Of a stretch of DNA of 44,880 nt, positions 1-44,880 are shown one piece after another. Below the pieces are notes generated by a model. It made no database searches and was not told the origin of the DNA. It saw only the letters and a list, made by a program, of their open reading frames with translations. Origin of the DNA: an uncultured Verrucomicrobiota bacterium (GTDB taxonomy: Bacteria; Verrucomicrobiota; Verrucomicrobiia; Limisphaerales; UBA9464). Numbering within the stretch: the stretch's first letter is position 1; each line of letters begins with the position of its first letter. The stretch spans positions 1 to 44,880 of the forward strand of contig CAITXU010000258.1 in assembly GCA_903896505.1 (NCBI GenBank), in the 5' to 3' direction. Position numbers and translations under genes: made by a program.

Positions 1-289
1 CATTTTGGAACAGGACGACGTGGCCGTTGGACTCGAAATCAAGTTGGGAGGGCAGGTGAGCGATCTTGACCTTCGAGGCCTTGAGGCTTGGCGCGAAACA
101 TTTTCGCGCCAACAGCGAATCCCCCGTGGAATCGTCCTCAACGCGGCGACGCGACGCACCGTGGCAAAAAACCTGTTTGCATTGCCATGGGGATGGATGG
201 TTCCCCAGCAGCATCGCTGACGCTTGTTCTTCCTCGGTGCGATTCCCGGATAGGGAACACCTCCAAAATCGGAAGTGAATCGAGACCAT
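1..289 (-). CDS. Possible 5' part of an unrecognised gene, cut by the left edge
   Basis: Reading leftwards from an ATG at 289 (alternative ATG at 214), one minus-strand frame stays open to position 1. Near the edge it reads protein-like, for example KVKIAHLPSQLDFESN, while the first part is rich in Cys, Arg and Trp. I recognise no family. A different minus-strand frame (138-440) is also open across part of this stretch and overlaps a dispersed repeat, so coding potential is uncertain. It could equally be repeat-derived non-coding sequence. Confidence 0.2.
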   Translation of the reverse strand, partial: MVSIHFRFWRCSLSGNRTEEEQASAMLLGNHPSPWQCKQVFCHGASRRRVEDDSTGDSLLARKCFAPSLKASKVKIAHLPSQLDFESNGHVVLFQN

Positions 290-337
290 GAACCTGATAG
301 GTCGGCACCCACGCGATGTAGGACAGGTTCCAAACCT

Positions 338-472
338 GCTGAATCGCGGACCTCCAATCCTGCCGGGCCTCAGGGCGAACCGGAGTACTTCGGGACGTGG
401 CATGGCGCAGCCGACGGGAAAGTCGGCGATTAGCAGACAAGAATATCGGCGCTACAGCGTGAGGGCTGGTTC
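338..472 (+). repeat. Dispersed ~135-bp repeat, copy 1
   Basis: This stretch matches the reverse complement of 26785-26920 almost end to end when aligned by eye. Shared blocks include CTGCCGGGCCT, GGGCGAACCGG and GGGACGTGG, in the same order and at the same spacing. The two copies lie about 26 kb apart in opposite orientations and outside recognisable genes, so this is an interspersed non-coding element. Chance open frames through it give spurious Arg/Pro-rich proteins. Confidence 0.6.
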
Positions 473-580
473 ATGGGTAGTCCAGGTGGAAGACCTGCCT
501 TTAATGACGATGAGTTACGCCAATTCCTTTAGCTCGCTGTGTGCCCAGCGTTTTATTTTCGTGAAATTGGGCCGAAAACA

Positions 581-655
581 TGGTGCGAGGTGCAGGTTTC
601 GAACCTGCGACCCCTTGCGTGTGAAGCAAGTGCTCTACCACTGAGCTAACCTCGC
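581..655 (-). tRNA. tRNA-Val (anticodon CAC)
   Basis: On the minus strand the sequence folds as a complete cloverleaf. The acceptor stem is GCGAGGT paired with ACCTCGC, the D-arm is GCTC/GAGC, the anticodon stem is CTTGC/GCAAG with loop TTCACAC, and the T-arm is GCAGG/CCTGC with loop TTCGAAA. Positions 34-36 are CAC, which reads the valine codon GUG. The discriminator is A and the 3' CCA is encoded (581-583). No partner tRNA is adjacent, so it appears to be a single-gene unit. Confidence 0.95.
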
Positions 656-888
656 ACTACCGAAGAGGGGAAGTTGATAGCTGACAGAAAGCCGGACTGC
701 AAAGCCGAATATTCGAGTTTTTCCTGCCTCACTCCTTTCACCTTGGTGAGTTTCTTGGGACAGGGGCGGGCCAGAAGTCTAAAGGGGTGGGCGGAAGGCC
801 CGGGTTCCAAGGGACGCTTCGGTTGTGAGGCGCACCGGGCCCCACGCGCCGTCTTCCCGCCGAGCTCTCCTGGGTTGGGTTGCGGCCT

Positions 889-920
889 GGTAGAGTTTGC
901 GCCGATTGACATGCGGCTAC
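889..920 (-). repeat. Short dispersed repeat, copy 1
   Basis: The minus strand matches 19288-19323 on the plus strand, sharing GTAGCCGC and the block TCGGCGCAAACTCTACC. Similarity fades outside this core. Both copies are in gene-free, repeat-rich DNA. Confidence 0.5.
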
Positions 921-1157
921 GGGGATGGTGGCCACCTGCTTCAGTAGTCGCCGTCCGTTAGGCGGCGCTATCTTTCCTCAGCCGGAACCTGTTTCTGGGC
1001 ATAAAGGCGGGGTAAAGGCCAGGCGGATCGGTTGCACTTGGGCTTGAATCGTAAGGCGGTAGTGGCTCGAACCGCCTGTGGTTTGCCAGAAACCTCTCAA
1101 CGGTGTCTTTGGAACGGGAAAGGTAATGATCGCCGCAGTAGTTGGGGGACTTGCGGG

Positions 1158-1241
1158 AGCCTCGGTCCTGCGGACGGTCCATAGGCTTCGCTGTTGCGGA
1201 ACTGGCGTGATCCGAACCGCCGCAGCTCGGCAGGAGACCCC
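1158..1241 (+). repeat. Dispersed ~80-bp repeat, copy 1
   Basis: It aligns by eye with the reverse complement of 13651-13731. Shared blocks are CCTCGGTCCTGCGGAC, GGCTTCGC and CGAACCGCCGC. The downstream half overlaps the left arm of the large inverted repeat at 1209-1336. Confidence 0.5.
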
Positions 1242-1336
1242 GCCCTACCAATGTAGCTGAAATTCAATATGTTACATCGATATCGTTCAAGACCTTGGTA
1301 GGGCGAACCTCCCGGTGAGCCGCGGCGGTTCGGATC
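1209..1336. repeat. Large interrupted inverted repeat
   Basis: An outer perfect 15-bp arm pair (1209-1223 with 1322-1336, GATCCGAACCGCCGC) encloses an inner perfect 11-bp pair (1241-1251 with 1295-1305, CGCCCTACCAA). The central loop is about 43 nt and distinctly AT-richer than its surroundings. The layout resembles a MITE or REP-type hairpin element. Confidence 0.55.
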
Positions 1337-1355
1337 CGCCCGGTGGCTCCCATGT

Positions 1356-1440
1356 CCCGGGACTTCAGCCCTTAAAGGTCCTAATCCTACGTTCCTGGGC
1401 CGGTGGCCCAGGCTGGGATGGATGCGGGCCGTTGGCCCTC
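1356..1440 (-). repeat. Three-hairpin dispersed element, copy 1
   Basis: Read on the minus strand it carries three short palindromes in fixed order: GGGCCAACGGCCC, then TGGGCCACCGGCCCA, then a weaker GGGCTGAAG/CCCGG hairpin. The first two are joined by GCATCCATCCCAGCC. The same layout recurs at 13282-13364, at 13491-13561 and in the tandem array from 32361. Confidence 0.6.
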
Positions 1441-1609
1441 GAGGCGGATTCGGAATTGAGGTGATGCGAACCACCAAAGCTTCGCTCCTGCGGACTGCAA
1501 ATGGGGTTCGCGTCGTCGCGCGAGTCCAATTCAACTCATCTCCAGCCTTCAGGAGCTCCTCGACTTCATCCCCAAAAGCTTCGGCCTGCTTCGATGGCCC
1601 GCATTGCCC

Positions 1610-4600
1610 TCAACTGCGTCCCGAGATGTCGGTCCCCCACCTCGCGGCAAGGTTCGCCAGCCAGCTTTCCTCCGGTAACGAGTACGGTCTGAATGTTTCT
1701 ATCCGACCCTCGCGGTCGTTGTAAAAAAGTCCTCCGTGAAGGCCCAAATTGGACGCCGACGGCTGATCGCACAGGCTGGAGGAATCGGACGCACTCATCT
1801 GAAGCAGCACCCGGAGTTCAAACTCGCTCAGCCCCTTCCGTCCCAGGAATCGATTCACGTTGTTGTACGAATCGACCTGGACAATCACATGGATGCCCTG
1901 GGCCGAGCCCTCGATGTAGAGGCGCTGGAAGGGGGCCGCCGCGTTCTCCGAGGCGTCGGATGTGTCGGTGGAAAACCCAAAGCTGTCATCGGGTTTGAGC
2001 TTCTTGCAGTGTTGAAGTCCCAATACGACGAGGAAAACGTTGGGTCGTCCCAGGCTGCCGTTGGCGGTGCGAACGTCGAGTTCGGTCTGCAACGAGAGGA
2101 TGGTGGCGGGAACGCGACCGGGCAGAACCCGCTCGACCGATTGCGGTAGAATCGAGCAGAGGTGCTCCAGTAAGAGGTTTCGAGGCGTCCCTGGGGCGGT
2201 GGTGTCCACGAGAATGAATCGGGCTAGACCGGGAGGATGCTGCGCCGCGAGGGAAATGAGGGACGCCAGAACGAGCGAAAGTGCCGTTTCTTCCCGCTGT
2301 CCGACCAACAGGAGGTTGCTGCCACCGGCCTTGGAAAAATCGGCGGCGGTAGGACCCTTGATCGAATTCGGTGCCCCCAGCCACGCAACGGGAATCGCCG
2401 GAAGCTGTGTGGGCCGAGCCGCCAGAAGCTTTTGCAGGAGCGGATTGTCCACCATGCTGGCCGGTGCACTTCCCTCAAAAACAACCGGTGCTTTTCCAGC
2501 CCATGCCGGAGCCGCGGCAAGTTTCTGGATTTCAGCCAGGTACTTTTCCCGGGTCTCGTCGGGAAGCCATACTGCCTGGAAAGGGGAATTCGCCTCGCGC
2601 GCCCCGGCGGAGTCGTTGTAGATGCCTTCTCCCGGACGGCTCAGCAATCGGGGTGCGGAATTTTCGTCGCCCATGATCAGGTAGGCATCGGCCTCGTCGC
2701 ATTGGAAGGCGATGCGCACCGCCATTTGCCCCAGGGTGGCCCGGGCCAGTGCATAGGTGCCGCCCAAGGTCTGAGACGCGAGGATGACATGAATCCCGAA
2801 AGCCCGGCCCTGACGGACGATCCGGTCCAACAAGACAGCGGCGTCCTGGGCAATCCGGTCTTCCTCCACGAAGTACTCCTGAAACTCATCGACCAGAAGC
2901 AGGCAGCGGGGCATGGGCTCTTTGCCGCCCGCACGACGGTATCCGGGCAGGTCCTGAACCCCGAGGTCGCGGAACAACTCGCCCCGACGGCGCAATTCCA
3001 AGTCGATCCGTTCCAGAACGCTCAGTCCGAATTCGCGATCGCTTTCGATGGCCACGACCCGCGCATGGGGCAGTCGGGCGGTGGCGTAGGCCTTGAATTC
3101 GACGCCCTTTTTGAAATCCACGAGGAAAAACTCGAGTTCATCCGGACTGCACCGGAGTGCCAGATTGGTCACCAGGACATGGAGGAGGTTTGATTTTCCT
3201 GACCCGGTCTTGCCGGAAATCAAGGCGTGCTGTCGGGTGCCACGTCCCAGCGAAAGGTATTGCAACTTCGATGCACCGGTCCGTCCCAGCGGTACCCTAA
3301 TTTCTTCCGCGGTGCTTTCGGTCCAGTACTCCCCGGAAGGTGGGCCGACGACTTCAAACGGAACGACAACCTTGTTCGCATCGCGGCTGGCACGCCCAAT
3401 CCGATGCAACAGCTCCGTGGCCAGCTCGGGAGGTGGCGGCAGGCCAGGAGTAATTCGTAGTCCGGATCCCATCGAAGGAATGGCCGTGACCTCCGATCCC
3501 GAGGTCAGTAGATGGACCCCCGACACATTCAGGTCTTCAGCAACAAATCCGGGCGGTGTCGGAAGACGTCGGTCCCAATGAAGCAGGGTGATGATGCCGC
3601 ATCGTCCGCCGTTGGTGACCAAGTTGAGCAAACGTCGTGAGGAGGATTCCGTAAAGTTGACCGGAAATCCGGTCACAATCAGCAGGTGATGATGTTCAGC
3701 GATGCTCCCGGCCCGGGCATTGTACTCGACGAGGTTGGCAAACTCATTGCGAAGGTACATCTGCAGCACCTTTTCCATTTGCTGGGTCAGTTCCGTCAGG
3801 CGCTCCTCGATCTCGGACGTTTCGGTCCAGATGCGCTGTCCCGCACCCCCTTTGGCTTCGGCATAATCCGACAAATGCATAAGACTGGCGAAGGTGCGTC
3901 CCAATCCAACCGGATCGAGGATGGTGACCTTGAGTCGTCCCGGCGGCATCTGGCAAAGAAGCCGGAGAGCGATGTTGTTGAGCCAGTCCCCGACAGCGGC
4001 AGAGGAGGTGCCGTCGGATTCGATCACGACCGAACCGTCCTCCGGATAGGCCAGCCAAAGTGGAACGACACGACTTTCTGGCTCCGGAAGAGCGAGGCGT
4101 GGATCGGTGGGCCAGACCGTGGAGAGGGCTCGCAGCCGAATCGCCAATGTGCCGATCTCGGGTGACCCTTGATAGGAGATAGGAGGCTGCCATGACACCC
4201 AAAAGGGTGACTCCCAAGACGGCACCACACCCGCCTTGGCTTCGGCGATCTCGGTAAAAAGCCGGGAGATCGGTTGCAACCCCTTATCCCAATCCTCGAC
4301 CAAGGAGGTCCACTGTTCAGCCGAACTGAGCTCCATGCGCGTCAGTTCGGTCTGTCCCCGGGTAGTCAGGTGTTCGCGTTCGTCGACAATCACCCGCTCC
4401 AGAGCCTCCGTTTCGGCGAGGTGTCGCGCGGCCAACTCGGGTTTCCTTTTTGCCTGAATCCTTTCGTGGGTGGCCATGGCCCTTGTCCCCTTGAACTGGA
4501 GCTGTCGCACAGCGTCGGCTCTGGCAACCTCGATGGCAGATTCATGTGCCGACCAACGATCTCGGATGGACTGAGTCGTTGAGGTGAATCGTGACTGCGC

Positions 4601-5527
4601 TTCCCTGGTTTCAGTCTGGTAACGGGCCGCGATTTTCTCCTGAGCAAACGCAAGATGGTTTCGGGCGGAGGTGAGCGTTTGAGCGGCCTGGGTCGCTATT
4701 GGACGAAGCCGAAAGAATACCCATAGACGTACGAGCAGGGCCATGACGAGCACAAGTCCGGAGGTCAACTGCGCCGTGGAGGCTTGGGAGGCCGAAACGC
4801 CGACGTTTTCCCGGAGAATCGAAAGAGTACAGACCGCATTCACGGCCACGAGACTCAGGAGTAAGAGCCAGGGCGGGAGAAAGCGAACAACACCGGACGG
4901 GAACACGGCGGCGGCCTGCTCGGCAGATTTGTCCAGGTCTTTTACCGCTGTTCGGACGTTCAAGATTAAGCCAGATGCGTCGTCTCCGGATTCGGGAGCC
5001 GCCCCTGGATATCCGGATGAAAACCATCGCCGGAATTGTCGAAACGCTCCCATGCTCTTCAACAAGCGGGAGTGGCAGGCCTGCAATGCGGCTCCAGCTT
5101 CCGAAGCCTCAGACGTCAAAGTGGCGTAGTTGTTACCGGCGGCTGCCAAGTCTATCTCCCGTTGTCGCTCGGCATCCAGTGTCCCTTTTTGGAACCCAAA
5201 CACAGCCCGCCCGTCCTGTTGGTCCAGCCCCTGCGTGGTTCTGCGTCGGCACTCCACCACGGCCTTTTGGATTCGCACTTTGCGCTGCTCTGTCCGACGT
5301 TCCGACAGTTCCGATTCCTGCCGGTGACGCTCGGCCAGTTCCATCCGTCGGAGAACGGCTTCGTCGTTCTGTCGTCCCAGGCTTTGGGTAGACGCCCTCG
5401 CGGCGAGTGCGCGGTGACGGGCAATGTCGCGAAGAAGTTGTTCCTCCCGGGACGCCATCCCGGCGACGTGTTTTCGAAATTCCGAAAACAGCGACCGAAT
5501 ATGGTTCAGGGGAGGGGCTTTACTCAC
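1610..5527 (-). CDS. FtsK/EssC-type membrane ATPase of an ESX (type VII)-like locus
   Basis: A 1,305-residue protein, probably the motor of a secretion system. Residues 1-200 are charged and likely coiled-coil. Two membrane helices follow (about 214-237 and 255-273), then more coiled coil (280-400). Three ATPase-like modules come next. The middle one is canonical FtsK/SpoIIIE, with Walker A GKTGSGKS (772-779) and Walker B LLLVDE (876-881). The flanking modules (about 490-650 and 1040-1220) keep the fold-like pattern but lack a Walker A motif. A motor with several FtsK modules beside WXG-type genes is the EssC/EccC arrangement. It lacks the C-terminal gamma (DNA-orienting) domain of FtsK. The GTG start overlaps the TAA of the upstream small gene by 8 nt, indicating translational coupling. 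The alternative is a DNA-pumping FtsK homologue, but the gene context argues against that. Confidence 0.82.
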   Translation of the reverse strand: MSKAPPLNHIRSLFSEFRKHVAGMASREEQLLRDIARHRALAARASTQSLGRQNDEAVLRRMELAERHRQESELSERRTEQRKVRIQKAVVECRRRTTQGLDQQDGRAVFGFQKGTLDAERQREIDLAAAGNNYATLTSEASEAGAALQACHSRLLKSMGAFRQFRRWFSSGYPGAAPESGDDASGLILNVRTAVKDLDKSAEQAAAVFPSGVVRFLPPWLLLLSLVAVNAVCTLSILRENVGVSASQASTAQLTSGLVLVMALLVRLWVFFRLRPIATQAAQTLTSARNHLAFAQEKIAARYQTETREAQSRFTSTTQSIRDRWSAHESAIEVARADAVRQLQFKGTRAMATHERIQAKRKPELAARHLAETEALERVIVDEREHLTTRGQTELTRMELSSAEQWTSLVEDWDKGLQPISRLFTEIAEAKAGVVPSWESPFWVSWQPPISYQGSPEIGTLAIRLRALSTVWPTDPRLALPEPESRVVPLWLAYPEDGSVVIESDGTSSAAVGDWLNNIALRLLCQMPPGRLKVTILDPVGLGRTFASLMHLSDYAEAKGGAGQRIWTETSEIEERLTELTQQMEKVLQMYLRNEFANLVEYNARAGSIAEHHHLLIVTGFPVNFTESSSRRLLNLVTNGGRCGIITLLHWDRRLPTPPGFVAEDLNVSGVHLLTSGSEVTAIPSMGSGLRITPGLPPPPELATELLHRIGRASRDANKVVVPFEVVGPPSGEYWTESTAEEIRVPLGRTGASKLQYLSLGRGTRQHALISGKTGSGKSNLLHVLVTNLALRCSPDELEFFLVDFKKGVEFKAYATARLPHARVVAIESDREFGLSVLERIDLELRRRGELFRDLGVQDLPGYRRAGGKEPMPRCLLLVDEFQEYFVEEDRIAQDAAVLLDRIVRQGRAFGIHVILASQTLGGTYALARATLGQMAVRIAFQCDEADAYLIMGDENSAPRLLSRPGEGIYNDSAGAREANSPFQAVWLPDETREKYLAEIQKLAAAPAWAGKAPVVFEGSAPASMVDNPLLQKLLAARPTQLPAIPVAWLGAPNSIKGPTAADFSKAGGSNLLLVGQREETALSLVLASLISLAAQHPPGLARFILVDTTAPGTPRNLLLEHLCSILPQSVERVLPGRVPATILSLQTELDVRTANGSLGRPNVFLVVLGLQHCKKLKPDDSFGFSTDTSDASENAAAPFQRLYIEGSAQGIHVIVQVDSYNNVNRFLGRKGLSEFELRVLLQMSASDSSSLCDQPSASNLGLHGGLFYNDREGRIETFRPYSLPEESWLANLAARWGTDISGRS

Positions 5528-5732
5528 AATCGTCCTTCATTTTTTGAATGATCACTTCCAATTGGTCGAGGGAGGTCAGCGTTTTTTCGACTTGGGCCAT
5601 GAGTTCTACCATATGGCGATCATGGAATTCGCGGGCTTTGTCGTCCGCCCAGGAGCTTTGCGTTTCCTCCCAACTCCCGACCAATTGTTTGAGGAGTCCG
5701 GCGAGGCGGGCCTTGCTCGCTTGTGCGCTCAT
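5520..5732 (-). CDS. Small WXG-like helical protein (70 aa)
   Basis: A 70-residue, fully helical-looking protein with no signal peptide or membrane segment. It carries WADDKAREF at residues 28-36, giving the pattern W-x-D-x5-F. This resembles the W-x-G-x5-F/Y turn of WXG100 proteins with Gly replaced by Asp, and it is shared with the 90-residue protein at 6324. Its ATG overlaps the TGA of the upstream gene (ATGA) and its end overlaps the start of the ATPase gene. By context it is a secreted substrate or chaperone-like partner of the ATPase. It is shorter than the usual ~100 residues, and family membership is inferred from motif and neighbourhood. Confidence 0.65.
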   Translation of the reverse strand: MSAQASKARLAGLLKQLVGSWEETQSSWADDKAREFHDRHMVELMAQVEKTLTSLDQLEVIIQKMKDDCE

Positions 5733-6316
5733 TTGGTTGTGTTGCCCGTGGCCGGTTCGATGGGCTCCCCGCCGTCTGGCCCGACCACAGGAGGTTCGTC
5801 CGACGACGGTGCCGACTGCGGAGCGGTGGACGTGGAGACGAAAGAACGCCGGTCGGAGTAGGCGTCTAATGCCGCCAGGGATTGGTTGAGGAAATGGACA
5901 GCGTGGGCCATATCGACCGTGAGCACCGTGTGAAGCTGCTCGACTTGCCGCACCATGGGAAGACTTCGGTTTTCAAAGTTGCGGCTCCAAAACTGGATGT
6001 GTTTGAGCTTCTCACGGGCTTCATCCAGAGACCGCTCCGCCCGATGGACCTGCATTTGATGAAAGCTGGCGGGGCCGCGCTGGGTGGCGATGCTTTCCTG
6101 AAACAAGGTTTGGCGTGCCTCCTCCAGCTTACGCTGACGGCGCCAAACTTCGCCCTCCCAGTGCTTACGGCGGTCCAGGTCAAGCCAGGCTTGCTGTCGG
6201 GCTACTTCCACCGCCGCTTCCTCGACGGTCGCCCGCGCCCCGCTGAGGAATGTCAGTAGATGCGCGCGAAACCGGTCGATGTCATCGACCGAGCGGATAT
6301 GGACGTGATCTGCCAT
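5729..6316 (-). CDS. Helical/coiled-coil protein of the ESX-like operon (195 aa)
   Basis: I recognise no named family. Residues 10-150 are charged and heptad-rich, consistent with long antiparallel helices, with a literal W-E-G triplet at residues 53-55. Residues 155-195 form a Ser/Pro/Gly-rich, probably disordered tail. There is no signal peptide or membrane helix. The ATG is preceded by AGGAGA and lies 7 nt after the stop of the WXG100-like gene. The 3' end overlaps the next gene by 4 nt, so it belongs to the operon. It may be a larger WXG/LXG-like substrate, a chaperone or a structural partner. Confidence 0.7.
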   Translation of the reverse strand: MADHVHIRSVDDIDRFRAHLLTFLSGARATVEEAAVEVARQQAWLDLDRRKHWEGEVWRRQRKLEEARQTLFQESIATQRGPASFHQMQVHRAERSLDEAREKLKHIQFWSRNFENRSLPMVRQVEQLHTVLTVDMAHAVHFLNQSLAALDAYSDRRSFVSTSTAPQSAPSSDEPPVVGPDGGEPIEPATGNTTK

Positions 6317-6323
6317 GCTCTCC

Positions 6324-6596
6324 TCATCGCTGTTTCAGGTAGTCCTCGATATGCTGAGCCTTTCGCAGCAGAAAGGGTGCCTGCTGCTGGGACATGTCGA
6401 TGAACTTGCGGAAGGTCTTGGTGACCTGCTGAAATTCATCAGCAAATTTTTCGTGTTCCTTATCCTTCCAGGTGTCTCCCAGGGAAGCGAACCGGGCCTG
6501 GAGGGAACCCAACCGGGCCAGGGTATCGGTGTTGAACCGGTTCAGTTCTTCCGCAAAACGGCGGACATTCTCCGGGTCCATGATGGCGTTCGGCAT
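6324..6596 (-). CDS. WXG100-like protein (90 aa), first gene of the ESX-like operon
   Basis: A 90-residue helix-turn-helix protein close to the standard WXG100 length. The central turn has WKDKEHEKF (residues 43-51), giving W-x-D-x5-F where the family usually has W-x-G. The start at 6596 (MPNAIM) is chosen because AGGAG sits about 8 nt upstream; an in-frame extension to 6734 is Arg-rich and lacks such a site. WXG100 proteins are secreted as helical hairpin dimers by FtsK/SpoIIIE-type ATPases, and one is encoded in this operon. The Asp for Gly substitution recurs in the 70-residue partner, so it is probably real and not degenerate. Confidence 0.75.
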   Translation of the reverse strand: MPNAIMDPENVRRFAEELNRFNTDTLARLGSLQARFASLGDTWKDKEHEKFADEFQQVTKTFRKFIDMSQQQAPFLLRKAQHIEDYLKQR

Positions 6597-6817
6597 GGTG
6601 TGCTCCTTTTGTTTACGTCTGTGTTCAGAGAATACTGGAAGGGAGGCCGATTCGCGAGGAAAAGCGTTTCGAGTTCGATTTCCCTTCCCGTCTTCATGTG
6701 CCCCGTTTCCCGCCGGGCGCTTGTTGATTCGCACACGAAGACGCGAAGCCGCGAAGGGAAGAAAAAGATTTAACGGGAATCATTATGATAAACCTCGGAA
6801 ATATTCATATTAAACGG

Positions 6818-7945
6818 TCAGTTTTCCTGGGCTATCAGCCGTTTTGCGATCTTACGATGCGCGGCGGTCACCGCCAATTCTCCGGCCTCTTCGGGAGTTA
6901 CCCATTGTCCGTCTTGAATCGCATCGGGAATTCGTTTCAGGGCCACCATGAATACATCGAGGGTAATCTGATAGCGAGTGATGGCATGGCGGACCCGGGG
7001 TAGGGGGATCAGTTGGGATTCAGGGACGCCCAGCCATTCGCGGGCGGAGTCCACCGCGTCGCGACGGTCATCGGTCACCTCCAATTGAGGAAACTCCCAG
7101 AGGCCCTGGTTGACCTCGCCGTCGATTCGCCTCCGCATCAACCACCGACCGGAATGGGTTATGACCGCAACCAGATAACACAATCGGGTGGCTTTGACCC
7201 TGGGGCGGACCATCGGGAACCGGTCGACTTCACCCGCCTGATAGGCCTGACATTCAGTCGAAACCGGGCAAAGCAGGCAGGTGGGGTTGCGGGGGAGGCA
7301 GACGGTCGCCCCCAATTCCATCAGGCCCTGATTTAAAGCCGAGTAGCGTCCTGCCGCAAACGGAGTGGAGGGGACCGATTTCAATTCGCCCGTAGCCGTG
7401 ACCAGGCCTTGTGCCAGTTGCCAAAGTTGGTCGCGGGGGCCGGAATCGCGGGGATCGCCCTCGACTCGATTCAACCGCGATAAAACCCGGGCGACATTGC
7501 CGTCCACAAGCGGTTCAGACTGGTTGAAGGCCAGGCTGGCGATGGCTCCCGCGGTGTAAGGGCCCACTCCGGGCAATTCCAGGAGCTCAGCTCGTTGAGA
7601 AGGAATGCGCCCATGGTGCTGAAGCTCGACGGCGCGAGCTGCCCGCTGAAGATTGCGGACCCGTGAGTAGTAACCCAGCCCTTCCCAGAGCTTGAGGAGG
7701 CGGTCCTCGGCAACCCCGGCCAGGTCGTGAAGCGTCGGCAGCTCCTGCATCCACAGGTTCCAATAGGGAATGACCGTTTGAACCTGCGTCTGCTGGAGCA
7801 TCACCTCGGAGACCCAAATGCCATAGGGGTCTCGGGAGTGACGCCACGGAAGGTCCCTGGCATTTTGGCCAAACCACGACAAAAGCGAGCGGGCGACTGC
7901 TTTCGCAACCCCCGCTTTCCATTCGCTCGCGGGATTTATCGTCAT
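6818..7945 (-). CDS. mutY: A/G-specific adenine DNA glycosylase MutY
   Basis: MutY removes adenine mispaired with 8-oxoguanine in base-excision repair. The 375-residue protein has the catalytic SEVMLQQTQV helix (Glu at 47), a helix-hairpin-helix LPGVGPYTAGA (124-134) and the catalytic Asp in VDGNVARVL (D148). The [4Fe-4S] ligands are C216, C223, C226 and C232 with the family spacing C-x6-C-x2-C-x5-C. Residues about 255-365 form the NUDIX-like 8-oxoG recognition domain. The ATG at 7945 is chosen because homology starts right after it; a frame open to 8341 would run into the divergent RNase HIII gene. Confidence 0.95.
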   Translation of the reverse strand: MTINPASEWKAGVAKAVARSLLSWFGQNARDLPWRHSRDPYGIWVSEVMLQQTQVQTVIPYWNLWMQELPTLHDLAGVAEDRLLKLWEGLGYYSRVRNLQRAARAVELQHHGRIPSQRAELLELPGVGPYTAGAIASLAFNQSEPLVDGNVARVLSRLNRVEGDPRDSGPRDQLWQLAQGLVTATGELKSVPSTPFAAGRYSALNQGLMELGATVCLPRNPTCLLCPVSTECQAYQAGEVDRFPMVRPRVKATRLCYLVAVITHSGRWLMRRRIDGEVNQGLWEFPQLEVTDDRRDAVDSAREWLGVPESQLIPLPRVRHAITRYQITLDVFMVALKRIPDAIQDGQWVTPEEAGELAVTAAHRKIAKRLIAQEN

Positions 7946-8022
7946 CGGCCCTGAAATGACCGCTTTTGCCTTCTTTCGGGAACGATGGACACGCGAACGA
8001 ATGGCACCATGGTTTGAGGAAG

Positions 8023-9084
8023 ATGCGGGAGCTGGTTTCCGGACTGGCACGGGCTCATCATACCGGGGAGTTCGGGCTGGACAATGGCAGGCCTGATCCC
8101 TCAACAAGCACGCCCTTGACGACACACACCGTTCAGTTGACCCCGGCGCAGGCGGACCGATTGGAGCCGATCCTTCGGGACGGAACCTTTGAGCTCCGAC
8201 AAGTTCCCTATGCCCGGTGCAGTGGGGCCAGCAAAGAGGTGAACGTGACCTTGTATCAGTCGGGCAAAGTGGTGGTGCAAGGGAAGGGGACGCGAGATTT
8301 CGTCGAGTTTGTCCTTGAGCCGCAGGTACTTCAGGAAGCACGGCTAGGCTACGAAGAAATACTCCAACCCGAACTCCTGGAGGCCCGTATCGGGGTCGAC
8401 GAAGCGGGAAAGGGCGATTTCTTTGGTCCCCTCAGTGTGGCCGGGGTTTATGTGAATGCCGACATTCTCCGAGCCTGGAAAGGAAAGGGCATACAAGATT
8501 CCAAGTCCGTCGGGGGCGACAAAAAGATCGCCGAATTGGCGAAACTGATTCGAGAGACGCCGGGTTGCGTGATTTCGAACGTGACCATCGGTCCCGAAGC
8601 CTACAACCGAATGTACGGCTCGTTTAAATCGCTCAACCGATTGCTGGCCTGGGGACATGCCCGGGTCATCGAAAACCTGATGGAGCAGCGACATCGGATG
8701 AACCCGCCGGCGCTGAAGGCGATCAGCGATCAATTTGCCCGTGATGAGGCGACGGTGGCACGGGCGTTGTTGCCGTTGGGCAAGACCTTAAAACTGGAAC
8801 AGCGGCATCGGGCGGAAGAAGATTTGGCAGTGGCGGCGGCCTCGATCCTGGCCCGGGACGGCTTTGTCTCGGGCATCGATCAGTTGAGTCGGGAGTATGG
8901 AATGACCTTGCCCAAAGGGGCCGCGCCGCAGGTGGAGACTGCCGGGAAGTTGCTCGTCAAGCGGCATGGAGCGGACGCTTTACCGAAGGTGGCCAAGATG
9001 CACTTCCGGACTTCGTTCCGGGTTCTGGGACTGCCCGAACCACCAAAGCTGGACGCCAGCTTGTTTCGACGGCCAAAAACGTGA
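8023..9084 (+). CDS. rnhC: Ribonuclease HIII
   Basis: RNase HIII cleaves the RNA strand of RNA-DNA hybrids. The N-terminal substrate-binding TBP-like domain starts near HTVQLTPAQ and includes LYQSGKVVVQGKG. The catalytic domain opens with GVDEAGKGDFFGPL (the D-E pair at about residues 126-127) and continues with QDSK and HRAEEDLAVAAASILAR, which holds further acidic active-site residues. 8023 is the first in-frame ATG, preceded closely by GAGGAAG. A TTG at 8116 would give 322 residues, nearer the family norm of about 310, and fits the domain boundary better. A TTG at 7966 is also open. It is divergent from mutY. Confidence 0.93.
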   Translation: MRELVSGLARAHHTGEFGLDNGRPDPSTSTPLTTHTVQLTPAQADRLEPILRDGTFELRQVPYARCSGASKEVNVTLYQSGKVVVQGKGTRDFVEFVLEPQVLQEARLGYEEILQPELLEARIGVDEAGKGDFFGPLSVAGVYVNADILRAWKGKGIQDSKSVGGDKKIAELAKLIRETPGCVISNVTIGPEAYNRMYGSFKSLNRLLAWGHARVIENLMEQRHRMNPPALKAISDQFARDEATVARALLPLGKTLKLEQRHRAEEDLAVAAASILARDGFVSGIDQLSREYGMTLPKGAAPQVETAGKLLVKRHGADALPKVAKMHFRTSFRVLGLPEPPKLDASLFRRPKT

Positions 9085-9238
9085 TGGAAGGGGTTGTCGG
9101 AGGTCGATTTTGCGGGTACTGATCTATTAAATATAACATGTATTGTGCATCACTACTGGACATTTTCGCAGTTATTGCTAGAGTGTCTAGGTTACCAAAT
9201 CTGATTTTCTGGCCTGTAACTTGCTAAGATTTTTGACC

Positions 9239-12200
9239 ATGTCCATTTCCGCCGCCCCCCCAGACGTGCCCCGATGGCCTCGTCATCCCAACGAGGATCA
9301 CCAACCCCGCACCGTGGGTTTGAATCGTTTTCTAACACTTGCCGTGGCATTTTTACTCGCCACCGTCGTAGCTGTGGTTCCAGCCGGAGCCGTTCCAGTC
9401 AATGTTCTGACTTCCCATAACGATAACGCCCGCCTTGGGGTCAACACCAACGAGACCCAATTGACGCGTGCCGCCGTCGGTAGCAGCAGTTTCGGCAAGG
9501 TGTTCAGCTATCCGGTTGACGGTTACGTCTATGCCCAACCGCTCATTTTGACCGGGGTCAATGTGCCGGGCCGTGGTAACGTCGACATCGTTTTTGTCGT
9601 TACCGAGCATGACAGCATCTATGCCTTCGATGCCAACGACCCGAGCAGTCCCAACGGTGGCGTTGTGTGGCAGGTCAGCTTCATCAATCCGGCTGCTGGA
9701 ATCACGACCCTGACATCGGGAGAGGTCGGTTCCGGTGACATTGTTCCGGAGATTGGCATCACGGCCACACCGGTTATTGACGACGTAGCCGGGGTTATCT
9801 ATGTGGAGGTCAAGACCAAGGAACCGGGAGCCAAATACTTCCATCGACTTCATGCTTTGGACGTAAGGACGGGCGCAGAAATGCCCAACAGCCCTGTGGT
9901 CATCACCGCCACAGTCAAAGGTGTGGGCGATGGGACCGATGGTCGCGGCAATGTCCCGTTCAACGCACTTCGACAAATGGCCCGACCTGGAATGAGCCTG
10001 GTCCAAACGGCCGCCTACCCCAATCCGATCGTCTACATCGCGTATGCTTCGCACGGTGACAATGGGCCCTACCATGGCTGGTTGCTGGGATACGACTCCA
10101 AGACGCTTCAACAGGTTCACGTTTACAATTCTTCCCCCAATGGCGGTCTCAGCGGCTTTTGGATGGCTGGCAACGGTCCCGCGATCGATAAAGACGGCAA
10201 TTTTTACCTCATCACCGGGAATGGCGGATTTAATCCCCAGCCGACGGCGATGAATTTCGGGGACAGCTATGTGAAGGTTGGCACCTCAAAGACAAATCTG
10301 GTTCTGGCCGATTGGTTTACGCCATTCAATCAGGCCAGCCTCAATGGCGCTGACACCGACCTCGGTTCCGGGGGTAACATCGTGCTTCCGGATGAAGCAG
10401 GTTCACCGGCTCATCCGCACATACTGGTTGGTTGCGGCAAGGAAGGCCGGATTTACGTGCTCGACCGCGATAAAATGGGTGGATACAGCCCCAAGGGCGA
10501 CACCAATGTGGTTCAATCGGTCCTTGGCCTGATTGGCGGTACATGGAGTTCGCCGGCCTACTTCAAACGGCGGCTGTACTATCAGGGTGTGGGCGACGTC
10601 CTCAAGGCGCTTTCGATTTCCAATGCCACCATCAGCTCTCAAATCGTGAGCCAGAGCCGTCAGGGCTTTGGATATCCCGGTGCGACACCCAGTATCTCGG
10701 CAAATGGAGACCAGGAAGGCATTGCGTGGGTCTTGCAGACCGACGGATACGGTTCCCGATCCCCTGCTGTTCTCCACGCTTACAACGCCGACAACCTCCA
10801 GCAGGAGTTGTATAACAGTTCCGCTGCGGGGAATCGGGACAACCCGGGGCCGGCAGTCAAGTATACCGTCCCGACGGTGGCCAATGGGAAGGTCTATGTG
10901 GGGACCGCCAATGCCCTGTCAGTCTATGGGGCTGGCAACTGGGTGGCTGCGCCCACCCTCAATCCGCCCGCCGGACAATTCACCAATTCCATTCAGGTTA
11001 CCATCACCGCCCCCACACCGGGAGCACAAATCTATTACACCACGGACGGTACGGAGCCCACCCTGCAGTCGATACTGTATACGGGTGCCATCACGCTGAC
11101 CAATTCGGCAGCCATTCGATCGAAGGCTTTTGTCACCGGGATGTACCCCAGTCCCACCACGATCGGTACTTACCTGGGGCCCAACTCCGTTGGTAACGGA
11201 ATTGGACTGCGGGGCGACTACTATTCCAACCAGCTCATGACGTTTAACGGGCCGCCGACGTTGACCCGGATCGACTCGACCATCAATTTTGATTGGGGTG
11301 GTGGCTCCCCGGACCCGGCCATCTCTGCGGACCATTTCACCGTCCGATGGACGGGTGCGGTCAAGGCTCAATTTACCGAACCCTACACCTTCTATCTCAC
11401 CGGAGATGACGGTGTGAGGCTGTGGATCAATGGCCAGAGGGTTATCGATGCCTGGCAGGACCAGGGACCGACCGAGTATAGCACCACTGCCAATCTCGTC
11501 GCCGGTCAGTTGTACAACATCCAGATCGATTTTTACGAGAATGGAGGAGGTGCGGTTGCCAAGTTGGAATGGAGCAGTCCGTCCACGGCACGTGCTTTTA
11601 TTCCCACCTCGCAGCTGTTTGCACAACCGCCGCCGCCGGTCAACAAGCCTCCCACCGTGGCCTGGGTCGCCCCAGCTTCTGGGAGCACGGCAACCGGGCC
11701 TGGTTCCGTCGTCGTCTCGGCAACCGCAAGCGACCCCGATGGGATTGTTACCTCGGTCGTCTTTTTTAACGGCAGCAAGCAGCTCGCCAAGTTGACAAAC
11801 GCGCCGTACACCTTCACATGGACCAAGGTTCAGCCAGGAACCTACACCCTTTTTGCCGTGGCGACCGACGACAAGGGGGCCATGACGACCAACCAATTGC
11901 CCGGAGTTCAGGTTACTGCGGGCACCGGTGCACGATTCGGCATCAACAACCGTGCGGCTTTACAGGCCTACCTCGGACTGCCGTCGAATCCTCAATCGGC
12001 CTTCCCTGCCCTGCTTTCACAAACCGGCACGTTCAACGATTTGGCAACACTGGCCCCGGTCAACGGATTGATCGCCTACGGCGTCAACGCTCCATTCTGG
12101 TCGGACGGCGCAATCAAACGTCGTTGGATGGGAGTGCCTTACGATGGAGGCCCCATCCGGCCCGAACAACAAGTGAAGTTCACCGTCGAGAACGCCTGGC

Positions 12201-13207
12201 AGTTCCCGGCGGGATCGGTGTTCGTAAAACATTTTGACCTCCAAACCAACGAGCTTGATCCGCAGGCGCTTCGTCGTCTTGAAACCCGGATCCTGGTCAA
12301 TCTCACCAACGGCATCGTCTATGGCGCCTCCTATCGCTGGCGTCCCGATTATTCCGACGCAGAATTGGTGAACTCGGCTCAAACCGAGGATATCACCATC
12401 GAGACGGCTTCGGGTTCACGGACCCAGACCTGGTATTATCCGAGCCGGACCGACTGCGTCACCTGCCACACGCCGTACTCAGGCGGCATCCTCGGGGCAT
12501 CCAAGACCCGCCAACTCAATCGGGACTGGACCTACGAAGGCAGCGGAGTGACCGACAATCAGCTCCGAACCCTGAACTACATCGGCCTTTTCAGTCCGGT
12601 GGTCGATGAGTCCCAATTGACTTCCCTGTCGAAGTTTTACGACATCGGCAATACCAACGCCTCGGTGAACGAACGCTTCCGTTCCTTCCTGGACGTCAAT
12701 TGTTCCTACTGTCATCAACCGGGTGGAGTACGGGCACTTTTCGATGCTCGCTACACCACACCGCCAGGCAGTGCGGGCATCAAGAACGGCCCGCTCATTG
12801 CTGAAGGCCCCATTTCGGGTTCCAAAGTGTTGGTTCCCGGTGACCAGCTTAGGTCCATGATCCTTCAGCGGATGCAATCCCTTGACCCCCTGTTCAAGAT
12901 GCCTCCTGTGGGACGATTCGTGGTTGATGAAGCTGCGGTCGATGTCACCAGCACCTTGATCGATCAGTTGGCCGGTCCCGCCCCGCGTCTGGCAATGACC
13001 CGCGGAGCAGGCGTCCTGCACCTAAGCTGGCCGACGACTGTCACTCCGTTCTACCTTACCGAGTCCGATGGTCGACTCAATACCACCAACTGGGTGGAAG
13101 TCCCCTCAGGAAGCCCGGTCAATGGGCGCTACAATGTGGATGTGCCGTTGTCACCCAACGGTGTCCCCGGATACTTGCGGCTGACCAGCCAACGCCCGTT
13201 GCCATAG
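9239..13207 (+). CDS. Exported multidomain protein: propeller, chitobiase-like, PA14, Ig-like and dihaem cytochrome domains
   Basis: A 1,322-residue protein with a delayed hydrophobic export signal (about residues 30-50). In order: a PQQ-type beta-propeller (about 60-560), a CHB_HEX_C-like domain (PGAQIYYTTDGTEPT), a PA14 domain (about 655-795, with GDDGVRLWINGQRV), an Ig-like domain (NKPPTVAWVAPASGSTA onwards) and a C-terminal domain with two haem motifs, CVTCH (1073-1077) and CSYCH (1155-1159). The last part resembles the SO_2930-type dihaem proteins. The domains suggest an outer-surface or periplasmic redox protein that binds carbohydrate. It is monocistronic and followed by a strong terminator. 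The ATG at 9239 is preferred over a TTG six codons upstream. Confidence 0.85.
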   Translation: MSISAAPPDVPRWPRHPNEDHQPRTVGLNRFLTLAVAFLLATVVAVVPAGAVPVNVLTSHNDNARLGVNTNETQLTRAAVGSSSFGKVFSYPVDGYVYAQPLILTGVNVPGRGNVDIVFVVTEHDSIYAFDANDPSSPNGGVVWQVSFINPAAGITTLTSGEVGSGDIVPEIGITATPVIDDVAGVIYVEVKTKEPGAKYFHRLHALDVRTGAEMPNSPVVITATVKGVGDGTDGRGNVPFNALRQMARPGMSLVQTAAYPNPIVYIAYASHGDNGPYHGWLLGYDSKTLQQVHVYNSSPNGGLSGFWMAGNGPAIDKDGNFYLITGNGGFNPQPTAMNFGDSYVKVGTSKTNLVLADWFTPFNQASLNGADTDLGSGGNIVLPDEAGSPAHPHILVGCGKEGRIYVLDRDKMGGYSPKGDTNVVQSVLGLIGGTWSSPAYFKRRLYYQGVGDVLKALSISNATISSQIVSQSRQGFGYPGATPSISANGDQEGIAWVLQTDGYGSRSPAVLHAYNADNLQQELYNSSAAGNRDNPGPAVKYTVPTVANGKVYVGTANALSVYGAGNWVAAPTLNPPAGQFTNSIQVTITAPTPGAQIYYTTDGTEPTLQSILYTGAITLTNSAAIRSKAFVTGMYPSPTTIGTYLGPNSVGNGIGLRGDYYSNQLMTFNGPPTLTRIDSTINFDWGGGSPDPAISADHFTVRWTGAVKAQFTEPYTFYLTGDDGVRLWINGQRVIDAWQDQGPTEYSTTANLVAGQLYNIQIDFYENGGGAVAKLEWSSPSTARAFIPTSQLFAQPPPPVNKPPTVAWVAPASGSTATGPGSVVVSATASDPDGIVTSVVFFNGSKQLAKLTNAPYTFTWTKVQPGTYTLFAVATDDKGAMTTNQLPGVQVTAGTGARFGINNRAALQAYLGLPSNPQSAFPALLSQTGTFNDLATLAPVNGLIAYGVNAPFWSDGAIKRRWMGVPYDGGPIRPEQQVKFTVENAWQFPAGSVFVKHFDLQTNELDPQALRRLETRILVNLTNGIVYGASYRWRPDYSDAELVNSAQTEDITIETASGSRTQTWYYPSRTDCVTCHTPYSGGILGASKTRQLNRDWTYEGSGVTDNQLRTLNYIGLFSPVVDESQLTSLSKFYDIGNTNASVNERFRSFLDVNCSYCHQPGGVRALFDARYTTPPGSAGIKNGPLIAEGPISGSKVLVPGDQLRSMILQRMQSLDPLFKMPPVGRFVVDEAAVDVTSTLIDQLAGPAPRLAMTRGAGVLHLSWPTTVTPFYLTESDGRLNTTNWVEVPSGSPVNGRYNVDVPLSPNGVPGYLRLTSQRPLP

Positions 13208-13233
13208 GACGTCCCTTCATCGATCATCAAATC

Positions 13234-13265
13234 AAACCCTGCCGGTCCACCCGGCAGGGTTTTTT
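13234..13265 (+). terminator. Rho-independent terminator after the dihaem protein
   Basis: The stem AAACCCTGCCGG pairs with CCGGCAGGGTTT around a 5-nt loop (TCCAC) and runs into a T-tract (13259-13265). It lies 27 nt downstream of the stop codon. Confidence 0.9.
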
Positions 13266-13281
13266 GTTGTTCTCGATTGTT

Positions 13282-13364
13282 GAGGGACATCGGCCCGCAT
13301 CCATCCCAGCCTGGGCCAACGGCCCAGGAAAGGCGGATTGAACGTATTAGGGCTGAAGGCCCGC
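13282..13364 (+). repeat. Three-hairpin dispersed element, copy 2
   Basis: It has a decayed first palindrome (CATCGGCCCG), the linker GCATCCATCCCAGCC, the second palindrome TGGGCCAACGGCCCA and the final hairpin GGGCTGAAGGCCCG. Order and spacing match 1356-1440 read on the opposite strand. Confidence 0.6.
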
Positions 13365-13490
13365 AATTTAGGCACCGTAGTCAGTGATTCGAGCCGCCAA
13401 GGCTTGCCGGTGGATTTTCCCTGCCATGGTTTGGTAGAATATCCTCTTTGACCGACATCCAAGGGGTGCGCAGGCTTCGACAAAATGGTT

Positions 13491-13561
13491 CGGGCCTTCA
13501 GCCCTTGATGGACCAATTCTGCCCCGCCTAGGCGGGGATGAAGCCGGGCCGTTGGCCCTTC
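13491..13561 (-). repeat. Three-hairpin dispersed element, copy 3
   Basis: On the minus strand: GGGCCAACGGCCC, then CCCCGCCTAGGCGGGG as the second palindrome, then GGGCTGAAGGCCCG. The middle hairpin differs in sequence from the other copies but stays palindromic, which suggests that structure is conserved over sequence. Confidence 0.55.
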
Positions 13562-13650
13562 CCGAAACCCACTCCTCCAAATAGCCGTTCATCTTTTCAT
13601 CCCTTTGACTCAAGCGTGAGCTATTGAATTAGAACAACATCAAAGGCGAG

Positions 13651-13731
13651 GGTCCAGTCGAGCCGCGGCGGTTCGAACGGCGATGCTTCCGCGAAGGCGA
13701 AGCCAACGGGCTGTCCGCAGGACCGAGGTTC
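13651..13731 (-). repeat. Dispersed ~80-bp repeat, copy 2
   Basis: The reverse complement matches 1158-1241, with CCTCGGTCCTGCGGAC, GGCTTCGC and CGAACCGCCGC in the same order. Confidence 0.5.
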
Positions 13732-13827
13732 CTGTAAGGCCGTGGCAGTCCGAACTACGTCTGCCACGCGATTGAGGACTAAGCCAGGGTTTCGGGCGAA
13801 TTGCGGCAGCCAGTAATCCAGCGACCG

Positions 13828-13981
13828 TGGTCGAAATCGATCTTGGGACTCGCAGGAGCGCGTCCCTCCGTTGGATGTCCTTCCTTCGAAGGGACTTGCG
13901 TCCGGAGGGACGCGCTCCTGCAAGTCCCAAGATCCTGCTGGGATCATTACGCCTCCCAATCTAGAGGCACCTTCGTCGCGC
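13828..13981 (+). repeat. Long inverted-repeat (MITE-like) element, copy 1
   Basis: Two 26-nt arms (13845-13870 and 13903-13928) pair with a single mismatch. A second hairpin inside the loop is built on CCTTCGAAGG. The flanks (TGGTCGAAATCGAT upstream, GGGATCAT downstream) are shared with the copy at 19609-19772. No transposase is encoded. Confidence 0.65.
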
Positions 13982-14029
13982 AGATTCTCTCCGACCGTAG
14001 GCGGGTTTAAAACCCTGCCCCGCACCACG

Positions 14030-15418
14030 CTAAATGTCGCGGACGAAAAAGAGGGTCAGCTTCAGTTCGGGAACGACGATGGAAAGACGACCAACATCCG
14101 AGATGGAAGCTTCACGAACATCCGACTGAGAATCCTTTTTCGAACTCAGCAGGTACTTGTCCGCTGCCCGCGTCCAGGTCCCCTCCCCTGAAATCGTCGT
14201 CAAATTGCCGTTGCTGCCACCAAAAAGCTTCTGGGCGATCATCACTGGGTTGTTGGCCGCAGCAGCAGCTTGGACTGCGGCCGGATTTGGCTGGGCGGCC
14301 GCCGGTTGACGGAGTCCATAGCGGGCAATCGTTGCGGCACTGAGCCCCTGATTGGCAGGCGCTGCCGCCGCAGCCGGAGGCGGGGTCGTGGGAATCTGCG
14401 GTGTCGGAATCGTGAGCACGAAGCGGCCGTTGGGATAGGCCGACAATTTTGCCCCTTTCAGGAACGAATTCACCACAAAGCGGAGTGCCTTCAAATCGGC
14501 GGGTTGCAAGTTCGTCCGGCGCCGACGGGCATCCGTCATGATGGCCCCCGTATCGGCTCGCCATCTGCCCAGGATCTTTTCGTCGTCATACAATGCCGAC
14601 TTGCCGGTTTCGAGATAGGTCCGGAAGTCCTTCAAGTCCGTCTTGAGGATTTCGGCACGAAGCTCGGAGTTCCCCAGGATGGACTGCGTCTTGGGGTTGG
14701 AATAAACCGCAGTGAATCCGGCCCTGTCTTGAAGGAGCTTCTGGTAGTCGGAATCGGATGCCAGATCGACAAATTCCTGTCGCTCCGACAAAGCCAGAAA
14801 CGCGGGATAATTCTGAAGACGGGCGTAAATCAGGGGGTTGGCGTGGATTAACCCGAGCAGGTCGTCCACCGAGTAATCGACGACCGGGGTTTTATCCAGG
14901 GCGGCGAAGGTGCGGTCCCAGCCGGTCTGCGACATATCGGTGCGAACTTGATTGAGCAGTCCAATGGGCGACGGTTCGCCCCCTTCTGCGGAAACCTGGG
15001 TGGTCAGATAGCCGACGGAATAAATGGGGCGACCGGCGGTGAGAAAGACGATGACCCCGGCGAGCAGGCCGACAAAGAGGCCCAAGGCCTGATTCATCCG
15101 CTCGAAGGCGTTCCGGGTGGCGTCGTCCTCCCGGTACTTGAAATGGAGTTCGACCGGCTTGTGCGCGGCAAAGCCTGCCCCAAAAAAGACAAGCCACACC
15201 ACAGTGAACGCGATGATTGGAGGCAGGGCCACCTGCCAGAGAAGATTAGCCACCCCGATGGAGGCCATGTACGGATGGATCAGCCCGCCCAGGACTCCGG
15301 CAAGGGCCAATCCGAGGATCACGCCAACCAAGGAGACCAGGGAGCGGACCGCTCCTGTCGAGTAACCGAGAGCCGCAAAGCCGCCGATCAGCACGACGGC
15401 GAACAACCAAATGTACAT
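14030..15418 (-). CDS. CvpA-family membrane protein with long C-terminal extension
   Basis: A 462-residue protein whose N-terminal ~150 residues match the CvpA (colicin V production) family pattern. Membrane helices lie at about 3-19, 24-46, 61-84 and 110-127, with a Gly-rich GYSTGAVRSLVSLVG stretch after the first. Residues 150-320 form an unrecognised soluble, charged domain, followed by a Pro/Ala-rich linker (about 345-400) and a short C-terminal domain. Typical CvpA proteins are about 160-200 residues, so the extension is the notable part. It is divergent from bamD. The exact cellular role of this family is not settled. Confidence 0.75.
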   Translation of the reverse strand: MYIWLFAVVLIGGFAALGYSTGAVRSLVSLVGVILGLALAGVLGGLIHPYMASIGVANLLWQVALPPIIAFTVVWLVFFGAGFAAHKPVELHFKYREDDATRNAFERMNQALGLFVGLLAGVIVFLTAGRPIYSVGYLTTQVSAEGGEPSPIGLLNQVRTDMSQTGWDRTFAALDKTPVVDYSVDDLLGLIHANPLIYARLQNYPAFLALSERQEFVDLASDSDYQKLLQDRAGFTAVYSNPKTQSILGNSELRAEILKTDLKDFRTYLETGKSALYDDEKILGRWRADTGAIMTDARRRRTNLQPADLKALRFVVNSFLKGAKLSAYPNGRFVLTIPTPQIPTTPPPAAAAAPANQGLSAATIARYGLRQPAAAQPNPAAVQAAAAANNPVMIAQKLFGGSNGNLTTISGEGTWTRAADKYLLSSKKDSQSDVREASISDVGRLSIVVPELKLTLFFVRDI

Positions 15419-15545
15419 GGGGATAACTTACGGAGGAGGTCGCAAAAAGCACGTTGAAAATCTTTCGGGAGCAAATTGCCTTGGCTGAATGTAAGCCGTC
15501 CGCCTTCCTTGACCTCCAACCAGCGGCTCCGTAACGTCGCAGGAC

Positions 15546-16619
15546 ATGAATCGCTGTTTGGTTCGCGGCGTCGTTGCCGCGGCGTGCCTGCTCGCGTTGA
15601 CGGAGCGATGCCCGGCTCCCATTATCTATCGTCCCGGCGAGGGTTGGACCTACGAACCTGTGGGGGGTGACAACGGCAAGTGGATTCGCAAACGGGCGAA
15701 AGACCAGCTCCAGGTTGCCCAGGAGGCTTTCGACCATCAGGACTATAGCGTTGCCCGACGCGCTGCTTCGAGAGTCGTCAAAACCTGGCCTCTGTCGGAC
15801 TATGCTGGCACCGCCCAATATCTCCTGGGGCGCGTCTACGAAGCCCGAAAAATGGATGAACGAGCCTTCAAGGAATACCAAAAGGCTCTCACCAAATACC
15901 CCAAGGTTTCCAATTACGACGAGATCGTTCAGCGGCAATTCGCCATCGCGGGACGCTTTCTCGGAGGACAGTGGTTCAAGCTGTGGGGTTATATTCCCTT
16001 CTTTCCGAGCATGGACAAGACATCGACCTTGCTGGAACAGATCGTCAAAAATGGTCCCTACAGTGAGATCGGTCCCAAGGCCCAGATGAATATCGGTGCC
16101 GCCCGGGAAAAACAGGACAACTATCCCCTGGCGGTCAAAGCCTATCAAAAGGCGGCGGACCGGTACTATGATCGTCCCGCTGTCGCCTCGGATGCCCTCT
16201 ATAAGACCGGCATGGCTTGGGAGAAACAGGCCAAGAAGGCCGAATATGATCAGTCGATCGCCCGTTCCGCCATCGAGTCCTTCCAGGATTTGTCGGTCCT
16301 TTATCCCACCGATCCCCGTCTGCCCGAGACGGTCAAGATCATCAGCTCGTTAAGAACGGAACAGGCGCGGGGTGCTTTCGAAACCGCTCGTTACTATGAG
16401 CATCACCGCCAATATTTGGGAGCCTTGGTCTATTACAGTGAGGTGCTCAACAAGGACCGTACGTCCGTCTATGCCACGGAAGCCAAGGAGCGAATCGACA
16501 AGCTGAAACCCAAAGCGGAGAAACAACGGGTTGCACTCCTCAAATTCGAGGAAAAGGTTCGTGAACGGACCAAGTCGGCGGCGACCAATCTGCCACCTGC
16601 CCGCGTGCCAAAACCATGA
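15546..16619 (+). CDS. bamD: BamD-like tetratricopeptide outer-membrane assembly protein
   Basis: A 357-residue protein with an N-terminal export signal (about 1-24) and repeated TPR-type helices, for example DYAGTAQYLLGRVYEARK and ASDALYKTGMAWEKQ. This matches BamD/YfiO-type proteins, lipoproteins of the BAM complex that folds outer-membrane beta-barrels. It is longer than E. coli BamD (about 245). Cysteines at 7 and 14 lie inside the signal region, but no clean lipobox is visible, so lipid anchoring is uncertain. Its TGA overlaps the ATG of lptE by 4 nt (ATGA), coupling two outer-membrane biogenesis genes. A general TPR (YbgF/CpoB-like) protein is the alternative. Confidence 0.72.
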   Translation: MNRCLVRGVVAAACLLALTERCPAPIIYRPGEGWTYEPVGGDNGKWIRKRAKDQLQVAQEAFDHQDYSVARRAASRVVKTWPLSDYAGTAQYLLGRVYEARKMDERAFKEYQKALTKYPKVSNYDEIVQRQFAIAGRFLGGQWFKLWGYIPFFPSMDKTSTLLEQIVKNGPYSEIGPKAQMNIGAAREKQDNYPLAVKAYQKAADRYYDRPAVASDALYKTGMAWEKQAKKAEYDQSIARSAIESFQDLSVLYPTDPRLPETVKIISSLRTEQARGAFETARYYEHHRQYLGALVYYSEVLNKDRTSVYATEAKERIDKLKPKAEKQRVALLKFEEKVRERTKSAATNLPPARVPKP

Positions 16620-17161
16620 ACTCCGTCTCGGCGCGCCTCTGTCCATTCCTGCGGTTTGCCTTTGTTTTGATGGCAGCCGGGATATTGGGGTTGGGTTCGG
16701 GTTGTGCCGGCTATCAGTTGGGTCCGACGAATGGCACCGCCGCCGGAAACAGGTCGGTGGAGGTGGCCCTCTTTCGGAATGAAACCAACGAACCCCGGTT
16801 GAGCGAGCCGGTGGCACAGTCGCTTCGTCACCGATTTCAACAAGAGGGCACCTATCGCCTGGCGACGGACGGAACCGGGGATGTTCAAGTGACGGGAACC
16901 CTGAAGCGTTACGAGCGCGACCCCATCAGCTTTCAGCCAAACGACCTCATCACCACCCGGGACTATGACGTGCGGATGATCGTCCAAGTCCGGGCAGTTG
17001 AGCGGAGCACCGGAAAGGTTCTCGTGGACAAAGAAGTCATCGCCCGGACCACCATCCAGAGCAATGCCGACCTTGGAAGCGCCGAGCGTCAAGCGGCCCC
17101 TTTGCTGGCCGACGACCTCGCCCGCAAAGCCGCCGCCTTGTTGATTGATGGGACGTGGTAA
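16616..17161 (+). CDS. lptE: LptE-type LPS-assembly lipoprotein
   Basis: A 181-residue lipoprotein with a signal peptide ending in LGSGC (lipidated Cys at 30), followed by AGYQLG, typical of LptE. The body (VALFRNETNEPRLSE, TGTLKRYERDPISF, DYDVRMIVQV) matches the LptE pattern. LptE plugs the LptD barrel and helps deliver lipopolysaccharide to the outer leaflet. It is translationally coupled to bamD. The -3 residue of the lipobox is Gly, slightly atypical. Confidence 0.82.
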   Translation: MNSVSARLCPFLRFAFVLMAAGILGLGSGCAGYQLGPTNGTAAGNRSVEVALFRNETNEPRLSEPVAQSLRHRFQQEGTYRLATDGTGDVQVTGTLKRYERDPISFQPNDLITTRDYDVRMIVQVRAVERSTGKVLVDKEVIARTTIQSNADLGSAERQAAPLLADDLARKAAALLIDGTW

Positions 17162-17174
17162 AGGGATTCTCCGC

Positions 17175-18422
17175 ATGAACCACCGCAAAATCCGTCTGAC
17201 TGGATGCACGCTCTTGTTGCTGATCCGATGGAGCGCTCACGCTGATTGGCCGCAGTGGCGCGGTGTGGCCCGCGATGGGCATACTCGGGAGACTCTTCCG
17301 GCCGCGCTGGCACCCGCCGCCGCTCCGCAATGGCGTCTACCGGTCGCTCACGGTTACGCCTCTCCTTCCGTTGCATCGGGTCGGCTCTTTTTGCTCGATG
17401 ACGCCGGAGGGTCGGAGACGCTCCATTGCCTGGATATTGCCACTGGTAAAGAGCAATGGAAGAAACCGGTGGGAGAGAGCTATACCGACGAATTCGAGCC
17501 GGGTCCACGGTGCACTCCCCTGGTCGATTCCGATTTGGTGTTTGTCCAAACCTGCCGGGGCGAATTTCAGTGCCTGGCAGTCAAGGATGGCAATCGCCTC
17601 TGGCGCTTCCATTTCAGCGACTACGGTGCGGAATGGGTGGCAGACAAGGGGGCCAATGTCGGTGCCGCCAGCCGCCGGGGAAATGCCGGTTCACCTTTGG
17701 TCATGGGTGACACCATTTACATTCAAATTGGAAGTGCCAACGGGGCCTCCATCGGGGCTTTTGATAAGCGGACCGGGAAACTTAAATGGAAGTCCCAAAA
17801 CGATCTCACCGCTTATTCCTCTCTGGTTGGCGGCCGACTGGGCGGCGTCGATCACCTTGTGAGTGCCACTGTCGAGGGGTTGCTGGCCCTGCGACCCTCC
17901 GATGGGCAACTGCTTTGGAGGGTCCCCTTTCGCACCGGGGCTAATCGCAATGCGCTGACACCGATATTGGCCAATGACACCGTCTATTTCTCGAGCCATA
18001 CCACCGGATTCCGGGCCACGCATGTGAAGCCGGGCGGCTCCAGCGTGAGTGTGGAGGAGAACTGGTTCAATCCGCAGATCAAAATCAACCTGGCAACGCC
18101 GGTGTTGGTCGGCGGATACCTTTATGGCCACGGTCCAGCGCGGAACTTTATCTGTGTCGATGCCTCCACCGGGCAGCAGAAGTGGAGTCAGGCTGGATTT
18201 GGCGAGGTGACATCCACCATTACCGACGGGCACCGGCTTTTGCTCCTTTCCGATCGTGGCGAAGCCATCCTCACCGACGCCACTCCCGAGGGATGGAGGG
18301 AACTCGGCCGATTCCAAGCCTGCGGCAAGACCTTCGTTCATCCCGCCTACTCCGACGGTGTCCTTTATGTCCGCGACAGTCGGGAGTTGGTGGCCTGGCG
18401 GTTGGAGACTCCCCTGCCGTAG
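17175..18422 (+). CDS. Secreted PQQ-like beta-propeller protein
   Basis: A 415-residue protein with a signal peptide (about 1-23, cut before DWPQWRG). Repeated beta-propeller blades follow, for example DIATGKEQWKKPVGES and DASTGQQKWSQAGFG. DWPQWRG at the mature N-terminus is typical of PQQ-like proteins common in Planctomycetes and Verrucomicrobiota. No catalytic quinoprotein motif is evident, so function is unknown. The ATG at 17175 is chosen because it directly precedes the signal peptide; an upstream in-frame ATG at 17145 would overlap lptE. It is probably cotranscribed with bamD-lptE. Confidence 0.8.
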   Translation: MNHRKIRLTGCTLLLLIRWSAHADWPQWRGVARDGHTRETLPAALAPAAAPQWRLPVAHGYASPSVASGRLFLLDDAGGSETLHCLDIATGKEQWKKPVGESYTDEFEPGPRCTPLVDSDLVFVQTCRGEFQCLAVKDGNRLWRFHFSDYGAEWVADKGANVGAASRRGNAGSPLVMGDTIYIQIGSANGASIGAFDKRTGKLKWKSQNDLTAYSSLVGGRLGGVDHLVSATVEGLLALRPSDGQLLWRVPFRTGANRNALTPILANDTVYFSSHTTGFRATHVKPGGSSVSVEENWFNPQIKINLATPVLVGGYLYGHGPARNFICVDASTGQQKWSQAGFGEVTSTITDGHRLLLLSDRGEAILTDATPEGWRELGRFQACGKTFVHPAYSDGVLYVRDSRELVAWRLETPLP

Positions 18423-18484
18423 GACTTCCTGGAATCAGCGGTGCCGTTTCTTAGACATTTTCAAAGGACCAGGAATTCCGGGCC

Positions 18485-19291
18485 ATGAAACCCATTCTCT
18501 TCCAAATGGGGAGCTATTCGCTCCACACCTTCGGGTTGATGGTGGGCCTGGGTTTTCTCCTTGGCCTCTGGGCGGCATCGCGCAATGCCATTCGGGCAGG
18601 TCTTGATCCCCAGCTTCCGTACGACCTTTCCCCGTGGCTGATCCTCGGTGGCTTGGTCGGAGCCCGTGCGATGTACGTGATCAGCTATTGGGATCGCGAT
18701 TTTGCCGGACAGCCATGGACCGATATCTTTGCCATCTGGCAGGGGGGACTCGTGTTTTACGGTGGACTGATTGGAGGAACGGCGGCGGGTATTTTTAGGG
18801 TCACCCAATTGCGGCTTCCCCTCTGGAAGGCGGCAGATGTCCTGGCTCCAGGTGTCGCCTTGGGCCATGTCTTCGGTCGAATGGGCTGTCTTCTCAACGG
18901 TTGTTGCTACGGACGCCCGACGCTTCTTCCGTGGGGAATCACTTATCCGCATGGACACGTCACGTTTCCCACCACCGCGGCGACAGCGATTGCGGTCCAT
19001 CCCGCCCCCATCTATGAATCGCTTCTGAATCTGGGATTTTTTCTTCTGTTGACCGTGATCCATCGACGACGCCGTTTTGATGGACAGGTCTTTGGCATTT
19101 ACTTGATCGGTTATGCCGCCATTCGGAGCTTCTGCGAACTTTTTCGGGGAGACTACAGCGTGGTCTCGGATCCGCTTCACGGAACGTTGACCCCCGGCCA
19201 GTGGACCAGTTTGTTGACCGGAGTCCTTGGCATCGCCCTGTTTATCTGGCGGAGGTCAGTTTCCAGCGGTCGAGTCGTGTCCTCCAGGTAG
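18485..19291 (+). CDS. lgt: Prolipoprotein diacylglyceryl transferase Lgt
   Basis: Lgt transfers diacylglycerol from phosphatidylglycerol to the lipobox Cys of prolipoproteins, the first step in lipoprotein maturation. The 268-residue protein is polytopic and has the family features: SLHTFGLMVGLGFLLG near the N-terminus, GGLVGARAMYV, GGLVFYGGLIGG and the signature GHVFGRMGCLLNGCCYG. It lies downstream of lptE and a PQQ protein on the same strand. Lipoprotein genes here are potential clients. Confidence 0.95.
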   Translation: MKPILFQMGSYSLHTFGLMVGLGFLLGLWAASRNAIRAGLDPQLPYDLSPWLILGGLVGARAMYVISYWDRDFAGQPWTDIFAIWQGGLVFYGGLIGGTAAGIFRVTQLRLPLWKAADVLAPGVALGHVFGRMGCLLNGCCYGRPTLLPWGITYPHGHVTFPTTAATAIAVHPAPIYESLLNLGFFLLLTVIHRRRRFDGQVFGIYLIGYAAIRSFCELFRGDYSVVSDPLHGTLTPGQWTSLLTGVLGIALFIWRRSVSSGRVVSSR

Positions 19292-19323
19292 CCGCCGAGC
19301 GTCAGTCGGCGCAAACTCTACCC
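19288..19323 (+). repeat. Short dispersed repeat, copy 2
   Basis: It shares GTAGCCGC and TCGGCGCAAACTCTACC with the minus strand of 889-920. It begins at the stop codon of lgt. Confidence 0.5.
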
Positions 19324-19829
19324 AACCGGAACCCGTTGTTGGATCGAACGGCGGGTCTGCGGCCCGATCACTCGGCGACACCGGACAGCGAAACGCCGCC
19401 GGCTTTTTTCGGGATGCCCACGCCCGATCAATCAGCGCCGTCTGCCGAACGGCTACGGCCTGCGAGGGATGGCCGCTGCCGAGGCGGAGGCGGCCCTTGC
19501 TGCCCCCGTTTTCTCCAACCCGACCTCAAAAACAGCAGTTGGGGGGCTTCCAAATGACTGGGTTCCTCCACATCCGGACGAACGGGCGAGGTGGTACGCG
19601 GGCTATGGTGGTCGAAATCGATATAGGGACTTGCGGGAGCGCATCCCTCCGTTGGATGTCCCTCCTTCGGAGGGACTTGCGTTCGGAGGGACGCGTCCCG
19701 CCATCGCGGGACAAGTCCCTAATTTTTGCGGGGATCATCACCGCTCTTGTTCTAAATGAACCTCGGTAGCGAGGCGCCCGTCGATCCCGCGGAAATCCAA
19801 AGCACGCCCGCCACGCAATTCGGCTTCCG
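19292..19829. other. Gene-free repeat stretch between lgt and panC
   Basis: The two genes converge on this gap. It holds the short repeat at its start, GC-rich palindromic pieces at about 19335-19500 that I cannot assign, and the long inverted-repeat element at 19609-19772. The open frames here are Arg/Pro-rich and follow repeats, so I do not call them genes. Confidence 0.6.
19609..19772 (+). repeat. Long inverted-repeat (MITE-like) element, copy 2
   Basis: It shares the start TGGTCGAAATCGAT, the core CCCTCCGTTGGATGTCC and the end GGGATCAT with 13828-13981. The right arm carries an extra small hairpin (CCCGCCATCGCGGG), so its long stem is less perfect than in the other copy. Confidence 0.6.
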
Positions 19830-20693
19830 CTAAATGCGCCCGTTGTCGATCAATCGGACCTTGCCCAGAAAGACGGCGATCGCCATGTGGTTTCCTCTGG
19901 TCACCATTTCCACCGTTTTGAGCGAATCCCCTTCAAAGAACGCCGCGTAATCCAGCCGTCCCGTGGACTCGGTTTGGATGAGTTTCTGAACTTCCGCAAT
20001 GAGGGTGGCTGCCGGAAGTTCACCTGCCTCCCGGACTCGTCGTCGACACCACTCGATCGAGCGCCACAGAACAGGGGCCTGTTCACGCTCCCTGGGTGTC
20101 AGGTAGACATTTCGCGAGCTCATGGCCAGTCCATCCGCCTCCCGATGGGTCGGTGCCACGATGATTTTTAGGGGGAAATCGAGATTTACACACATCCGTC
20201 GGATGACAGCCGCCTGTTGCCAGTCCTTGGCACCGAAGACCGCGACATCCGGCAGGACACAATTGAAAAGTTTGGCAACGATGGTGGTCACACCACGGAA
20301 ATGAGTGGGTCGCGAAACACCCTCCAATCCCTGCGATACCTGTTCTTCCGCCACATAGGTCGAGTACTCGCCCGCTTCCCGTCCTGGGTACATCACCGCA
20401 TCCGTGGGAAAAAAGACGGCATCGACTTTTGCTTCGCGGCAGAGCTGGAGATCGTGTGGCAAATCGCGCGGATAGGTCGACAGGTCCTCATGGGGCGCGA
20501 ATTGGGTGGGATTGACATAGATGCTGACCACCACCCTGCCCTTTGGCCCGACGCGTTTACGGGCTGCCGCGACGAGGGAGATATGACCGGCATGGAGATA
20601 ACCCATGGTCGGCACAAATCCGATTTTGGAGCCATCCCGCTGCCACTGTCGTGATGCCCGCTGCATGGCCTTGGGTGTTCGGTAAATCCGCAT
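19830..20693 (-). CDS. panC: Pantothenate synthetase PanC
   Basis: PanC condenses pantoate and beta-alanine with ATP to make pantothenate for coenzyme A. The 287-residue protein has the nucleotide-binding PTMGYLHAGHISL (28-40), VSIYVNPTQF, FGAKDWQQAAVIRRM and DGLAMSSRNVYL, all family hallmarks. The ATG at 20693 (MRIYRT) gives the normal family length. An ATG at 20708 is possible, and a longer open frame to 20846 would run into the nuoA upstream region. Confidence 0.95.
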   Translation of the reverse strand: MRIYRTPKAMQRASRQWQRDGSKIGFVPTMGYLHAGHISLVAAARKRVGPKGRVVVSIYVNPTQFAPHEDLSTYPRDLPHDLQLCREAKVDAVFFPTDAVMYPGREAGEYSTYVAEEQVSQGLEGVSRPTHFRGVTTIVAKLFNCVLPDVAVFGAKDWQQAAVIRRMCVNLDFPLKIIVAPTHREADGLAMSSRNVYLTPREREQAPVLWRSIEWCRRRVREAGELPAATLIAEVQKLIQTESTGRLDYAAFFEGDSLKTVEMVTRGNHMAIAVFLGKVRLIDNGRI

Positions 20694-20906
20694 GGACGCA
20701 TGCTTCATCAATTCGACAAAGCTCGCCAAGATCGAAGCACATATCGGTCGGAATGCGAATCTGGTCTTTTGAATCAACCGCCAAAAGCCAGGGTGCGCAC
20801 GCTGGCGGCCCCGGCTGACACCATGTCTTTCGCCCCTCATTGGCAAATTTCGGGACCTGAACGGTGGCTTGCCATTCCAGGCAACGCCGATAAGGTTACC
20901 CCCGAA

Positions 20907-21290
20907 ATGGATTCGGAACTCATCCAGTACCTGCCGGTATTGATGCTTTTATTGGTCGCCGTGGGCTTCGCGGGGGGCACGTTGGTCGTGTCCGTTGTTG
21001 CCGGAAAGGTCGGTCGGCGGACCCGGACGAAGGACATTCCCTATGAATGCGGCATGCTTCCCCAAGGCGATGGATCGTCTCGTCTGTCGGTGAAGTTTTA
21101 CCTGGTGGCGCTGTTATTCGTCCTTTTCGATATCGAAGTGGTCTTTATGTACCCGTGGGCGATTGTTTACCGGGACCTGCTCCGGGAGAATGCAGCGCTC
21201 ATTTTGGGTGGAATGGTCAGTTTCATGGGGACCTTATTCGCCGGTTACCTCTATGCCCTGAAAAAGGGGGCGTTTGACTGGACAAAATAA
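20907..21290 (+). CDS. nuoA: NADH-quinone oxidoreductase subunit A (NuoA), isolated gene
   Basis: NuoA is a small membrane subunit of respiratory complex I. The 127-residue protein has three membrane helices and the signatures IPYECGMLPQG (the quinone-site loop with its Cys) and FDIEVVFMYPWA. The ATG at 20907 fits the family N-terminus; in-frame extensions to 20823 and 20700 look non-homologous. No other nuo gene is adjacent: panC lies divergently upstream and nadB follows, so the complex I genes must be split or elsewhere. Confidence 0.92.
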   Translation: MDSELIQYLPVLMLLLVAVGFAGGTLVVSVVAGKVGRRTRTKDIPYECGMLPQGDGSSRLSVKFYLVALLFVLFDIEVVFMYPWAIVYRDLLRENAALILGGMVSFMGTLFAGYLYALKKGAFDWTK

Positions 21291-21350
21291 TTCCGGGCCC
21301 GTTCCTTTCCGCTTTGGTCTCCACCGCTCTGAGGGCACCCGGGGCAAATC

Positions 21351-22967
21351 ATGCCCGCTGAAACTCGCCGTTTTGATTTCGTCGTCCTCGGATCGGGCAT
21401 CGCCGGTCTGACTTTTGCACTCAAGGTGGCCTCGCATGGGCGGGTCGCCATCCTGACCAAGAAGAACCGGGCGGACTCCAATACCAACTGGGCCCAAGGG
21501 GGCATTGCCAGCGTCACCTCCCGGGAGGACAGCGTTGAACTCCACGTCCGCGACACTCTCGAAGCCGGGGCGGGACTTTGCAATGAGTCGGCTGTACGGA
21601 CCATTCTCGCCGAAGGTCCGGAACGTATCGCCGAACTGATTGCCCTGGGAACCCAGTTTACCGAACGGGATATCCCCAATTCATCCGGTGGACGGGAGTT
21701 GGACCTGACCAAGGAAGGAGGCCATTCGAAGCGGCGAATCCTCCATGCCAAGGACGCGACCGGCGCAGAAATCGAGCGAGCCCTCCTGGCGGCGGTCGCG
21801 GCCACACCCAACATCACGGTCCTAGAGAACCATTTTGCCATCGATCTGATTCTGGAGGGACGAATCGCGCCGACCAACCATGACCGTGTGGTCGGTGTTT
21901 ATGCCCTCAATCAACCGGCCAACCGGGTGGATGCGTTTGTTTCACCGGTGGTCGTCCTTGCCACGGGGGGAAGTGGAAAAGTTTACCTCTACACCACCAA
22001 CCCGGACATCGCGACGGGCGATGGTGTCGCCATGGCCTACCGTGCCGGCGCCGGGGTGGCCAACATGGAGTTCGTTCAGTTTCACCCGACCTGTCTGTAT
22101 CATCCCGAGGCCAAGACCCATCTGATCTCGGAAGCTGTTCGCGGCGAGGGAGGATGGCTGAAGCGGCGGGACGGGGAACGGTTCATGAGCCGCTACGATC
22201 GGCGATTGGAACTGGCACCCCGGGATATTGTCGCCCGGGCGATCGATTCCGAGATGAAACGCACTGGCGAACCGTGTGTGTACCTCGACATCAGCCATCG
22301 CGGCGCGGAATTCGTCCGCCATCATTTCCCCAACCTGTACGCCCGTTGTCTCGAGTTTGGGATCGACATGACCCAGGAGGCCATTCCGGTGGTTCCGGCG
22401 GCCCATTATCAATGTGGAGGTGTCATCACCGACCTGAACGGCGAGACCGAAATTCCCGGGCTCTATGCCGTCGGAGAAGTGGCCTGCACCGGCTTGCACG
22501 GGGCCAACCGCCTGGCCAGCAATTCCCTGCTTGAGGCCCTGGTTTGCGCCCACCGGGCGTCTGAAAGGGTCTTACGGCAACCGCCCAAGCCTGTGGATAT
22601 CCCGATTCCACCGTGGGTCACCGGTGATGCCACTGACGCAGACGAGTTGGTGGTAGTCTCCCACAATTGGGATGAAATCCGTCGATTGATGTGGGATTAC
22701 GTGGGCATCGTGAGAACCAATAAACGGCTTCGGCGGGCCGAAAAACGACTGGGCAATTTACAGGAGGAAATCCGGGAGTTCTATTGGAATTTCAAGGTGA
22801 CGGCCGACCTGCTCGAGCTCCGAAACCTTTGCACCACGGCGCAATTGATCGTCGAGTCAGCGCTGATTCGAACGGAAAGTCGCGGACTGCATTTCAATCT
22901 GGATCATCCCCATGCGGGTCCAGCCTGGGCGCAGCGCAATACGGTGCTCCGCCGAACTCCGCGGTGA
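21351..22967 (+). CDS. nadB: L-aspartate oxidase NadB
   Basis: NadB oxidises L-aspartate to iminoaspartate, the first step of NAD synthesis from aspartate. The 538-residue flavoprotein has the FAD-binding GSGIAGLTFALKV, the family NTNWAQGGIA, the substrate-site HPTCLY and EAVRGEGG, and the C-terminal FAD contacts GLYAVGEVACTGLHGANRLA followed by SNSLLEALV. The helical C-terminal domain is complete. It lies 60 nt after nuoA on the same strand. The succinate dehydrogenase flavoprotein is the main look-alike, but NTNWAQGG and the length favour NadB. No nadA is seen here. Confidence 0.95.
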   Translation: MPAETRRFDFVVLGSGIAGLTFALKVASHGRVAILTKKNRADSNTNWAQGGIASVTSREDSVELHVRDTLEAGAGLCNESAVRTILAEGPERIAELIALGTQFTERDIPNSSGGRELDLTKEGGHSKRRILHAKDATGAEIERALLAAVAATPNITVLENHFAIDLILEGRIAPTNHDRVVGVYALNQPANRVDAFVSPVVVLATGGSGKVYLYTTNPDIATGDGVAMAYRAGAGVANMEFVQFHPTCLYHPEAKTHLISEAVRGEGGWLKRRDGERFMSRYDRRLELAPRDIVARAIDSEMKRTGEPCVYLDISHRGAEFVRHHFPNLYARCLEFGIDMTQEAIPVVPAAHYQCGGVITDLNGETEIPGLYAVGEVACTGLHGANRLASNSLLEALVCAHRASERVLRQPPKPVDIPIPPWVTGDATDADELVVVSHNWDEIRRLMWDYVGIVRTNKRLRRAEKRLGNLQEEIREFYWNFKVTADLLELRNLCTTAQLIVESALIRTESRGLHFNLDHPHAGPAWAQRNTVLRRTPR

Positions 22968-23011
22968 GCGGGATTGAAGGTCGACAGGACTTCGATCCCC
23001 TGATCCTTTCT

Positions 23012-23096
23012 TCTCTGTGCTCTCTGAGTACTCTGTGGTTCATCCTCAGGACAGCGTGAAAGAGTCCTACCACAGAGGGCTCAGAGAGCTCAGAGA
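23012..23096. repeat. Imperfect 28-bp inverted repeat between nadB and cdsA
   Basis: The arm 23012-23039 pairs with 23069-23096 at 25 of 28 positions, with a 29-nt loop. Each arm is built from degenerate CTCTGTG/CTCTGAG repeats. It lies between convergent genes (gap 22968-23237) and has no T-tract, so a terminator role is only possible. The rest of the gap shows nothing recognisable. Confidence 0.5.
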
Positions 23097-23237
23097 ATCA
23101 CTTGATTTTAATGGCCTTTGCTGGAAACACATGAATGAAGGTCTCCCCGTCCGATTCATGAAGTCGATTCGCCAATCACTCTGGAGGTGTTCCCATACCC
23201 AGAACTCCGCGAATGGTACCCTCCCGGGACGCACGCC

Positions 23238-24197
23238 TCAGTGCCCGGGATGAGTCAGCACATGCCGTAGATATAGGTACATCAGGGGTGCGTTAAAGAG
23301 CAGACTATCCAACAGGTCGAGCATTCCACCGATGCCGGGAAACAACTTGCCGGAATCTTTCACCCCGGACTGTCGCTTGAAAAGCGATTCAATGAGATCG
23401 CCCAGAACGGCGGCGGAGCTCAGCACCACTCCGAGAATGATCGCATCGACGATTCTCAGGCCAGCCAGGTGATGACCGGCAATCTGCTGGATGAGCAGGC
23501 TGGCACCGGCGGAAACTGCGATGGCTCCGCCAAATCCCTCCCACGTCTTTCCCGGGCTGATTCGGGGAATCATCTTGTGGCGCCCAATGAGCGAGCCGAC
23601 GCAGTAGGCGCCGACGTCGCTGAATTTCGTTACCGCAATGAAGTAGAGGACGTAGTAACGGCCATCGACACCGGGGAAAAAATTGATCTTCTGAATAAAA
23701 TTCAGGAGCCAGGGCACATACATGAGGCCGAAGAGGGTGGTGGAAATGGCCAGAAGCCCGTCCGGGTTTTTGGGGGAAAGGAATTGCCGGACACACAGAC
23801 CGAGGACGAACAGGATCAAAACCGAGTTTTCAAAATCATTGGCCTTGGACGGAAGCCTCGAGTAGGTCGTCAACTCCGGCAGGTACTGGGTCAAATAGAA
23901 GAACGTGCTGGTCATCAACAAGACACCGCCGAAAAGGCCCCACCCCTTGAAGCACAACAGCCCACGGCGCTCCACCAAGCCGTAGAATTCCCACAAACCG
24001 ATCCCGGCCAGCCCAATCATCAAGAGCAGGAAGACCTGGTTGGCGATGAATCGATTCGGCGAAAAACTGGCGGTCAGGACAATGGCCCACAGCGCGAGGG
24101 TGCTCGAAAGACGACGGACAAACACCTGCCCTTTCGAAAGGGGTTTTGTCGTGGCTCCGGCATTAGAAGACGCAGGAGCGGAGGGGTTTTCAGCCAT
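23238..24197 (-). CDS. cdsA: Phosphatidate cytidylyltransferase CdsA
   Basis: CdsA makes CDP-diacylglycerol from phosphatidic acid and CTP, the branch point of phospholipid synthesis. The 319-residue polytopic protein ends with the family signature region (about 274-302): SLFKRQSGVKDSGKLFPGIG and then GMLDLLDSLLF. The usual consensus is PGHGG...DR; here His is Ile and Arg is Leu. An earlier conserved block is GAYCVGSLIGRHKMIPRISP. The ATG lies 10 nt after xylB, so the two are probably cotranscribed. Confidence 0.9.
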   Translation of the reverse strand: MAENPSAPASSNAGATTKPLSKGQVFVRRLSSTLALWAIVLTASFSPNRFIANQVFLLLMIGLAGIGLWEFYGLVERRGLLCFKGWGLFGGVLLMTSTFFYLTQYLPELTTYSRLPSKANDFENSVLILFVLGLCVRQFLSPKNPDGLLAISTTLFGLMYVPWLLNFIQKINFFPGVDGRYYVLYFIAVTKFSDVGAYCVGSLIGRHKMIPRISPGKTWEGFGGAIAVSAGASLLIQQIAGHHLAGLRIVDAIILGVVLSSAAVLGDLIESLFKRQSGVKDSGKLFPGIGGMLDLLDSLLFNAPLMYLYLRHVLTHPGH

Positions 24198-24207
24198 GAG
24201 CGGTGGG

Positions 24208-25746
24208 CTAGACGGCTGCGGTAACCCACCGTCGGTGGACCGGGAAAACGGGCCTCAGTGCCTTGCCCAATTGGTCCTGTATGTCCTGCAATTCGCGGTA
24301 GCGCGCCACCCGGGACGAATCCGGTTGAACCGTTTCCTTTGAGTTCAGGCTCACCAAGGCATCCGTGATGTCGTTCAATTCGACCTTTTCACCGGCGGTT
24401 CGCCTCCAGCACCACAAGGCTTGCAGAGCGGCCCCGAAAGCAGCTCCCTCCGATACTTTGAGGGTGACCACCTCCGCGTTGAAGACATCCGCCATAATCT
24501 GACGCCACAATTTGGAATGCGCCCCCCCACCGGTGGCTCGAACCTGTCTGGCTGAAACCCCCAACTCCGAAAGGCGACGCAGGCCGAAATTCATTCCCAG
24601 GGTAACCCCTTCCATGGCGGCCCGGGCAAAATGGCCGGCAGTGAAGGTCCGGGGCCGAATGCCAAAGAAACTGCCGGTCCCATCGGGAACATTGGGGGTC
24701 CGCTCTCCCTCCAAATAAGGGAGCAGGAGCAATCCATCAGAACCGGGAGAAACCTTGCCGGCCGCCTTTTCAAATTGCGCATGGTCGAGGTCAAATTCCT
24801 TACGGACCATTTCCGTCGCCACCGTCACGTTCATCGTGCAAAGCAACGGGAGCCATTGATTGGCCGAGTCGCAAAAAGCGGCAATCTCACCCTTGCGGTC
24901 GATCACCGGCTTGGCGGCGCAGGCATAGATGGTTCCACTGGTCCCAAAACTGGCGGTCACAACCCCGGGGCGCGTGTTCCCCGTTCCGATGGCCCCCATC
25001 ATGTTGTCGCCCCCACCGGCACTGACCACAACTCCCGGCTTAAGCCCAAGAGCCTTGGCTGCGGATGCCTGCAAGACCCCGGAGGGTTGATCACTGGATG
25101 ATATCGGCGGCAGTTTGCCCTCCAGTTCCGGGTCAATGGCTCGAACCACAGCTTCGGACCAGCGTCGGCGTCGGACGTCCATCATTGCCGTTCCGGAAGC
25201 GTCGCCATACTCCATGAAGCGATGACCGGTCAGCCACCAGTTCAAGTAGTCGTGGGGAAGCAACACCGTCGCCAGGCGGGCAAAGTTCTCCGGTTCATGC
25301 CGTTTCAGCCATAGGATTTTGGGTGCGGTGAATCCCGGAAGCATGGCATTTCCCACCTGCTTGATCACCGCCGCCGGTCCGCCGAGCGCCGCGGTCAACT
25401 CAATACATTCCGCTCCCGTCGACGTGTCACACCAGAGTTTCGCCGCGCGAATCACACTGCCGTCGGCATCCAGGGGAACAAATCCATGCTGCTGTCCGCT
25501 GACCCCAATACCAACCACCTCGGAGGCGGTGGCGTGAGCGGCCTTGAGCGCGGCGCGAACCGTCTGGACCAAGGCTTTCACCCACACCGAAGGATCCTGT
25601 TCCTTGGCACCTGCGGGAAGTCCGTCGATCAGTTCATAGCTGGAGGAAGCGGACCCAAGGACCATTCCGGTTGTGGCGTCCACCACCAGGGTTTTGGTCG
25701 ATTGGGTTCCGGAATCTACGCCGATAAGCAACGAGCGGGTTTGCAT
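24208..25746 (-). CDS. xylB: Xylulokinase (FGGY family)
   Basis: Phosphorylates D-xylulose to xylulose 5-phosphate for the pentose phosphate pathway. The 512-residue protein has the FGGY phosphate-binding GVDSGTQSTKTLVVD at the N-terminus, GIGVSGQQHGFVPLD (xylulokinase-specific around QQHG), the second-domain ATP motif TASFGTSGTIYA and ATGGGAHSKLWRQIMADVF. The ATG at 25746 fits the family start; an ATG four codons upstream is also open. Xylose isomerase and transport genes are not in the window. It is followed closely by cdsA. Confidence 0.9.
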   Translation of the reverse strand: MQTRSLLIGVDSGTQSTKTLVVDATTGMVLGSASSSYELIDGLPAGAKEQDPSVWVKALVQTVRAALKAAHATASEVVGIGVSGQQHGFVPLDADGSVIRAAKLWCDTSTGAECIELTAALGGPAAVIKQVGNAMLPGFTAPKILWLKRHEPENFARLATVLLPHDYLNWWLTGHRFMEYGDASGTAMMDVRRRRWSEAVVRAIDPELEGKLPPISSSDQPSGVLQASAAKALGLKPGVVVSAGGGDNMMGAIGTGNTRPGVVTASFGTSGTIYACAAKPVIDRKGEIAAFCDSANQWLPLLCTMNVTVATEMVRKEFDLDHAQFEKAAGKVSPGSDGLLLLPYLEGERTPNVPDGTGSFFGIRPRTFTAGHFARAAMEGVTLGMNFGLRRLSELGVSARQVRATGGGAHSKLWRQIMADVFNAEVVTLKVSEGAAFGAALQALWCWRRTAGEKVELNDITDALVSLNSKETVQPDSSRVARYRELQDIQDQLGKALRPVFPVHRRWVTAAV

Positions 25747-25836
25747 GGACGAAAGCAAAAGCCTGCCCTGATTCGCATGTTGCTGTCGAGCCCTGGCGGG
25801 AAAGTTGCCCGTCTGTGAAGTCGGTAGACCCCCGGT

Positions 25837-26742
25837 CTAAGCCGCAGCCTCCAGCTGGTGCTCGAGGTGCGCAATATTGGCTTCGATGGCGTCCAGGTAA
25901 GGATTGGGTCCATCCGGAGCGGGACGAGCCAAAAAGCGATAAAGGCCCATGAAATCTCTGTCGATGCGAGGGCGGACATAGTTCCGCCAAAACTGGGGGG
26001 TCTTGGACCGCAGGTCCTGGGCGGAAGAAAAGGCCAGTGGAGGCCCTCCTTTCCCTTCGTTGTAACGGGCCGACTCCAAAAACTCATCAAACAGGATCGG
26101 CAACTTTTCAATGTAATCCGGTGCCGCCATCTGGCCCAAAAGGTCGGACGTGCCCAAGGCAAAGCCCAGCAGCTTTTCCTCCTCGGATCTGAAAGAAATG
26201 GCATTGAGGCTCAGCCCCACTCCGGTGCAGCGGATCATGTTCTGGACACTGCGGATATCCTGCGGCGTGTACCCTTGGTCGCGAAGGAGAGCCTCGGCGA
26301 AATCACAAGATCGAAGCACGTGGGTGAACGTGTATTTCGCTCCAGTACCCTCCGGATCATCCACCCGCTTCAGATACCCGGTGTCGTGAAGGAGAATTGC
26401 CAGAAAACCCAGTTCACCCAGCTCCTGCGGTACAGGTGGCGCTGCCTTCGCCTCGACCCGTCCTTCGAGCAAAACTGCGAAAGCCAAAGTCCCCTGCAGG
26501 GTATGTTCCCAATCATGATAACGGGCATCAATGGGAAGGTACCCCGCTCGGAGCCCGTCAAAACAGGAATATGCCAGGCCAAACGCCCTCGATATAAACA
26601 ACTGATCTGCAAGTGGATACAGGTTTTTGTAGGCTTGAGATACCCGCTGCTGCACCGCTTCCATGGAACGGGTGTCGACGATTTTTCGGAACTCGGCCGG
26701 ACAAAGTTCGCGAGAGGTCGTCATCGTTTTGGGGGCGAGCAT
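25837..26742 (-). CDS. HD-domain phosphohydrolase-like protein
   Basis: A 301-residue protein with the metal-binding pattern of HD phosphohydrolases: YHDWEHT (His at 76 and 80) and LLHDTGYL (His-Asp at 119-120). The rest is helical, consistent with an HD-fold enzyme, a superfamily that includes cyclic-nucleotide and nucleotide phosphohydrolases. No sensor or GGDEF domain is attached, so substrate is unknown. The ATG at 26742 is chosen; a TTG eight codons upstream and an ATG at 26724 are also possible. Confidence 0.75.
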   Translation of the reverse strand: MLAPKTMTTSRELCPAEFRKIVDTRSMEAVQQRVSQAYKNLYPLADQLFISRAFGLAYSCFDGLRAGYLPIDARYHDWEHTLQGTLAFAVLLEGRVEAKAAPPVPQELGELGFLAILLHDTGYLKRVDDPEGTGAKYTFTHVLRSCDFAEALLRDQGYTPQDIRSVQNMIRCTGVGLSLNAISFRSEEEKLLGFALGTSDLLGQMAAPDYIEKLPILFDEFLESARYNEGKGGPPLAFSSAQDLRSKTPQFWRNYVRPRIDRDFMGLYRFLARPAPDGPNPYLDAIEANIAHLEHQLEAAA

Positions 26743-27045
26743 AAAGTCAGCCAATCGCAAAATCAAAACCGGTCAGGGGACGATGAACCACCCACCGCGC
26801 CGTAGCGCAGACATTCCTGCCTGCTGTACCGCCGGCTTTCCTGTCGGCTGCACCGCGCCACGTCCCAAAGCACCCCGGTTCGCCCCAAGGCCCGGCAGGC
26901 CTGGAGGCCCGCGATCCAGCAGCATCCCACCCGTGGCACTCGGGGGCAGGCAGGGCATAACTTGACCCGAATTGCGTGAGGGGCGTGATTTGGAAGGTCT
27001 TGAAACCTTTGCTACATCGCATGGCCACCGGAATGTCCTTTCTGC
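26743..27045. other. Gap between trpD and the HD-domain gene
   Basis: Nearly half is the dispersed ~135-bp repeat (26785-26920). The remainder (26921-27045) shows no gene. An open minus-strand frame of 100 codons crosses the whole gap, but its sequence follows the repeat and is Gly/Arg/Ala-rich, so I treat it as spurious. Confidence 0.5.
26785..26920 (-). repeat. Dispersed ~135-bp repeat, copy 2
   Basis: The reverse complement aligns with 338-472 at nearly equal length (136 versus 135 bp). This copy has a cleaner palindrome (GGCCTCCAGGCC) near one end, where copy 1 is mutated. Confidence 0.6.
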
Positions 27046-28119
27046 TCATGGCCTCGATCCACGTTCTATTTTGGACGCGCTCCCTGCCAATGAGCGAAGT
27101 TTTCCGGCGGCTTTTCCCGAATCCAATGTTTCGACGGCAAGGTCCCAGCCTTCCACCAGACTCCGCGCCGCCCCCGCAACAAATAGGGCTGCCGCAGAAT
27201 TGAGAAGTACGGCGTCACGTCGGGGCCCCCGGTCCGTGCCATCCAAAAGGCCACGGATGATTGCGGCGTTCGCTGCAACGCCTCCTCCCACCAATTGTGC
27301 GAGGGATGATGCCTGAAGGGGGAAATCGTGGGGTGACCAGCGGGAGGTATGGAATCCGCGTTCCTGGTAAAACTCCGCGACATTGTTATGCCCGATAGTC
27401 GAAAGTTCATCGAGAAACCCTTCACCCTCCACCTCCCCCGCGGCCACCATCACCCGGCGCAGTCCCAGCTCCTGCAACACACGGGCCATCGGTTCGACCC
27501 ATTCCAACCTCGACACCCCCACCAACTGTGCGGTCGGGCGGGCCGGGTTCATGAGGGGGCCGATGAAATTGAACAAGGTCCGTTGTCCCCGCTCCGCACA
27601 CAACTTGCGGGCCGCCGCCAGGGCGCGGAATGCTGGATGAAATCGCGGCGCGAACAGAAAGGCGAAGCCGTGTTCTTCCAGGGAATCCCTTGCCGCCTCA
27701 GGGCTCAGATCAATGGAAACCCCAAGGTGTTCCAAGACGTCGGCGCTGCCCGATTTTGAAGTGATGGCCCGGTTCCCGTGCTTGGCGACCAGGACCCCCG
27801 CCGCCGAGCAAACCAATGCCACTGTGGTTGAAATATTGAATGTTCCGAGACGATCACCACCAGTTCCACACACATCCAGCAGCTCTCGTCCGGCAAACCG
27901 TTCGGGATTGGGGAGCGAGTAGGAATGGGTTCGCAGTGACCGGACAAAAGCCGCCAGCTCAGCAGCGGTCTCCCCTCGGACGGCCAAAGCGATGAGAAAG
28001 TCCGCCTTGACTTCGGCGGACACCGATTCGTCCAGCAGTTCCGTCACCGCTTTTCCCACCTCCTCCGCCGTCAACTCCCTCTTCAGACGCAATTCCGCCG
28101 TCAGCGCTTCGATCAGCAT
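27046..28119 (-). CDS. trpD: Anthranilate phosphoribosyltransferase TrpD
   Basis: TrpD joins anthranilate to PRPP in tryptophan synthesis. The 357-residue protein has the PRPP-binding DVCGTGGDRLGTFNIST (CGTGGD at 84-89) and KHGNRAITSKSGSADVLEHL (113-132), plus FNFIGPLMNPARPTAQLVGV further on. The C-terminus is complete. No other trp gene is adjacent. It is divergent from the membrane PQQ protein, with a 162-nt gap holding small inverted repeats. Confidence 0.95.
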   Translation of the reverse strand: MLIEALTAELRLKRELTAEEVGKAVTELLDESVSAEVKADFLIALAVRGETAAELAAFVRSLRTHSYSLPNPERFAGRELLDVCGTGGDRLGTFNISTTVALVCSAAGVLVAKHGNRAITSKSGSADVLEHLGVSIDLSPEAARDSLEEHGFAFLFAPRFHPAFRALAAARKLCAERGQRTLFNFIGPLMNPARPTAQLVGVSRLEWVEPMARVLQELGLRRVMVAAGEVEGEGFLDELSTIGHNNVAEFYQERGFHTSRWSPHDFPLQASSLAQLVGGGVAANAAIIRGLLDGTDRGPRRDAVLLNSAAALFVAGAARSLVEGWDLAVETLDSGKAAGKLRSLAGSASKIERGSRP

Positions 28120-28202
28120 GGGCGGATAGTGCAGTCCTCACTGGCAAGGGCGAGGCGAATTTCATCCGGGACGGACCCGCTCGCCGTACCCATTTCCATG
28201 CG

Positions 28203-28239
28203 CTTGCATCCCCTTGTGCAAGAGTCATCTTAACACAAG
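28203..28239. promoter_or_regulatory. Overlapping inverted repeats in the trpD / PQQ divergent gap
   Basis: CTTGCA (28203-28208) pairs with TGCAAG (28217-28222). Overlapping it, CTTGTG (28213-28218) pairs with CACAAG (28234-28239). Placed between two divergent starts, they could be operator half-sites. The half-sites are only 6 bp, so chance is possible. Confidence 0.25.
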
Positions 28240-28281
28240 AGTACCGGTCGAAATCAGTTGCCCGGGATTCAAAAGCTCAAC

Positions 28282-29877
28282 ATGCCCGAACCCATTGAAC
28301 GTTCCCGATCACACCGCCTGTGGATTCCGGTGATTCTCCTGCTGATCGCCCTCGGTGCAGGATTCTATGTCAACCAGCGCGAAGACCTGGACCGGAATTT
28401 CAAGGCATGGATCAGCCTCGGCGTGCCCGTTCTGATCTTTCCCTTGTTGATCATCTGGTTTCTTTTTCTCAGTCGGATTCGATGGACGATCCGTCTGTTG
28501 GGACTCGCCGTCCTCGTTGTCCTGGGACTGGTCGCTCCCCGAGTGGTCCGAATCGAGTCTGCTGTCAATGGAACGGGTCTGCTCAAGGTTGCCTGGCGTT
28601 GGGAACCGACCAAGGACGAGGTCCTGGCTGCAAAGCTCTCCCAACAGCCACAGCAGCCCACAGGACGGTCTACATCCACATCGTCCGCCGCCGATTTCCC
28701 CCAGTTTCTAGGCCCTGACCGCAAGAATGAGGCCCGGGGTGTGGCCTTTGATCGCAACTGGAAGGAAAACCCGCCCAAACTGTTATGGCGCCAGCCCATC
28801 GGGCTTGGCTGGTCCTCCTTTGCTGTCGTCCAAGGCAGGGCCGTGACCCAGGAGCAGCGAGGTGACGATGAATTGGTGACTTGCTACGATATCCGGTCGG
28901 GTGCCCTGTTTTGGGCGAATACCAATCATGTTCGGTTCAACGAACTTCAAGGGGGCGACGGTCCCCGGGCCACGCCCACCTTGGTTGAGAACCGCGCCTA
29001 CGCTTTGGGGGGGACGGGCATTCTGGATTGCCTGGATTTGACATCCGGTCGGCTGATTTGGAGCAAGTCGGTGTTGGAATTGGCCAAGCAATCCAACCTA
29101 ACCTGGGGCAAATCCAGCTCCCCGCTGGTCTACGATGATCTGGTCGTCGTGACGGGTGGCCGGGGCAACGGACCAACGGTTTTCGCCTATCGAAAGAACA
29201 ACGGCGATCTCGCATGGTCGGCCGGCGATGAGGAGGCCAGCTATGCCTCGCCCACCTTGGTCACGCTCCAAGGTAAACGTCAGGTGCTCTCTTTGAATGC
29301 CGGCAAGGTGATTTCATTGGATCCGACCACCGGAAAGCTCCTGTGGGAGTTCATATGGGCACCCAAAGCCAAATGGCCTCGCAGCTCCCAACCCGTGGCC
29401 TTCGGGAATGACAAGGTCTTTTTCTCTGCCGGCTACGGCTTGGGTTCCATTGTCCTGAAGGTCGACCTGAAGCCAGGCGATACCTGGGAAGTATCCGAAG
29501 TCTGGTCCGCCAAGACCATGAAGACGCAGTTCAACAATGTTTCGATTCTGGACGGATTCGTCTACGGCATTGACGACGGTTTTATGGCCTGCGTGGACCT
29601 TACCTCGGGTGCGCGGAAATGGAAGGATGGACGCTACGGATCGGGGCAATCCCTGCTGGTTGACAATGTCCTTTTCGTGCAGGACGAAAAGGGGCCAATC
29701 CTCTTGGTGGAGGCCAAGCCCGGCGGATGGAATGAAGTGGCCCGACTGGACGCACTCTCTGGCAAGACTTGGAACAATCCCGTGGTTGCCAATCCCTATC
29801 TCCTGGTGCGTAATGACACCGAAGCCGCCTGTTATCAATTGCCGCAACCCCGCAGTGCTCGAGCGTCAGCGCGGTGA
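28282..29877 (+). CDS. Membrane-anchored PQQ-like beta-propeller protein
   Basis: A 531-residue protein starting at the ATG of MPEPIERS. Three membrane helices come first (about 13-31, 45-66 and 70-86). After a Ser/Gln-rich linker there is a periplasmic PQQ-like propeller beginning at DFPQFLGPDRKNEA, with blades such as DLTSGRLIWSKSVLEL and DPTTGKLLWEFIW. No catalytic motif identifies a substrate. The next gene starts 8 nt downstream, so they are probably cotranscribed. A TTG at 28258 is an alternative start. Confidence 0.8.
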   Translation: MPEPIERSRSHRLWIPVILLLIALGAGFYVNQREDLDRNFKAWISLGVPVLIFPLLIIWFLFLSRIRWTIRLLGLAVLVVLGLVAPRVVRIESAVNGTGLLKVAWRWEPTKDEVLAAKLSQQPQQPTGRSTSTSSAADFPQFLGPDRKNEARGVAFDRNWKENPPKLLWRQPIGLGWSSFAVVQGRAVTQEQRGDDELVTCYDIRSGALFWANTNHVRFNELQGGDGPRATPTLVENRAYALGGTGILDCLDLTSGRLIWSKSVLELAKQSNLTWGKSSSPLVYDDLVVVTGGRGNGPTVFAYRKNNGDLAWSAGDEEASYASPTLVTLQGKRQVLSLNAGKVISLDPTTGKLLWEFIWAPKAKWPRSSQPVAFGNDKVFFSAGYGLGSIVLKVDLKPGDTWEVSEVWSAKTMKTQFNNVSILDGFVYGIDDGFMACVDLTSGARKWKDGRYGSGQSLLVDNVLFVQDEKGPILLVEAKPGGWNEVARLDALSGKTWNNPVVANPYLLVRNDTEAACYQLPQPRSARASAR

Positions 29878-29884
29878 CGACTCT

Positions 29885-32137
29885 ATGCCTTTGCGACCGT
29901 TCGCCGTATGCCGCCTCGCCCTGCTATTGGGATTCCTTCCTCAAATCCGGACGGTTGCCGAAACCGGTGATTGGCAACCTCTGGCGGCCCAGATGCAACG
30001 GATATCCGTCGCGCTCGAACGAGTCGGGTCGCCTCTGGATACCAACGAACGGACCGGTCTTGAGGCCGCCTTGCATTCACCCGATGCGGCAGCGGCACGT
30101 CAACAAGCGGAAGCCATTCTCGACCGGCATGTCCTGGTTCTCGTCGACATCAACCCGGAGATGCGGGTCAAAGTGGCTCCTGGACCCGCAAAGCCGGAGC
30201 TGACCGAAGGGGGGTGGCGAACTTTCCTAATCAAAGTAAGCAATCAGGCCGGTTTTACCGGCAACCTCAGGATGCAGAGTCCTCAGGCCCGGCAGCTTCA
30301 CAATGCGTCCGCCAATCTGACCAACGACCTCTGGCTGGATGTGGACCTCTTTGAAGCCCAGCCCCTCCAGAAAAACCTCGGCGGCCTGCCGTTGGAATAT
30401 CGGTTGGTCCAGCTCTATTCGCGTGACCACGGCTCCCGCGAGGCAAAGCTGACCTTTGACATCGGCCAGGGAACTCAGGACCTCGGATTACGGAGTGAAA
30501 TAGACGTCTTGTTTACCTGCCGACAATCCCATCCGGTTCGTCTGAAAATCCTCGATGAATCAGGAAAGCCGACGACGGGTTCCCTGGTCATTACCGACCT
30601 TAACGGACATGTCCTCCCCGCCCCGTCCAAACGGCTTGCCCCCGACTTTTTCTTTCACTCCCAAATCTATCGGCAGGACGGCGAAACCTTGCACCTCCCC
30701 GAGGGCCGCTTCCATGTTCGGTTTCAGCGCGGGCCGGAATCTTTACCGGAAGAACGCGAAGTAACGGTGGGGACCGTCGAGAACCAATGGAACTTCCAGG
30801 TGCTCCGTTGGATTGACCCGTCGAAGCTCGGTTGGTGGTCCGGCGACCATCACATCCATGCAGCGGGTTGCGCCCACTATAGCAAACCCACTGAGGGGGT
30901 ACATGCCGACGACATGATGCGGCACGTTCTCGGAGAGGACCTGAAAATCGGAGCCAATCTCACTTGGGGACCCTGTTTCGACTACCAAAAGCAATTCTTC
31001 CGGGGTACCGATGATCCGGTTTCCACCTGGCCTTATTTGCTTCACTACGATGTCGAAGTGAGCGGCTTTGGTTCCCACGAATCGGGGCACCTCTGTCTGC
31101 TGCGGCTTCGTGAACAAATCTACCCCGGCGGCGATTCAGACACCCACTGGCCCAAGCTCGGATTGAACACGCTGAAGTGGGCGAAGCGTCAGGGGGCTCT
31201 TGTCGGACCGGCCCACAGTGGCTGGGGCCTCGAAATGAATTTCACCAACCTGCCCAACTTTCAGGTGCCCGCGTTCAACGGCATCGGTGCCAACGAGTAC
31301 ATCGTGGATGTCACCCACGAGATTGCCGGCCCCGATGGAAAGCTCGTCCCGGCGGTCGATTTCCTGTCCACCGTCGATACCCCCTACCCATGGGAACTCA
31401 ATATCTGGTACCAGACCCTGAATGCCGGGTTTCGCACCCGCATCAGTGGCGAGACTGACTTTCCCTGCATCTACAGCGATCGGGTGGGGTTGGGACGCAG
31501 CTACGTGCATCTGGACGGTCCCCTGACATATCTCGACTGGTGTGAGGGCATTCGGGCCGGGCGGAACTATGTCGGCGACGGCTTCAGCCATCTCCTGAAC
31601 TTCCATGCCGACGCCTTGGAAATGGGCACCCACGGCAGCGAACTGAAGTTAGCCGGGCCACGAACGGTCCAGTTCACCGTTCAAGCCGCCGCCTTGCTGG
31701 GTGAAACCGACACCGACCACATCAAGTCCCGTCCATTCACCGACCACCCCTACTGGCACGTGGAACGGGCCAGAATCGATGGCACCCGGTCCGTGCCCGT
31801 GGAACTGATTGCCAACGGGCAGGCGGTGGCCACGACCAATCTGGTGGCGGACGGGCGCTTGCAGACCGTGACCTTCTCCGTTCCCGTAACCCGGTCTGGC
31901 TGGTATGCCGTCCGGATTCTACCCAGCTCACATACCAATCCCATTTTCATTCTGGTGGAAGACAAACCGATCCGGGCCTCCCGACGGAGTCTGGAATGGT
32001 GTTTAAAGTCTGTGGACCAATGCTGGTCGCAAAAGGAACGGTTTATGAAAGGGGCAGAAATCGCTCAAGCTCGGGAAGCCTACGAACACGCCCGAACCGT
32101 CTACCGCGCCCGCCTGGCGGAATGCGACAGCGATTAG
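29885..32137 (+). CDS. CehA/McbA-type (PHP-like) exported metallohydrolase
   Basis: A 750-residue protein with a signal peptide (about 1-25). After an N-terminal region of beta-type domains comes the metal-binding GDHHIHAAG (DHHIH at 321-325), then GPAHSGWGLE and NEYIVDVTHE, which are consistent with a PHP/CehA-type hydrolase. CehA and McbA themselves are carbaryl hydrolases, but the wider family is of unknown substrate and common in Planctomycetes and Verrucomicrobiota. The ATG at 29885 is chosen because it starts the signal peptide; the frame is open upstream but overlaps the PQQ gene. Confidence 0.78.
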   Translation: MPLRPFAVCRLALLLGFLPQIRTVAETGDWQPLAAQMQRISVALERVGSPLDTNERTGLEAALHSPDAAAARQQAEAILDRHVLVLVDINPEMRVKVAPGPAKPELTEGGWRTFLIKVSNQAGFTGNLRMQSPQARQLHNASANLTNDLWLDVDLFEAQPLQKNLGGLPLEYRLVQLYSRDHGSREAKLTFDIGQGTQDLGLRSEIDVLFTCRQSHPVRLKILDESGKPTTGSLVITDLNGHVLPAPSKRLAPDFFFHSQIYRQDGETLHLPEGRFHVRFQRGPESLPEEREVTVGTVENQWNFQVLRWIDPSKLGWWSGDHHIHAAGCAHYSKPTEGVHADDMMRHVLGEDLKIGANLTWGPCFDYQKQFFRGTDDPVSTWPYLLHYDVEVSGFGSHESGHLCLLRLREQIYPGGDSDTHWPKLGLNTLKWAKRQGALVGPAHSGWGLEMNFTNLPNFQVPAFNGIGANEYIVDVTHEIAGPDGKLVPAVDFLSTVDTPYPWELNIWYQTLNAGFRTRISGETDFPCIYSDRVGLGRSYVHLDGPLTYLDWCEGIRAGRNYVGDGFSHLLNFHADALEMGTHGSELKLAGPRTVQFTVQAAALLGETDTDHIKSRPFTDHPYWHVERARIDGTRSVPVELIANGQAVATTNLVADGRLQTVTFSVPVTRSGWYAVRILPSSHTNPIFILVEDKPIRASRRSLEWCLKSVDQCWSQKERFMKGAEIAQAREAYEHARTVYRARLAECDSD

Positions 32138-32940
32138 GCACCCGGCCCGTGTATCCGCGGGCTCAATTGAATCTAGACAGCTGGTAGGAGCCCACCCAGA
32201 CGGCTTGGTGCCGGGTGACCGCGTGCGGTGCCTGCTGGCTAGTTTTCCGAAGACCATCGGCGAAGCACCTGAGGTCGAAGTGGAGTGCCGTCGGACGGGG
32301 TTGGTAAACCAATTTTCTTGGAGGGCCAATGGGCGTTGTTGGTAAGCCATTCGCTCTGGAGGGCCAACGGCCCGCAACCGTTCCAGCCTTGGCCATCGGC
32401 CAAGGTGCGACAACGAAGCGGATAGGAGGGCCGAAGGCCCGGCTCATCCTCACGACCTCCGACACACCCCAGAGGCTGAATTGAAATCGACGTCGGCGGC
32501 GGCGAACCAGCTTCTCCGGAGGGCCAACGGCCCGCATCTATCCCAGCCTTGGCCATCGGCCAGGGTACGGCACGGAAGACGATTGGAGGGCCGAAGGCCC
32601 GGCTCATGCTCACGACCTCCGTCACACCCCAGAGGCTGAATCAAAATCGACAAGGTCGGCGGCGTACTAGTTTCTCCGGAGGGCCAACGGCCCGCATCTA
32701 TCCCAGCCTTGGCCATCGGCCAAGGTACGGCACGGAAGAGGATAGGAGGGCTGAAAGCCCGGCTCATCCTCACGACCTCCGACACACCCCACAGGCTGAA
32801 TTAAAATCGACAACGTCGGCGGCGAACTAGTTTCTCCGGAGGGCCAACGGCCCGCATCCACCCCTGCCCCATCCGAAAAAGGGAGAGAAAAGAGTCTTGC
32901 GAACCGTCAAAGCGTGACCTTTAGTTGATGTCCTGACTAC
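32138..32940. other. Gene-free stretch before tRNA-Cys
   Basis: The first ~220 nt hold nothing recognisable. From 32361 a 160-bp tandem repeat runs almost to the tRNA. A 434-codon minus-strand frame spanning 32827-34131 crosses the tRNA gene and the integrase and is spurious. Confidence 0.6.
32361..32864 (+). repeat. 160-bp tandem repeat, three units plus a partial
   Basis: The block GGGCCAACGGCCCGCA begins at 32361, 32521, 32681 and 32841, an exact period of 160. Units 2 and 3 differ at few positions; unit 1 is more diverged and unit 4 is cut after about 24 nt. Each unit carries the three palindromes of the dispersed three-hairpin element (GGGCCAACGGCCC, TTGGCCATCGGCCAA, GGGCCGAAGGCCC). It ends about 75 bp before tRNA-Cys. 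Confidence 0.88.
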
Positions 32941-33015
32941 GGCGGGGTAGCCAAGTGGTAAGGCAGGGCTCTGCAAAAGCCTCATCCGTCGGTTCGATTC
33001 CGACCCTCGCCTCCA
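32941..33015 (+). tRNA. tRNA-Cys (anticodon GCA), probable attachment site of the island
   Basis: A complete cloverleaf: acceptor GGCGGGG paired with CCTCGCC (one G-T pair), D-arm GCC/GGC, anticodon stem GGGCT/AGCCT with loop CTGCAAA (anticodon GCA, Cys), T-arm GTCGG/CCGAC with loop TTCGATT, discriminator T and encoded CCA. An integrase gene starts 190 bp after its 3' end in the same direction, the classic layout of a tRNA-integrated element. The att core is probably the 3' half of the tRNA; its second copy is outside the window. Confidence 0.95.
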
Positions 33016-33065
33016 TCTATAAACTGCTGTAGATGAATGAGTTAAGTGAGCCGGAAGGGCCACTG

Positions 33066-33203
33066 CCAGTGAAAGTGCCAGTAAACCGGTGCCGGGGACC
33101 GCTACCCGCCCACTAACTGGCAGAACACCACTGGAACTCGCCAAAACCCGTGTTCGCAATCGCGACCGGGCCACGACTGGTACTCCCGAGACGGACCACC
33201 AGT
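33066..33203. promoter_or_regulatory. Cluster of CCAGT/ACTGG pentamers: candidate integrase arm sites
   Basis: Six copies lie between the tRNA 3' end and the integrase start: CCAGT at 33066, 33078 and 33199, and its complement ACTGG at 33116, 33130 and 33176. Two are extended as GCCAGT and one as ACTGGC. Clustered short direct and inverted repeats beside att are what arm-type binding sites of tyrosine recombinases look like. Confidence 0.4.
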
Positions 33204-33204
33204 C

Positions 33205-34242
33205 ATGAAGACACGCTACATCCTCTACCGCCGGGGCGACATGTACTACGCCGAGGACACGGAGACCGGTAAGCAGGCCACCCTGCGCACCAAGAACAAG
33301 GCCGAGGCCCTCGTGTTGCTGAACGCCCGCAACGAGGCCTACCGCCAGCCGGTGCTCAACCTCCACATCGCCCGGACATACCTCGCCGCCACCGACCCCG
33401 CCATCGTCACCCGCACCTGGCAGGTGCCGATGGACGAAATGACCCGGACGAAGACGGGCCCGACGCGCGTTCGGAACGAACGCGCGATGATGGACCCGGC
33501 CTTCGACCTGATCCGCAATCGGCCGATTCTGGAAACCAAGGCCGCCGATTTCCTCCAGACCCTCGAAGCCGGAACCGTCGCCACCAATGTCTTCCTTCGC
33601 CGCATCCACAACTTCGCCTTGGACATGAGCTGGCTGCCTTGGCCGGTGCTGCCCAAGAAACAATGGCCCAAGGTCAAGTTCAAGACCAAGCGGGCCATCA
33701 CGCTCAAGGAGCACCAGGCGATTCTGGCGAGCGAATCGAATCTGGAACGCCGCGCGTACTACGCCTTCTGCTGGCACGTCGGTGGCGCGCAGTCCGACGT
33801 GGCGGCGCTCACGGCCGAAGACATCAACTGGCGGGACAAGGTGGTCGGCTTCCGCCGCCAGAAAACCGGCACAACCTCCGTCATTCGCTTCGGCGACGAA
33901 TTGGAGGAACTCCTTCGGTCCTTGCCGACCACCGGCCCCCTCTTCCCTCGGCACCATCAATTGCGGGAAGCGCATCGGGCCACGGAGTTCGCCCGAGCCT
34001 GCCGCCGCTTGAAGATCAAGGGAATCACCCTGCACAGCTACCGGTACGCGTGGGCCGAACGGGCGAAGACCTGCGGCTACCCGGAGCGCTTCGCCCAGGA
34101 GGCCTTGGGGCACAACAGCAAGGCCGTCCACCGCGCCTACGCCAAGAATGCGCAGGTGGTGATTCCCACTCTGGAGTCGTACGAACGCAAGCTGGCCGCT
34201 GGCGCCGACATCATCCCAATGCCGGAAGCGAAAGTTGCCTAG
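33205..34242 (+). CDS. Tyrosine recombinase/integrase, ArgI replaced by Gln
   Basis: A 345-residue site-specific recombinase placed just after tRNA-Cys. Residues 1-155 hold the arm- and core-binding domains. The catalytic domain has a probable Lys at 220 (RRQKTGTT), HSYR (His 277, Arg 280), LGH (His 303) and the nucleophile Tyr 312 (HRAYAK). The first active-site Arg, normally in a TGxR motif, is replaced by Gln 196 in GGAQSDVAAL, while the surrounding sequence keeps the family pattern. Nothing else suggests decay: the frame is intact with an ATG start. It should drive integration and excision of the element. It converges with the Xis-like gene. Confidence 0.85.
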   Translation: MKTRYILYRRGDMYYAEDTETGKQATLRTKNKAEALVLLNARNEAYRQPVLNLHIARTYLAATDPAIVTRTWQVPMDEMTRTKTGPTRVRNERAMMDPAFDLIRNRPILETKAADFLQTLEAGTVATNVFLRRIHNFALDMSWLPWPVLPKKQWPKVKFKTKRAITLKEHQAILASESNLERRAYYAFCWHVGGAQSDVAALTAEDINWRDKVVGFRRQKTGTTSVIRFGDELEELLRSLPTTGPLFPRHHQLREAHRATEFARACRRLKIKGITLHSYRYAWAERAKTCGYPERFAQEALGHNSKAVHRAYAKNAQVVIPTLESYERKLAAGADIIPMPEAKVA

Positions 34243-34268
34243 ACGGTCAACCGTCGGCGATTTTCGCC
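34243..34268. terminator. Possible bidirectional stem-loops between int and the Xis-like gene
   Basis: Two adjacent palindromes, GACGGTCAACCGTC (34243-34256) and GGCGATTTTCGCC (34256-34268), lie across the convergent 3' ends. The second overlaps the end of the Xis-like coding region and is followed by a short A-run, not a T-tract. A terminator role is plausible in this position but weakly supported. Confidence 0.3.
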
Positions 34269-34597
34269 GAAAATGTCAGGACCGCCGGATGACTGTCCCG
34301 CGACGCTTTCGCGGGACGGTCCTTGTTCCGGTCGTTGTGGTCCTTGGTATGCTGGATGATTGCGTTGGTCACCTTCGTCAGCCAAGACCGGTCCTTGATG
34401 GATTCCAGCACGTCCGCCGTGCAAAAGAACTTGATGCCATTGGATGGCGGGTTACCAAGCGGCTTGAGGAGACGGGCGGCCATGAGCGCGGCAATCGCGG
34501 GAGGCGGGCAATTCAGCAGCCACGCCACCTGCTCGACAGTGAGCCGGGCTGGCAATTGGCCACTCAACGACAGAAATCGATGCTGTTTCTCGTCCAT
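34247..34597 (-). CDS. Small HTH (excisionase-like) protein
   Basis: A 116-residue protein with a winged-HTH-like core (LTVEQVAWLLNCPPPAIAAL, then a basic segment and KFFCTADVLESI). This is the pattern of MerR/Xis-type DNA-binding domains, and a position next to an integrase supports a role as excisionase or regulator. The C-terminal ~45 residues are hydrophilic (HTKDHNDRNKDRPAKASRD). The same C-terminal sequence recurs in degenerate form at 39333-39440. Identification is by motif and context. Confidence 0.6.
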   Translation of the reverse strand: MDEKQHRFLSLSGQLPARLTVEQVAWLLNCPPPAIAALMAARLLKPLGNPPSNGIKFFCTADVLESIKDRSWLTKVTNAIIQHTKDHNDRNKDRPAKASRDSHPAVLTFSAKIADG

Positions 34598-34862
34598 GGT
34601 TCGCCGAAGGCCATTTCGCCCTCTGGCTGAACGGGTCGGTCAGAGACGTTGAATCCGAACAGGAATTCCTTGAGAAAAAGACCGAATAGTTCGGTAACTC
34701 CGTAACGCGGGCTCTCCTGCTTTACGCCCGACTAGCGATCTCCCGCCTAGCGTCGTGGTACAGATGTCCAGTATTCTTTGATTAGGGCCCCTTGCATGGG
34801 AATGCCCCGCGGGAGGCAAAGTCGTAAAACCCGCCGTCGGCGGCCACTTATCCTTGAGCACA

Positions 34863-37800
34863 ATGAGCCAGGACGAAGCAAAACAACACGTCATGCAGAT
34901 CCGACAGGAAAAATTCTGGCTGGATGATGCTTCACGCAAACCGAGCGATAATCCGCTCATGGCGATGCTGCGCCGTGCGCTGAATCAACTCGCCACCGGA
35001 ATCTTTGAACACGCTCACCATTACGTTTTTGAGCTGACGCAGAACGCCGACGACAATAACTACGCCGACCACGCACATAGATTCTTAAAGTTCGTCCTCC
35101 TTGAAGATGACCCGACGCACACGCCCGGAAGCAGGGGCTGTCTCTGCGCGCTGAACGACGAGGCGGGATTCGAGAAGAAGCACGTCGAGAGTTTGTGCGA
35201 TATTGGGAACTCCACGAAGCAGGGCAACCGAGAGGGCTACATTGGTGAGAAGGGCATCGGGTTCAAATCGGTCTTCCTCATCTCCGACCGTCCCCACGTC
35301 ATTTCCAATGGCTATTCCTTCCACTTTCGGCGCGACGATTGCGACGCTGGACTTGGCTACATCGTTCCACATTGGAACGAGCAAGTTCCCACGGTCGCCA
35401 GGGACAGTCCAACAGCCATTCTACTTCCGCTGCGAAGCACGTCTGGCATTGATGTTGCTCAGCAACTCGCGGACATCGAACCTGAGTGCATCTTGTTTTT
35501 GCGTCGACTCCGCAGCATTGAGTTGGCGGCTGCCCAAACTGGCTTGAAACGGACCGTGCGATGTGGTGGCACGGATGGATTTTTTGACCTCGAAGCCGAT
35601 GGCACGCGGACCAGCTACTTTGTTCATCGGAAAGACCACCCATGCGTACACATTCGCGATGAGCGTCGTGAGGGCGTCACTTCAACATCGGTCACAGTCG
35701 CGCTTCCGTTGACCGGGACAGAAACGACGGATGGCCGAGTGTTCGCGTTTCTTCCTACCGAGGCGCGGACGGGATTCCCGTTCCTCATCAATGCCGACTT
35801 CCTCCTGCCTTCCAGTCGTGAACGGATTCTCGACACGCCGGAATGGAACAAGCATTTGGTCGTATTTACTGCGTCAACTTTCGTCGAGGCATTCGACGTT
35901 TTACGGGCCAGCGCGAAACATCGGACACTCGCCTACCGCTTCATCCCGGTGAAGGCTGAGTTGCTTCCTGGTGCGAGTCTTTTTGCGCCAATGGTCGAGG
36001 TGGTGCATGGCGCGTTAACAAAGATGGCCTGCATTCTTACCGAAATTGGTGACTGCGTCCTTCCACAGAATGCCTGCTTTGCTGGTCCGTTGTCTCGACG
36101 CCTGCTCTCGGATGCTCCACCAAAGCTGGCAAACTTCCGATTGGTTCATCCCGACTTGGAGCAGCACCGGAAGCGGCTTGAGCCGCTTGGCGTTCAAACT
36201 CTCGCGATCACCCAAGTGCTCGATATCTGCGCCGATGTGGACTGGCTGCGCGACCGCAAAGCTGATTGGTGGGAGACCCTGTTCGAACTGCTATCGCGGA
36301 ACGAGATGACTGCAGAAGCGGTGTCATCGTTTCCTCTGCTTCGCTGTCGAGACGGCGTGTGCCGTCCTCCTTCTGGTGGAAGCATTTTCCTTCAAGGTGA
36401 GAATCAGCAAACGCCATTGACGTTTCCGCCTGAATGGCCGCCCGCACACATTTTCGATGCGGATCTTCAGAATCGCCTTCAGCAAAAGCCAGCAGCGTGG
36501 GCTTGGCTGGTTCGAGTCGCGGGCCTACGGCCCTTTTCGGTTGAGGCATACATCACTGGCAGTCTGCTTAACTGGATGCGGGGACAAGTAGGCCAGTGCG
36601 CCGCAGAATACATTGTGGCAGCCACCCACTTCGTCGCAACCAACCTCAAGAAGCCCGATGAGCATCGCGAAACGCTCCGCAAGAAAATGCCTTGGCTGCT
36701 CGCCGACAAACGTGTGCTGCCCCCAGATGCTCACGGCGGTAAAGAACTGGTCACGCCGGAGTGTGTCGAAGGAGATTCAGGCTGGAACTGGGTTTTCATC
36801 AGCGCACAGGACCGGCAGCACTTCTGGCTCTTGAGCGACGCCTACATTGATGGCCAGCCCGAGGCAACAAGGGATTCGATTCGTAAACTGATGGCGGCTT
36901 GCGGCGTAACCGAGGTTCCAGATCCAGCGAGAATCAATCTCCATGACGGGAAATGTGATTGGGGGTGTCCGCGCTGGCTGCGTGACTTAGACCTTCAACA
37001 CGCTCCGCAGAACTTGGACCGGAAAGTTGCGGCCTTGGAACATTGGATTGGGCGCTTCAAGCCAGAGAGCTTTGCCAAATTCCTAACGATTGGCGCAGAT
37101 GAAAGGGGTTGGCTTGGGAACAGTGGCAGTCTGCATTCGGAACTCGGGGCCGTGCTTCGCAGCCGTCGGTGGCTGCGGTCAACGAAAGGGTTGGTGTCAC
37201 CGCCGCACGCGTTCGTGGATGACACGGAGATTCGTGAGTTTCTGGGCGACTCCGTTGCTTACAGCCGAGCGAAGCTGCAAAGTGAGTTCCTCGGCAAACT
37301 TGGGACTCGCCTCCGACTCTCGGCAGGGACGCTTGTCGAATTGCTCCGGCAAATGCGGGACGCGGGGCGGGCGGATGAAGCACTGGTCGTTCGCATTTAC
37401 CGACGGCTGCAAACGCTGGAATTCGATGCCGGCCTCTTCCGTTCAGAGCCGTTGATTTACCTCGCTCGGCCCACGGCGCATTGGAGACAATCCGAGCGTG
37501 TGTTTTGGAACGATGCGGGTGATGTGTTCGACGAATACTTCGGCTACGCGAAGCTCACTTACGAAAACGAAGATCTTCACGCATTTTTTACCGACAAGCT
37601 GGGCGTCCGTGCCGACGTGCCGGAACAGCAACTGGCCGAGGTGTGGGCACAGATGTCAGGCGCGGGCGCGCTCGCACCTGATGTCGTCGAGAAGCGCCTG
37701 AACATGATTTTGCCGAGGGTGGCAGCGGCGTCCGATACCAATGAACTGCCGGCTTGGTGGCAAGCGCTTCGGGCACAGTTGAAGATATGGACCGTTTCAA

Positions 37801-39287
37801 AGGGCTTTGAGACGCCAACGAACGTTTTCGCGCCGGATGATACGTTCGCCGAGGGAGTCTTTGCAGGGACGGCGTGCATTGCGTGGCGGTCCAAGTCCAT
37901 CACCGAGGCTCGGCTGAACCGCCTGCTTCGATCTTTGGGATGTCGCTCTCTTGCTGGAAGTCTCAGAAGCCGCTCGGCAAGCACACCCGTCAAGGAGGCC
38001 AGCGAAAAGCCAAGATTTCTCACACCGGCGACAAAGGAGTTATTGTTCTGCTGGGTCTGCGCTTCCGATGGGTGGAGCAACAAGCGTCAACAGCTCGAAC
38101 AGTTATTGCGGACTGAAGAGGCACAAGTCACCAACTTGCGAGTCGAATACTGGCTCGATGGCGATAAAGCGCCGGTTTCAGGTGTCGAGGCAGATGCGTT
38201 TTGGGCAAGTCAAGACCGACGGTTGTGCTTGAGACGTGATGCCACCTCGAAGGCACAGCAATCCGCAGCAGCCAAGACCATCGCGGCACAATTTGGGCAT
38301 CCGAGCAAACAGGGTGAAGACACCGTTTATCGCCTCCTCGGCCTCGAAGCTGCCGACGCTGGCCGTGAACTGGCTGAACGGAAATGGCAACTGACGCCTG
38401 ACCAAAAATCCTGGCTGCAATCAATCGGCTACAGGTCGGAGTTGGTGGAACTCTCCACCGACGCCACGAATCAGCCAACTCGCGAATCACGTCCGGCCAT
38501 AGCATCGCAAACTCCGTCAGGCGGCAGCGCGTCTGCCACGCCTCAACAGCAATCAGCCCCAGAAACTCAACCAGACAGCAAACCTTTGTCCGACGGACAG
38601 CCTGTGCCGTCATCTCCCGATAGTAGTTCGCCTGATTCGGGGGCAACCCGAAATCCGGATCAAACAGGCGCGCGACTGCATGCTGAACGAAACGAGTCAC
38701 CGCAACAGACTCGCTCCGCGGAATTCAATAAGGATTCTGGTCGACCGCTCAAATCACCCGACGCCGAAGCGGAGTTTGTTCACGTCACCGCACACACCAG
38801 AAGGCGACCAAGACACGAGCGCCAGCACCGGGAAGCGGGCCACAAAGAATCCCGGGAACAGCACCCGATGGCCGGCATCTCCCAAGCGACAAAAGCTGAC
38901 ATCGAGGAGGCTGCGGTGCAGGTCATCAGGCGGCAGTTTCAAAAGCGTGCGGACTTGCGGGAGTATAATTTCTTAGACCGACGGCAAGACAACTGCGGCT
39001 ACGACGTTCATGTCGCCAAGCCCGGGCGAGTGATTCGTATTGAAATCAAGGCGCACCTCCGAGAGGCAAAGTCGGTGTTTGTTACGCAGAAAGAGTGGCA
39101 AGAATCCCGGCAGCGAGATCGTCTTGCGCCAGACGACAAATGGGAACTGTGGAACGTCGAAAACCTCGCCGTTGACGCAGGCATGGTGCGGATTACCCGG
39201 TACAGCTATTTGCCAGACGAAGCGCGCACGCGCGAATCTGGCTACTGGGTTGACCTCTCCGCGTGCGCTTCCGAAAGCATTCAGTGA
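34863..39287 (+). CDS. Hsp90/sacsin-type ATPase with C-terminal DUF3883-like domain
   Basis: A 1,474-residue cargo protein. The N-terminus is a GHKL (Hsp90/sacsin-like) ATPase: N-box ELTQNADDN (57-65), NDEAGF (98-103) and the glycine-rich lid GEKGIGFKSVF (128-138). The long middle region (about 300-1180) matches nothing I can name. A Ser/Pro/Gln-rich linker (about 1195-1290) leads to a C-terminal domain with GYDVHV and RIEIKAH, matching DUF3883. D1381, E1394 and K1396 give a D-x12-E-x-K pattern like PD-(D/E)xK nucleases. ATPase plus nuclease-like tail inside a mobile element suggests genome defence. The ATG at 34863 is preferred to a TTG three codons upstream. No partner gene is beside it. 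Confidence 0.75.
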   Translation: MSQDEAKQHVMQIRQEKFWLDDASRKPSDNPLMAMLRRALNQLATGIFEHAHHYVFELTQNADDNNYADHAHRFLKFVLLEDDPTHTPGSRGCLCALNDEAGFEKKHVESLCDIGNSTKQGNREGYIGEKGIGFKSVFLISDRPHVISNGYSFHFRRDDCDAGLGYIVPHWNEQVPTVARDSPTAILLPLRSTSGIDVAQQLADIEPECILFLRRLRSIELAAAQTGLKRTVRCGGTDGFFDLEADGTRTSYFVHRKDHPCVHIRDERREGVTSTSVTVALPLTGTETTDGRVFAFLPTEARTGFPFLINADFLLPSSRERILDTPEWNKHLVVFTASTFVEAFDVLRASAKHRTLAYRFIPVKAELLPGASLFAPMVEVVHGALTKMACILTEIGDCVLPQNACFAGPLSRRLLSDAPPKLANFRLVHPDLEQHRKRLEPLGVQTLAITQVLDICADVDWLRDRKADWWETLFELLSRNEMTAEAVSSFPLLRCRDGVCRPPSGGSIFLQGENQQTPLTFPPEWPPAHIFDADLQNRLQQKPAAWAWLVRVAGLRPFSVEAYITGSLLNWMRGQVGQCAAEYIVAATHFVATNLKKPDEHRETLRKKMPWLLADKRVLPPDAHGGKELVTPECVEGDSGWNWVFISAQDRQHFWLLSDAYIDGQPEATRDSIRKLMAACGVTEVPDPARINLHDGKCDWGCPRWLRDLDLQHAPQNLDRKVAALEHWIGRFKPESFAKFLTIGADERGWLGNSGSLHSELGAVLRSRRWLRSTKGLVSPPHAFVDDTEIREFLGDSVAYSRAKLQSEFLGKLGTRLRLSAGTLVELLRQMRDAGRADEALVVRIYRRLQTLEFDAGLFRSEPLIYLARPTAHWRQSERVFWNDAGDVFDEYFGYAKLTYENEDLHAFFTDKLGVRADVPEQQLAEVWAQMSGAGALAPDVVEKRLNMILPRVAAASDTNELPAWWQALRAQLKIWTVSKGFETPTNVFAPDDTFAEGVFAGTACIAWRSKSITEARLNRLLRSLGCRSLAGSLRSRSASTPVKEASEKPRFLTPATKELLFCWVCASDGWSNKRQQLEQLLRTEEAQVTNLRVEYWLDGDKAPVSGVEADAFWASQDRRLCLRRDATSKAQQSAAAKTIAAQFGHPSKQGEDTVYRLLGLEAADAGRELAERKWQLTPDQKSWLQSIGYRSELVELSTDATNQPTRESRPAIASQTPSGGSASATPQQQSAPETQPDSKPLSDGQPVPSSPDSSSPDSGATRNPDQTGARLHAERNESPQQTRSAEFNKDSGRPLKSPDAEAEFVHVTAHTRRRPRHERQHREAGHKESREQHPMAGISQATKADIEEAAVQVIRRQFQKRADLREYNFLDRRQDNCGYDVHVAKPGRVIRIEIKAHLREAKSVFVTQKEWQESRQRDRLAPDDKWELWNVENLAVDAGMVRITRYSYLPDEARTRESGYWVDLSACASESIQ

Positions 39288-39332
39288 CCAGATTCAACTG
39301 CGGGCTGGTGGCCGGGCGGCAGCACCCCCGGA

Positions 39333-39440
39333 TGGGAATCCCGCGAAGCCTTCGCAGGACGGCCCAGACTCCGGTCGTTGTGTTGCTCGGTGTGCTGGAC
39401 GATGTCCATTGATCACTTCGCCTTCAGCCAGACGAGTCGC
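39333..39440 (-). pseudogene. Degenerate copy of the 3' end of the Xis-like gene
   Basis: On the minus strand one frame reads IVQHTEQHNDR followed by RPAKASRDSHP, matching the C-terminus of the gene at 34247-34597 (IIQHTKDHNDR, RPAKASRDSHP). A stop codon interrupts the frame upstream, just after WLKAK, where the intact gene has WLTKV. No N-terminal part remains. The copy sits 46 bp after the sacsin-like gene, so the intact and broken copies bracket that cargo. Confidence 0.7.
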
Positions 39441-39505
39441 CGCCGGTCACCGAAGTTGAACACGAAAAGTTGTTCAGTTTTGTTCCGTACGGCGACTGGG
39501 TATGT

Positions 39506-39817
39506 GTGAGCGAGAAAGCCGACAAAACAATTCCGACGACCTGCCGACTGGAACGCGAGTACCGGGAGTTGCTCGACGGCCGGGCCAGGGATTTGAATCT
39601 GAAATCCGCTGAACTCGTACGGAAGTATGTCTTAGAGGGCCTCAAAGAGGACTCGACCAAAATCACCCTCCATCAGGAATTGCCGGCCATCGGCGAGGAA
39701 CTCAAGCAACTGCGGCGCGACCTCTCGTTGCTTGCGGAAGCGCTGATGATCCGCGCCGGGAACATGGAGCCGGCGGCGGCCCAAGCATGGGCCGTGAAGA
39801 ACTTTGCTGCCCGATAA
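39506..39817 (+). CDS. Ribbon-helix-helix protein, probable relaxosome accessory
   Basis: A 103-residue protein with a ribbon-helix-helix-like segment (TTCRLEREYRELLDGRARDL followed by NLKSAELVRKYVLEGL) and a helical C-terminus. Proteins of this type bind oriT or their own promoter and help the relaxase in mobilisation systems. It ends 15 nt before the relaxase gene in the same direction, which supports that role. The GTG at 39506 is chosen; a TTG at 39470 is open but adds sequence unlike the family. Confidence 0.65.
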   Translation: MSEKADKTIPTTCRLEREYRELLDGRARDLNLKSAELVRKYVLEGLKEDSTKITLHQELPAIGEELKQLRRDLSLLAEALMIRAGNMEPAAAQAWAVKNFAAR

Positions 39818-39832
39818 CGGAGGAAACGAGCG

Positions 39833-41557
39833 ATGATCTCCATCTCGGACCCCATCAAAAACCCGAACCAGATCAAGTACCACTTGGCCATGGCGCGTGT
39901 CGGTTACTACGCCAGCCTGTACGAGGATCCGGGCCAATGGGCCGGCAAAGGCGCTGCGCTGTTGGGTTTGAAAGGGCCAGTCACTGAAGAGGTGTTGCGA
40001 AACCTCTTCGAGGGCTACAGCCCGGATGGCAAAACCAAGCTGGTCCAAAACGCCGGGAGCCCGGACCGCCAACGCGCCATCGACATGGTTGTGACGCCTC
40101 CGAAAAGCGTTTCCGTGTATTGGGCGATGGCTGAACCCTCGGAACAGGCAACCCTGCTTCGACTCCACCATGAGGCGGTCAATGCTGCCCAGGAGTTTTT
40201 GGAGGAGCAGGCCGGCCTGACACGTCGCGGCCAAGGAGGGCAAAAGATCGAACCCGCTGCGATGGTCTTCGCTTGCTTTGACCACTATACCTCGCGTGCC
40301 AACGATCCGAACCCGCACACCCACCTGCTGGCGCTCAATGTCGTCGTTCGTGAGGATGGAACCACGGGAACTCTCCACAATAGTGGGCTCTTCGAGCACC
40401 GGGCCAAAGCAGACATGATCTACAAGGTCCACTTCGCCTTGGGGCTGATGCTCGAAATGGGACTCCAAGTCGAAGAGGAAGGTCACGGCTTTCGGATTGT
40501 CGGCGTGCCGAAGGAGGTGTGCGACGTGTTCTCTAAGCGACGCGCGCAGATTCTGGAGTACATGGACGAGAACGGGTTGAGCGGAGCCGCCGCCGCGAGC
40601 ATTGCAGCAGTGGCAACCCGTCCAGCGAAGCAGCACATCACCCGCGAGAACCTAATCGCGGAATGCCATCGCATCGGGCGGGCGTTGGGTTGGGGGCCGG
40701 AAGAGGCGGCCGCGCTCGGCCGGGAAACGAAGGTTCGGAAGCTCGCCGCGAAATACGCCCACCTCCTGAAACCCGAGGCGGAATCCGGGGAGCAAGGCAA
40801 CCGGTCAACTGAGGTACGGAGGCAGGCGCATTCGAAAGCGAGTCGTCCGGAGCGAGAGGCAAAGCCGAGCGACTCCGATCTGTCGAACCCGTCCAGACGC
40901 AGGGACCGGTCCGACCGGAGCGAATCCGGACAGAACCATTCAAGCCACTCTGGTGGGCATCGCGAACGGACGAAGTCCGAACAGGGGCAAACGTGGAGTT
41001 CCTACGACGGGCGAGATGGAGGCGCTCACAAACACAGTTCATGGGACGCCCAGGCCGACGCGCAGGACGCCGAGAAGGATGCATGGCACACCCGGAAAAA
41101 GTCCTCCCTGTTTCGGCAGGTCTCGCGAGGCAACTTCGTGCTCAAGCACGCGCGTTGGGGTGACATCCTGTGGAAAGTGAATCTGGGAATCGTCGAAATC
41201 CGCATTCAAAAGAAGCGCCTGTTTCCAAAGAGTCCCGGCTTCAATCCGGCCTCAAAACTCGCGGTTCCGGCCATTCGAATTGTTCCGTGGCGAATCAAGC
41301 TCTTCGAGAAAACGCCGCTGCACAAACGCAAGCAGCCGGTGCTGATTTGGAAGAAGGCGTTCCTGCTAGCCGAACTGCGGTTGCAGCGCGAGCGGCTGTT
41401 TCACGATGCGCCCCGGTGGAGTCCGATCAAAAACGTGGAGATTACCCGCGTGAAGTTGGGCTGGCGGACTTCGGAAATCCCGGAGTTGGAGAAGAAGAAA
41501 AAGCGGGAGAAGTCTGAAAGCGGGAACCAATCCCAAGGTATGAGCCAGTCGCTCTGA
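39833..41557 (+). CDS. MobF (TrwC-type) conjugative relaxase without helicase domain
   Basis: Nicks oriT and stays bound to the transferred strand. The 574-residue protein starts at an ATG preceded by GGAGG. The relaxase domain (about 1-290) has the Tyr pair Y25-Y26 with Y30 nearby, the conserved DMVVTPPKSVSV and the metal site FDHYTSRANDPNPHTHLLAL (His 151, 162, 164). TrwC and TraI proteins carry a helicase after this domain; here residues 270-574 are instead hydrophilic, then strongly basic with no Walker motif. It therefore depends on another helicase or works differently. Confidence 0.9.
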   Translation: MISISDPIKNPNQIKYHLAMARVGYYASLYEDPGQWAGKGAALLGLKGPVTEEVLRNLFEGYSPDGKTKLVQNAGSPDRQRAIDMVVTPPKSVSVYWAMAEPSEQATLLRLHHEAVNAAQEFLEEQAGLTRRGQGGQKIEPAAMVFACFDHYTSRANDPNPHTHLLALNVVVREDGTTGTLHNSGLFEHRAKADMIYKVHFALGLMLEMGLQVEEEGHGFRIVGVPKEVCDVFSKRRAQILEYMDENGLSGAAAASIAAVATRPAKQHITRENLIAECHRIGRALGWGPEEAAALGRETKVRKLAAKYAHLLKPEAESGEQGNRSTEVRRQAHSKASRPEREAKPSDSDLSNPSRRRDRSDRSESGQNHSSHSGGHRERTKSEQGQTWSSYDGRDGGAHKHSSWDAQADAQDAEKDAWHTRKKSSLFRQVSRGNFVLKHARWGDILWKVNLGIVEIRIQKKRLFPKSPGFNPASKLAVPAIRIVPWRIKLFEKTPLHKRKQPVLIWKKAFLLAELRLQRERLFHDAPRWSPIKNVEITRVKLGWRTSEIPELEKKKKREKSESGNQSQGMSQSL

Positions 41558-41836
41558 CCCTGCAGAGCTTCAGTCATCCTTCACGGCCGCGCATCCACTG
41601 TGCGGCTTGACGCAGCATCCCTACTTCCGATCACCGCCCGATGCTTGGATTGGTAGTCCCATGGACTGGCCGACTCAGGCATGGGCAGACATGGTCGGTC
41701 GTCGTCGATCTTCTCTCTTCGGGCACTGCGCGCTTGAGTCGGAGTGCAAAAAATTTGCAAACTCCCCAATCCTCGAAGAAAGAGGCTCCTGAAAGGCGTG
41801 CCGTCCAACGGCGTAACTCCTTTGCGCTGAACTGGA
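41558..41836. other. Gap between relaxase and zinc-ribbon gene
   Basis: 279 nt without a credible gene. It contains short GC-rich palindromic pieces and an AT-richer patch (GCAAAAAATTTGCAAA at about 41741). An oriT could lie here or upstream of the relaxase, but I see no inverted repeat with a recognisable nic consensus. Confidence 0.4.
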
Positions 41837-42571
41837 ATGAAGTTTGTTTGCCGAGAACGAGATTGTCCGGGCGTCGGGTTGCGAGACACCGGGTGCCCGA
41901 AATGTCAGTTTTCGGTGACGCCCCAGGGCGTCGTGGGATTCGCGTGGCGTTCGCTGGTCGCAGGACTTGGTGAGCGATTCGGTGTCCGCTGTCCGGTCTG
42001 CCGCGATGTCATTCCGGCTTTCCAGTCCGTCTGTCCCGGCTGCAAGACGACACTGACGGTTGGACGCGTGGTTGATGAAACACTCGGACCAAGCCGCGAA
42101 CGGGCGAAGCAACTCATCGCTCCGACGCCTTTCAAGGTCACCGTTTTCCAGTGGGCCTACCTTTTGATCTCGGCGGTCGTCTTCTGGTTTCTGTTTGTCG
42201 CGCTGCAAAACAAGGCCGGGGTCGATGCCATCCTTCCGGCGTTGCTCTCAGTTTTCTATCTGGTGCTGTTCCTCTGCCTGTTCGCCTGGATGGTTCCACG
42301 TCCGACCATCGTGGCGCTGAGTCGGCGGGCACCGAAACGAATCAAGTTGGGGCTGCTGTTGAATTTCCTGACCTGCGGCATTCTCCTCGATATGGCGGTC
42401 AAGGAATGGTGGGCGCGGGCGACGCTGTTGGCAGCGCTATTCGGCGCAATTGGGGTCGGCTTCTGGCTCTTCTGGAAATTCCTCTGGCCGATGCTTGGGG
42501 CGAGTGCCCCGTCCGGTCCAAAACCCTTCAACCCGCAAGACCCCCAAGGGCGGAGCGTCGAAACCGAGTAA
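41837..42571 (+). CDS. Zinc-ribbon membrane protein of the transfer region
   Basis: A 244-residue protein with two Cys pairs at the N-terminus (DCPG...GCPKC) and a second set (CPVC...CPGC, about 52-69), consistent with one or two zinc ribbons. About four membrane helices follow between residues 100 and 225. I know no named family. It ends 6 nt before the coupling-protein gene, so they are probably cotranscribed. The coupling protein lacks its own N-terminal membrane segment, so this protein could supply the anchor. Confidence 0.65.
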   Translation: MKFVCRERDCPGVGLRDTGCPKCQFSVTPQGVVGFAWRSLVAGLGERFGVRCPVCRDVIPAFQSVCPGCKTTLTVGRVVDETLGPSRERAKQLIAPTPFKVTVFQWAYLLISAVVFWFLFVALQNKAGVDAILPALLSVFYLVLFLCLFAWMVPRPTIVALSRRAPKRIKLGLLLNFLTCGILLDMAVKEWWARATLLAALFGAIGVGFWLFWKFLWPMLGASAPSGPKPFNPQDPQGRSVETE

Positions 42572-42577
42572 CCGGCC

Positions 42578-44224
42578 ATGGCGTCGCTCTGGGACTATTT
42601 CGGCAAGAACCCCGAGGACAACGGGAAGCCTTCCGGATTGGAGGCTTACTTTCTCGACGAAGAGCCGCCCGCCACCGATCCCTCGGGTCAGGTCGAACCC
42701 TGTGCCGTCGAGTTCAACGAGGAACTGATGTACTGGGCGATGCGGAATTTGCCGGTGAAGGAAGCCGTCAAACACTTCCTGGTTTGCGGCGCCATCGGCA
42801 CCGGCAAGACCACGACGATTGACCTCTTCCTCCAGTCGATCAAAGACCGTTTCCGACCCGGCCGAGAAAAGCCCGAACAGCTCATCATTTTCGACGCCAA
42901 GAGCGAGATTGTGCCGAAGCTGAATGCCCTTGGGTATTCCGTCGAATTGGACGCCCCCGAGAGCAACAACGTCTGGCTGCTGAACCCGTTCGACAAGCGA
43001 AGCTGCACTTGGAATATCTCCGAAGCGGTGGAGACGCCGCTGATGGCTCGGCATTTCGCGGCCTTGGTTGTCCCGGAAGAGCCGGGCAGCAACACGCCCT
43101 TCTTCTGGTCGGCATCGCGTCAGCTGGTGTATGCGGTGCTCATCGGCCTGTTTCGGACTCCGGTGTACGCGAGAAAGAAGTCGTGGGAGTTGCGGGACCT
43201 CTTGTCGGCATTGGCCAACCGGGAGCGGATTCTCGCCATCACTTCCCTCGATCCGCGCGCCAAGGAATTGGCCCAAAGCATCCTCAACGACAAACAGCAC
43301 TCCGACGCCGTCGTTGCGAGTCTTGCGACCAAGCTGGCTCGGTTCGAGGAAGTGGCGGCGCTGTGGAAGTCCAATTCGAAGCCGCGGTTGTTCTCGATCC
43401 CGGAGTTTCTCAAGAAGCCCGGTGTCCTAATCATCGGCAACGATCCGGTGCTCCGGGAAAGCCTCTGGCCAATCAACGCGATGCTCCTGAAATCTCTCGC
43501 CCAAGAGATCTTGCGGGGCACCGAAACTCAGGAGCCGCGACACTGGTTCGTACTGGACGAATTCCCGGCGATGGAACGGGTGGAGGCCATTCAAGATTTG
43601 GTCAACCGCGGCCGCAGCAAGGGCGCATCCGTCTTGATCGGTATGCAGGGCATCGACCGGCTCAATGAACTGTACGGGCAACACGGGGCCAACGATCTTT
43701 TGGAGCAGCTCACCCACAAAACGTTTTTCCGGGCGGGTGGACCCGAGACGGCGCAATGGATCGAGCGCTTCTTCGGCCAGTACCGGCGAACCGAGGAGTC
43801 CCATGGAAGCTCGTGGAGCAAGGAAGGCACTTCCCATTCGACCAGCTGGGGCACTACGGAGCGGGCCATGTTCCTCGCGTCGTTCTTCATGAACCTGCCC
43901 TTCACTGGGCCCGGCAAGGAACTCGTCGCGGTCCATGACATCCCGTCTCTCCAGAAGACGTCGATTACCCGCCGCCCTTTCGACAAGGTAAATTCCTGGA
44001 GGGTGAAGCCGACGGACGTCAAAGCGGTCATGGGGCGAACCAGCATCCTCGAACAAACGCTTGTGGGTTGGGACACCGCCGAGACCGCCGAGTATTGCGC
44101 CACCCCAAGCCCGGCCGCCAATCCGGCCGCTGGTGACCCGCCCGAAGAACCAAAAGCCGTCACCAAGAAAAAGGCCGACCGCGACGAAGCGCTGCCGGAG
44201 CGCAAAGAGCGTTGGCCTGACTAG
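42578..44224 (+). CDS. TrwB/TraD-type coupling ATPase (T4CP)
   Basis: Couples the relaxase-DNA complex to a secretion channel. The 548-residue protein has Walker A GAIGTGKTT (71-79) and Walker B WFVLDEFP (323-330), plus RGRSKGASVLIGMQGIDRL, typical of the TraD/TrwB DNA-binding ATPase domain. Residues 1-60 hold no hydrophobic helix, unlike canonical TrwB with its two N-terminal membrane segments. The C-terminus ends in a Pro/Ala/Lys-rich tail. It lies between the zinc-ribbon membrane gene and a membrane-anchored coiled-coil gene. Confidence 0.88.
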   Translation: MASLWDYFGKNPEDNGKPSGLEAYFLDEEPPATDPSGQVEPCAVEFNEELMYWAMRNLPVKEAVKHFLVCGAIGTGKTTTIDLFLQSIKDRFRPGREKPEQLIIFDAKSEIVPKLNALGYSVELDAPESNNVWLLNPFDKRSCTWNISEAVETPLMARHFAALVVPEEPGSNTPFFWSASRQLVYAVLIGLFRTPVYARKKSWELRDLLSALANRERILAITSLDPRAKELAQSILNDKQHSDAVVASLATKLARFEEVAALWKSNSKPRLFSIPEFLKKPGVLIIGNDPVLRESLWPINAMLLKSLAQEILRGTETQEPRHWFVLDEFPAMERVEAIQDLVNRGRSKGASVLIGMQGIDRLNELYGQHGANDLLEQLTHKTFFRAGGPETAQWIERFFGQYRRTEESHGSSWSKEGTSHSTSWGTTERAMFLASFFMNLPFTGPGKELVAVHDIPSLQKTSITRRPFDKVNSWRVKPTDVKAVMGRTSILEQTLVGWDTAETAEYCATPSPAANPAAGDPPEEPKAVTKKKADRDEALPERKERWPD

Positions 44225-44264
44225 CGCCAGTTTCCGATTCAGACTGCGAACCCATCCATAACCT

Positions 44265-44880
44265 ATGGCCGATCAACTTGATTTGAAACCACGTCCGGAA
44301 ACGCCGAAGCCCCGTGGCATACCTTTGTGGGTCGCCCTTGCCGCCCTGCTGGGGCTTGCGGTGGTGGGCGGAGTGGTCGTGGTCGTCCTCATGCGCCAGG
44401 CGACCAATGACAAGGCGAAGCTGGAATCGAAGATGGCGGCGTGGCAGTTGGAACAGGGAAAGACCGAAATCGCCAAGCAGAAGGCGGAGGAACAGGCGAA
44501 GCTGGCGGTCGCCCGATCCCGCCAAACCGACGCCCTCGCCCAAGTTCGGCTGGCGACCAACGTCGTCGGACAACTCCTGCAAGGGCTGCAGGACTTGGAC
44601 CGCGACGCGACGGCGCTGCGCACGAGCGACAGCGGCAAGCAAGCGGCGCGTTTTCCGGACCTCGTCGTCTTGGCGCGGCGACTCTACGACGTGGACCTCA
44701 AGGCGGTGGCATCCCAAGCCACGGCCATCTCGAAACTCGAAGGCGAACGTCGCTTGGAAAACCAACTCGTCACCGCCGCCGGGACCGCGTTTGAACCCGA
44801 TGCCACGTTCGCGACTACCGCCCAGTCGGACTCGATGTGGGCGAATCAGGAGATCGCCAAGGTGCCGCAGATTCGGTCCG
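44265..44880 (+). CDS. Membrane-anchored coiled-coil protein (partial, cut by right edge)
   Basis: 205 residues are visible. A short cytoplasmic-looking N-terminus with Pro-rich KPRPETPKPRG leads into one membrane helix (about 22-43), then a coiled coil rich in Lys, Glu and Gln (about 47-90). The remainder is helical and charged. I recognise no family. Placed 40 nt after the coupling ATPase in the same direction, it is probably part of the transfer apparatus, for example a channel or scaffold component. The C-terminus is outside the window. Confidence 0.6.
   Translation, partial: MADQLDLKPRPETPKPRGIPLWVALAALLGLAVVGGVVVVVLMRQATNDKAKLESKMAAWQLEQGKTEIAKQKAEEQAKLAVARSRQTDALAQVRLATNVVGQLLQGLQDLDRDATALRTSDSGKQAARFPDLVVLARRLYDVDLKAVASQATAISKLEGERRLENQLVTAAGTAFEPDATFATTAQSDSMWANQEIAKVPQIRS

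Follow-up and report, generated by a model that had tools for sequence, protein, structure and literature searches.

A probable divergent Tiamat-type protein carried by an integrative element at tRNA-Cys in an uncultured Verrucomicrobiota bacterium

The window, meaning the whole 44,880-nucleotide stretch of DNA analysed here, comes from an uncultured Verrucomicrobiota bacterium and carries, among genes for integration and transfer, one very long gene whose product joins an ATPase domain to a nuclease-like tail (Table 1). The question raised by this locus is whether the protein belongs to a defence family already described and what it would do for the element that carries it. The answer that we consider probable is a divergent Tiamat (TmtA) single-protein system, acting as an ATP-gated nuclease and travelling with an integrative element, mobilisable or conjugative, at tRNA-Cys that has it as cargo.

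Table 1. Features of the element in the window and regions of the tmtA-like gene
Feature	Position	Strand	Basis
tRNA-Cys (GCA); left attachment site probably at its 3' end	32941..33015	+	ARAGORN
Tyrosine-recombinase integrase	33205..34242	+	Pfam PF00589, E 6e-11
Small protein, weak helix-turn-helix likeness	34247..34597	-	HTH_17, E 0.07, below cut-off
tmtA-like gene (Tiamat-type), 1474 aa	34863..39287	+	PADLOC TmtA PDLC03972, E 6.5e-115
Sacsin/GHKL ATPase core, residues 53-150	35019..35312	+	Pfam SACS PF25794, E 1.4e-11
Middle region, residues about 151-1199, without named domain	35313..38459	+	TmtA model PDLC03966 match; invariant columns
Low-conservation, low-complexity linker, residues about 1200-1336	38460..38870	+	Lowest identity to G115 homologue; alignment
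NOV_C/DUF3883 domain, residues 1337-1474, predicted PD-(D/E)xK nuclease	38871..39284	+	Pfam PF13020; AlphaFold2; Foldseek; VIA
Small NikA-like accessory mobilisation protein	39506..39817	+	PF21983, E 0.0016, below cut-off; gene call
MobF/TrwC relaxase	39833..41557	+	PF08751, E 1e-68; NCBIfam MobF, E 5e-64
Small protein, weak zinc-ribbon likeness	42068..42571	+	Gene call
TraD/TrwB-type coupling protein	42578..44224	+	PF10412, E 7e-52

The tmtA-like gene and its family

The frame opens with an ATG and closes with a stop codon at the limits given in Table 1, and its codon usage calls it as coding; a full-length homologue from another family aligns with the 1474-aa protein from end to end at 61% identity, so this is not a chance frame. 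An alternative start, TTG, lies at 34854, three codons upstream of the ATG. The initial annotation had described a giant reading frame with a GHKL ATPase fused to a DUF3883-like tail, as Pfam SACS and NOV_C matches now confirm, but it could find no named single-gene system to match; there it was mistaken, since PADLOC's TmtA models (the Tiamat set is PDLC03964-03972) match the N-terminus, the middle and the C-terminus.

At the N-terminus the match covers positions 4-598 of 1302 in PDLC03972 (E 7.6e-94), residues about 756-934 match PDLC03966 (E 1e-15), and the C-terminus matches the model ends, at 1610-1767 of 1782 in PDLC03971 (E 5e-10) and 1152-1255 of 1302 in PDLC03972 (E 4e-6). With matches in three regions, the architecture is not an unknown one. 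None of the TmtA models is matched from end to end; the main stretch accounts for about 47% of PDLC03972, with the C-terminal piece separate, and residues about 620-1340 diverge from the models. A plasmid homologue (L003) matches another TmtA model over positions 1-1560 of 1563. Like Tiamat, the protein is a single very large chain with sacsin/GHKL and DUF3883 domains at matching model ends; it differs in its divergent middle and linker and in its place on a tRNA-Cys integrative element with a MobF relaxase. Judged by sequence, then, it is an additional member of the described Tiamat family rather than a new architecture. Tiamat was reportedly introduced by Millman et al. in 2022 as a single-gene anti-phage system.

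ATPase, middle region and predicted nuclease

The ATPase region, which also matches NCBIfam P_loop_sacsin (E 4e-17), contains the GHKL motifs: an N-box, E57-N61-D64 (E-x3-N), and a glycine-rich lid with G128, G131 and G133. All six residues are invariant among six aligned sequences and also among 12, at identities down to 16%. The G1 box, expected as DxGxG, reads NDEAG at about 98-102; it is degenerate, and variable among relatives. Beyond this domain, R319 and N329 are invariant in the aligned relatives within the middle region, and the least conserved part of the protein is the linker (about 1200-1340), with 53-62% identity to the G115 homologue against 64-85% elsewhere.

The middle region bears on one alternative, to which we give a rather low probability: that the protein restricts DNA in a modification-dependent (type IV-like) manner, its middle region reading modified bases and its nuclease cutting only modified DNA. 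GHKL/MORC proteins are tied to restriction-modification operons (PMC2292703), GrwAB, a neighbour in the GHKL-Shedu paper, recognises modified DNA (PMC12137116), and neither Pfam nor the gene calls recognised a methyltransferase gene in the visible element; however, a Pfam search of residues 151-1199 gave no match, and with it no reader domain.

The C-terminal domain argues for the ATP-gated nuclease that we prefer. NOV_C (PF13020, the same as DUF3883) covers residues 1348-1419 (E 7.9e-8), and DUF3883 has been termed a novel REase domain (PMC3710099). The D-x12-E-x-K motif noted in the initial annotation consists of D1381 (codon 39003-39005), E1394 (39042-39044) and K1396 (39048-39050), which are invariant across six full-length sequences of 20-71% identity, where they account for most of the invariant columns beyond residue 1200, and in 21 of 21 aligned DUF3883 domains; they also stand in an alignment of 30 NOV_C domains from the order. 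An AlphaFold2 model of the domain, built on the 21-sequence alignment, is of good confidence (pLDDT 81.7, pTM 0.79), and its core runs helix-strand-strand-strand-helix-strand, the alpha-beta-beta-beta-alpha-beta order of PD-(D/E)xK nucleases. Foldseek matched it to Hjc resolvases with probability 1.00, and VIA gave Z 10.0 to Hjc (3.0 Å over 104 aligned residues) and 41 chains at Z of at least 8, the matches listed being Hjc, DpnI, NhoI, SwaI, RecU and SPARDA. The structure comparison that the initial annotation had proposed thus predicts a nuclease fold, and this together with the invariant triad favours its nuclease-like effector. (An earlier model of residues 1320-1474, built on 10 sequences, had a pLDDT of 60 and mixed fold matches, and was superseded.) The DUF3883 profile reached a probability under 1% against Mrr_cat nuclease profiles, and we therefore claim no relationship to Mrr by sequence; sequence searches of the PDB with the whole protein and the C-terminal profile returned nothing relevant.

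In the 21-domain alignment the helix glutamate of most relatives is Q1360 in this protein, as might be expected if the domain were what is left of a nuclease that no longer cuts DNA but still binds it. We regard this as extremely unlikely; even in very distant relatives D, E and K do not vary, which would not be expected of a relic.

The element at tRNA-Cys and the distribution of homologues

Homology to a genus-mate (G001) ends exactly at the 3' end of the tRNA-Cys, at 33015, and 21-25 nt of that end recur in the same genome at C259:8528 and C292:574. The contigs with these copies (21 nt) carry integrases, BREX-type/AbiE genes and a TOTE primase, which suggests a tandem defence array at tRNA-Cys across contigs C258, C259 and C292. 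Of the smaller genes of the element, the one that follows the integrase may, from its sequence, encode an excisionase/AlpA-like protein, and the zinc-ribbon likeness comes from a double-zinc-ribbon match (E about 0.01, below cut-off) on a longer frame, 41837-42571. The NikA-like frame is also open from a TTG at 39470.

From 33205 to 44880, where the contig ends, the tmtA-like gene is the only recognisable non-transfer cargo, as the initial annotation had noted for the visible part of the element. Its homologues are patchy, occurring at E<=1e-20 in 6 of 293 genomes of the order (that of the window, two with close and three with weaker matches) and absent from two genus-mates, which speaks against their being mostly core chromosomal genes. 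They lie beside defence genes: Qat adjoins one homologue, and other neighbours are an overlapping SIR2-like gene, a Mokosh-like helicase with a REase domain, a UvrD helicase, and a RecB-like nuclease with a WYL regulator. Relatives on plasmids number 19 records. In a relative from a haloarchaeal plasmid, HNH takes the place of the C-terminal nuclease. The phage collection held no relatives, and neither did viral contigs searched with single sequences; an alignment query matched 11 viral contigs. Counting against our reading, Tiamat is reported to be almost always chromosomal in Actinobacteria (PMC10482375). The overall interpretation first offered for the locus therefore stands in part: the patchy homologues beside defence genes support its anti-phage or anti-plasmid outline and its nuclease holds, while its lack of a named system does not.

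A competition module for the element, in which an ATP-gated nuclease would act mainly on rival plasmids and integrative elements and not on phages, has in our estimate a small chance of being the better account. The gene is the sole recognisable cargo alongside integrase, relaxase and coupling protein, it has the plasmid relatives just mentioned, and several integrase-bearing elements appear to use the same tRNA-Cys site in the genome; against this, homologues adjoin anti-phage systems such as Qat and the Tiamat family is named for phage defence, though the two roles are not exclusive. We think it very unlikely that the protein is a sacsin-like chaperone or a DNA-repair factor for the element with no defence role. 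The protein has a sacsin/Hsp90-type ATPase domain, shared with human sacsin, and its nuclease fold resembles Holliday-junction resolvases; but the distribution is patchy, mobile and defence-associated, HNH replaces the nuclease in one relative, and neither the DnaJ nor the HEPN domain of sacsin was detected by Pfam at E up to 10.

A possible mechanism and its relatives

The divergent Tiamat system is best read by analogy with VcSduA, the GHKL-type Shedu of Vibrio cholerae, in which ATPase and nuclease residues are both required for defence (PMC12137116). VcSduA joins a GHKL ATPase and a C-terminal PD-(D/E)xK nuclease in one chain, as the present protein is predicted to, but the VcSduA nuclease is DUF4263, not DUF3883, and that protein appears much shorter (its catalytic lysine is K557); at E up to 10 Pfam gives only SACS and NOV_C for the 1474-aa protein, with no DUF4263 match. 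MORC/paraMORC proteins of restriction-modification operons likewise link GHKL modules to nucleases in laterally mobile loci (PMC2292703), whereas here the GHKL domain is sacsin-type and the visible element shows no methyltransferase or helicase gene as a partner. HmaA and other SNF2 helicase-DUF3883 fusions share the C-terminal domain family but have a helicase motor where this protein has GHKL.

Family match, ATPase motifs, modelled fold, triad, mobile location and defence neighbours are all computational observations, and we infer beyond them an ATPase sensor and a nuclease effector. The N-terminal domain would bind ATP and probably dimerise, and with the long middle region could form a clamp that recognises something characteristic of incoming DNA or of replicating phage. 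On binding or hydrolysing ATP the clamp might then change and activate the flexibly tethered C-terminal domain, which would cut DNA through D1381, E1394 and K1396 with a divalent metal. The target may be invader DNA or, in an abortive response, all DNA, and in the former case self DNA would presumably be spared.

The NOV_C domain is named after plant NO VEIN, a eukaryotic developmental protein, and its presence there is of evolutionary interest. Tiamat models match plant genomes (PMC12409356). The papers found, none of them a mechanistic study, describe Tiamat as a system of unknown mechanism, and this is what makes the present member useful: it suggests that Tiamat, like GHKL-Shedu, is probably a nuclease gated by ATP, and it points to the individual residues at which mutations can put that mechanism to the test. 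More tentatively, and with some doubt on our part, sacsin-type GHKL proteins may be a widespread kind of immune nuclease gated by ATP, in which one clamp sensor takes interchangeable C-terminal nucleases (DUF3883 PD-(D/E)xK here, HNH in the haloarchaeal plasmid relative) and which is gathered in tandem defence arrays at a single tRNA-Cys; plant NO VEIN would then descend from such proteins by domestication.

The giant protein and its relation to Tiamat

The giant protein encoded in the element is real, intact and mobile; it is a divergent protein of the Tiamat type, and its nuclease domain is well supported. The initial annotation had proposed here a single ORF joining an ATPase to a DUF3883 tail, and this is borne out by the intact frame, by codon usage that supports it as coding, and by the Pfam domains listed in the table, the sacsin-type ATP-binding domain being found by NCBIfam as well; no domain beyond these two was detected with Pfam up to E 10. 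The gene is present in single copy in its genome. The G1 box is degenerate. In an alignment of 12 ATPase sequences with identities as low as 16%, residues E57, L58, Q60, N61, A62, D64, G128, G131, G133, F134, R319 and N329 are invariant throughout; as is established for the GHKL family, these include its N-box and its glycine-rich lid.

The only PADLOC match of the gene product is to TmtA, the protein of the Tiamat anti-phage system (383.6 bits, E 6.5e-115). When the protein was split into pieces for separate matching to the TmtA models, the N-terminal 610 aa matched positions 4-598 of the 1302 in PDLC03972 (E 7.6e-94), and the middle piece positions 891-1099 of the 1655 in PDLC03966 (E 1e-15); the C-terminal 195 aa fitted the ends of both PDLC03971 (E 5e-10) and PDLC03972 (E 4e-6). 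The matching parts lie in the same order and the ends agree with TmtA models, though no single model is covered over its full length. The mechanism of Tiamat is described as unknown (PMC10482375; PMC12926258; PMC10740426). The system is frequent in Pseudomonas genomic-island hotspots (PMC12629846), and in plant metagenomes its matches all lay on plant genome sequences (PMC12409356), which is what one would see if plant NO VEIN genes were recognised by the models.

Features of the giant gene, its element and related loci
Feature	Position	Description
tRNA-Cys	32941-33015	boundary between chromosomal genes (left) and element genes (right)
Left of tRNA-Cys		ordinary chromosomal genes: FtsK-like, MutY-like, FAD-binding oxidoreductase, FGGY kinase, glycosyltransferase family 3
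Right of tRNA-Cys, 1st-3rd		integrase; small weakly HTH-like protein (minus strand); giant gene
Right of tRNA-Cys, 4th-7th		NikA-like protein; MobF relaxase; small zinc-ribbon-like protein; TraD-type coupling protein
Giant ORF	34863-39287 (+)	ATG start, 1474 aa
Sacsin domain	residues 53-150	Pfam E 1.4e-11
NOV_C (= DUF3883)	residues 1348-1419	Pfam E 7.9e-8
Contig C259, same genome	L064:2-9799	PglX-like methyltransferase, AbiEi/AbiEii-like genes, BrxL; end just before 21-nt tRNA-Cys copy, then integrase
Contig C292, same genome	L065:574-5998	tRNA-Cys end copy, then integrase, AbiEi-like gene, TOTE archaeo-eukaryotic primase-helicase, then IS66 transposase
Contig C219, same genome	C219:13875-14132 (L105)	second DUF3883 domain, in 1241-aa frame
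SIR2-like gene, genome G115	L037:11517-12584	GAGCS motif; ATG overlaps homologue's stop codon (ATGA)
Halorubrum plasmid relative	L132:7836-12521	sacsin domain kept; C-terminal HNH_2 nuclease instead of NOV_C
Viral-contig relative	L045:5995-9228	36% identical in residues 4-408; lacks DUF3883

The predicted nuclease domain

Past residue 1200, the only invariant columns in six full-length sequences (20-71% identity) are D1381, I1393, E1394, K1396 and V1432. D1381, E1394, K1396 and L1429 are invariant in 21 aligned domains drawn from the window, a locus of genome G085 (L002) and viral contigs, and the D, E and K are equally present when 30 NOV_C domains from the order are aligned. AlphaFold2, run on the 21-sequence alignment, gave a C-terminal domain (pLDDT 81.7, pTM 0.79) in which a long helix is followed by strands bearing D1381 and E1394/K1396, then by a third strand, another helix and one more strand. 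With this model, Foldseek placed Holliday-junction resolvases at the top (probability 1.00, E 3e-4) and ranked EcoRV high as well; VIA-align matched it to Sulfolobus Hjc with Z 10.0, at 3.0 A for 104 residues. VIA-align scored 41 chains at Z>=8, those listed being Hjc, DpnI, NhoI, SwaI, RecU and the SPARDA effector, all nucleases of the PD-(D/E)xK superfamily. Both the conservation of the three residues and, as a prediction from the model and these matches, the nuclease fold that the initial annotation had suggested are upheld. DUF3883 has been named a novel REase domain (PMC3710099) and a presumed type II REase (PMC10609329). A domain similar to the one on C219 is found elsewhere in the order (L044), as part of a SNF2-helicase fusion.

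The element, its distribution and its neighbours

The DNA match to genus-mate G001 breaks off precisely where the tRNA gene ends on its 3' side (33015), as expected for an integration site; the G001 contig itself ends soon after. The right end of the element is out of view, since the window is the entire contig. GC3 of the giant gene is 0.62, lower than that of both the other element genes (0.73-0.87) and the chromosomal genes (0.65-0.71). The 3'-terminal 21-25 nt of tRNA-Cys are found again on C259 and C292 without a tRNA gene, each copy having its own integrase after it. We infer that these contigs join that of the window, likely as a tandem defence array at tRNA-Cys, of which the C259 genes are likely a part.

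Close copies occur in three of the 293 genomes of the order, namely the window's own, G115 (75%) and G085 (69%, N-terminal part), with weaker homologues (E<=1e-20) in G031 (33%), G208 (49%, fragment) and G196 (32%); the gene is absent from two genus-mates. The distribution is accessory, and homologues of the proposed island cargo are patchy rather than mostly core chromosomal. (The G085 MAG bears the name Akkermansia muciniphila, probably a mislabel; it has ~62% GC and ~7.9 Mb.) Relatives also lie on 19 plasmids and 11 viral contigs; none was found in the phage collection.

Homologues have defence-type genes as neighbours. The SIR2-like assignment in G115 is a weak but coherent match, and the overlapping pair is possibly a two-gene variant. 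In G085 the homologue is accompanied by a helicase with a REase_MTES_1575 domain, matching Mokosh and Hhe models; in G031 it lies ~8 kb from a tRNA-Leu adjoined by a tyrosine integrase. On plasmids, UvrD helicase (Sphingomonas) or qatABCD (Sulfuricurvum) lies directly downstream, a WYL regulator and RecB-like nuclease upstream (Roseovarius), and a helicase and dsDNA nuclease gene nearby (Rhizobium).

Modularity and proposed mechanism

The N-terminal module pairs with different endings, since the Halorubrum relative has HNH_2, a possible effector swap, and NOV_C is not detectable in the two viral-contig relatives L045 and L048. Such variation fits a sensor-effector split. By eye, the L045 C-terminus resembles a degenerate HNH domain, and the large gene that follows encodes an SF1 helicase.

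In the best reading, the GHKL clamp would couple ATP binding to activation of the tethered nuclease. Of the analogues with experimental tests behind them, the closest is Vibrio cholerae VcSduA (GHKL + PD-(D/E)xK), whose anti-phage activity is lost in ATPase E27A or nuclease K557A mutants (PMC12137116); the likeness is in way of working, not membership, and a search of the giant protein gave no DUF4263, the domain of Shedu. Simple methylation-based self-protection by the element is unlikely, because no methyltransferase was recognised in its visible part. The value of the giant protein is that it offers a concrete residue-level mechanism to test for Tiamat.
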